Shown: piece by piece, positions 1 to 41,197 of the stretch
How positions within the stretch are numbered: the stretch's first letter is position 1
Layout: every line of letters starts with the position of its first letter
Source of the DNA: an uncultured Chthonomonas sp.
GTDB lineage: Bacteria; Armatimonadota; Chthonomonadetes; Chthonomonadales; CAJBBX01
DNA length: 41,197 nucleotides
Assembly (NCBI GenBank): GCA_903885605.1
Contig: CAISJD010000037.1
Location: forward strand, 1 to 41,197
Reading direction: 5' to 3'
Made by a program: the position numbers and the translations under genes
The notes under the pieces: model-generated
What the model saw: the letters and a program-made list of their open reading frames with translations, nothing else
The model's database searches: none
Told to the model about the DNA's origin: nothing

Positions 1-1163
1 CGCTTCTCGTGGTTGACGATGCTCTCGGGCGCGCGGATCTCGGTGATCTTCCGCAAGCGGTTGTTGCGGTTGATGATGCGGCGGTACAGGTCGTTGAGGT
101 CCGACGTGGCGAAGCGGCCGCCGTCCAGCTGCACCATGGGACGAAGCTCAGGCGAGATGACGGGGATGCACTCCAGGATCATCCATGACGGGTGCGAGCC
201 GCTCTGGATAAAGGCTTCGGTCACCTCGAGCCGCTTGATGGCGCGAAGGCGGCGCGGACCGGGCACATTGGCGATCTCATTGCGGAGCGTGCGGGCCAGG
301 GCCTCCAGATCGATCTCGTCAAGGAGCTGCTTGACGGCGACGCCGCCCATGCCTGCGGTGACGAGTATATCGTAGGAGGGGTCGGCCCGCCGCGCGGCCG
401 CGTCGATCAGGCGCTCCAGGGCGTGCCAGTCGTCTTCGTCGATGAGCTTCTTCTTCTCGACGCCCTCGATGACCGTCAGGGCATGCTCAAGCTCGTGGAT
501 GCGGTCGTCAGCGTCGCGCGACTCCTGCTCCAGCCGCACGAGATGTTCACGCTCCTTCTGCGCCAGCGTATCCGCGTCCCAGCGCTCCTCCTCAGGGGTC
601 TCCTCGGAGGTGCGACGGATGAGTTCACTGATGAAACTGTCGCGAATCCGCTCCAGTCCCTCGTCCCGGTCCTCACAGATCTGGTCGATCTCGGCAGAGG
701 CGGCTTCGCGGATCGCATCCATCTCGTCCTGGATGCGCGTATGGTCGACTGACGTGGCGATGTAGCTCTGAAAGTAGAGCACCTTCTCCAGAGCCTGCGA
801 AGGCACGTTCAGGATCAGCGACAGCGGGCTCGGGATGCCCTTCAGGTACCAGATGTGGCAGACAGGCGCGGCAAGCTCAATGTGGCCCATGCGCTCGCGG
901 CGCACCGTGCTGCGGGTGACTTCCACGCCGCAACGGTCGCAGGTGATGCCGCGGAACTCGACCTTCTTGTAGCGGCCGCAGCTGCATTCCCAGTCCTTGA
1001 CAGGACCGAAGATGCGCTCACAGAAGAGGCCATCGCGCTCCGGCTTGAAGCTCCGGTAGCAGATGGTCTCGGGCTTCTTGACCTCGCCGTATGACCAGGC
1101 CCGTATCTCGTCGGGCGATGCGATCCCAAGACGAACCTTGGCGAAGGACTGCGAGTCTGCCAT
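1..1163 (-). CDS. rpoC: RNA polymerase beta' subunit, N-terminal part (runs off the window)
   Basis: This is the largest catalytic subunit of RNA polymerase; 387 full codons are visible before the window edge. The N-terminus reads as the conserved block around [20 protein letters not shown], followed by [16 protein letters not shown]. The beta' zinc ribbon is intact, with cysteines at residues 60, 62, 75 and 78. Near the edge is the clamp segment [20 protein letters not shown] and the [13 protein letters not shown] helix, both near-invariant in RpoC. The start is the ATG at 1163, with GGGAGG seven bases upstream (1171-1176). The N-terminal style matches Firmicutes/Chloroflexi-type RpoC rather than Planctomycetes. 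Unusually, the same-strand gene upstream is a secreted glycosidase, not rpoB. The catalytic NADFDGDQM motif lies outside the window. Confidence 0.97.
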
Positions 1164-1210
1164 GGAGTACCCTCCCGTCCCGCTCTGCTACCACGCACCG
1201 AAAGGACGCC

Positions 1211-1218
1211 GTCGTACC
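1211..1218 (-). promoter_or_regulatory. Possible -10-like GGTA box upstream of rpoC
   Basis: GGTACGAC on the minus strand, 47 bases before the rpoC ATG, inside the 185-base gap separating rpoC from the glycosidase gene. It is a weak member of the GGTA(C/G)NNT motif seen upstream of other genes here. No convincing -35 hexamer is visible. Confidence 0.2.
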
Positions 1219-1348
1219 GATCTCTTGCGTCGTCGGGCTACCGACTGCCGATCTGAACTGTCGCCACGGAATCCTACCTTCCAAATAGCGTCCTTGGTTT
1301 GGTGTGCCACTACTCCGACCGATACATAGAGGTCGTGGCCCGTCGGCC

Positions 1349-4300
1349 TCACCGCCTCTCCACGACCACCGCCCAGTCATGGTCTGTCGTCCCCAGGTCC
1401 ATCGTCTCGCCTGACCGGGCCTGCCGCGTCGTGTGCGCGCCGGTGTCCAGGTCCCAGATCTCCGCCATGAAGCTGCCGGGGAGGTTGACCGAGAACGTGA
1501 GGGGCGCGGCGGCGCGGGTTCGCAGGTACTGGGTGGTGCGCGGGTTGCCGGCGCTGTCCCAACGGACCACGCCCGAGAAACTGCGGATGTAGAGCAGCGC
1601 CTCGCGGCCGTCGGCTCGGATGAGGGGCTTGAGCTGGAAGCCGGGCGAGACGTGGAAGCTGGGCCGCATCAGGTCGGGCGCAAGCGGACCGTCGGAGAGG
1701 AGGTCGAAGTCCTGCCGGCCCGAGGTGCGGCGCACGCCGAACTCCAGGGCGGCCCCGGTGTCGAGCGCACTCCTGGCCGCCATGGCCATGGCCTCATAGG
1801 CCTTGCGACCTTCGGCGGTGCTGAACCACTGGTCGTTTGCCATCGGGTGCGGAACCGCCGCCACCATGGGCGCTGCCCGCGGAACAAACGTGGTCCAGTC
1901 GATGCGCGAGGCGATCTTTTCAGCCAGTTTGAACTCGGCCACCTCGCTGGCCCGGGCGTTCCAGAAGAAGCAGCCCGGCGCGCCGTTGGTCAGCGAGAAC
2001 CAGATGATGTCGCGCATGGTCCATCGGCGCGTGTCGCGGTCGGGATGCTGCGCGAACTGGTCGCCGGCGGACTCGCCGAGGAAGGCCGGCCTTGCCAGGA
2101 GGCTGTAGCGCATGAGGATATCAACCGCCAGGCCGTAGTCGACCGTGGGCGACGTGCTGGGCGGGTCGGGGTAGAGGTGCGGTGTGTAGAAGTCGACCTT
2201 CGTGTTGCGGCGCCACCAGGCCGGGTCGGCCGTGAAGAGCCCCCCGCCGCTGTGGCTCACGCAGACGGGCACGGTGGGGTCCACGGAGCGGATGACGCCG
2301 AGCTGGTGGTTGACCCACGAAGCCGGGCATGCCACCATCTCGTTCTCCAGCTCGTAGCCGAAGACCAGCGGATTGCCCTTGAGCAGTCCCACGACCTCGC
2401 GGGCGTACCGGTCCTGGCAGGCCATGACATCGGGGTCGGTGTACTTGAGGGCGATGTCGTCGATGAGCCGCCGGTCTCGTATGAAGCGCCGCTGGAACGC
2501 CGGCAGCTTGCCGAGGTCCTGCCCCTCGTACCAGGGCAGGGCGAACTTCTCCAGCGCGTCGCCGTCGAAGTAGAGCGGCTTGGTGTAGTCCTCATGCAGC
2601 ACGAGTTGGAAGCGCAGGCCGAAGGGCCTCGCCAGGTCCAGGTAGTGGAGGAACCGCGCGAAGAGGCCGGGGTTCACGCGGCCGCCGATGTCCATGGGCT
2701 CCATGCCGTTGCCGCGGTGGGCGCGCAGCATGAAGCGCTGGGCGGTGACGCCGTTGGCCTTGAGGAGCTTGAGCCACGCCACCACCTGCTCGTCGCCAGC
2801 GTCCACGAAGGAGATCAGCCGATTCCACTCGCCGTCCGGCGAGGGCGTCCCCACCCAGTTGGCGTAGAAGCCGCCCAACGGCAGCCACGCCTTGCCGCCC
2901 GAGGCGAAGTAGCCGTTGGGCAGCAGGCGGACCGGGCTGGGCCGTGCGCCGGCGGAGAGGACGCAGACCTGCGCCGACTCGCCCGCCAGGCCGGCAGCGT
3001 CGCGGACCTGCGCCGTCACCACCCAGCGCCGGGCCGGGTCGCAGACGAGGGTGGCGCGGGCGCTGCCGTCCGGCGCCGTGCGGGTCGCCGCGCCGGATAG
3101 CGTGGCCCCAGGCGCGCTCCATGTGATGCGCCGGCCGCCGCCGGGCACCGGGTTCCCCAGCGCATCGGCCAGGCGCGCGACGACGGCCAGGCGGGTGGTT
3201 CCGCGGGGAAGGATGGTGGGTCCGGCGGGCGAGACCGTGTACCGGGCGGCGGCGCCGGCCTGCGTCGTGACAGCGAGCCGCGCGGTCGGGGCCGAACCTG
3301 CCTCTGCCACGGCAACGAGACGATCGGCCCCGGCCCCGGCGCGGCGCGAGGCGCGATAGCGGACGGTGGCGGTCCCGTCGACGCCGGTCAGCATCCGCAC
3401 GCCGGCCGGTATGGGCAGCGCGGGATGCCTGCCGTCGGCCTCCAGGGCGCCGCCCGAGCCGGCATCCAGGACGACGCGAACGGGGCGGCCCGCCACCGGA
3501 GCGCCGTCGGCGCCGAACGCCCGCACGGTCACTACCTGCTCCGAGCCGGCCCGAGGCGAGCCATCGGCGAGCGTGACCTCGAGCTTCGCCGCCCCCGGCT
3601 CCGGGCCGCGCACCTCCACCGGCAAACGGTCGGCGCCCACCAGCGAGAGGAGGCGAACCCAATCCACGTCGACATGGGCATCGACGTACTTGGCCGGGTC
3701 GATGCGGAGGGCCGTGAGGACGCCGTGCCACCGGACCTGCTTTCGGAGGTCGATGCGCAGGACCTGCCAGCCCGACCCCGAGACATGGAAGTCGTACTGC
3801 ACAAGGCTCTCGCCCTTGCCGGGGCGACCCATGATGCGCCAGTTCGCCTCGGCCACGCTCTGCCGTACGCGCATCTCCAGCACCGGGTAGCGCGCCAGGT
3901 CGATGGCCACCGGCCGCCTCGAGCGCCCGGCCGGGCCCCACATGGCTCCCCATATGAAGTAGGCGTCGCCGGTCACGTCCAGCTTCAGCAGGCCCTCCTC
4001 CACCTTGCGCGATCGGATGTACTCCGGCTTGTCGCCGAAGGTGTCGATCTCCTCGAAGTCGCCCTCGCGGTTGAAGTCCCAGCCCTGCCCATGGGCGTCT
4101 GTGGCGTAGTCGGGAACCGTAGGTGCGTGAAGGGGTGAAGGGGTGAGCGGGTGAAGGGGCGATGACGGAGGGTTGGCGGCGAAGTAGACGTCGTAGGTGC
4201 GGACGGCGTTTGCGGCTGTGGCTGGCACCTCCCAGATGAGGGCGCTGTCGCGCCGTGCCGTAGCGATGCCGGTCGTGGCGTTGTTGCGGCCGACCTCGAC

Positions 4301-4531
4301 CAAGCGCACCGATGAGGCATCGACCTGCCCGGGCAGGCCCAGGCGCTCCAGGTCTCTGCCCATGTCCAGCGGCAGCTCGGCGCAGGTCCGGGCGCGGGCG
4401 ACGGCCTCGGCCCGGAGCGTCACGCGAACCCGGTAGGGGCGCGAGGGGTCGGCCCAGGGCCGGCCATCGGCCAGGCAGGCGACGGCGCAGGCAGCAATGG
4501 CCGGCAGCAGGAGCATGAGGCGGTGACGCAT
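1349..4531 (-). CDS. Secreted multidomain glycoside hydrolase, GH5/clan-A-like
   Basis: Exported protein of 1060 residues. The start at 4531 gives a clear signal peptide (MRHRLMLLLPAIAACAVAC) with GGAAGG ten bases upstream; the reading frame continues further 5' without homology. Order: signal peptide; N-terminal beta-rich region likely to bind carbohydrate; two bacterial Ig-like (Big_1/invasin-type) domains around residues 320-540; then a TIM-barrel catalytic domain around 540-870. The barrel shows GYELENEM with the presumed acid/base Glu at residue 731, and AFLGESAG with the presumed nucleophile Glu at 820. That spacing fits strands 4 and 7 of clan GH-A enzymes such as GH5 cellulases and mannanases. 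Substrate is not predictable. A low-complexity Pro/His/Thr linker lies near residue 125-140. It follows the unknown exported gene on the same strand after 90 bases. Confidence 0.82.
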   Translation of the reverse strand: MRHRLMLLLPAIAACAVACLADGRPWADPSRPYRVRVTLRAEAVARARTCAELPLDMGRDLERLGLPGQVDASSVRLVEVGRNNATTGIATARRDSALIWEVPATAANAVRTYDVYFAANPPSSPLHPLTPSPLHAPTVPDYATDAHGQGWDFNREGDFEEIDTFGDKPEYIRSRKVEEGLLKLDVTGDAYFIWGAMWGPAGRSRRPVAIDLARYPVLEMRVRQSVAEANWRIMGRPGKGESLVQYDFHVSGSGWQVLRIDLRKQVRWHGVLTALRIDPAKYVDAHVDVDWVRLLSLVGADRLPVEVRGPEPGAAKLEVTLADGSPRAGSEQVVTVRAFGADGAPVAGRPVRVVLDAGSGGALEADGRHPALPIPAGVRMLTGVDGTATVRYRASRRAGAGADRLVAVAEAGSAPTARLAVTTQAGAAARYTVSPAGPTILPRGTTRLAVVARLADALGNPVPGGGRRITWSAPGATLSGAATRTAPDGSARATLVCDPARRWVVTAQVRDAAGLAGESAQVCVLSAGARPSPVRLLPNGYFASGGKAWLPLGGFYANWVGTPSPDGEWNRLISFVDAGDEQVVAWLKLLKANGVTAQRFMLRAHRGNGMEPMDIGGRVNPGLFARFLHYLDLARPFGLRFQLVLHEDYTKPLYFDGDALEKFALPWYEGQDLGKLPAFQRRFIRDRRLIDDIALKYTDPDVMACQDRYAREVVGLLKGNPLVFGYELENEMVACPASWVNHQLGVIRSVDPTVPVCVSHSGGGLFTADPAWWRRNTKVDFYTPHLYPDPPSTSPTVDYGLAVDILMRYSLLARPAFLGESAGDQFAQHPDRDTRRWTMRDIIWFSLTNGAPGCFFWNARASEVAEFKLAEKIASRIDWTTFVPRAAPMVAAVPHPMANDQWFSTAEGRKAYEAMAMAARSALDTGAALEFGVRRTSGRQDFDLLSDGPLAPDLMRPSFHVSPGFQLKPLIRADGREALLYIRSFSGVVRWDSAGNPRTTQYLRTRAAAPLTFSVNLPGSFMAEIWDLDTGAHTTRQARSGETMDLGTTDHDWAVVVERR
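4132..4159 (+). repeat. G-rich iterated repeat with G-quadruplex potential, inside the GH5-like gene
   Basis: Four G-runs at 4132-4135, 4140-4143, 4149-4151 and 4156-4159 are separated by TGAA, TGAGC and TGAA. This is a textbook G3+N1-7 quadruplex pattern, built from a GTGAAGGG-type unit iterated from about 4125. It lies on the plus strand, which is the template strand for the minus-strand gene. In the protein it encodes a Pro/Leu/His/Thr/Ser low-complexity linker. Confidence 0.7.
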
Positions 4532-4566
4532 GGCGGGCGACCCTTCCGGTACGCGGCGGTACATGC

Positions 4567-4574
4567 ATGCTACC
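4567..4574 (-). promoter_or_regulatory. Possible -10-like box for the GH5-like gene
   Basis: GGTAGCAT on the minus strand, 35 bases upstream of the ATG at 4531. It matches the recurring GGTA(C/G)NNT motif and keeps the TA...AT shape of a -10 hexamer. No -35 is evident. The gene could also be read from the upstream exported gene. Confidence 0.28.
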
Positions 4575-4621
4575 TCTGCCGGCGGCGCAGGCGCGTCGAT
4601 CCATTGTGGGCGGACGCGCGG

Positions 4622-6301
4622 TCAGCGCTTGGCGGCCTCCTGCCTCGTCGCGATGGGCACGTAGCCCACTTCCAGCCCCTTGGGCGGCTTGACGATCTGG
4701 GCGGGGTCGAGGTCCGCCAGCTTGCCCGCGGTGGGCGGCGCCAGGTAGTCGCGGCTCTTCGGCCAGGCGCGGTGCAGCTTCTCGACCCTCGACTGCATGC
4801 GCTCGCGCTCGGCGTCGGTCAGGTCCGCGTTGAGCAGGGCGGGCTGGTCGGCGAACCGGTACCAGTAGTAGGTCACGATGCTTCCGTCGCCCAGCCGCGC
4901 TCTGAACGGACCGGCCGCGGGCCCCGGCTTCTTCCAGCAGCTGTTCGGGTCGTCGGGCGTCGAGTATGCCTCTTCCGGCGCCTCAACGGGCCGACCCCAG
5001 GTGAGGCGCTGGAGCCCCGTTTCCGTCGGGACATCGGCTGGAGCGATGGGCGTCCATTTCTCCTTCTTCCCATCACCGGCGGTCTCCAGGCGGTAGTACT
5101 CCGGCAGCGTCACCAGCGCGCCATCCTTCGTGTCGGTCCTGGCGGCGGCGGCGTAGTTCCACTTGTAGCCGAACGTGCTGGGACCGATGGCCGCGGGCGT
5201 CGCGAACGAACTCCAGTCGATCGGCACGCGCTTCTCCGGCTTGCCGGGCTCCGGGGTGCGGATCTCCCAGGTCGCGGCGCCGTTGCCGGTGAACGTGCGG
5301 ACGTGCGCGCCCCTGGCGTTGATGGCGCCGGACGCGGCAGGACCGCCGGCGAACCAGGCCGCCACGGCATCGCGGAGCGCCGTCCGGTCGTAGGCTGTGT
5401 CCTGATGCACAAGGATCGACCTGCCGTCGGCGCCGCGAGGGAAGGCAGTGGGCGCGATCCTCGCGTAGGATCGACCGTCGGCGGCCACGGCGGTGCCGGC
5501 GGGGATGTACTGCGTCTCCATCTGCACGTGACGGTTGGGATCCACCGGGCGGCTGTCGAGGAGTTGGCCGATCAGGCGGGGCTCCTTGATGCCGGCGTGG
5601 GACCAGAAATGGGGCGTGAAGAAGGCGACCGGCCCCTTGAAGTTGCCCGTGCTCAGGAACAGGGTCCAGAACTGGTCGCCGGTCGGCACGTTCCGCCCCT
5701 CGGTGGTCGCCTTGGCCTCGCCCAGCGGCAGCGACAGATACCCGTAGCCGAACAGCCGGCCGCACGTGCCCTGTTTCACGTTGAGCCCGTCGATCGGAAA
5801 GAGCAGCCACGGGCTCAGTTGCGCCACGCCATAGAGCCCTCGCGGCTCCTCCCAGGAGCCCCAGCCGTGCGCCGGCCCGTTGGCGATCTCCGAGAAGTTC
5901 GGGCCAACGCCGCCCATGATGAACTTCGGGGTCTCGGTTGGGAAGCGCGTGTCCCGCCACCAACCGAGGCCCCCCTCCACGTCCGAGTACATGTCCTTCA
6001 GGGCTGGGCCATCGGGCTGCGCGAACATCCACGTGCTGGGCAGCCCTGTCTGGAAGCGGTGCCCGGGGTAGGCGCGCAGCAGCGGCCACGCGGCCACATA
6101 CATCGAGAACCCGGCGCCGTACTGCGCCTCGACCTTCCCGGCTGTCGGGATGATCAGGTAGCCGGCGAGGTACTCATCCGGTGCGGCGCATACGGCGACG
6201 GCCGAAACGGACAGCGCCGCAGCCACTGTTGCACGCCACGCCAAGGCCCGCGTCCACGCCCCGATATGCACCCGCTGGTGCGTTAAGCAGGTCAGCTCCA
6301 T
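4622..6301 (-). CDS. Exported protein of unknown function
   Basis: Protein of 559 residues. The start at 6301 is set by a strong GGAGG (6311-6315) nine bases upstream and gives an N-terminal basic and hydrophobic stretch ending near VAVCAA, consistent with a Sec signal peptide. The mature part is rich in Trp, Gly and Pro (for example WGSWEEPRGLYG and WWRDTRFP), with no membrane segment or catalytic motif I recognise. Several segments look like beta-strand propeller or surface-protein sequence. It is transcribed toward the GH5-like gene and may be its co-exported partner. I do not recognise the family. Confidence 0.75.
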   Translation of the reverse strand: MELTCLTHQRVHIGAWTRALAWRATVAAALSVSAVAVCAAPDEYLAGYLIIPTAGKVEAQYGAGFSMYVAAWPLLRAYPGHRFQTGLPSTWMFAQPDGPALKDMYSDVEGGLGWWRDTRFPTETPKFIMGGVGPNFSEIANGPAHGWGSWEEPRGLYGVAQLSPWLLFPIDGLNVKQGTCGRLFGYGYLSLPLGEAKATTEGRNVPTGDQFWTLFLSTGNFKGPVAFFTPHFWSHAGIKEPRLIGQLLDSRPVDPNRHVQMETQYIPAGTAVAADGRSYARIAPTAFPRGADGRSILVHQDTAYDRTALRDAVAAWFAGGPAASGAINARGAHVRTFTGNGAATWEIRTPEPGKPEKRVPIDWSSFATPAAIGPSTFGYKWNYAAAARTDTKDGALVTLPEYYRLETAGDGKKEKWTPIAPADVPTETGLQRLTWGRPVEAPEEAYSTPDDPNSCWKKPGPAAGPFRARLGDGSIVTYYWYRFADQPALLNADLTDAERERMQSRVEKLHRAWPKSRDYLAPPTAGKLADLDPAQIVKPPKGLEVGYVPIATRQEAAKR

Positions 6302-6359
6302 TGGCTCGATCCTCCGTGCCGCGCCCGCCTTGCCGGGCAGGGGGCTTGGCATTCGCCGA

Positions 6360-6368
6360 CATGGTACC
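6360..6368 (-). promoter_or_regulatory. Possible promoter box for the unknown exported gene
   Basis: GGTACCATG on the minus strand, 58 bases upstream of the start at 6301, in the roughly 200-base divergent gap shared with the Gfo/Idh/MocA gene. One of two exact GGTACCAT copies in gene-upstream positions in this window (the other is at 33590). Confidence 0.3.
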
Positions 6369-6503
6369 GTGCGGCCGCGACGGCGATCCACCATGACACG
6401 GATCTCGAGAGGAGTCTGGCCGCGTCCTGCCGAAATGGTCTGTGCCGCCACGCGCCAACCAGGGCGCCGGGCCAGCAAGGCAAAGCATGGGGAGGACGCA
6501 ATC

Positions 6504-7823
6504 GTGGATCGTCGTCAGTTCATCGTGGGCGCCGCCGCACTGGCGGGGATGCCCGAGGTCGTCGCTGCCGGCCGGCCGGCTCGGGCAGACAAGCTGAACA
6601 TCGCCCTCATCGGCGTTTGGGGCCGCGCGTTCGCGTTCTACGACGTCCTCGCCACCGAGAACGTGGTTGCGGTCTGCGACGTCTACGAGGATCGCTTCGC
6701 CGATGCGCTGAAGCGCTTCCCGCAGGCCAAGACCTACATCGACTGGCGCAAGTGCCTGGACCACAAGGGCCTCGACGCCGTCGTCATCTGCACGCCGGAC
6801 CATCATCACGCGCTCATTGCCAACTGGGCGCTGAACCGGAACCTGCACGTCTACTGCGAGAAGCCCCTTGCCATCAGCGTCGAGGAGGCCCGGATCGTCC
6901 GCGCCAACTGGCTCAAGAGGAAGGGCAAGCTCGCCACGCAGGTGGGCATGCAGCGCCACGCCTACCCGAACTTCAACCGCGTTCGCGAGCTGATCCGCGA
7001 CGGCGCCGTGGGCGACCTCCGCTCGGCCTGCGCGTGGGGCAACCGGCAGATCCGCCGGCCCGCCTATCCACCCGCCGCAGGTGCGCCGCCGTCGAGCCTG
7101 CACTGGGACCTCTGGCTGGGCTGCGCACCCGAGCACCCCTACAACCCCAGCTACCTCGAGGGCGGGCCGGGCATGAACTGCCTATCGTGGAATATGTACT
7201 GGGACTTCGGCGCGGGTCAGATCGGCGACATGGGCAGCCACACCATGGACCTGCTCTGGAACGCCGTGGACGCCAAGCTGCCCACCTCGGCCCAGGCCAA
7301 GGGCGAGAAGTTCAACCCCGACGTGACCCCGGTGGAGTGCGAGTCGCACTTCGACCACCCGGCCAACTCGTGGCGCGGCCCCATCGAGGTCGGCTGGTAC
7401 CAGGGAGGCGCCATGCCCGAGTCGCCCAGCTCCTGGATCGACCTGCGGCGCATCGACCACGGCGCCATGTTTGAGGGCACCCGAGGATACCTCATCGCCG
7501 ACTTCGGCGGCCGCATCCTCCTGCCGCTGGGCGATCAGGCCGACATGAGCTACTACAAGCCGCGCGTCAAGGAGGCTATCCTGCCGAACCTGGGCGACTT
7601 CACCAAGCAGTGGCTCGACGCCTGCCGAAACCCGAGCCTCAAGACCGCTTGCGACTTCGAGTACAGCGGCAACATGATCGAGCAGCTCCTGCTGGGTCTG
7701 GTGGCCTACCGCACCGGAGCGAAGCTGGCCTACGATGGAGCCACGGGCACGGTGACCGGCAACCCGGAGGCAACCCAGCTCCTCAAGCGCACCTACCGCA
7801 AGGGCTGGACGATCAACGGCTGA
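6504..7823 (+). CDS. Tat-exported Gfo/Idh/MocA family oxidoreductase
   Basis: NAD(P)-dependent sugar or inositol dehydrogenase-type protein of 439 residues. The start is the GTG at 6504, chosen because GGAGG (6491-6495) sits eight bases upstream and the first residues MDRRQFIVGAAALAG form a twin-arginine signal. A Rossmann-type N-terminal half follows (LNIALIGVWGRA, VVAVCDVYED, VVICTPDHHH), then the family hallmark YCEKPLA, in which the Lys is the conserved active-site residue, then the C-terminal alpha/beta domain. The nucleotide loop GVWGRA departs from the usual GxGxxG by having Trp at the second Gly. Tat-exported family members are common in Planctomycetes-like and Armatimonadota-like genomes; their substrates are largely unknown. 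It converges on the isomerase-like gene across a strong hairpin. Confidence 0.9.
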   Translation: MDRRQFIVGAAALAGMPEVVAAGRPARADKLNIALIGVWGRAFAFYDVLATENVVAVCDVYEDRFADALKRFPQAKTYIDWRKCLDHKGLDAVVICTPDHHHALIANWALNRNLHVYCEKPLAISVEEARIVRANWLKRKGKLATQVGMQRHAYPNFNRVRELIRDGAVGDLRSACAWGNRQIRRPAYPPAAGAPPSSLHWDLWLGCAPEHPYNPSYLEGGPGMNCLSWNMYWDFGAGQIGDMGSHTMDLLWNAVDAKLPTSAQAKGEKFNPDVTPVECESHFDHPANSWRGPIEVGWYQGGAMPESPSSWIDLRRIDHGAMFEGTRGYLIADFGGRILLPLGDQADMSYYKPRVKEAILPNLGDFTKQWLDACRNPSLKTACDFEYSGNMIEQLLLGLVAYRTGAKLAYDGATGTVTGNPEATQLLKRTYRKGWTING

Positions 7824-7834
7824 GGTAGGCCGGA

Positions 7835-7877
7835 GCGGCTGGACGGCGGGCGCCCTTACCCGCCCCCGTCCAGCCGC
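7835..7877. terminator. Bidirectional terminator-like hairpin between convergent genes
   Basis: GCGGCTGGAC (7835-7844) pairs perfectly with GTCCAGCCGC (7868-7877). The inner GGCGGG (7845-7850) pairs with CCCGCC (7859-7864), leaving a three-C bulge and an eight-base loop. It lies just after the oxidoreductase stop and covers the stop codon of the convergent isomerase-like gene. No T-run follows on either strand. Confidence 0.6.
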
Positions 7878-9250
7878 ACCGGCTCCAATCCCGGGACGTA
7901 CTTGCAGGCCTCCTGCAGCGCGTCGCCGTAGTGGCCGTAGGCCATGGCTACGTGGTGGATGAAGGGGCCTTGCATGAGGGTCCGCTCCCAGCGCGGCCAG
8001 TCGTCCATGCGCATCCAGGCGTAGCTGTTGAGGGTCTCAGGGCCTTCCATGGTCTCGCCCTGACCGATGGCCAGGGCGTAGCGGCCTCCGTCGCCGTCGA
8101 ACCGGGCCACGGTGATGGGTCCGTCCTGCAGGCGGAAGTGCGTCATGCCCGCCAGCGGGCTCGGCAGGATCCAGTGCCGGCCCAGGCGCGGCTGCACATC
8201 GGGGTGCAGCATGGCTGTGGGCGCACCGTCGTGCCAGAGGAGGATGCCGTTGTCGTCGGTGGGGTGGCGCACGGTGAACTCGGCCAGGTAGGCGGGCGGG
8301 CCCATGGCGGCGCGGCGGAGCATGAGGTCGCTCAGTGCGCCGTGCAGGTCGCTCTCCGAGGCCATGGGGCAGACATCGGCCACCAGGCTCTGGGCCAGCG
8401 AGCAGTAGGACCCGGCCGCGTCCACGGCGGACATGAAGGTCTGCATGGCGATGCCGTCCAGCCCGTGCCGCTCGCGCAGGGCCAGGATCTGGTCGCGGAT
8501 GGCCAGCACCTGCATCAGCGGTCCGTCGTCGGGGAAGCCCTCCACGGTGAAGCGCCTGTGGATGTCGCGGGCGGCCTCGGCGTAGCCTGCGGGGTCGCGT
8601 TCGACGCGGCGGCGGGCTTGCGCCAGGAACTCGACCATGTCGATGGGCAGCACCTCGACGCCGAAGCGCTCCAGCAGTTCGCTCTCGTTGACGATGGTGG
8701 TCCAGAAGAAGTCGATGCGCTGGCCGATGAGGCCGATCCGCGTGTTCCCGCGCAGCACGTCGGCGGCGTGGACGGCGCGCAGGAAGGTGTCGATGCCCCG
8801 GCGCAGCGGCGGCTCGTCCGGGCGGCAGTTCTCGATGTAGGTGAACGGCACGCCCAGCTTGTGGAGCACCTTGCTGCTCGCGAAGAGGCCGCAGAGCGTG
8901 TCGCGCAGGCGGCGGCCATCGGGCAGCGGCGCCTCGTCTCGCGGGCCCCAGAGGAGCACGGGCAGGCCCAGCTTCCTGCCGATCATGCCCACGGCGCCCT
9001 CGGTGCCGAAGTTGCAGTGGGGCATGAAGAGGCAATCCACGCCCGCTTGCCGGAAGCGTGCCACGGCGGCGTCGACGTGGGACTGGTCCTTCACCAGCCC
9101 GTCCTCCAACACGCCCTCGAGGTCGATGAACCGCACGCCCATCTCGGTGAGCAGAGCCTGCACGGCCTGCTTCTGCCGGATGGCGTCCTCGTTGCTGAAG
9201 ACGAACTTGCCGATGGGGCAGAGGCCCAGCAGCGGACCCGCGCCGCTCAC
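7856..9250 (-). CDS. L-fucose/L-arabinose isomerase-like protein
   Basis: Protein of 464 residues resembling the L-fucose isomerase-like family, ketol isomerases that interconvert aldoses and ketoses with a divalent metal. Visible family-like segments are PIGKFVFSNEDA near the N-terminus, DCLFMPHCNFGTEGAVG, GLPVLLWGPRDEAP, RIGLIGQRIDFFWTT and the C-terminal PFIHHVAMAYGHYG with candidate metal-ligand histidines. The start is the GTG at 9250, whose GTGA overlaps the TGA of the upstream hydrolase, which implies translational coupling; the longer open frame further 5' is only a shadow of that hydrolase. It has no signal peptide, so it should be cytoplasmic. Substrate sugar is not determinable. 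Confidence 0.82.
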   Translation of the reverse strand: MSGAGPLLGLCPIGKFVFSNEDAIRQKQAVQALLTEMGVRFIDLEGVLEDGLVKDQSHVDAAVARFRQAGVDCLFMPHCNFGTEGAVGMIGRKLGLPVLLWGPRDEAPLPDGRRLRDTLCGLFASSKVLHKLGVPFTYIENCRPDEPPLRRGIDTFLRAVHAADVLRGNTRIGLIGQRIDFFWTTIVNESELLERFGVEVLPIDMVEFLAQARRRVERDPAGYAEAARDIHRRFTVEGFPDDGPLMQVLAIRDQILALRERHGLDGIAMQTFMSAVDAAGSYCSLAQSLVADVCPMASESDLHGALSDLMLRRAAMGPPAYLAEFTVRHPTDDNGILLWHDGAPTAMLHPDVQPRLGRHWILPSPLAGMTHFRLQDGPITVARFDGDGGRYALAIGQGETMEGPETLNSYAWMRMDDWPRWERTLMQGPFIHHVAMAYGHYGDALQEACKYVPGLEPVRLDGGG

Positions 9251-10068
9251 CTGCAGCGCTCCACCAGGAAGCGGATCACCGGCTCGGGGTCCTCCAGCCC
9301 GTGCGGGTGGTGGCCGATGCCGGGCTTGTGGATCACCTGCATGGTCCCTCCGAGCTTGCGGTACCGCTCCTCGATGATGGCCGTGTTCTCGTCCGGCGGC
9401 ACCACGTCGTCGGCGTCGCCTACCACATGGATGATGGGTACCTTCGCGCGGGCCAGCGGCCGCAGCGTGTCGATGGGGTTTCCGCGATAGGCCAGCGCCT
9501 GGGCATCGTCCGCGAAGCCGTAGCAGCGGATCAGCTCCTGCCAGTCGCCCTTGCTCCCGAGGCCCTTGCCCCGTCCGCCGGGCCAGCTCTTGAAGTCGCA
9601 GACCGGCGCGTCGCCGTAGATGGCCCCCACCCAGCCGGGATGCTCCGCGGCCCACCGGTAGGCGTAGAGCCCGCCGCGGCTCAGGCCGATGAGCGCGGGC
9701 TTGCGGCTGAGGCCGAGGCCGGTGACGACCTTGTAGAAGAGCGTCAGCTTCTTCAGCGCGTCCGGCGACCCGAAGGTGTTGCCCACGGCGATGTGGCCGT
9801 GGTGGAAGCCCCGGGCCAGCAGCCCCGGCGCGGCGCACCGCTCGGTGAAGGCGTCGGGGAACTCCAGGCACCAGGACCATGGCTTGCCGGGCAGCGCGGA
9901 CCTGGGTTCCACCACCCAGGCCGGGCAGCCCGCTACCGTGAAGGTGTGGCGCGTATAGCCGTTCCAGGTGTCCGTGGAGCCCTCGGGCCACCGCACCGAC
10001 GCAGGGCCGTCGCCCGTTCCGCCCGCACAAGCCACCGCGCAGAGACCCGCCGCCATCAGCCAGAGCAT
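9247..10068 (-). CDS. Exported alpha/beta hydrolase (esterase-like)
   Basis: Protein of 273 residues. The start at 10068 is chosen because GGAGG lies five bases upstream and yields the short signal MLWLMAAGLCAVACAGG; the AVAC stretch is an imperfect lipobox, so lipid attachment is possible but unsure. The fold markers are the nucleophile elbow IGLSRGGLYAY, the acid-strand segment GDADDVVPPDEN and a C-terminal GIGHHPHG supplying the catalytic His, giving a complete Ser-Asp-His triad. It resembles secreted carbohydrate or acyl esterases that sit beside sugar-utilisation genes. It is the first gene of a two-gene unit with the isomerase-like protein, overlapping it by four bases. Confidence 0.85.
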   Translation of the reverse strand: MLWLMAAGLCAVACAGGTGDGPASVRWPEGSTDTWNGYTRHTFTVAGCPAWVVEPRSALPGKPWSWCLEFPDAFTERCAAPGLLARGFHHGHIAVGNTFGSPDALKKLTLFYKVVTGLGLSRKPALIGLSRGGLYAYRWAAEHPGWVGAIYGDAPVCDFKSWPGGRGKGLGSKGDWQELIRCYGFADDAQALAYRGNPIDTLRPLARAKVPIIHVVGDADDVVPPDENTAIIEERYRKLGGTMQVIHKPGIGHHPHGLEDPEPVIRFLVERCR

Positions 10069-10308
10069 GGAACCCTCCCGTTCGCCGAAGTGCTTCGGGG
10101 AGAGTACCACTTGGCGGGGTGACGGGGGATGCTGCGGAACCAAGGGCGCCGCCATGGGACTTGGAGTCGATTGATACTTATGTCAGTAGTGTCAATAGGG
10201 TCACCATCGCCGATCTGTCGCCGATCGCACCGGCCTCGGCAGGAATCGCCGCCGTCCCCGGCGAACTCCCACGACGCGCCCGAACCACCGCGCACCCGGA
10301 GGATCCCC
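10069..10308. promoter_or_regulatory. Divergent control region with an imperfect palindrome
   Basis: This 240-base gap separates the alpha/beta hydrolase (minus) from the alpha-mannosidase (plus). It holds an AT-richer patch with ATTGATACT (10170-10178) and AGTGTCAAT (10188-10196), a nine-base inverted repeat with one G-T mismatch around a nine-base centre. The minus-strand reading of the right arm contains a perfect TTGACA. A GGTACTCT box sits at 10101-10108 on the minus strand, 32 bases before the hydrolase start. A repeated CGCCGATC lies just beyond 10207. An operator controlling both directions is plausible. Confidence 0.35.
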
Positions 10309-13038
10309 ATGCCCAACACGCCCCTGACCGCCCACGTCGTCTCGCACACCCACTGGGACCGCGAGTGGTACCGCACCTTTGAGGTGTTTCGCTTCCGCCT
10401 GGTGGACCAGGGCGATGCCGTGCTTGACCTGCTGGAGGCCGACCCCGCCTACGGGCCCTTCTACTGGGACGGCCAGACCTGCGTGATCGACGACTATCTG
10501 GAGATCCGGCCGGAGATGGCCGACCGCCTGCGCAAGGCCTGCACTGATGGGCGGCTGGTCACCGGCCCCTGGTTCGTCCAGCCCGACGAGTTCCTCGTCA
10601 GCGGCGAGTCCTTCGTGCGCAACCTCCTCCTGGGCCGCCGCATGTGCCGCGAGTGGGGCACGGGGCAGCAGGTCGGCTACGCGCCCGACGCCTTCGGCCA
10701 TACGAGCCAGATGCCCCAGATCCTGTGCGGTTTCGGCATCGACAACGCCGTCTTCTTCCGAGGGATCACCGCCGACCAGGTGGCCTCCGAGTTCCTCTGG
10801 CGCTCGCCCGACGGATCGGAAGTGCTCGCCGTCAAGATGCCCGACAACACCGCCTACAGCAACTTCTACTACCGCTTCCGCGAGACCCTGGGCGACACCG
10901 ACCGCGGCGTGGCGCTGGACCCCGAGCGCGTGGTGGCCGAGGCCACGCAGTTGCTGGAGGAGAGCCTGGCCGAGCGGCCCACAACCCATTACATCCTATG
11001 GATGGACGGCGTGGACCACGTCCTGCCGCAACCGCGCACGCCTGAGATCATCCGCATCGTCAACGAGCGGCTGGGCGACCGCGTGCAGGCGAAGACGGCC
11101 ACCCTCCGCGAGCATGTGGACGCCGTGCTGGCCGCCGCGCCGGATCTGGCCGTCCATACCGGCGAGATGCGCATCGCCAACCGCGCATGGGGCCTTCAGG
11201 CACTGCTGGCCCATGTCGCCTCGTCGCGCATCCACACCAAGCAGCTCAACCACCAGTGCGAGACGCTGCTTGAGCGGTGGGCGGAGCCCTGGACCACCTT
11301 CGCCTGGCTCCTCGAGAAGCGGCGCGGACCCGTGGCCGGCGGCGAGCGGCGCCCCGAGTACTGGCAGCGGCCGCCCGTGGGCCTGCTCCGCCACGCCTGG
11401 AAGCAGCTCCTCCTGAACCAGCCCCACGACAGCATCTGCGGTTGCTCGGTAGACGCGGTGCACCGCGACATGATCAACCGCTACGAGCGCTGCCTGCAGG
11501 TGGGCGAGAAGCTCACCACCGAGGCCCTGGAGCGCATCGCCGCCCGCATCGATACCACGCCGCCGGTGAGCGACGACCCGCACGCGCCGGAGGTCCTCGA
11601 CGCGCTGGTGGTGACGAACCCGCTGGGCTGGGACCGCGCCGCCGAGCCCGTCGACATTGTGGTTCGCATCCCCGGCGACAGCAAGGCCGAGAGCCTCCGC
11701 ATCGTCGGCCCCGAAGGCGAGGCCTGCGCCCGCATCACGCCCATGGGCCACGCGCACACCATGAGCCAGGCCCCGCACGATATCCCCGTGGGCTTCGGCT
11801 GGAAGCGCTTCGGCGTCCGCTTCCTGGCGCAGGCTCCGGCCTTCGGCTACGCCACCTACCACGTGGTCGCCAATCCCGGTTCCGTGCGCGTGGTCCCCTC
11901 CGAAGGCGCCGTGCGGGTGGCCGACGGCGCGCTCCAGAACAACTACCTCCGCGTGGAAGTGGCCGAGGACGGCTCCATCGCCCTCACCGACCTCGCCACC
12001 GGGCGGACCACCGTGGGCGGCCTCGTCTTCGAGGACAGCGGCGACTTCGGCGACGGATACAACTACGTGGCGCCGCCGCAGGACGTGGTGATGACTACCG
12101 CGGGCTCGCACCTGGGCGACGGCCTGACGATCCTCACCGAGCGCGACGAGACCGAGGGCAGGCTCATCATCCGGCGGCAGTGGTTCGTGCCCGCCGACCG
12201 CGACGGCGAGGCCCGCAACGAAGTGGTGCAAGCTCCCATCGACATCCGCGCCGTGGTAGCGCTCCGCCGGGGCGCCCGCCAGGCCGATCTCACCATCGAT
12301 GTGGTGAATGCCGCCAAAGACCACCGCCTGCGCGTCCTCTTCCCCAGCGGAGCGACCGAGGCGACCGCCTTCGACGTGGAGCAGGCCTTCGACGTGGTGG
12401 CCCGCACCATCGCCCAGCCCGACACCACCGGCTGGCGCGAGAAGCAGCCCGCCACCGGTCCGCAGAAGACCTTCACCGATGTCTCCGACGCCTCCGGCGG
12501 CCTCTGCGTCATCAACAAGGGCCTCCCCGAGGTCGAGGTGAAGGACGACGCGCGGCGCACCATTGCCGTGACGCTGCTACGTGCCACCGCCAACGGCGTC
12601 GGCGCACCGGACGAGCAGCACGAGGGCCAGATGCAGGGCGCCTACCGCTTCGAGCTGGCCCTGTTCCCTCACGCCGGCAACTGGCAGGAGGCCCGCGTCT
12701 GGCAGCCCGCCCACGGCTTCAGCGCGCCGCTCCGGGCCACGCAGACCGGCATCCACACGGGATCGCTGGCCCCAATCGCCACGCTCCTCACGGTCGGCCC
12801 CGACACGATGGCCGCCACCGCCGTGAAGGTGACCGAGGACGAGAAGGCCTGGCTGGTCCGCGCCGTGAACCTTGGCGACGAGCCCACCGAGGCGGCGATC
12901 AGCAGCCCGCTCCTCGACGGTCGGGCGACGGTGGGCAACCTGGCCGAGGAGCCCGGCTCCCCGCTGGCCGTCAACGCCGGCGCGGTGTCGATCCCGGCCC
13001 GCCCGCGAGGGCTGGTGACGGTGCGCGTGGAGGCCTAG
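10309..13038 (+). CDS. GH38 alpha-mannosidase
   Basis: Retaining alpha-mannosidase of glycoside hydrolase family 38, 909 residues, no signal peptide. The start is the ATG at 10309 with GGAGGA five bases upstream (10298-10303). The N-terminal catalytic domain opens with HTHWDREW; His15 and Asp17 are the expected Zn ligands. The presumed nucleophile is Asp127 in YAPDAFGHTSQMPQ. A third Zn-ligand candidate, His373, lies in NQPHDSICGCS. The mid-domain helical bundle and the long C-terminal beta-sandwich domains follow, giving the usual full GH38 length. The family includes cytosolic Man2C1-like and MngB-type mannosylglycerate hydrolases; which substrate applies is not clear. It precedes a small exported protein and an alpha-galactosidase-like gene on the same strand. 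Confidence 0.95.
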   Translation: MPNTPLTAHVVSHTHWDREWYRTFEVFRFRLVDQGDAVLDLLEADPAYGPFYWDGQTCVIDDYLEIRPEMADRLRKACTDGRLVTGPWFVQPDEFLVSGESFVRNLLLGRRMCREWGTGQQVGYAPDAFGHTSQMPQILCGFGIDNAVFFRGITADQVASEFLWRSPDGSEVLAVKMPDNTAYSNFYYRFRETLGDTDRGVALDPERVVAEATQLLEESLAERPTTHYILWMDGVDHVLPQPRTPEIIRIVNERLGDRVQAKTATLREHVDAVLAAAPDLAVHTGEMRIANRAWGLQALLAHVASSRIHTKQLNHQCETLLERWAEPWTTFAWLLEKRRGPVAGGERRPEYWQRPPVGLLRHAWKQLLLNQPHDSICGCSVDAVHRDMINRYERCLQVGEKLTTEALERIAARIDTTPPVSDDPHAPEVLDALVVTNPLGWDRAAEPVDIVVRIPGDSKAESLRIVGPEGEACARITPMGHAHTMSQAPHDIPVGFGWKRFGVRFLAQAPAFGYATYHVVANPGSVRVVPSEGAVRVADGALQNNYLRVEVAEDGSIALTDLATGRTTVGGLVFEDSGDFGDGYNYVAPPQDVVMTTAGSHLGDGLTILTERDETEGRLIIRRQWFVPADRDGEARNEVVQAPIDIRAVVALRRGARQADLTIDVVNAAKDHRLRVLFPSGATEATAFDVEQAFDVVARTIAQPDTTGWREKQPATGPQKTFTDVSDASGGLCVINKGLPEVEVKDDARRTIAVTLLRATANGVGAPDEQHEGQMQGAYRFELALFPHAGNWQEARVWQPAHGFSAPLRATQTGIHTGSLAPIATLLTVGPDTMAATAVKVTEDEKAWLVRAVNLGDEPTEAAISSPLLDGRATVGNLAEEPGSPLAVNAGAVSIPARPRGLVTVRVEA

Positions 13039-13058
13039 GCAGGGCGGCTATCGCCGCA

Positions 13059-13093
13059 GGGCGCCGCCTCCCTGGCGAAGCGAGGCGGCGCTC
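13059..13093 (+). terminator. Terminator-like hairpin after the alpha-mannosidase
   Basis: GCGCCGCCTC (13061-13070) pairs perfectly with GAGGCGGCGC (13082-13091) around an 11-base loop, extendable by two further pairs at the base (one G-T). It starts about 20 bases after the stop. No T-run follows. Confidence 0.55.
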
Positions 13094-13134
13094 GTGGCGA
13101 GCCTGTCACGGATTGGCCCGCCTACCGCGTCTAA

Positions 13135-13145
13135 GGTATGGTACG
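13135..13145 (+). promoter_or_regulatory. Possible promoter box for the LTXXQ-like gene
   Basis: GGTATGGTACG lies about 35-45 bases before the ATG at 13180 and just after the mannosidase hairpin. It contains two overlapping GGTA boxes of the recurring type. No clear -35 hexamer is present. Confidence 0.28.
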
Positions 13146-13179
13146 TGGGCCTGTCTGGGTCCCGAGGAGGAGACGAACC

Positions 13180-13929
13180 ATGCGAATCGGGCAGGTGGCC
13201 GCACTGGCGGCGGCATTGGGCGCGGCGGCGCCGGGTTGGGCGCAGGGCGCCATCAGCTTCGGCGGCGGGCAGGCGATCAACCTGCGGCTGGGAGGCAGCT
13301 CGCTGATGACGCTAGTGCGGCGGCCGGATGTGCAGCGGCACCTGGAGGTCAGCATGAACCAGCGCGCCAAGCTGGATGAGACCACGGCCAAGCCGCAGGC
13401 CATCCGCGTCAGCGTGCAGGGCGGCGACGGCGCCGACCAGGCCGACATGCAGCGGAAGATCGAGGACCAGATCAAGGCCCAGTTGGGCGACCGCGACGCC
13501 AAGCTGAAGGAGGTCCTCCGCCCCGAGCAGTACCAGCGCCTCGTGCAGCTCGACCGCCAGTGGCGCGGGCCGCTCTCGCTGGCCGACGCCGATGTGGCCA
13601 AGGCCGCGGGCGTCGGCGCCGAGGCGCGCTCCCGCATCGCCGCCATCGCCGGTGAGTATGAGCGCGAGAAGCAGTCCGTGATGATGGAGCTGGCCCAGAA
13701 GCAGGAAGACGCCTCGCCGGACGGCTCCAAGCGCTCGGTGATGATCAAGATGGACACCAAACAGCTTGAGAACCCCCTCTCGCCGCAGTACCAGAAGCTC
13801 GACAAGGCGAAGAGGGCCGCCGAGGCCCGCGCGCTGGCCTGCCTGACGGCCGAGGAGAAGACGGGCTGGGAGGCGGCGCAGGGAGCGCCCTTCACGTTCC
13901 GCAAGGACGTCCCCGGCATGCGGTTCTAG
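13180..13929 (+). CDS. Exported LTXXQ/Spy-like helical protein
   Basis: Protein of 249 residues. The start is the ATG at 13180 behind a GAGGAGGAGA ribosome site; the N-terminus MRIGQVAALAAALGAAAPGWAQ is a signal peptide with an Ala-x-Ala-like cleavage region. The mature part is strongly helical and charged, with LRPEQYQRLVQLDRQWRGPL and LADADVAKAAGV. These resemble LTXXQ-type periplasmic helical hairpin proteins (Spy/CpxP-like), a comparison made by pattern only. The gene ends five bases before the GH36-like gene, so the two are probably one transcript. No catalytic function is evident. Confidence 0.75.
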   Translation: MRIGQVAALAAALGAAAPGWAQGAISFGGGQAINLRLGGSSLMTLVRRPDVQRHLEVSMNQRAKLDETTAKPQAIRVSVQGGDGADQADMQRKIEDQIKAQLGDRDAKLKEVLRPEQYQRLVQLDRQWRGPLSLADADVAKAAGVGAEARSRIAAIAGEYEREKQSVMMELAQKQEDASPDGSKRSVMIKMDTKQLENPLSPQYQKLDKAKRAAEARALACLTAEEKTGWEAAQGAPFTFRKDVPGMRF

Positions 13930-13934
13930 GCCCG

Positions 13935-15509
13935 GTGCCCGCCATCCGCCTGGGGCCGCCCGCCCGCATCGCCACTTGGTCCGCCGAAGGCCGCGACCTC
14001 GCCGCTGTTGAGGTGGGCGTCGGCGCCGTCGGCGAGGCGCCGGCCATCGACCTCCGCGCGCCGGGCGTGGCGCTGGAGACCGTGGCGCTCCGCTGGGACC
14101 TCCCCATGCCGCCCGGCGCGCGCGTGCTGGGCGACCACTGGGAGCGCGGCTACGGCGACCTGGAGTGGCGGGGCGTCATCCCCGAGCGCGTGCTGCCCTG
14201 GTACGCGCTGGTGTACGATCCGGCGTCGGGCCGCACCATGGGTTTCGGCGTGGAGACCGGCGCGGGCTCGTTCGCCTCGTGGCGCGTCGACCACGGCGGC
14301 GTAACGCTGGCCCTCGACCTCCGTTGCGGCGGCGAGGGCGTTCGGCTGGGCGGCCGGACGCTCAGGGCGGCGGTCGTCCGTGCGCCGGCGTCCGAACCCG
14401 GCGAGTCGCCCTTCGCCTTCGGCCGGCGCTTCTGCGCGGCCCTCTGCCGGGCGCCGAGGCTCACGCCGCAGCCGATCTATGGCGGCAACGACTGGTACTA
14501 CCGCTACGGCGAGATGTCGGCCGAGACCGTGAAGCAGGACGCGGGCCTGGTGCGCGAGCTCTCGCCGGACGGCGGCAACCCGCCGGTCTTCGTCACCGAC
14601 GCGGGCTGGTTCCCGGCGCGCGGCTGCGACGGCGGTCCGTATGATCACGGCCACGAAGGCTTCCCCGACCTGCCGGGCCTGGCGGCCTGGATGCGCGGCG
14701 CGGGAGTGCGGCCCGGCATCTGGATACGCCCCCTGCTCTCCAGTGCGGCCCTGCCGCAGGGCCTGTCGCTGCCCCCGTCGCACCCGCTGGGCGCGGCGGC
14801 GGCGCAGACGCTGGACCCCTCGCTACCCGAGGCCCTGGCGCAGGTCGAGGCCGACATGCGGCGGCTGAGGGAGTGGGGCTACGAGGTCATCAAGCACGAC
14901 TTCAGCACCTATGACCTCACCGGCTCGTGGGGCTTCCTCATGGGGCCGTCCGTCACGCGGGGAGGATGGGCCTTCGCGGACCGGTCGCGCACCACGGCGG
15001 AGATCATCCTCGGCCTCTACCGGACCCTCCGGCAGGCCGCCGGCAACGCGACGCTCATCGGCTGCAACACGGTGGGGCACCTGGGCGCGGGCCTCTTCGA
15101 GGTGCAGCGGACCGGCGACGACACCAGCGGTCACCACTGGGAGCGCACGCGGCGCATGGGCGTGAATACCCTCGCCTTCCGCATGGTGCAGCAGGGGACG
15201 TTCTTCGCGCACGACGCCGACTGCGTGGGCCTGCGCCCCGAGGTCCCCTGGGAGCGCAACCGGCAGTGGCTGGACCTGCTCGCCCGCAGCGGCACGCCCC
15301 TCTTCGTCTCCGCCGGTCCCGACCACACGGGCCTGGAGCAGCGCGCGGCCCTGCGACGCGCCTTCGCCCGTGCGGCCGCACCTCAGCCGCCCGCCGAGCC
15401 CCTGGATTGGATGGAGACCGCCTGCCCCCGCCACTGGCGCATCGGCAATGAGGCGCTTGAGTACGACTGGGTGGCCCCCATGGAGTGTCTGGGAGGGTGC
15501 CCGGGCTGA
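13935..15509 (+). CDS. GH36/melibiase-like alpha-galactosidase
   Basis: Protein of 524 residues without a signal peptide. It starts at a GTG only five bases after the preceding stop and has no good ribosome site of its own, so it is probably translationally coupled. The TIM-barrel half begins near GGNDWYYRYGEMS. It carries the family signatures VFVTDAGWF, PGIWIRPLL, the nucleophile segment EVIKHDFSTYD (Asp322) and the acid/base segment QRTGDDTSG (Asp396, in the RxxxD position). A beta-rich N-terminal domain precedes it. Length and motif order fit the GH36/GH27 clan of retaining alpha-galactosidases. Together with the upstream GH38 gene it suggests processing of mannan- or galactomannan-type glycans; that link is an inference. 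Confidence 0.86.
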   Translation: MPAIRLGPPARIATWSAEGRDLAAVEVGVGAVGEAPAIDLRAPGVALETVALRWDLPMPPGARVLGDHWERGYGDLEWRGVIPERVLPWYALVYDPASGRTMGFGVETGAGSFASWRVDHGGVTLALDLRCGGEGVRLGGRTLRAAVVRAPASEPGESPFAFGRRFCAALCRAPRLTPQPIYGGNDWYYRYGEMSAETVKQDAGLVRELSPDGGNPPVFVTDAGWFPARGCDGGPYDHGHEGFPDLPGLAAWMRGAGVRPGIWIRPLLSSAALPQGLSLPPSHPLGAAAAQTLDPSLPEALAQVEADMRRLREWGYEVIKHDFSTYDLTGSWGFLMGPSVTRGGWAFADRSRTTAEIILGLYRTLRQAAGNATLIGCNTVGHLGAGLFEVQRTGDDTSGHHWERTRRMGVNTLAFRMVQQGTFFAHDADCVGLRPEVPWERNRQWLDLLARSGTPLFVSAGPDHTGLEQRAALRRAFARAAAPQPPAEPLDWMETACPRHWRIGNEALEYDWVAPMECLGGCPG

Positions 15510-15514
15510 TCCGC

Positions 15515-16474
15515 CTACCGCGCCGGCCGCGCGTGGACCACGATGGCGGTGGGCGTGGTGACGAGGCAGGAGACGGGCATCAGGATGCGGCCGCCGTCGC
15601 GGTAGGCCAGTTGGCTTGAGGCGCCGCCGTCGACGCACATGGCCTCGGCGCAGGCTGCGCGGTGGAACTTGCGGAAGTAGGCATTCAGGAATGCCGCCGC
15701 GTCGGCGTACTCCATGCGCTGTCCCACCACCAGCGCCAGGTGCGCAGGGCGGCCCCGGCTCAGGCTGTATCCGAGAAACGTGCGTGGTACGCGTCCGGGG
15801 CTCACGAGCCGCTCCGCCCGATCGGCGACCTTCACCTTGCCGCCGGTGATCAGCCGAGGGCCGCAGCCTACGGCGGTGGCCGGGGTCCAGGCTCCGGCGG
15901 ACGCCGGATCCGTCGGGCCGCGATGCGCCCGGAGCCTCCCGGCGCCGCGTGAGCCTGTGGCCCACCGGATCGCCGGAACGCCTCGCGGCGAGACACCGAA
16001 GACGGACCGGACATAGGGCCCCCGGTCACCGCGCCGCACCGAGGCCCCGGAAACCACCCGGCCGCGCTGTACCAGCAGTCCCACGATCTCCTTCCGCGCA
16101 TCGTCGCCCGCGCCGAAGTAGCCCCCGTTCACGGCGGCCACGGCGCCCGTCCCAGCGCACCACTCCGCCGAAGTCCGGGCGTCTCCGGTGGCCGGGGCCT
16201 CGCCCTTGCGCAGGCCGTGGGCCGCCACGCCGACCCGCACGCCGGGGCGGCTCAGGTCGATGTCGATGAGTTCGACCACGCCGCCGCAGGCCGCCGGAGC
16301 ATCCGCGGCGAACCTACGGTAAGTGACGCCATCGGCCACGGGGACCATGGCGGGCTGAGGCGCGGGCTCTGACGGAGCAGTGGCGATGGGTGCGCGACTG
16401 CAACCGGTCAGCAACCAGAGGCACAAGGCGGCGGTAGCCCACCGGGCTCGCCGAACGTATGGATGAACAGGCAA
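15515..16474 (-). CDS. NAGPA/DUF2233-type phosphodiester glycosidase lipoprotein
   Basis: Protein of 319 residues belonging to the phosphodiester glycosidase family related to mammalian N-acetylglucosamine-1-phosphodiester alpha-N-acetylglucosaminidase. The hallmark stretches are AVAAVNGGYFG in the first half and MCVDGGASSQLAY near the C-terminus. The start is uncertain: I choose the TTG at 16474, which places GGTGGAG eight bases upstream and gives a lipoprotein signal ending LWLLTGC; the frame is open further 5' but without signal character. It is presumably anchored in a membrane and acts on cell-surface or environmental glycan phosphodiesters. It converges on the GH36-like gene with a five-base gap and diverges from the glycosyltransferase gene. 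Confidence 0.85.
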   Translation of the reverse strand: MPVHPYVRRARWATAALCLWLLTGCSRAPIATAPSEPAPQPAMVPVADGVTYRRFAADAPAACGGVVELIDIDLSRPGVRVGVAAHGLRKGEAPATGDARTSAEWCAGTGAVAAVNGGYFGAGDDARKEIVGLLVQRGRVVSGASVRRGDRGPYVRSVFGVSPRGVPAIRWATGSRGAGRLRAHRGPTDPASAGAWTPATAVGCGPRLITGGKVKVADRAERLVSPGRVPRTFLGYSLSRGRPAHLALVVGQRMEYADAAAFLNAYFRKFHRAACAEAMCVDGGASSQLAYRDGGRILMPVSCLVTTPTAIVVHARPAR

Positions 16475-16555
16475 GAGGGGGTCTCCACCAGTGCGGATAC
16501 CCCATTCTACACCCGCTCGGCAATGCCGCCGGCCGGCCTGCGGCCAATACTCCGT

Positions 16556-16565
16556 GCTACCATGG
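16556..16565 (+). promoter_or_regulatory. Possible promoter box for the PMT/ArnT-like gene
   Basis: GCTACCATGG, about 80 bases before the ATG at 16646, in the divergent gap shared with the NAGPA-type gene. It is nearly the same as the GGTACCATG boxes elsewhere. Because CCATGG is palindromic, it could serve either strand. Confidence 0.22.
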
Positions 16566-16645
16566 TGCGAAGTGAATAGCGCGGAACGGTAGCGCCTGAC
16601 CGATCGCGTTCGTATGAGCCCGAACCGGCACAGGAGACCGTCCGC

Positions 16646-17911
16646 ATGGCTACCATCGCGTCCGCCGTTGAAGCGCCGGCGCCCCACCGCCGCCTACGCT
16701 TGGGGCCAGGTCCGGCCCTGGCGCTGGCGATGCTCCTCGGCATAACGCTTCAGGCGACCATGGGACTGCTCCTGCCAGTGCTCGGCGACGAGGCGAACGC
16801 CGTGGGCATCGGCGCCGAGTGGGTCCGCACGGGCCGCGTGACCGCCAGCATGCCGGGCCAGGGTGTCACGTCCCACTCGCCCATGGGCGCCTTCGTGCAT
16901 GTGGCCTTCGGCTTCACGCAGCGGATCGCCGAGGGCGTCGGCTCCGCGCGCCTCCTCACCTTCGTCCTGATGGTGGCCTCCGCGTTGCTGCTGGCGGCGT
17001 CGCTCTGGCATCACGTCTCGCCGCGCTTCGCCGCCTGGTTCACTGCCGCCTACTGGCTGGGTCCGTGGACGGTCTACCATGCGGCCATGGCGTGGGAGCC
17101 GGCGCTCACCATGGCGCTGGCGGCGGTCGTCTTCAGCGCCTGCCTCCATCTCCGGGAGCGGGCGGGGCAGATTGCGTCGGCGGCGGTGGCGTGGGCCCTG
17201 GCGGCGGCGCTGCAGGTGCATGGCCAGTTCGTCGTACTGCTGATGGCCGTGGGCTGGCTGGCCGCGACGCGGCGCATCCGGCTCGCGCTAGCCGGCTCGC
17301 TGGCGGGTCTGGTGATAGGCTCCATCACGCTCTGGCCGGGCCTCTTCCCCCGGCCGATGCAGGCCATGGGCAACGCCGTCTCCAAGGAGCATGGGGACGC
17401 ACGCATCGGCTTCGGCCTGATGAAGGGCTATCCGATGCTGCGCGCCGCGGGGTTCTGGTTCCGAATGACCTCGGCGGACCTGAACCGGCAGTTCCGCGAG
17501 AACCGCCTCTACCAGGTCGCGCCCACGGACAGCGCGGCCGTGAAGACCGCCAAGCGGACCCTGTCGGTGGGGCTGCTGGGGCTCTCGCTGGCGTCGGTCC
17601 TGGCCGGCGTGGCCGCGTGCGTCTGGTTCTACCGGCGCTCCACGTCGGCCGGCCTGGACGCACCCATGGCGTGGCTTCGGAACTACTCGATGGTCCTATG
17701 CGGAAGCCTCCTTGTGGCCACAGCCGCCTCGCCGGTCTGTATCCAGGGCTACCATGCCATGGCTGCGGCCACCGGAGCAGCGGTCCCGTTCGCGGCCTGG
17801 TGCGGGTGGCTCTGGTCGTCCGACCGGCGCTGGGGTCGTCCGCTGATCGTGGCGCTCTTCGCAGTGCGCGTGGCGGTGACGCTGTTTGTGGCGATCGGCC
17901 GCCAACTCTAG
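16646..17911 (+). CDS. Polytopic PMT/ArnT-like membrane glycosyltransferase
   Basis: Integral membrane protein of 421 residues with about nine or ten hydrophobic segments, the first near residues 24-45 and the last near 395-418. The first external loop contains GDEANAVGIGAEWVRTG, matching the Asp-Glu motif that C-type (GT39/GT83) polyprenyl-phosphate-sugar glycosyltransferases place just after the first membrane helix. It lacks the large periplasmic domain of full-length ArnT and is shorter than usual. It probably transfers a sugar from a lipid carrier on the outer face of the cytoplasmic membrane; donor and acceptor are unknown. The start is the ATG at 16646 with AGGAG nine bases upstream. 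Confidence 0.72.
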   Translation: MATIASAVEAPAPHRRLRLGPGPALALAMLLGITLQATMGLLLPVLGDEANAVGIGAEWVRTGRVTASMPGQGVTSHSPMGAFVHVAFGFTQRIAEGVGSARLLTFVLMVASALLLAASLWHHVSPRFAAWFTAAYWLGPWTVYHAAMAWEPALTMALAAVVFSACLHLRERAGQIASAAVAWALAAALQVHGQFVVLLMAVGWLAATRRIRLALAGSLAGLVIGSITLWPGLFPRPMQAMGNAVSKEHGDARIGFGLMKGYPMLRAAGFWFRMTSADLNRQFRENRLYQVAPTDSAAVKTAKRTLSVGLLGLSLASVLAGVAACVWFYRRSTSAGLDAPMAWLRNYSMVLCGSLLVATAASPVCIQGYHAMAAATGAAVPFAAWCGWLWSSDRRWGRPLIVALFAVRVAVTLFVAIGRQL

Positions 17912-17917
17912 CGGCCG
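17896..17917 (+). terminator. Short hairpin overlapping the end of the glycosyltransferase gene
   Basis: CGGCCGC (17896-17902) pairs with GCGGCCG (17911-17917) around an eight-base loop that includes the stop codon. No T-run. It could act as a terminator or simply be GC-rich coincidence. Confidence 0.35.
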
Positions 17918-18018
17918 GCCGATGCTGCCGAGAAGTGATCCGGCGCCCGTAGTACATCTATGTTGAATGGGCGTGCGCACGCCGCCGGCGATGCGCGCCC
18001 CATCTCAGGAGGATAACC

Positions 18019-20130
18019 ATGCGACGAGCGATCAGTCCCGCCCTCGCCCTGCTTCTCTGCGCCGGCCCCGGCCTGGCCCAGGGCCGCACGACGCCTGCCG
18101 CGCCGCCCTCGCCGCTGCCCGTGGCGCGCATCACGCTCTTCAACAGCGGCGTCTCCTACACCGAGCGGTCCGGCCAGGTGGAGGGCGACGCCACCGTGCC
18201 GCTCACCTTCCGCACGGCGCAGATCAACGACATCCTCAAGTCGATGGTGCTGCTGGACGCCGGGGGCAAGGTGCAGCCCGCCGTCTACGCGGCCAAGGAC
18301 CCGGTGAGCCACGCGCTCCGCTCCTTCGCCATCGATGTCACCGAGAACCTGGACCTCCGCACGCTGCTGGACCGGTTGCGCGGCGTGCTGCTCCGCGTTG
18401 ACGTCCGCGGACGCGCCGTGACGGGCCGCCTTGCGGGCGTCGAGCAGCGGCAGAACCCGCGCGACGCCCGGCAGCCCGTGGAGACCGTGGCCAACCTGCT
18501 GACGGACCGCGGCCTCGTCTCCGTGGCGGTCCAGACCGGCGGGCAGGTTCGCATCCTCGACGAGCGGCTGGACCAGGAGTTCCGCGACGCGCTGGCTCTC
18601 CTGGCCACCGGCAACGACGAGCAGCGCCGCCAGGTGACCCTTCGCTTCGCCGGCCAGGGCAAGCGGCAGGTGCGCGTCGGATACGTGACCGAGGCCCCGC
18701 TCTGGAAGATGAGCTACCGCCTGGTGCTGGGCGGCAAGGGCGACGCCAAGCCCTACCTGCAGGGATGGGCGCACGTGGAAAACACATCGGACGACGACTG
18801 GAACGGCGTGGCGCTCTCCCTCGTCTCCGGCAGGCCCGTCTCGTTCATCCAGGACCTCTACCAGCCGCTCTACCTGCCCCGACCCGTGGTAGGGCCCGAC
18901 GTGGTGGCCTCGGCCTATCCGCAGACGCATGGGTCCAACCTGCTGGAGGATAAGAAGCCCGCCGCGCCTCCGGTGGCCGGTGCGCCTGACAACGGTCCGG
19001 CCGGCCCCGGCGGAACGGGCGGCTTTGGCGGAGGCATGGGCGGTATGGGCGGCGGCGTGGCGCTCAAGCGCAGCGCAGGCAGGTCCGCGGCGCCGATGGC
19101 CGGCCGCGACATGGTCGAGAGCCTGAGCGACGCGGCGGCGGAGTCGGTCGAGGCGCAGGCCTCCGGGCAGCAGGCCGGGGAGCTCTTCAAGTACGACATC
19201 GCCACTCCCCTCACGCTGCCCCGGCAGCAGGCCGCCATGATCCCGGTCATCGCCGGCGGCGTCGACGCCGAGAAGGTGTCGATCTACAACGCCGACACAG
19301 GGCCCCGCTACCCGTTGAACGCCATCCGCATCAAGAACAACACGGGGCTGCACCTCAAGGGCGGGCCCATCACGGTCTTCGACGAGGAGACCTACGCCGG
19401 CGACGCCAAGATGGAGGATGTCCCCAAGGGCGACACGCGGTACATCTCCTACGCCGTCGATCTGAGCGTCGAGGGCGATCGGCGCGACCCGGGCGGCTCG
19501 GCGGAGGAGGTGACCTCCTTCCTGCGGCGCGGCGTCCTCACCTGCACCCGCACCGAAACGCGACGGACCGAGTACACGCTCAAGTCCCGCGCCGAGAAGC
19601 CCCGGACCGTCATCGTCGAGCAGCCGATCCTGCCCGAGTTCGCCCTGGCGGAACCGAAGGAGCCCTCCGAGCGAACCGGCGACCGCTATCGCTTCACCGT
19701 GACGCTGGAACCGGGCAAGAGCCAGACGCTCAAGGTGGTGGAGACGCGGCCGGTCTCCGAGGTGGTCGGCATCCTGGACGTGCCCATCGACCAGCTCACG
19801 CTCTGGGTCTCGCGCCCCTCCGTCGGCCCGAAGCTGAAGGCGGCGCTGGAGAAGATCGTGGCGTCCCGAGCCCGCGTGCGCGACCTTCAGGCGCAGGCGG
19901 CCGCCAAGGACGAGGAGATCAAGGGCATCACCGCCGACCAGGACCGCGTCCGCCAGAATATGCAGCAGCTGGACCGCAACTCCGACCTCTACAAGCGCTA
20001 CGTCAAGCAGCTCGATGAGCAGGAGACCCGGATGCAGACGCTGCGCACCGAGGCCGGCGCCCTGCGCAAGCAGGCCGGCGAGGCCGACCAGGCCCTGCGC
20101 GCCGAGATTGACGCGTTGAGCATCGACTGA
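18019..20130 (+). CDS. Exported DUF4139 domain protein
   Basis: Protein of 703 residues. The start is certain from AGGAGGATAACC directly before the ATG and a signal peptide ending PGLAQ. The N-terminal part (ARITLFNSGVSYTERSGQV) and the later VGYVTEAPLWKMSYRLVL, HVENTSDDDWNGVALSLVSG and the beta-rich second half fit DUF4139, an exported beta-domain protein family of uncertain role. A Gly/Met-rich flexible insert lies around residues 325-350, and a charged coiled coil fills about 610-700. It is monocistronic, bounded by a 14-base-pair hairpin downstream. Confidence 0.85.
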   Translation: MRRAISPALALLLCAGPGLAQGRTTPAAPPSPLPVARITLFNSGVSYTERSGQVEGDATVPLTFRTAQINDILKSMVLLDAGGKVQPAVYAAKDPVSHALRSFAIDVTENLDLRTLLDRLRGVLLRVDVRGRAVTGRLAGVEQRQNPRDARQPVETVANLLTDRGLVSVAVQTGGQVRILDERLDQEFRDALALLATGNDEQRRQVTLRFAGQGKRQVRVGYVTEAPLWKMSYRLVLGGKGDAKPYLQGWAHVENTSDDDWNGVALSLVSGRPVSFIQDLYQPLYLPRPVVGPDVVASAYPQTHGSNLLEDKKPAAPPVAGAPDNGPAGPGGTGGFGGGMGGMGGGVALKRSAGRSAAPMAGRDMVESLSDAAAESVEAQASGQQAGELFKYDIATPLTLPRQQAAMIPVIAGGVDAEKVSIYNADTGPRYPLNAIRIKNNTGLHLKGGPITVFDEETYAGDAKMEDVPKGDTRYISYAVDLSVEGDRRDPGGSAEEVTSFLRRGVLTCTRTETRRTEYTLKSRAEKPRTVIVEQPILPEFALAEPKEPSERTGDRYRFTVTLEPGKSQTLKVVETRPVSEVVGILDVPIDQLTLWVSRPSVGPKLKAALEKIVASRARVRDLQAQAAAKDEEIKGITADQDRVRQNMQQLDRNSDLYKRYVKQLDEQETRMQTLRTEAGALRKQAGEADQALRAEIDALSID

Positions 20131-20140
20131 GGCGCCGTCC

Positions 20141-20179
20141 CTTCTTCCCTGCCGTTGCGTTGCATCGGCAGGGAGGAGG
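20141..20179 (+). terminator. Long hairpin after the DUF4139 gene
   Basis: The 14-base arms at 20141-20154 and 20166-20179 pair with only two G-T positions around an 11-base loop (TTGCGTTGCAT); the inner CCCTGCCG/CGGCAGGG is perfect. It begins ten bases after the stop and is followed by AACCGCCG, not a T-run. It is the strongest such structure I found in the window. A terminator or an RNA-stabilising 3' end is likely. Confidence 0.6.
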
Positions 20180-20266
20180 AACCGCCGTCGGTCGCGAATC
20201 TTCCCGCGGACGGGCCGCGACTGCCGGGGGGAAGCCCCGGTCCACGCACCGCCCAGGGGGGCAGCC

Positions 20267-21361
20267 ATGGAAGAGTTCAACGACCTCTCGCGCCGCCAGT
20301 TCATCCAGGCGAGCGCCGCGACCGGCCTGACGCTGGCGGCCTCCGCCGCACTCGGCAGCGATACCAACCCGCCCGCCGCCCGATCGACGCGCGGCTACAA
20401 CCCGGACATGGAGTACCGCCGGCTCGGCAACACCGGCCTCTGGCTCTCCGCAGTCTGCCTGGGCGGCCACTGGAAGCGGATCGACAAGATGATCGGCTCC
20501 CAGCCCATCGACCCCTACACGCTGCCCGATGCCTCCGTCATGGACGCGTTCCAGAAGAACCGCGACCAGATCATCGGCTGCTGCATCGACCACGGCATTA
20601 ACCTGGTCGACGCCTGCACCGGCGGCGAGATCCTCACCTACTCCCGCGCCCTCAAGGGCCGCCGCGACAAGATGTACATGACCTTCTCCTGGGCCGAGCG
20701 CGAGATCCGCGAGGAGCCCTACCGCAACGCCAAGGCCCTCCTCCGAGGCTTCGAGCAGGGCCTGAAGGAAGCCGGGCTGGAGTACGCCGACATCTGGCGC
20801 GTCACCTGCCTCGAGAAGGGCGGCCGCCACACCCAGGGCGAGGTCGAGGAGCTCGTCTCCGCGCTGGACATGGCCCGGAAGCAGGGCAAGGCGCGGGTCA
20901 CCGGCATCTCCTCGCACGACCGCCCGTGGCTCAAGATGATGATCGAGACCTACCCCAAGCAGATCCAGATGGTCCTCACGCCCTACACCGCCGACTCCGA
21001 GGAGATGCCCGAGGACAGCCTCTTCCAGTCGGCGCTCAAGCATAAGGTCGGCATCCTGGGCATCAAGCCCTTCGCCAGCAACTCGCTCTTCAAGGGCGAC
21101 GGCGCCGCCGACCACCCCGACGCCGCCGAGGACGACCGCCGCGCCCGCCTGGCCATCCGCAACATCCTCAGCAACCCGGCGCTCACCGCGCCCATGGCCG
21201 GCCTCACCAGCCCGCACCAGATCGCCAACGCCGCCGCCGCCATTCGCGAGCGCCGCGCACTGCACCCGCGCGAGAAGGCCGAGCTGAAGCAGGCCGGCGA
21301 GGAGATGTGGGCCAACCTGCCCGAGGACTACCAGTGGCTCAAGGAGTGGAAGTATGTCTAG
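20267..21361 (+). CDS. Tat-exported aldo/keto reductase-fold protein with degenerate active site
   Basis: Protein of 364 residues. The N-terminus LSRRQFIQASAATGLTLAASAALG is a twin-arginine signal, so the protein is folded before export. The rest follows the aldo/keto reductase (beta/alpha)8 pattern: EYRRLGNTGLWLSAVCLGG, INLVDACTGGE, ALKGRRDKMYM, LKEAGLEYADIWRV and GKARVTGISSH. By eye, the catalytic Asp is kept (residue 115) but the Tyr, Lys and His of the tetrad appear replaced by Gly120, Phe140 and Thr180, so ordinary NADPH-dependent carbonyl reduction is doubtful. No Fe-S cysteine cluster is present. Its stop overlaps the start of a tetraheme cytochrome c gene by eight bases, which suggests an electron-transfer pair outside the cytoplasm. 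A G-rich ribosome site precedes the ATG. Confidence 0.85.
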   Translation: MEEFNDLSRRQFIQASAATGLTLAASAALGSDTNPPAARSTRGYNPDMEYRRLGNTGLWLSAVCLGGHWKRIDKMIGSQPIDPYTLPDASVMDAFQKNRDQIIGCCIDHGINLVDACTGGEILTYSRALKGRRDKMYMTFSWAEREIREEPYRNAKALLRGFEQGLKEAGLEYADIWRVTCLEKGGRHTQGEVEELVSALDMARKQGKARVTGISSHDRPWLKMMIETYPKQIQMVLTPYTADSEEMPEDSLFQSALKHKVGILGIKPFASNSLFKGDGAADHPDAAEDDRRARLAIRNILSNPALTAPMAGLTSPHQIANAAAAIRERRALHPREKAELKQAGEEMWANLPEDYQWLKEWKYV

Positions 21362-21899
21362 CCGGCTCGGGGCCGCCGCGGCGCTGGCCGGGTTGCTCGC
21401 CCTGAGCTCGGCGGCGCTGAGCGGCCCACGGACCCCGGTTCGCAAGCCCGCGCCCAAGGCCAAGGTGTCGGCGAAGGTGGAGCCCGCCGACAACAGCTAC
21501 TGCTTCGCCTGCCACGTCAACTTCAAGCGGGAATTCCTGGCCGAAACGCACCGCAAGGCGGGGGTCGGCTGCGCGAAGTGCCACGGCGAGTCGGACAAGC
21601 ACAGCTCCGACGAGAACAACATCACGCCGCCGGACACCATGTACGCGCCGGAGCGGATCAATGCCGCATGCGCAGGTTGCCACACGCCCGCCAAGCTGGC
21701 CGCGGCGGGTGTCAAGAGGCCCAATCCGGCGCACAGGGCGCTCATCATGCCCGCCGCCGGGGGCGCGAAAGCCGCCATGCGCCCGTCGCCCACCTGCACC
21801 ACGTGCCACGGAAGCCACCGCCTGCCCGTTCGGACGCGGCGCTGGGACAAGACCACCCGCAAGCTCATCTCGGACGACGGGGTCCGGATGCTCAAGTAG
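21354..21899 (+). CDS. Exported tetraheme c-type cytochrome
   Basis: Protein of 181 residues with an N-terminal hydrophobic signal (residues 1-23) and four CxxCH heme-attachment motifs: CFACH at 50, CAKCH at 73, CAGCH at 106 and CTTCH at 148. Additional histidines (66, 83, 127, 155) could be distal ligands for bis-His hemes. It is similar in size to small NapC/cytochrome c554-like or c3-like electron carriers but has no membrane anchor beyond the signal. The ATG lies inside the end of the aldo/keto reductase-fold gene, so the two are translationally coupled and probably interact. A cytochrome c maturation system should exist elsewhere in the genome. Confidence 0.9.
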   Translation: MSSRLGAAAALAGLLALSSAALSGPRTPVRKPAPKAKVSAKVEPADNSYCFACHVNFKREFLAETHRKAGVGCAKCHGESDKHSSDENNITPPDTMYAPERINAACAGCHTPAKLAAAGVKRPNPAHRALIMPAAGGAKAAMRPSPTCTTCHGSHRLPVRTRRWDKTTRKLISDDGVRMLK

Positions 21900-21907
21900 G
21901 CCCGACC

Positions 21908-21941
21908 GGCGGCGGGGCTCTACTCCACGCGCTCCGCCGCC
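21908..21941. terminator. Bidirectional hairpin between convergent genes
   Basis: The 11-base arms at 21908-21918 and 21931-21941 pair with one G-T and a 12-base loop. It lies after the cytochrome stop; its right arm is in the last codons of the convergent UroD-like gene. No T-run on either side. Confidence 0.5.
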
Positions 21942-22909
21942 GCCCGGAACACATCGTAGGCCCAGCCATCCCACTCCGGCTCCACGCCGATGCCGTGCAG
22001 GTCGGGGTAGTCCTTGGCGATGAGCCGCCCCGCGAAGAGCCGCAGCATCTCCCGCGCCCCGCCCTCGATCAGCGCGCGGTCGCCCGTGGGCATCACCTTC
22101 TGGATGTCCACCGGCGCGTGCAGCGCCAGCCCCAGCTCCCGGAAGCGCCCCGAGAGCGCCTCCAGGCCGCAGAGCGCGGGCTGGTCGAACTGCATGGCGC
22201 TGACGCCCACCTCCGCCAGGTCGGGCAGAATCTCCCAGACCCAGCCGCAGGAGTGCATGATGACGTGCATCCCCCGCGTGCGCGCCGCGCCGCAGAGCCG
22301 GGCGAAGTGCGGCTTGTAGAGACGCCGGAACATGGCGGGGCTGATGAGCAGGCGGTTCTGGACGCCCCAATCCTCGCAGAAGAAGATGCCGTCGGCTCCG
22401 GCGTCGGCCAGCCGGATGATGACCCGTTCCAGCAGGTCCGCCACCATGCCGTGGAGCCGCTCGATGAGCTCCGGATCGGTGGCCAGGTCCTGGAAGTAGA
22501 CCTCCATCTTGCGCAGGTAGCGGCAGATGGCGAAGGGGAAGCCCGGCAGCCAGCCCATGCGGAACCGCTCGCCCTCGGCGGCGAAGGCGGCGCGCGCGGC
22601 CTCGTAGCGCTCCGGCGCGTCCAGGTCCGGCAGGCGGTAGGTCTCCAGTGCGGCCCAGTCGGCCAGTGCCGGGGTGTGGACCTCGCCGCCCGACGACATA
22701 CCCACCAGCCGGTGCCAGAGGTTGCCCCACTCGTCGTCGTAGTACTCCACGCCGCCGTCGGTCCAGCGCCGCGGCGTCCAGGAGCCCGAGGCCGAGGCCC
22801 CGCCGCCGGTGAAGTCGTTCCACCGCCCGCCGGAGAAGTTCATGCCGATGCGGGGCGCATCCCGCCCCTCCAGGTTCCGCCGAATGATCTCGCGAGGTGT
22901 CATGTCCAT
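21920..22909 (-). CDS. Uroporphyrinogen decarboxylase/MtaA-like family protein
   Basis: Cytoplasmic protein of 329 residues from the UroD-like superfamily. Recognisable parts are the N-terminal TPREIIRRNLEGRDAPRIG, the ADGIFFCEDWGVQNRLLISP segment, and VIMHSCGWVWEILPDLAEVG. That H-x-C-G is the zinc ligand pair of corrinoid-type methyltransferases such as MtaA, not a feature of true HemE. The third Zn-ligand Cys expected near the C-terminus is not visible. The start is the ATG at 22909 (another at 22903) without a clear ribosome site. Related proteins are abundant next to sugar-degradation genes in Armatimonadota-like and Planctomycetes-like genomes, with unknown substrates. True heme biosynthesis is unlikely. 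Confidence 0.82.
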   Translation of the reverse strand: MDMTPREIIRRNLEGRDAPRIGMNFSGGRWNDFTGGGASASGSWTPRRWTDGGVEYYDDEWGNLWHRLVGMSSGGEVHTPALADWAALETYRLPDLDAPERYEAARAAFAAEGERFRMGWLPGFPFAICRYLRKMEVYFQDLATDPELIERLHGMVADLLERVIIRLADAGADGIFFCEDWGVQNRLLISPAMFRRLYKPHFARLCGAARTRGMHVIMHSCGWVWEILPDLAEVGVSAMQFDQPALCGLEALSGRFRELGLALHAPVDIQKVMPTGDRALIEGGAREMLRLFAGRLIAKDYPDLHGIGVEPEWDGWAYDVFRAAAERVE

Positions 22910-23012
22910 AGTGGCGTTAGGTTCGCCGCGAGGCCAGTGGAGTTCCTGCAAAGGGTCGGCGGCGGTGGTTGGTCGGCGGGCGCCGTGCGACGGATGCAGG
23001 ACTGAGCTCGCG

Positions 23013-23939
23013 CTATCGCAGGAATCGCTCGTCCATGTGCCGCTCTAAGTACTCCGGCGCCGGCCTCAACGCCTCGTCGCTGGGCAGCGATCTGAGCAAG
23101 TGGCCGTGATGCGCGTAGTACACCCGACCGTTCAGGTAGTTGTCCTTGATCTGCCGACTGATCTGGACCCGGTAGTCGGGAGTGATGCCGACCAGGCCCT
23201 GATCGAAGAGGATGTGCAGATCGGCGCGCAGGAGCAAGCCGTTGTCCAAGGCATGCTGACCACCGTCGGCCACCGGCACGATGTGGGCAGCCTGAAGCAC
23301 CGGCAGCGTGGTCTCACCCGTGATGCTGCACCTGCGGTCGTAGTTCTCAAGCGTCAGGATACGAAACGCCCCTTGGCCGAGCCGCGCCTGTTGCAGATAT
23401 GGGGTGCCGAACGCCACATCGTACTCGGCGCGCACCGAGGCGACACGCACCGAACCGGCCCGCGCCTGCACCGCATCCTGCCAGAGCGCTTGGCCCGTGG
23501 GGTCGGCCGTGTCGTAGCCCTTCCCCTGCACGATGTTCGGCGCCCAGTCGGCGGGGGCGGGCACGAAGTCACGATCCTTCAGGAAGAAGGGCTCCGCCAG
23601 GATCATGCAGCCGATATCTGGGTCCTCGCCCGGGCCGATGGACGCCGAGCGGTACTTGCTGATGAGCGTCCGGAGGTGAGCCAAGCTCTCAGTTCCGTTC
23701 ATTTCGCGGAAGGCTGACCACGCTAGCGACACTGGTAGTCGGGAGTAGCGAACGAAGGTCCCGCCGCCGATGATCGGCCCCGGCCGTCCGCCTCGCGAGT
23801 GGGCCTTGAATAGGAACTGGGTCCCGGCCTGTAGCTTGGACGGGGTCGTGCCGGGCCGCCAGAAGTTAACCTCCTCGGGTCGACGCTCCCGCAAGAACGC
23901 GAACCAGCGCTCATCAGTGAGTGCCACGTAGAAGCGCAT
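23013..23939 (-). CDS. HNH endonuclease with EVE/ASCH-like N-terminal domain
   Basis: Protein of 308 residues; the start at 23939 has GAGGAG seven bases upstream. The N-terminal half (MRFYVALTDERWFAFL, EVNFWRPGTTPSKL, FLFKAH, GGGTFVRYSRLPVSLAW) resembles the PUA/ASCH/EVE-like domain that reads modified bases in modification-dependent restriction enzymes; this part is recognised by pattern only. The C-terminal half is a clear HNH nuclease: CSITGE, then His219 in AAHIVP, Asn233 in LDNGLLL and His242 in ADLHILFD. It most likely cuts DNA carrying a modified base, a type IV-like restriction role. It diverges from the ATPase-led operon, and together they form an accessory island. Confidence 0.82.
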   Translation of the reverse strand: MRFYVALTDERWFAFLRERRPEEVNFWRPGTTPSKLQAGTQFLFKAHSRGGRPGPIIGGGTFVRYSRLPVSLAWSAFREMNGTESLAHLRTLISKYRSASIGPGEDPDIGCMILAEPFFLKDRDFVPAPADWAPNIVQGKGYDTADPTGQALWQDAVQARAGSVRVASVRAEYDVAFGTPYLQQARLGQGAFRILTLENYDRRCSITGETTLPVLQAAHIVPVADGGQHALDNGLLLRADLHILFDQGLVGITPDYRVQISRQIKDNYLNGRVYYAHHGHLLRSLPSDEALRPAPEYLERHMDERFLR

Positions 23940-23970
23940 CGCCGGTCTCCTCTGCGTACTTGGTTGTCAG

Positions 23971-23979
23971 TAATGTACC
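23971..23979 (-). promoter_or_regulatory. Possible -10 box for the HNH endonuclease gene
   Basis: GGTACATTA on the minus strand, 31 bases upstream of the ATG at 23939, directly preceded by a second GGTAC. It shares the TAC..T core with the other boxes in this window. Confidence 0.3.
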
Positions 23980-24282
23980 GTACCACACACGCGTCGCGCC
24001 GGCATTGCAGGCGTGCTGCCGCAACGCCGACAACGCCGCAGCGGGCGCATCGTCATACTCCGTACAACACAGCGCGCAACCGGCCCCCCGTTGTCGTGCC
24101 CGGGACCGCTTGCTCGCGATCGGGGCCGAGCCCGTCTCCCGGTCCGTCGAGGACAAGTGGTTCTGGCCGGCGGCGCGCAGTGCGGGCAGGTCGCTACGAG
24201 GCCCTCGAGCGAACGCGTCGGCGGAGCACCCGTTGGCCCGAACCCCGGGCACGCGGCGTCGTCGGCGTCCTCACCTCGGGAC

Positions 24283-24291
24283 GGTACAATG
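24283..24291 (+). promoter_or_regulatory. Possible -10 box for the ATPase-DUF4276-helicase operon
   Basis: GGTACAATG, with TACAAT matching five of six bases of the TATAAT consensus. It leaves a leader of roughly 110 bases before the ATPase ATG. No -35 hexamer is recognisable 16-18 bases upstream. Confidence 0.35.
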
Positions 24292-24409
24292 AGCCGGCAG
24301 GGCAGAGCGCGGGCCAATGGCGCCATGGCTGTAAGGGCCATGAGACACCTGGGCGACGAGGTGCTGAAGGTGTTTCGGGTTGCGCCCCCGGGCGGGTAGG
24401 AGGTCACGG

Positions 24410-25633
24410 ATGGCACGTATTGAGGGCATTCGCATCCAGAACTTCCGTGTGTTGCGGGATGTCACGCTGGGTAAGCTCTCGCATGAGCAAGGCGCCGAGC
24501 CGTTGACACCATTGACCGTCGTGATCGGTCGCAACGGTTGCGGGAAGACCACGCTCTTTGATGCGTTCGGCTTCCTCAGCGACTGCCTGAACAGCGGAGT
24601 CGAAGCTGCGTGCGACATGCAGCAGCGCGGCGGCTTTGATCGGCTTGTGTCGCGAGGAAGCTCCGGTCCAATTCGCTTCGAGGTCTACTACCGCGAGGGT
24701 CCGCAAGAGCGGCCGATATCCTATGAACTCTCCATTGGACTGGACAGATCAAGCAGGCCCTATGTTGAGGCGGAAGTGCTCAGGCAGCGTAGGAAGGGTG
24801 AATCACATGGCAGGCCGTTCGCATTCCTAAGGCTGGACCGTGGCAAGGGCACGGTGTGGTCAGGGTCAGAGGCCGTTGAGTCGGGCACAGAAGATGCAGG
24901 CAGCCAGCCTGTGGAGCTGACGGACCCGAGACAGCTCGGCATCGCCACGCTCGGGACGCTGCGGGAGCACCCACGGATAACGAGATTTCGAGACTTCCTA
25001 AAAGGCTGGTATCTATCATATTTTGCAGCAGGCTCTGTCCGCCACCTGGCTCCATCGGGACCGCAGTTGCATCTGAACGTCCATGGGGACAATATGGCAA
25101 ACGTCGTTCAGTTTATGGAACGGGAGTATCCAGGACGGTTCAGGCAGATACTGGCGCTGATCGCCACCAAGATTCCTGGGGTTGAGCGGATCGAGACCAA
25201 GGTCACCGACGACAAGCGGATACTGCTGAGGTTCAATGACGGCTCGTACCAAGATCCGTTCGTGGCGCAGCAGATGTCTGATGGAACGCTCAAGATGTTC
25301 GCATATTTGCTCATGCTGGAGGACCCGAGCCCACCCCCGTTCATCTGCATCGAGGAGCCGGAGAACGGCCTGTACCACAAGCTGCTGGCCGCACTTGGCG
25401 GCGAGTTCCGCGAGTTTGCAGTGCGACATGGCGGCCCGCAGATGCTCGTTACCACCCATCAGCCGCACTTCGTCAACGCCCTGAGCCCGGGTGAGGTCTG
25501 GTTGCTGCACAAGGGCGACGACGGGTTCGCTAGGGCACTGCGCGCCTCCGACCTGCCACTGGTGCGGAACCTGGTCGCCGAGGGGCTGGAGCTTGGCGGG
25601 CTCTGGTTCAGCGAGTACTTGGAGCCGATGTAG
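24410..25633 (+). CDS. AAA/ABC-type ATPase of the OLD/RecF group (defence operon gene 1)
   Basis: Protein of 407 residues; the ATG at 24410 has AGGAGG six bases upstream. It opens with GIRIQNFRVLRDVTL, typical of RecF/SMC-like and OLD-type ATPases. Walker A is GRNGCGKT (40-47), the ABC-signature-like element is QMSDGTLKMFAYLLML, Walker B is FICIEEPENG with Glu315/316, and the H-loop is LVTTHQPHFVNAL. There is no fused TOPRIM nuclease domain, unlike GajA or OLD proteins; instead a TOPRIM-like DUF4276 gene starts two bases after the stop. This gene looks visibly less GC-rich than its neighbours (for instance around 25000-25030), which suggests horizontal acquisition. It probably powers or senses for the downstream nuclease-like partner, as in PARIS or Gabija. 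Confidence 0.9.
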   Translation: MARIEGIRIQNFRVLRDVTLGKLSHEQGAEPLTPLTVVIGRNGCGKTTLFDAFGFLSDCLNSGVEAACDMQQRGGFDRLVSRGSSGPIRFEVYYREGPQERPISYELSIGLDRSSRPYVEAEVLRQRRKGESHGRPFAFLRLDRGKGTVWSGSEAVESGTEDAGSQPVELTDPRQLGIATLGTLREHPRITRFRDFLKGWYLSYFAAGSVRHLAPSGPQLHLNVHGDNMANVVQFMEREYPGRFRQILALIATKIPGVERIETKVTDDKRILLRFNDGSYQDPFVAQQMSDGTLKMFAYLLMLEDPSPPPFICIEEPENGLYHKLLAALGGEFREFAVRHGGPQMLVTTHQPHFVNALSPGEVWLLHKGDDGFARALRASDLPLVRNLVAEGLELGGLWFSEYLEPM

Positions 25634-25635
25634 CC

Positions 25636-26294
25636 GTGCACATCGAGTTTCTTGTCGAAGATGCGTCGGGCAAGGCGCTTCTTGAGGCGCTCCTGCCGCG
25701 GCTACTCACGGCGGGGGAGGCAGGCACTTCGTACCGCATCCATGCATATATAAGGGCCTCGGGGCCTTTCCGAAGGGCCTGAGCCAGCCTCGGGACGCCC
25801 GTAAGCGCCACCTGCTCGCGCAGCTTCCGAAACTCCTTGGTGGCTATGCGGCGACCCCTGGCATAGACGCGGTTGTGGTCGTGCTGGACCTGCTCGGGGA
25901 CGACTGCGTTGCTTTCCGCCGGCAACTTGAGCGCGTCGCTGAGGATGCAGGGCTCCCAGGCACGCTCTTCCGGATAGCCATCGAGGAGGTCGAGGCCTGG
26001 TACCTGGGCGATCGCGAGGCACTGGCCCTGGCATACACCAGGTTCAGGTCCAAGGCCCTGGTGGACCACGAGCAGGACAGCTTGGGCGGAACCTGGGAGC
26101 GCCTAGCCGAGGCCGTGTATGACGGCGGCGCTCGGCCTCTCGTGAGGGCCGGGTACGCCGCCATCGGTCTGGCAAAGGCCGAGTGGGCCCGCGCCATCGG
26201 ACCGCACATGGCCATGGACCGGAACGCCTCCGCAAGCTTCTGCAAGTTCCGCGACGGCATCAGGCGGCTACTCGCGACCGCGAGCACTCCATGA
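25636..26294 (+). pseudogene. DUF4276 (TOPRIM-like) protein, frameshifted by a 2-bp AT expansion
   Basis: The frame from the GTG at 25636 reads VHIEFLVEDASGKALLEALL, the conserved DUF4276 opening with a TOPRIM-like Glu, up to YRIHAY. It then hits a TGA at about 25780. The minus-one frame picks up exactly at that point as KGLGAFPKGLSQPRDARKR. It continues to VVVVLDLLGDDCVAF (acidic TOPRIM-like cluster), FRIAIEEVEAWYLGD, DSLGGTWERLAEAV, IGPHMAMDRNASASF and FRDGIRRL, all family hallmarks. Removing one AT from TATATAAG at 25747-25754 restores a single 218-residue frame, the usual family length. Stop TGA overlaps the helicase ATG (ATGA, 26291-26294). It is either a true lesion, a sequencing error or a recoding site. 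Domain identity is confident; TOPRIM relationship is from knowledge of the family. Confidence 0.85.
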
Positions 26295-28348
26295 GGTCTC
26301 GGGTCACGGACACCCTTACGCAGAGCCTGGCGGAGTTGGACCCCAAGTTCCGCAAGGCGGCATAGGCCACGGCCTTCGAGCTGCAGATGGACCCGAGCGG
26401 CGCCGGGATGAGCTTCCACCGGCTCGATAAGGTGCGCGACAAGCGCTTCTGGTCGGTGCGGGTGAACAGCGATGTGCGGCTCATCGTCCACCGCACGGAC
26501 GGTTGCCTCATGCTCTGCTACGTGGACCATCACGACCTCGCCTACCGCTGGGCCGAGCGCCGCGTGCTGGAGAACCACCCCGTGACCGGCGCCGCGCAGT
26601 TCGTGGAGGTCTGCGAGCGCATCGAGGAGGTGGTGGTACCCAGCTTCGTGCCGGCGCCTCCCGCCCCGAAGCCCAAGGCCCTGGCCCATGTGTCGGACGC
26701 CGACCTGCTGGCCCACGGCGTGCCGGAGGACTGGCTGGAAGCCGTGCGGCAAGCCGACGAGGAGACGATCCTCGACGTGGCACAGCATCTGCCCGCCGAG
26801 GCGGCAGAAGCGGTGCTGCAGTGGAGCACCCACTCGCAACCCGACCCGCCCGCCGAGCCGACCGATGGCGACGGCTTTGCGCACCCGGACGCCCAACGAC
26901 GGTTCCGCCTGGTAGCCACGCAGGAGGAACTGCAGGCTGCCCTGGACGCGCCCTGGCTTGCCTGGACCGTCTTCCTGCACCCTGCCCAGCGCGCCTGCGT
27001 GGAGAAGGCCTACAACGGGCCCGCCCGCATATCGGGCTCGGCCGGCACCGGCAAGACGGTAGTGGCGCTGCACCGCGCCGCCCACCTTGCCCGGCGGCAC
27101 GAACAGGCCGAGGTGCTGCTCACCACCTTCTCCGACGCGTTGGCGCACCTCCTGCGTCGGCACCTCGGCACGCTGCTGGCGCAGGAACCGCGTGTTGCGG
27201 AGCGTATTACCGTGCGCCCGCTGGACGCCGTAGCCGAACGGCTTTACGGCGCCGTGCTGGGCCCGTGCGCCCTGGCGCCGGCCGCCGACGTGGAGCGCTT
27301 CGCCGCCGAAGCGGTGTCGGCCTCACCGGGCTGCACGTTCAGCGCCGGCTTCGTTATGGCCGAATGGCTGGAGGTGGTGGATGCCCAGCGCATCATCGAC
27401 TGGGATGGCTACCGGTCGGCCAACCGGCGCGGGCGGCGCATCCGGCTGACGGAGGCCCAGCGCGGGGCCTGCTGGGACGCGCTGTCACAGATCAACGGCC
27501 GCATGGCCGCCTCGGGGATCATCACCAGGTCCGGCCTCTACGCGGCTCTGGCGCACCACTTCCGAACCGGTAGATCGCCATACGAGTACGTGGTGGTCGA
27601 CGAGGCCCAGGATGTCAGCGCCGCCCAACTCCGGTTTCTCGCAGCACTGGTGGGCAACCGCCCCGATGGGCTCTTCTTCGCAGGCGACCTGGGCCAGCGC
27701 ATCTTCCAGAGGCCTTTCTCGTGGTCCGAGCAGGGCGTCGAAGTCCGAGGGCGATCGAGGACGCTGCGCGTGAACTACCGGACCTCGCACCAGATACGGG
27801 CGCAGGCCGACCGGCTACTGGACCCTGAACTGCGCGATGTGGACGGCAATGCCGAGAGCCGCGACGGCACGGTCTCGGTCTTCCAGGGGCCGGCGCCGCA
27901 CGTGGAGGTCCACGCCACCGCTGACGAGGAGCGCGACGCGGTGGCCGCCTGGCTGGGCGAATTGCCGGCCGGCGGCATCGGCCCCGGCGAGGTGGGGCTC
28001 TTCGTGCGAACGGCGGCGCAGATCGGTCGGGCTGAGGCCGCCGCGGCGCAGGCAGGGCTACCCTACGTGGTGCTCGATGAGCGGGTTGAGATACCCGAGG
28101 AGCGTGCGGTCATCTGCACCATGCACCTGGCCAAGGGCCTTGAGTACCGCGCCGTGGCTGTGATGGCCTGCGACCAGGATGTGCTCCCCGATTCCGAACG
28201 CCTTGGCGCCGCCGCCGATGAGTCCGATCTGGACGAGGCCTACAACGGCGAGCGCCGCCTGCTCTACGTCGCCTGCACCCGTGCACGGGACCGGCTCCTG
28301 GTCACTGCCGTTGCGCCCGGCTCGGAGTACCTGGAAGACATGCGGTAG
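26291..28348 (+). pseudogene. RelE-fold/UvrD-like SF1 helicase interrupted by an in-frame TAG
   Basis: The complete frame from the ATG at 26291 encodes MRSRVTDTLTQSLAELDPK..RKAA, then TAG at 26363-26365, then ATAFELQMDPSGAG onward without a break to 28348. The downstream part alone is open from the ATG at 26387 (653 residues). Helicase motifs are complete: Walker A SGSAGTGKT, DEAQD, FAGDLGQRIF, LRVNYRTS, TMHLAKGLEY and LLYVACTRARDR. The N-terminal about 100 residues (FWSVRVNSDVRLIVHR, LCYVDHHDLAYRWAERR) are the RelE/ParE-fold cap seen in a known group of UvrD-like helicases. The TAG falls where homologs usually carry Lys, so a single AAG-to-TAG change explains it. Restart at 26387 would lose the first RelE helices. 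It plays the GajB-like role in the operon. Confidence 0.85.
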
Positions 28349-28546
28349 GGCCTGCGACTGACCCTCCAGCGCCGCTTGAGTTATGCGGAGTCTAGCGAGT
28401 TTGCTTTGCGCGCGCCGGCGTCGACTGGAGGCCGTGTGGCCTGGAGCCCCACCTACAGCGACACGGCCTTCACGGCGCCGCTCTTCGGCGAGTTCATGCG
28501 TCGCGCTATGCCGGGCGATGGGTGGCGCGTCTGGGCTGAGGGCGCC

Positions 28547-30958
28547 CTACCTCGCCAGCTTCTCCAGCAGGTCGATCGCCTCGATGCGCAGCTTGTCCGC
28601 CGCGTTGCGGTCCTTGGCGTCCTTCCAGAGGATGCTGCGGCAGTCCCGGGCCTCGACCACGGCGCGGACGCCGTCGCTGAGGAGGGTCCGGGCGCGGGCG
28701 ACTTGGTCCGGGTGGCGTCCCGCGCCGTCGGCCTTGTCGGCGGCTTCGCGTAGCTGGGTCAGCGTCTGGTAGTCGTAGAGGCCCTCGCGGATCGCCTCCA
28801 TATGCTTGGACGTGGTGCATCCTTCGGCGTCGAGGAACTGCGGGCTGTAGCCGGTGCCGGACGCGGCGGGCTCGTTCCATGAGGAGCCGCCGCCGCTGTC
28901 GGCGAAGGACCAGTACCCGATGTGGATCGCGCCGTAGCGGAAGGCGTCCCATGCCTGCAGGCGATGGTAGCTGTAGGGGTCCAGCGACCGCACCGGGCCG
29001 GAGCAGCTGTAGAACGCCAGCCGCTTCCCGGCCTTCTGCTGGGCCAGGTAGACCCGCTCGAACGCCGCGCGGTTGGTGATCCACTCCGTACGGTTTGGGC
29101 AGAGGATGTCCGAGACGGCCAGCATCTCCGGGCCGGCCTGGCCGGGTGTGGGCGGGATGGGGTCTTCGAAGAGGACCACGCCGGGCTGGGCGGCCTTGAT
29201 GACGCGTCCGTACCCCGCCACGTTGGCGTAGTCGCCCGCGTTGCGCGGCTCATCGGTGATGAGCAGCCCCAGGCGGCCCGGTTGAATGGAACGTGAGGCC
29301 AGGTGGCGGACCCAGAAGGTGATCCACTCGGAGATGCGCAGCTCCTCGGCGGCCGTCTGCGGCGCCGGGGGCGGCAGGTTGGCGAAGACGAAGTAGGACC
29401 GCGCATCGGGCCAGCGCGCCAGCCAGACGTCCATGGCGGCCGTGCTGGGCGGCGCCACCATGTGGCCCTCCGCGTCGTGCTTCCCGAACGGCATCACGTC
29501 AGCGCCGGCCCAGGGCGCGTCGACGTAGTAGCGCCGCAGGAAGCGCACCACGTCGGGGAGGGCCTGCTTGGTGATGCCCATGGTCGGGCCATGCGTGTAG
29601 TCCCAGCCTCCCAGCGAGAGCGTCGGCCGCTCCATCACCACGCTGGAGACCGACACCGCAAGCGGCACTCGGGCCAGCCGTTTGCCGCCCGCTTCCAGCG
29701 AGAGCGATCCCTTCCACCTCCCGGGGGGCAGCAGGAAGCTGTCAGCGCTGATCCAGATTTGGCGGGTCATGCCGCTGGGCACGTCGATGATCCAGCCGTC
29801 ACGGGACCGGCCGGCGCCGGTCAGGGCGGAGGCGACAGGCGGTCCGGCGTTGGTGGCGGTCCAGGTGGCCTCCGAGACCGTGAGCCAGTCCGGCGTGTCG
29901 CCTCCGGGCAGGCCGGACGTCGTGATGCGGAGGGCGAGATCCTGCCCCTGCGGGTTGGTGATGTTCAGCACGGCGCCCCGTTGTTCACCGCGCAGCACCT
30001 GCAGGCTCAGGGCGGGCTTCCGGGCGTGCTCGGGCGGCGTGTCGCCGGGGTCCAGGGGATCCCAGGGGCCGGTCTGCCAGACGGTGACCTTGAGGCCCTG
30101 CGCGCGCCACGCGGCAGCGCGCGCTCGCATGACCCGGCGGTGGGCCTCCGAGTAGGGCAGGGTCAGGCGTGCGCCCGGCCCCGGCGCGCCGGAGGCGGCC
30201 GTCTGGAGGGCATCACCCAGATCACGCTTGACGCCGTCCGCGGCGGCGGCGGATCGCGGTGTGGCGGCCAACCGGGTGTGAACGGAGTCGGCGTCAGCCT
30301 GGATTGCACGGAGGACGTAGTTCGCCACGCGTCCGTTGAGGAAGTCGGCCAGGGCGTCTGTGACCGCCGCGCCCTGCCGGGGTTGGTTCAGCAGGGCCGC
30401 GTCGCCGCGGTAGACCTCCACCTCGTCGCAGAAGATGAAGGGACCCGGCGTCGACACGAGGAGCGTCACGTACCGCCCCCGGCAGCGGAGCGCGTCGGTC
30501 ACGTAGCGATGGGTGGCGTACTCCTGGGTCGGCGGCGTGCCGCCCGCCGCGCTGAGGTCCACCAGATCGCCGCAGGGCCACCATGCTGCACCGTCATCGG
30601 AGGCGTAGAGCGCGATGCGGTCCGGCCACTCCACCCCGCCCCGGCCGGCCGCCGTGCTGTAGGAGGCCCCGCCGATGGGCTGTACGCTCCCCAGATCCAC
30701 GGTGACGCGCACCGGACGCGCGTTCTGCCAGCCCACCGTGGAGAGCTGCGTCCAGAAGTAGTCCTTCGTAACCTCGCCGTCGGTGGGCTGCGCGGCGTCG
30801 CCCTCATCGGTGCAGAGCGGGTAGTTGGGCGCGGGCGAGAAGGTGACGGGTCGGTGTAGCGCGAGGTTGACCCGGGCATGGGCAGGGGTAGCCTGCCGGA
30901 CGTGCCCCAGCGCCAGACAGGCCACCAGCGCCGCCGCAGAACAGACCTTGAGGATCAC
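28547..30958 (-). CDS. Exported GH123/DUF4091-like enzyme with discoidin domain
   Basis: Protein of 803 residues starting at a GTG (30958) with GGGAGG six bases upstream. The N-terminus MILKVCSAAALVAC has a good lipobox (LVAC), so it may be a lipoprotein. Residues about 30-190 form an F5/8 type C (discoidin) carbohydrate-binding domain (ARVNLALHRPVTFSP, TVDLGSVQPIGGASY, RYVTLLVSTPG). The C-terminal half matches DUF4091/GH123-like barrels: GITKQALPDVVRFLRRYYVD, then LLITDEPRNAGDYAN, where the adjacent Asp-Glu pair is the catalytic pair of GH123 beta-N-acetylgalactosaminidases. Later come AWDAFRYGAIHIGYWSF and IREGLYDYQTLTQLREA, typical of the family C-terminus. Hexosaminidase activity is plausible but not shown. 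It converges on the helicase gene across a 198-base gap in which I see no gene. Confidence 0.82.
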   Translation of the reverse strand: MILKVCSAAALVACLALGHVRQATPAHARVNLALHRPVTFSPAPNYPLCTDEGDAAQPTDGEVTKDYFWTQLSTVGWQNARPVRVTVDLGSVQPIGGASYSTAAGRGGVEWPDRIALYASDDGAAWWPCGDLVDLSAAGGTPPTQEYATHRYVTDALRCRGRYVTLLVSTPGPFIFCDEVEVYRGDAALLNQPRQGAAVTDALADFLNGRVANYVLRAIQADADSVHTRLAATPRSAAAADGVKRDLGDALQTAASGAPGPGARLTLPYSEAHRRVMRARAAAWRAQGLKVTVWQTGPWDPLDPGDTPPEHARKPALSLQVLRGEQRGAVLNITNPQGQDLALRITTSGLPGGDTPDWLTVSEATWTATNAGPPVASALTGAGRSRDGWIIDVPSGMTRQIWISADSFLLPPGRWKGSLSLEAGGKRLARVPLAVSVSSVVMERPTLSLGGWDYTHGPTMGITKQALPDVVRFLRRYYVDAPWAGADVMPFGKHDAEGHMVAPPSTAAMDVWLARWPDARSYFVFANLPPPAPQTAAEELRISEWITFWVRHLASRSIQPGRLGLLITDEPRNAGDYANVAGYGRVIKAAQPGVVLFEDPIPPTPGQAGPEMLAVSDILCPNRTEWITNRAAFERVYLAQQKAGKRLAFYSCSGPVRSLDPYSYHRLQAWDAFRYGAIHIGYWSFADSGGGSSWNEPAASGTGYSPQFLDAEGCTTSKHMEAIREGLYDYQTLTQLREAADKADGAGRHPDQVARARTLLSDGVRAVVEARDCRSILWKDAKDRNAADKLRIEAIDLLEKLAR

Positions 30959-31113
30959 CTCTCACCTCCCCACTCGCCGCCGCCGTCCCCGGTTCGCGCC
31001 GAGGCTATCTAGTTTACGCCGATCAGGCCGCCGCCGTTCGATGCGGCCTCACGCTGGGAGGTAGAGTGAACAAGCGCGGAACCTTCCGCGCCGGGCGCAA
31101 GCGGGGGGCAAGC

Positions 31114-31869
31114 ATGGACCGTCGTGTGGTGATCGTGACCGGAGGGGCGCAGGGAATCGGGTTCGGGATCGCGCGGTGCTTCGCGGAGACCGGGGCGGCG
31201 CTCGTGCTGGCCGACCTGAGCGCCGAGAGAGCCGAGGAGGCCGCCGCGCGCCTCCGGGCCGACCACGGCATCGAGGCGCTGGCCGTGGGCTGCGATGTGG
31301 CGGTTCGCGGCGATGTCGAGACCATGGCCGCCGCAGCCGTGGAGGCGTTCGGCGGGATCGACGTGCTGATCAACAACGCCGGCATCTGCCCCTTCGTCCA
31401 TATCATGGAGATGGCCCCCGAGACGTGGCAGCGGACGCTGGACGTGAACCTCACCGGCGCGTTCCACTGCACCCAGGTGGTCGCCCGGCGGATGATCAAG
31501 CAGGGGCGCGGAGGGCGCATCGTCACCATCACGTCGCTGGCCGAGAACGTCACCGCGCCGACGCAGGTCGACTACGGGGCTTCCAAGGGCGGCGTGCGGA
31601 TGATGGTCGTGGGCTTCGCCACGGCGCTGGGACCACACGGGATCACCTGCAACGCGGTGGCTCCGGGCATGATCCTGACGCCCATGACCGCCCACCACTG
31701 GGAGCAGCCCGGCCCGGCGGAGTTCATCAAGACGCGGGTGCCCTTGGGTCGGATCGGCACGCCCACCGACGTGGGCCGGGCCTGTGTCTTCCTGGCCTCG
31801 CCCGAGGCCGAATACATCAGCGGCGTGACGCTGCGTGTGGACGGCGGCCACCAGGCCGTCTGCGCGTAA
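31114..31869 (+). CDS. Short-chain dehydrogenase/reductase (SDR), first of a pair
   Basis: Classical SDR of 251 residues: cofactor loop TGGAQGIGFGIA, Asp at the end of strand 2 (LVLADLS, suggesting NAD preference), NNAG, and the catalytic Ser-Tyr-Lys in ITSLAENV...VDYGASKGG with the Ser 13 residues before the Tyr. The C-terminal GRIGTPTDVGRACVFLASPE and ISGVTLRVDGG are standard. I take the ATG at 31114 (G-run upstream) because homology begins there; a GTG at 31066 with GGGAGG four bases upstream would add 16 basic residues. A second SDR follows after 11 bases, so the two form an operon. Substrate is probably a sugar or sugar acid; that is an inference from context. Confidence 0.88.
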   Translation: MDRRVVIVTGGAQGIGFGIARCFAETGAALVLADLSAERAEEAAARLRADHGIEALAVGCDVAVRGDVETMAAAAVEAFGGIDVLINNAGICPFVHIMEMAPETWQRTLDVNLTGAFHCTQVVARRMIKQGRGGRIVTITSLAENVTAPTQVDYGASKGGVRMMVVGFATALGPHGITCNAVAPGMILTPMTAHHWEQPGPAEFIKTRVPLGRIGTPTDVGRACVFLASPEAEYISGVTLRVDGGHQAVCA

Positions 31870-31880
31870 GGAGGATCGGC

Positions 31881-32645
31881 ATGATCGGTATTGACCTGAG
31901 CGGCAAGGTGGCGGTGGTCACGGGCGGCAGCGGCGAACTGGGCCGCGTGATGGTGCGGACGCTGGCCCGGGCCGGGGCCCATGTGGCCGTCGGCTACCTC
32001 GGCAACCAGGCCAAGGCGCGGGAACTGGCCGACGAGGTGGCGGCGCTGGGCGTTCGCGCCGTGGCGGAGCAGGTCGACGTCACGGATCTGGCCTCGGTAA
32101 CGGCGATGCGCGACCGCGTGGCCGGATCGCTGGGCGCCGCGGACATCATCGTCAACAACGCCGTCATCCAGTACAACTGGGTCAGCGTGCTGGAGCAGGG
32201 CATCGAGGACTACGAGAGCCAGTTCCGCTCCTGTGTGCTCCACAACGTCCACATGGCCAAGGCGTTCGTGCCGGCCATGCGCGAGAAGGGCTGGGGGCGC
32301 GTCATCGGCATCAACACCGAGTGCGCCATGCAGTGCGTCGGCGGCCAGTCGGCCTACGCGTCGGCCAAGCGGGGCATGGACGGCGTCCTGCGCGTGCTGG
32401 CCCGCGAGGTGGGCGAGGGCGGCATCACGGTGAACCAGGTGGCGCCCGGTTGGACCGTCAGCGAGAACCGCGGCGCGGGCTCCAGCGAGGGCGAGATGGA
32501 GTATGTGCGGCGCATCCCGCTTCGTCGGCGAGGCACCGATCAGGAGATCGCCAACGTGGTGGCCTTCCTGGCCTCGGACCTGGCAAGCTACATCACCGGG
32601 GCCTACATCCCGGTCTCCGGCGGCAACGTGATGCCCACCATCTAG
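31881..32645 (+). CDS. SDR family oxidoreductase, second of a pair, variant active site
   Basis: Protein of 254 residues starting at the ATG at 31881 behind GGAGG (31870-31874). The fold is that of a classical SDR: VAVVTGGSGELGRVM, VDVTDLASV, SAYASAKRG with the Tyr-Lys pair, ITVNQVAPGWTVSEN and YITGAYIPVSGGNVM. Two hallmark positions differ: the usual NNAG is NNAV, and the catalytic Ser 13 residues before the Tyr is Thr (INTECAMQ). Thr can substitute in some SDRs, so activity may remain. It is co-transcribed with the preceding SDR; the two are clearly divergent rather than recent duplicates. Confidence 0.87.
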   Translation: MIGIDLSGKVAVVTGGSGELGRVMVRTLARAGAHVAVGYLGNQAKARELADEVAALGVRAVAEQVDVTDLASVTAMRDRVAGSLGAADIIVNNAVIQYNWVSVLEQGIEDYESQFRSCVLHNVHMAKAFVPAMREKGWGRVIGINTECAMQCVGGQSAYASAKRGMDGVLRVLAREVGEGGITVNQVAPGWTVSENRGAGSSEGEMEYVRRIPLRRRGTDQEIANVVAFLASDLASYITGAYIPVSGGNVMPTI

Positions 32646-32681
32646 CGACGGCCACCGGGCCGACAGCAAGGCACTGCATCC

Positions 32682-33560
32682 ATGAACCTTGGCCTGAACG
32701 ACCTCCATCCTGCCGTGGGCGACGTGCTGAAGGCGCGCGTCTGGCAGGTCAGCATGACCCACCAGAGCAAGCCGGAGGACGTCGAGCCGCGGCGCGTGCT
32801 CGCCAAGCGGTCGAAGCGGATAGGCTGGCGTATCGCCGCCGCGGTGCCGATCAGTATGCTGCTGGGCGCAGGCATCGGGGTCCTCTGTGGCGGCCACGGC
32901 GAGGAGATCGGGATCGCCACCGGCGTCACGGCCTACTTCGGCACGCTGGCCACGGTGATCGCTTCGGTCGCCGCGGGCAAGAGCAGCCGCAACAAGACGG
33001 TGACCGCGGAAGAGCTACGCTCCCTATCGCAGGGCGTCGAGCTGGGCTGGTCGGAGAAGGTCTACCTGGACACCGTCTGCGCGCTCATGGAGGCCGGCGG
33101 ACAGGTTGCCGACGATGTGGGCCGGAGCATCCTGCGGGCCGCCGGCGACCTGCTGGAGCAGGCTCGGTACGTTGGCGTGCGGCTTGAGCGCCTGCGGGCC
33201 GCCGCCAGCGCCTCCTCCGTGGCCGACCTCGCGGCTGAGCGCGACCGGCTGGCGGAGCGGGCCGAGCAGGCGATCGACGCCCAGGCTCGCGCCGATTTGG
33301 CCCAGAGCTTGAGGATGTGTGAGCAGCGCCTGCAAAACGCTCGCACACTGGAGCCGCTCATCGAGCGTCTGGACGCCCAGCGCGAGGTGATCCATCAGAC
33401 GCTGCTCTCCGTGCACTCCTCCGTATCGCGCCTGCAGGTGGCCCCGGCCGCGCTGGCCGCACCCGATGTGGAGGAGGTCCAGCGCGTGCTCGGCCAGGTG
33501 ACGGCGCAGACGAAGGCCGTGGAGGATGCGGTGCAGGAGGTCATGTCTTTGCGGGCTTAG
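32682..33560 (+). CDS. Two-TM membrane protein with a coiled-coil tail
   Basis: Protein of 292 residues of unknown function. Two hydrophobic segments lie around residues 49-69 and 76-97, preceded by a basic cluster (RRVLAKRSKR), giving a short membrane hairpin with both termini probably cytoplasmic. The remainder, from about 105 to the end, is almost all charged helix with heptad-like Leu/Ala spacing (LAAERDRLAERAEQAI, LIERLDAQREVIHQTL), a long coiled coil. I use the ATG at 32682, which lacks a strong ribosome site; the ATG at 32754 (MTHQSKPEDV) is an alternative. It may be a membrane-tethered scaffold; no specific family is recognised. Confidence 0.7.
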   Translation: MNLGLNDLHPAVGDVLKARVWQVSMTHQSKPEDVEPRRVLAKRSKRIGWRIAAAVPISMLLGAGIGVLCGGHGEEIGIATGVTAYFGTLATVIASVAAGKSSRNKTVTAEELRSLSQGVELGWSEKVYLDTVCALMEAGGQVADDVGRSILRAAGDLLEQARYVGVRLERLRAAASASSVADLAAERDRLAERAEQAIDAQARADLAQSLRMCEQRLQNARTLEPLIERLDAQREVIHQTLLSVHSSVSRLQVAPAALAAPDVEEVQRVLGQVTAQTKAVEDAVQEVMSLRA

Positions 33561-33589
33561 GAGGTACCTGCCTCCGTCCCGCCGCAGCG

Positions 33590-33598
33590 GGTACCATG
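33590..33598 (+). promoter_or_regulatory. Possible promoter box upstream of the discoidin-like exported gene
   Basis: GGTACCATG, about 70 bases before the start at 33670, in the 109-base gap after the coiled-coil gene. Identical to the box at 6360-6368 on the opposite strand. Confidence 0.3.
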
Positions 33599-33669
33599 GC
33601 CTTCAGTCTCGCCTGGGGCTCGGTCCACGTCGGCCGGGGCGCCTGCGCGGACGATAGGAGCCCGATGTG

Positions 33670-35889
33670 ATGATCCTGGCCGCCGCCGCACTACCCCTCA
33701 TTCTGCTTGCCGGTACGCCCTCGTCGTCGCGCGCGGGCATCGCCACGATCCAGGCCGGGGCCGATGCCGGAGCCCTGCTCAAGTCCGGCGCCTCGAGCGT
33801 GCAGCGCCGCACGGGACGGGTTGGCCTGCGTGATCTGAGCATCGCCGTGCGCGCCCTCGCCCCGGCCTCGCCGCGCCGCCCGAACCTCTGCCTCAACCGC
33901 CTGCGCGAGGGCTTCCCCAAGGCGGTCTGCAACTCCAGCGAACCCGGCTACGGCGACTGCGTCTGGTCGGGCATCGACGGAGTGCCGTGGGAAGGCGACT
34001 TCGAGTGGAGCAGCGACTACCGCAACCCCGAGGTCCCCTTCTATCAGGTGCATTTGGGCCGGACGGTGACCGTGGGCGAGGTCCGCCTCTGGCTGCGCCG
34101 CGTCTACACGCTGGCCGACTTCGAGCTGCGGGCGCTACCCGAGCAGGGCGATTGGGTGACCGTGCAGACCGTGAAGGGCAACACCGACACGCTTCGCACC
34201 TTCACCTTCGCACCGCGCCGCCTCCGAGCCGTGGGCGTCTTCTGCACCAGTGGGCCCGCGATCCAGCCCACCATCCGCCGCATCCTGGAGCTTGAGGCCT
34301 TCGCGCCGGCGCCGCCGAAGCCGAAGCGACCCGCGAGCTTCGGCTACCGTGTGGCGCTACCCGCCGGACAGGAGCGCTGGATCGAGGTACGCGAGGCCTA
34401 CGGCGAAGGCGAGGCCCTGAGCGAGGTGGACTACGAGGTCCGGCTCGACGGCCGACTGCTTCACCGGAGGCAGTATCGGTGCGACGGCGCCGGGGCGGTG
34501 GCCTACGCGGTGCACGCGCCGCCGGGGCCGGCCTGCACGGCCGAGCTGCGGTTCATCGACACCAGCGGCCAGGGGCTGGCCGTCGCCCGGGTTCGCACCT
34601 ACAACGACCCGGTGGCCCTGGCCGGCACGCGCGGCTTGCTTAAGCCCATGCTGGTGGCGCCGCGCATCGAGATCCGCCCGCCCTACACCCAGCCGGAGCC
34701 CGCCGCGGCGCTGCAGGCCTGGGCCGATGCCGCACGAGGCGCCTCGCGCTTCCTGCAGCCGGGCCTGCTCGCCATCGTGGGATACGCCAACCCCGACGCC
34801 GATGCCGTGGCCGCGAAGATCCGAGCCTATGCCGCCATGGCCGGGCGTAACCGCACGCCCTGGGTGCTGCAGCTCTCCAGCTGGTGGGCCGACACGCCGC
34901 TGCGCGCGCCCGACGGGGTCGGAGGCCACTTCGGCGATATCCAGTACCAGCAGATCGCCTACAGCCGCCACGACACCTACGACGACCCGGGCCTCCGCGA
35001 GTTCATGGAGGCCGAAGCGCCGGGCTCCTACAGCCCGCGCTACGGCCTCACCACGCCCAACCTCTGGTCCAACACGCCCTGGCTGACGATGAACAACGAC
35101 CGCCTGAACGCCTTCAAGGTGCGCTGCCTCAAAGCGGCGGTGGCGGTGGTGAACCAGGTTCGCGCCGAGCCGGGCGGCGAGATGCTGCAGGCCATCGTCA
35201 CGGATGACGAGCCGATCTACTGGCCGCGCATCACCGACTGGATGGAGAGGGGCTACGCCGGCGTGAACCACGGCGTGGCGCGTAGCGACCTGATGCTCGA
35301 CTTCAATCCCGCTACGGTGCGGGCAGCGGCCCGCGACGGCGTGAAGCTGGACCCCACCGATGGGCTGAGCCAGGCCGAGCGCCAGTGGCTGCACGAGAAC
35401 AACGCCCGCTACGCCGCTCTGATCTGCGGCGCCATCCGCGGCGCGCTGGACGCCCCCGCCGCGGGCCGCCCCGACCTGCGCGACCGCATATACAACTACA
35501 TACTGGCCCAGCCGCTCTATCCACTCTGCGACTTCGGGCATCCCGGCTGGGAGCTGGGCATCGTCCCCGGCGCTGCCGTGGGACTGGAGGCGTTCGACGA
35601 GCGCTACTTCGCCCGTGCGCGTGAACTGGGCCCGCTGGCCAACTCGGACCTGGAATGCGCCAACCCCTCGCCGGAGGGCGCCCTTTCGTTTGAGCCGAAT
35701 GTGCGAGCCTGGCACGATACGGGCTGCAGCTTCGTGCAGCTCTGCAATCCCGGCCCCGCCGCCAACTGGGGCAAGCTGTTCCAGGCGGCGTCGGCTTGGG
35801 ACGCCCGCAATAGGCTACAGCAGCGGGCGATCAGCGCCTTGCTTCAGGAGGAAGCCACCAACGAGTGGCGGCGTGCGGTATACCGCTGA
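33670..35889 (+). CDS. Exported protein with discoidin-like and TIM-barrel-like domains
   Basis: Protein of 739 residues; I choose the ATG at 33670 (AGGAG nine bases upstream), though the GTG at 33667 is equally possible. The N-terminus is a short hydrophobic signal (MILAAAALPLILLAG). Residues about 70-220 look like an F5/8 type C domain (WEGDFEWSSDYRNPEVPFYQVHLG, VGEVRLWLRRVYTLADFELR). The second half resembles a glycosidase barrel: RTPWVLQLSSWWAD, YGLTTPNLWSN, LQAIVTDDEPIYWPRITDW and CDFGHPGWELG. Its TDDEP motif echoes the TDEP catalytic pair in the GH123-like protein of this window. I cannot assign a CAZy family. It probably binds and acts on extracellular glycans. Confidence 0.72.
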   Translation: MILAAAALPLILLAGTPSSSRAGIATIQAGADAGALLKSGASSVQRRTGRVGLRDLSIAVRALAPASPRRPNLCLNRLREGFPKAVCNSSEPGYGDCVWSGIDGVPWEGDFEWSSDYRNPEVPFYQVHLGRTVTVGEVRLWLRRVYTLADFELRALPEQGDWVTVQTVKGNTDTLRTFTFAPRRLRAVGVFCTSGPAIQPTIRRILELEAFAPAPPKPKRPASFGYRVALPAGQERWIEVREAYGEGEALSEVDYEVRLDGRLLHRRQYRCDGAGAVAYAVHAPPGPACTAELRFIDTSGQGLAVARVRTYNDPVALAGTRGLLKPMLVAPRIEIRPPYTQPEPAAALQAWADAARGASRFLQPGLLAIVGYANPDADAVAAKIRAYAAMAGRNRTPWVLQLSSWWADTPLRAPDGVGGHFGDIQYQQIAYSRHDTYDDPGLREFMEAEAPGSYSPRYGLTTPNLWSNTPWLTMNNDRLNAFKVRCLKAAVAVVNQVRAEPGGEMLQAIVTDDEPIYWPRITDWMERGYAGVNHGVARSDLMLDFNPATVRAAARDGVKLDPTDGLSQAERQWLHENNARYAALICGAIRGALDAPAAGRPDLRDRIYNYILAQPLYPLCDFGHPGWELGIVPGAAVGLEAFDERYFARARELGPLANSDLECANPSPEGALSFEPNVRAWHDTGCSFVQLCNPGPAANWGKLFQAASAWDARNRLQQRAISALLQEEATNEWRRAVYR

Positions 35890-35892
35890 TAT

Positions 35893-35911
35893 GAGCCGCA
35901 TCGCGCGGCTC
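35893..35911 (+). terminator. Hairpin between the exported protein and the LTXXQ-like gene
   Basis: GAGCCGC (35893-35899) pairs perfectly with GCGGCTC (35905-35911) around ATCGC. It lies four bases after a stop and ten bases before the next ribosome site; no T-run. It may stop or attenuate read-through. Confidence 0.45.
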
Positions 35912-35931
35912 GGAAAGATCGGAGGATCGTG

Positions 35932-36501
35932 ATGGCAATGAAGGACCCGACCCTGTCGCCCGTGGCCGTAACGGCCATTCTCTGCCTGGTGATCGGCGGT
36001 GCCGGCGGCTACTACGGCCGGTACATGTCCGAGACGGCGCCCGGCGCCAAGAACCTTGATATCACAGCCGCCGGGCAGAAGGGCGGCGGCGGCGCACGCA
36101 CGGCCGGCCCCATGGGTAGCGCCATGGCCATGCCCGACAACGCCGATGCCGGGGCCGCGGCTGTCGCAGGTCCCCCGCCCACGCCCGGCGGCGCCCTCGC
36201 ACGTCTGGTGCGCAGCATCGGCGCCATCGAGAAGCTGCAGGGCCAGGGCCTGAGCCCCGAGCAGAAGAAGGCCATGCTTCCGATCCTGACAGAGATCCAG
36301 AAAGCCGGTAGCCTGGAGGGCTCTGCGGGCACCGAGAAGCTCATCGCCCTGCAGAAGACGCTGAGCCCGGCCCAGCGGGAGGCGCTGACGAGCCTGAACC
36401 CCCAGCGCGGCGGGAAGGACGAGGGCGACCCGGCGCAGCCCTTCGCGTCCGGGCGAAACCAGCAGGCGCTCAGTGACCTGATCGGCGTCGCATCAAAGTA
36501 G
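35932..36501 (+). CDS. Membrane-anchored LTXXQ-like small protein
   Basis: Protein of 189 residues; the ATG at 35932 has GGAGGA five bases upstream (a GTG at 35929 is possible). One N-terminal hydrophobic helix (LSPVAVTAILCLVIGGAGGYY) probably anchors it, followed by a Gly/Ala/Pro-rich linker and a helical domain with LSPEQKKAMLPILTEI and LSPAQREALTSL, two LTXXQ-like motifs. These resemble Spy/CpxP-type helical proteins and the exported protein at 13180. No enzymatic function is evident. It lies directly upstream of the giant protease, 39 bases apart, and may be co-transcribed with it. Confidence 0.75.
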   Translation: MAMKDPTLSPVAVTAILCLVIGGAGGYYGRYMSETAPGAKNLDITAAGQKGGGGARTAGPMGSAMAMPDNADAGAAAVAGPPPTPGGALARLVRSIGAIEKLQGQGLSPEQKKAMLPILTEIQKAGSLEGSAGTEKLIALQKTLSPAQREALTSLNPQRGGKDEGDPAQPFASGRNQQALSDLIGVASK

Positions 36502-36540
36502 GTAGCGGGCGCCGCCGATGAAGCCCCGAGGAGGCACCAC

Positions 36541-39500
36541 ATGATGATGCACCGGACGCGCAGAACCCAATGGCTGTGCGGCAAGTGGCCCGTTGCGGCG
36601 CCCGGACTGGCGGCGGCCCTGATGGCCATGGCTCTTCCGGGACTAGCCCAGAAGGCCGGTCCGCCCACACCCGACGGAGGCGCCAGAGTGCAGCCCATGA
36701 ACGCTAAGCAGCCACCGTTCACTCCTCCCGAGCAGGGCATGGTTCCAGGTGCAACGGTACAGCGTGACCGCGACACGGGCCGAGTTCGGCGCGTGCGCGG
36801 CAGCGTTGCGCCGCTAGCCACGCAGAGCGCATCCGCAGCCGCGCGGGCCTTCCTCTACGCCAACCGTAAGGTTCTCGGCCTGAGCGACGGGATGGACGAA
36901 CTCACCCTTGATCGGCAGGTCGAGAGCCTCGGCGGCTTCCATGTCACCTACAGGCAGGTGCTGGGCGGCCTGCCGGTCTTCGGCGGAAGCCTCTCAGTAC
37001 ACATGGACCGAGGCCTTCGGATTACCTCGGCAAACCTGGATATCGTGCCGGTCGCCGAGCCGCAGCGGCTCGGCCCGGCGGGCAGGCCCGACAAGGCCAT
37101 TGCCGCCGCAGTGGCCGCCGTTGCCGCCCAGTCGCCCCCTCGGCAGGCACCCGTAGCCCAGGAGGGCGTCTGGGTCCAGAAAGAGCGCGCCGAGCGCGTC
37201 TACCGCGTCACCTTCGGCACCATCCATCCTGCCGGCGCGTGGGAGGTGATGGTTCGCACGTCCGACCTGGCGATCCTGTCGCTCAGGAACATCGCGCGGT
37301 TCGCCGACGGCACCGGCATGGTCTACCTGCCTAACCCGGTCGTCGCCACCGGTGATCCGACGTTGACCGACAACGCCAACGCCGACAGCCCCACGCTGAC
37401 CGCGGCCCGCACATCCGTCACGTTGCGCGGCCTCGATGGTTCCGGCAACCTGACGGGCACGTACTGCACCACTACCCCGTCCACCTCAATCACCCGCGCC
37501 TACTCGGCCGGCCTGGCATTCAACTTCACACGTTCGCAGTCCGGCTTTGACGAGACAATGGCCTACTACCACATCGACCGCGTGGCCCGGTACACCCAGA
37601 GCCTCGGCTTCTCCAACATCCAGAACCGCCAGACCGGCGTCGATGTTAACGGCACCACCGAGGACAACGCATGGTACGATCCATCGACCGGTGACCTAAC
37701 CTTCGGCACGGGCGGCGTGAACGACGCACAAGACGCGGACGTGATCTGGCATGAGTGCGGCCACGCCATCCAGGACAACCAGGTGCCCGGCTTCGGCAGC
37801 TCAGCCGAAGGCGGCGCTGTAGGAGAGGGGTTCGGCGACTACTGGGCCGGGTCGCAGTTCGCCGGCGTCGGTCCCATGGGCTCGGCGTGGGACATCTACC
37901 TGGGCGAATGGGACGCCACCTTCTACAGCTCCAGCGTCCCGCCCTACCTGCGCCGATTGGACAGCACGAAGCACTACCCTGAGGACTGGGTGGGCGAAGT
38001 ACACGACGACGGCGAGATCTGGTCGGCGTGCCTCTGGCAGATCCGAGGCCTGCTCGGGACCACTCGCGCCGACACGATCATCCTGGAGAGCCACTTCATG
38101 CTCTCCCCGTACTGCACCTTCGCTGACGCCGCAGAGGCGATCCTGGCCGCCAACACGGCGCTCTACGCCGACGCCGACCGCCGGGCGATCCGCATCATCT
38201 TCATGGACCGAGGCATACTCCAGGCCGAGGCGACGTCGAGCATGGCCGTTGCACCGATCACCGCGCGCCCGGGCGATGGCATCACGCTCAGCGCCACCCT
38301 GACGCAGACGGTCTCCCACGCCGCGGTCGCAGGCGTCGATGTGGAACTCCGGTTGAACGGCGCGCTGATCGGCGTCGATGCCACCGATGCCGACGGCGCC
38401 GCCGCCGTTGACTTCATCGTGCCCAACACCTACGCGCTCGGGACCCGAACTATCTCGGCCCGGTTTGCCGGCAACTACGACGTAGCCGGGTCCACGGGCT
38501 CCGCCGACCTAACCGTGGTCGGCTACCCCATCGGCGGCCATGTGACCGAGGGAGGCGACCCGCTGGCCGGCGCCGTGGTCCGCGCCGTCGGTCCGGGCAT
38601 GGCCAACACTACCTACAGCCTCTCGCCCGGCGTCACCATCCCGGACGACAACGCCACAGGCATCACCTCTACGATCACTGTCCCGAGCGGCGGGCAGATC
38701 GGCTCCATCCGCGTCGGCGTCAACATCACGCACCCTTACCTGGGCGACCTGTTGGTGGAACTGGTCCACCCGGACGGAACCACCGTCGTGCTGCATGACC
38801 AGACCGGCGGGACCGCGGACGACCTCATTACCAGCTACCCGGACCTGACGACACCGACGCAGAGCCTCGGCGTCCTGCGCGACAAGACCGCCGCAGGCAC
38901 CTGGACCCTGAAGGTCAGGGACCTGGGCATCAACGACATCGGCGCCCTCAACAGCTGGAGCCTGACACTGGAGGCCCAGAGCAGCACTGCGGAGACAAGC
39001 GCCACCACGGACGCCTCGGGCGCCTACGAGCTGAGCGTGATGCCCGGCACGTTCGCGGTCTCACCGAACCTCACAGGCTTCTCGTTCACGCCGGCGAGCC
39101 GCACCGTCACCGTGCCGCCCGACCAGAGCGACGTGGACTTTGCCGCCTTGGGGACGCCCACCGAGCTGACCCTCGCAAATGTCACGGCCAACTCGGGCGA
39201 CACGGTGAACCTCCGCGCCGTCCTCTCCGTCCGGTCAAGCCACACAGCCCTCGCCGGGATGCCGGTCACGTTCACGGTCAACGGAGCCGGCGCCGGAGCG
39301 GCGACCACCGGAGCCGACGGTGCGGCCCAGGCGGCCTACACGCTGCCCGCCGGCTTCCTCGTGGGAGCCTACCCTGTGACGGCACGGTTCGCCGGATCCG
39401 GCACGTACAACCCGAGGCAGGTGACCGCGGCGCTGACAGTGCCCGGCTACAGCATCACGGGCAGCACGATGCAGGTGGGTGGCCCGGTCGCCGGCGCGAC

Positions 39501-41197
39501 GGTCACGGCAAGCAGCCCGCAACCCACCGACAGCGTGTACACGTCGTGGCCGGGCACGGCCATACCGGACAACAGCGCGGCCGGGATCGAGGCGCCGATC
39601 GTGGTCTCAGACACCGGCGACGTCACGGACATCAAGGTCGGCATCGACATCAACCACACGTGGATCAGCGACCTGGGCGTCATCCTGAGGCATCCCGACG
39701 GCACCGAGGTCATCCTCCACAACCATACCGGCGGAAGCCTTGACGATATCGTCACCAGCTACCCCGACCTGACTGCGCCGGCCCAGAGCCTCGGTGTCCT
39801 TCTGGGCAAGCCGATGGCCGGCACATGGAAGCTGATCGTTAAGGACAGTGCCGCCGGTGATGTCGGCATCCTCAATGCCTGGGCCCTGTCGATCACCCAT
39901 GACGTCCTGCAGCCTGCGGCGTCGGCGGTCTCCAGCAGTGTGGGCGCGTACCAGATTCGCGGACTCAACGCCGGTACGTACACGCTGACGGCGGCCAAGC
40001 CCGGCTACACGCTGGCGCCGTCGTCACTGGTCATCACGGTGGGCCCCAACGCCACGGGAGCCGACTTCAGTTCCTCGCTGGTCTCGACATCCCTCGCCAT
40101 GCCCGACAAGTCCGGCTTCGTCGGCGGCTCTGTCCAGCTGTCGGCAACACTGACCCAGACGACGCCGGGAACCGCCCTGGCCGGCAAGACGATCGCCTTC
40201 ACCGTGGACGGCGCCTCTGCCGGCACGGCCGTGACCGATGCGGCAGGCGTGGCAACGCTGGCTTACGCCATCCCCGCCGACGCTGTGGCCGGCGCACGGC
40301 CCATGTCCGCCTACTTCTCCGGTGACGGCACGCTTGCGCCGGCCGACGCCACGGCCACCCTCACGGCGGCAAAGGCGGCTTCGGCTCTCTACCTGCCGGA
40401 CCGCTCCGGCGTCATCACCACGACGATCGCCCTGAAGGCCTACCTTCGCCGGACCTCCGACAGCGCCAAGCTGGCCGGACGGACGGTGGACTTCGCCGTA
40501 GCGGGCACGTCCGTGGGCTCCGCCGATACCAGCGTGGACGGCGAGGCCGCCTTGCTGTGGACTATCACCGCCGGCGCGGCCACCCGCACGTTGGGCGGCT
40601 CCTTCGCCGGTGACGCGATGTTCCTGCCCTGCGCCGGTAGCGCCACTCTCACATCGACCACCGTGGCCACCAAGGTCTACGTGGTCGATCGCACCAACGT
40701 CAAGATCAAGACCTACACGGTCCTGAAGGCCTACCTCTACACCACGGCCAATGTCATCCTTCCCGGCAAGGCCTTGACGATGACCGTGGACGGCACGTCG
40801 CTGGGTTCGCAGGCCACCAACTCCAGCGGCTACATCTCCTACGGCTACACGGTCCCCGAGGGGACGGGCGCGGGCAACCGCGTGGTCGGTGCAAGCTGGG
40901 CGGGCAACGCGGGCTACCCGGCCTCCAGCAACACCGGCAAGCTGGGCGTGGTGCAGGGCAACCTCTACCTCTGGCCCTACGTCCGCAGCGGCAACCGGGG
41001 CACGGTCCACCCGCTGAAGGCCTACGTGCGGAGCCTGCCGGACTACGTGATCCAGCCCGGCAAGCCCATCACCTTCAAGGTCAACGGCTCCACCATCGGC
41101 TCCGCCAACGTGGCGGCCGACGGCTGGGCAACGGTGAACTGGACCATCCCCGCAGCCGAGGCCACCGGCGCCCACACCGCCACAGCCGACTTCGCCG
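36541..41197 (+). CDS. Giant secreted M36-like metalloprotease with nested P-domains and Ig-like repeats (partial)
   Basis: Open for 1552 codons to the window edge; the ATG at 36541 has GAGGAGG six bases upstream. Order: signal peptide (residues 1-36); FTP/PepSY-type propeptide (about 70-250); zinc protease domain with HECGHA (His404, Glu405, His408) and the third-ligand Glu429 in VGEGFGDY, the gluzincin spacing, closest in feel to fungalysin M36. Then an Ig-like domain (about 561-660); a carboxypeptidase-regulatory-like fold (661-871) interrupted by a P/Homo-B domain (693-813); another Ig-like domain; a second such nested pair (969-1178, P-domain 1000-1120); then at least four Ig-like modules of the KTVxFxVDGxSxGxA type. 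Likely a surface or secreted protease with adhesive tail. The C-terminus is not visible. Confidence 0.88.
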   Translation, partial: MMMHRTRRTQWLCGKWPVAAPGLAAALMAMALPGLAQKAGPPTPDGGARVQPMNAKQPPFTPPEQGMVPGATVQRDRDTGRVRRVRGSVAPLATQSASAAARAFLYANRKVLGLSDGMDELTLDRQVESLGGFHVTYRQVLGGLPVFGGSLSVHMDRGLRITSANLDIVPVAEPQRLGPAGRPDKAIAAAVAAVAAQSPPRQAPVAQEGVWVQKERAERVYRVTFGTIHPAGAWEVMVRTSDLAILSLRNIARFADGTGMVYLPNPVVATGDPTLTDNANADSPTLTAARTSVTLRGLDGSGNLTGTYCTTTPSTSITRAYSAGLAFNFTRSQSGFDETMAYYHIDRVARYTQSLGFSNIQNRQTGVDVNGTTEDNAWYDPSTGDLTFGTGGVNDAQDADVIWHECGHAIQDNQVPGFGSSAEGGAVGEGFGDYWAGSQFAGVGPMGSAWDIYLGEWDATFYSSSVPPYLRRLDSTKHYPEDWVGEVHDDGEIWSACLWQIRGLLGTTRADTIILESHFMLSPYCTFADAAEAILAANTALYADADRRAIRIIFMDRGILQAEATSSMAVAPITARPGDGITLSATLTQTVSHAAVAGVDVELRLNGALIGVDATDADGAAAVDFIVPNTYALGTRTISARFAGNYDVAGSTGSADLTVVGYPIGGHVTEGGDPLAGAVVRAVGPGMANTTYSLSPGVTIPDDNATGITSTITVPSGGQIGSIRVGVNITHPYLGDLLVELVHPDGTTVVLHDQTGGTADDLITSYPDLTTPTQSLGVLRDKTAAGTWTLKVRDLGINDIGALNSWSLTLEAQSSTAETSATTDASGAYELSVMPGTFAVSPNLTGFSFTPASRTVTVPPDQSDVDFAALGTPTELTLANVTANSGDTVNLRAVLSVRSSHTALAGMPVTFTVNGAGAGAATTGADGAAQAAYTLPAGFLVGAYPVTARFAGSGTYNPRQVTAALTVPGYSITGSTMQVGGPVAGATVTASSPQPTDSVYTSWPGTAIPDNSAAGIEAPIVVSDTGDVTDIKVGIDINHTWISDLGVILRHPDGTEVILHNHTGGSLDDIVTSYPDLTAPAQSLGVLLGKPMAGTWKLIVKDSAAGDVGILNAWALSITHDVLQPAASAVSSSVGAYQIRGLNAGTYTLTAAKPGYTLAPSSLVITVGPNATGADFSSSLVSTSLAMPDKSGFVGGSVQLSATLTQTTPGTALAGKTIAFTVDGASAGTAVTDAAGVATLAYAIPADAVAGARPMSAYFSGDGTLAPADATATLTAAKAASALYLPDRSGVITTTIALKAYLRRTSDSAKLAGRTVDFAVAGTSVGSADTSVDGEAALLWTITAGAATRTLGGSFAGDAMFLPCAGSATLTSTTVATKVYVVDRTNVKIKTYTVLKAYLYTTANVILPGKALTMTVDGTSLGSQATNSSGYISYGYTVPEGTGAGNRVVGASWAGNAGYPASSNTGKLGVVQGNLYLWPYVRSGNRGTVHPLKAYVRSLPDYVIQPGKPITFKVNGSTIGSANVAADGWATVNWTIPAAEATGAHTATADFA

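Follow-up and report, generated by a model that had tools for sequence, protein, structure and literature searches.

A tetrad-less, exported aldo/keto reductase-fold protein linked to a tetraheme cytochrome, and its possible role in periplasmic sugar oxidation

Dependence on NAD(P)H is a textbook property of the aldo/keto reductase (AKR) superfamily. What, then, can an AKR-fold protein do once it is exported, stripped of its catalytic tetrad and encoded beside a multiheme cytochrome? The question is raised by two genes in a stretch of 41,197 nucleotides (the window) from an uncultured Chthonomonas sp., lying on contig 37 of a 5.6 Mb genome. The first gene (20267..21361, + strand, as are all features of the pair below) codes for a Tat-exported AKR-fold protein of 364 residues (Pfam PF00248 Aldo_ket_red, E 6.6e-11). 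The second (21354..21899) codes for an exported tetraheme cytochrome c of 181 residues (PF13435 Cytochrome_C554, 3.7e-8; PF14537 Cytochrom_c3_2, 2.1e-6). The two genes overlap by 8 nt (21354..21361), and a Shine-Dalgarno sequence for the cytochrome, AAGGAG (21341..21346), sits within the AKR gene, seven bases ahead of the cytochrome start. Overlap and AAGGAG are identical in two sister species (L024, L025), close Armatimonadota MAGs labelled Chthonomonas sp. and Armatimonadetes bacterium, with an AKR identity of 95-96%.

A sequence-only reading of this DNA had given the coordinates, the eight-base overlap, the Tat export and the tetraheme nature of the cytochrome; coordinates, overlap, Tat signal and the four CXXCH motifs all proved exact. 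It had also described the two proteins as fused in expression, and this stands in the sense of a probable operon. AKR and cytochrome are nowhere joined in one natural chain among the loci. A 649-residue heme frame in L017, considered as such a fusion, was rejected: it overlaps the AKR gene in another reading frame.

On the same strand, 136 bp upstream of the pair, lies a gene for a 703-residue DUF4139/MuiA-like protein with a Gly-rich stretch (18019-20130, +). A gene of the DUF4139 type is syntenic in the sister species, and it could be co-transcribed with the pair. Downstream and convergent with the pair is a URO-D/MtaA-like methyltransferase gene (21920-22951, -), which keeps this position in both sister species; genes of its cluster also occur near another copy in L125. 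Further on, an AAA_21 ATPase (24380-25633, +) and a DUF4276 protein (about 25875-26294, +) are matched by PADLOC as HEC-01A (E 1.4e-178) and HEC-01B (3.6e-41), respectively, and make a candidate anti-phage system. A UvrD-like helicase gene (26387-28348) follows this candidate pair, which is adjoined by an HNH_2 endonuclease gene (23013-23939, -) with a PADLOC HNH/type II restriction-like match.

Export and fold of the first protein are clear. Its twin-arginine signal, SRRQFIQ (20267..20356), scores 22.2 bits with TIGR01409 (cut-off 16.7), the Pfam TAT_signal match being under its own cut-off. R9, R10 and F12 of the signal are invariant in 31 relatives (alignment A2). The AlphaFold2 model (pLDDT 87) is an AKR (β/α)8 barrel; in Foldseek and VIA comparisons it matches AKRs best (Z about 26 over 271 residues). 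The nearest solved folds are L-galactose dehydrogenase (7svq) and YghZ/AKR14A1 (4aub), and the top-ranking structures belong to sugar dehydrogenases that depend on NAD(P). The exported AKR fold proposed from the sequence is thus borne out by the Tat profile, by PF00248 above its cut-off and by the structure model.

We then placed the 31 family members of A2 in one alignment beside 25 ordinary AKRs, chosen by phmmer from five genomes that also hold the family. The ordinary proteins carry the tetrad as expected of a control: Asp, Tyr and Lys in 25/25 each and His in 23/25. In the family, the Asp is the sole tetrad residue kept (Asp115, 20609..20611; 31/31). All 31 have a gap in the Tyr column, the Lys position holds Ser (22), Asp (6) or Ala (3), and the His is found in 0/31. 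Tyr is left without a counterpart because its loop (20615..20626 in the window) is shortened by deletion, by 3-4 residues in all family members. The earlier reading had therefore seen correctly that Asp115 is kept and that Thr180 (20804..20806) takes the His position; its Gly120 for Tyr is not a simple substitution, and its Phe140 for Lys gives way to Ser141 (20687..20689) once ordinary AKRs are included. The alignment could have recovered Tyr, Lys and His at the active site, as that reading had foreseen for its own refutation, and did not. The 31 members form a single clade (support 100/100), and the tetrad has been lost in reality and across a whole protein family. A second unusual group, on its own branch of the tree, consists of tandem AKRs in L142 and L157 (G296:C105) that keep Tyr and Lys but whose His is displaced when aligned (YYGYH, YYAFH).

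Invariant residues in A2 include His68 of the motif GGHWKR at the end of strand 1 (20468..20470; not in the ordinary AKRs shown), Arg178, two residues ahead of the His position (20798..20800; 31/31), Ser215, His217 of SSHD (20915..20917), Pro239, and Lys267 of IKPF at the end of strand 7 (21065..21067). His217 is common to the Ser-x-His subclass of AKRs and Lys267 also occurs in an ordinary-AKR subclass, so that, of these residues, just His68 and Arg178 are peculiar to the family. Four of the invariant polar residues, His68, Arg178, His217 and Lys267, lie at the active-site strand ends of the AKR barrel, which makes it less likely that the protein is purely a substrate-binding partner, one of two roles first suggested for it. 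With the Ser-x-His AKRs, 7svq and 4aub, the family has in common the barrel, the Asp, the Ser-x-His and a C-terminal nucleotide-loop signature. It differs from them by the absent Tyr, Lys and His, the shortened Tyr loop, the new invariant His68 and Arg178, a C-terminal LPxxYxWLxxW motif and the linked cytochrome. One member of this subclass (L003) is an ordinary Tat-type AKR of the same genome with its tetrad intact; export alone does not account for the loss.

The partner is a c554-like cytochrome with four heme motifs: CFACH (21501..21515; invariant in alignment A3 and 46 relatives), CAKCH (21570..21584), CAGCH (21669..21683) and CTTCH (21795..21809), the last three conserved in relatives, with the third being CX4CH in L117 and L118. 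PF13435 scores 34.6 bits (cut-off 20.8), and there is also a Paired_CXXCH_1 match. Pfam finds no membrane-anchored NapC/NirT domain in the window cytochrome, and its structure model is weak (pLDDT 69). Three more His (His66, His83 and His155) and an Asp-Glu pair (D86 E87) are invariant in the family, the three His being candidate axial heme ligands. The window cytochrome resembles the c554, NrfB and c7-like proteins in its four hemes and in its PF13435 and PF14537 matches, both above cut-off. The family cytochrome departs from them by its own pattern (H66, H83, D86 E87, H155) and by its repeated fusion to sugar-cleaving domains.

The AKR family was found in 11/291 Armatimonadota genomes, in at least 12/392 sampled Planctomycetota genomes (with the best five candidates per genome scored) and in 1/195 Omnitrophota genomes, often in several copies per genome. 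To measure linkage we used 53 loci from 25 genomes, with 58 AKR genes followed by enough downstream sequence. Apart from the single-contig genome G467, the relatives all come from metagenome or draft assemblies, and their genes were called by a simple, seeded codon-usage caller written for the analysis. A family cytochrome lies at most four genes downstream of the AKR in 46/58 cases, all on the same strand; it is the next gene in 38 of these 46 pairs and overlaps the AKR gene in 7. A family cytochrome is present in all 25 genomes, linked to the AKR in 24 and unlinked in G535. The window genome has one of each, side by side. Co-occurrence had been proposed as a check on the pairing, which passed it. 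Homologs without the cytochrome had been named as what would refute the earlier reading: they exist as 12/58 genes lacking an adjacent copy, and among these 25 genomes do not exist at the level of genomes. The two proteins have also diverged together (r 0.59 between AKR and cytochrome distances over 39 pairs). Swapping the cytochromes among paralogues within genomes did not reach this value in 5000 trials (maximum 0.51); such paralogue-specific co-divergence suggests direct contact of AKR and cytochrome. As far as sequences can tell, a functional tie between the two is supported. In three loci (L123, 4035-6950; L124, 7411-10291; L107, 6353-10887), two or three tandem family AKR paralogues precede a single tetraheme gene, a hint that the AKR may be heteromeric or that one cytochrome may serve several substrates.

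The nature of the substrate is hinted at by fusions of the cytochrome. A 3-keto-disaccharide hydrolase domain stands N-terminal to the heme part in L105, L111, L112 and L113, and after it in L117 and L118. In L094 (4411-5673) the fused domain is ThuA (PF06283, 2.6e-31), and in L110 it is NapC/NirT (PF03264, 2.2e-24). The fusion domains are Pfam-confirmed in L117, L094 and L110; the others were recognised by a profile built in the analysis. L013 looks by eye like another hydrolase-heme fusion, and the tetraheme-ThuA architecture of L094 could serve to find more members.

Neighbouring genes point the same way. Stand-alone 3-keto-hydrolase genes occupy 10 of 290 neighbour slots, where the mean genome density would predict 1.3 and the highest 2.4. 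PF01261-type (sugar-isomerase-like) proteins occur in 15 loci and Gfo/Idh/MocA genes in 11; both kinds, like DUF1080 genes, are numerous in these genomes, and their background in these phyla is probably high; the background comparison covered DUF1080. ThuA genes are also present in some loci. Roughly half of the loci lack a 3-keto gene at a distance of up to four genes; the window's own locus is one of them, with the pair only and no sugar or 3-keto genes. Across the examined loci, no third enzyme is conserved alongside AKR and cytochrome. By eye, from the N-termini of the proteins, aldehyde ferredoxin oxidoreductase-like genes stand beside AKR-cytochrome pairs in two genomes (L183, 11470-13317; L188, 1419-3296).

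Known systems offer a frame for this context. The LacABC dehydrogenase is a GMC flavoprotein with its own cytochrome subunit and is not an AKR; the candidate enzyme of our family matches AKR profiles and folds only. In Caulobacter, a DUF1080 protein encoded near this lactose 3-dehydrogenase is a proposed periplasmic hydrolase of 3'-ketolactose (PMC9007349). LacABC and glucoside 3-dehydrogenase resemble our system in periplasmic glycoside oxidation, a membrane-bound enzyme and nearby DUF1080 hydrolases (PMC9007349). In Agrobacterium, C3-oxidised glycosides are cut by an eliminase and, on preliminary evidence, by a hydratase. Both carry the annotation of sugar phosphate isomerases, and a Gfo-type enzyme reduces the product (PMC10628242). 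That operon combines a C3 dehydrogenase with two proteins resembling isomerases and a reductase of the Gfo type, gene types like those around our pair; its dehydrogenase, however, is a flavoenzyme, and the passages covered mention neither an AKR nor a tetraheme cytochrome (PMC10628242). In the openly licensed literature searched we found no description of such an AKR-cytochrome pair.

AKR and cytochrome are constant across loci; the rest varies. In the most economical reading, the AKR would deal with the substrate and the cytochrome with the electrons, sugar C3 oxidation being the likely reaction. We give slightly less than an even chance to the view that the pair is a periplasmic, cytochrome-coupled sugar oxidation module feeding a 3-keto-glycoside pathway. 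Tat would export the AKR-fold protein in a folded state. Its barrel would bind and oxidise a sugar or glycoside, with a rebuilt site (Asp115, His68, Arg178, His217 and Lys267) replacing the AKR tetrad and with either no redox cofactor or a preloaded NAD or flavin. The tetraheme cytochrome would accept the electrons and relay them; in one relative or more, the fused NapC/NirT domain would lead them towards the quinone pool. The product, likely a 3-keto sugar, would be cut by 3-keto-disaccharide hydrolases, ThuA-type or sugar-isomerase-like proteins; alternatively, it might be reduced by Gfo/Idh/MocA enzymes. From sequence and gene context we infer that the AKR may be catalytic, that it would oxidise rather than reduce, and that C3 of the sugar may be the site. 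A bolder form of this view, which we advance tentatively and consider rather unlikely in full, is that of a new class of heme-coupled AKR sugar dehydrogenase: it would have given up nicotinamide, as the earlier reading had also proposed, along with the tetrad, built a different active site and passed electrons from sugar directly to the tetraheme cytochrome, opening a 3-keto-glycoside pathway in Planctomycetota and Armatimonadota.

It is possible, but improbable, that the AKR-fold protein is not a redox enzyme at all and instead binds, epimerises or eliminates a sugar, the electrons being supplied by a different dehydrogenase, for example an exported protein of the Gfo/Idh/MocA type. The catalytic residues are all gone save Asp115, the reactions of the TIM-barrel proteins in the context (PF01261) are non-redox, and 11 loci have Gfo/Idh/MocA genes. 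Yet the invariant core is the AKR and the cytochrome, alone in the window locus, and their co-divergence suggests that they touch each other.

The direction of electron flow is a further point, and one on which the NapC fusion counts against oxidation. NapC/NirT proteins typically pass electrons from quinol to periplasmic reductases, as would fit an AKR-fold protein that reduces a periplasmic substrate, for example a keto sugar, with electrons received from quinol via NapC-like and tetraheme cytochromes. The pairing data are compatible with either direction, and the fusion in L110 by itself points to exchange with the quinone pool, not to its direction. We nonetheless find reverse flow unlikely: the enzymes encoded nearby or fused to the cytochrome work on 3-keto products, as would follow an oxidation step, and the NapC-type cM552 of nitrifiers, with c554 as its donor, is thought to run the opposite way, towards quinone.

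Could the nicotinamide have been retained? In glucose-fructose oxidoreductase, NAD(P) stays tightly bound through Tat export, and our protein might likewise take up its nucleotide in the cytoplasm, with the cytochrome or a second substrate serving to reoxidise it. Its Tat signal is invariant in 31/31, its closest structures are NAD(P)-dependent, and part of the nucleotide-binding signature is kept (Ser215 and the C-terminal PG...Q..N loop), which makes a tightly bound NAD(P) possible. Other contact positions are replaced in the alignment, with Pro239 and Ile266 mapping to where many AKRs contact nicotinamide. Tyr, Lys and His are gone, and direct hydride-to-heme transfer would be chemically unusual; we regard this explanation as doubtful. 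The view that AKR and cytochrome are mere neighbours, brought together by chance or by needs of transport and with no function in common, finds a footing in the 12/58 AKR genes without an adjacent cytochrome and is refuted, to near certainty, by within-genome co-divergence, by pairing in two phyla and by linkage in 41/51 loci against an expected 0.3-0.6% per gene, a rate from which we quote no significance since the loci are related and the counts not independent.

The sugar oxidation module thus stays our preferred reading. The 3-keto-glycoside pathway requires an oxidant for its first step, a role for which the pair is a candidate. A testable class of substrates is suggested by the 3-keto-sugar context and the fusions, which the sequence-only reading had missed, and both proteins are small and testable in E. 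coli. If the reading is true, the AKR fold would serve electron transfer outside the cytoplasm, in a monophyletic, exported and repeatedly duplicated branch of the superfamily, and sugar breakdown in these bacteria would be linked directly to respiration.
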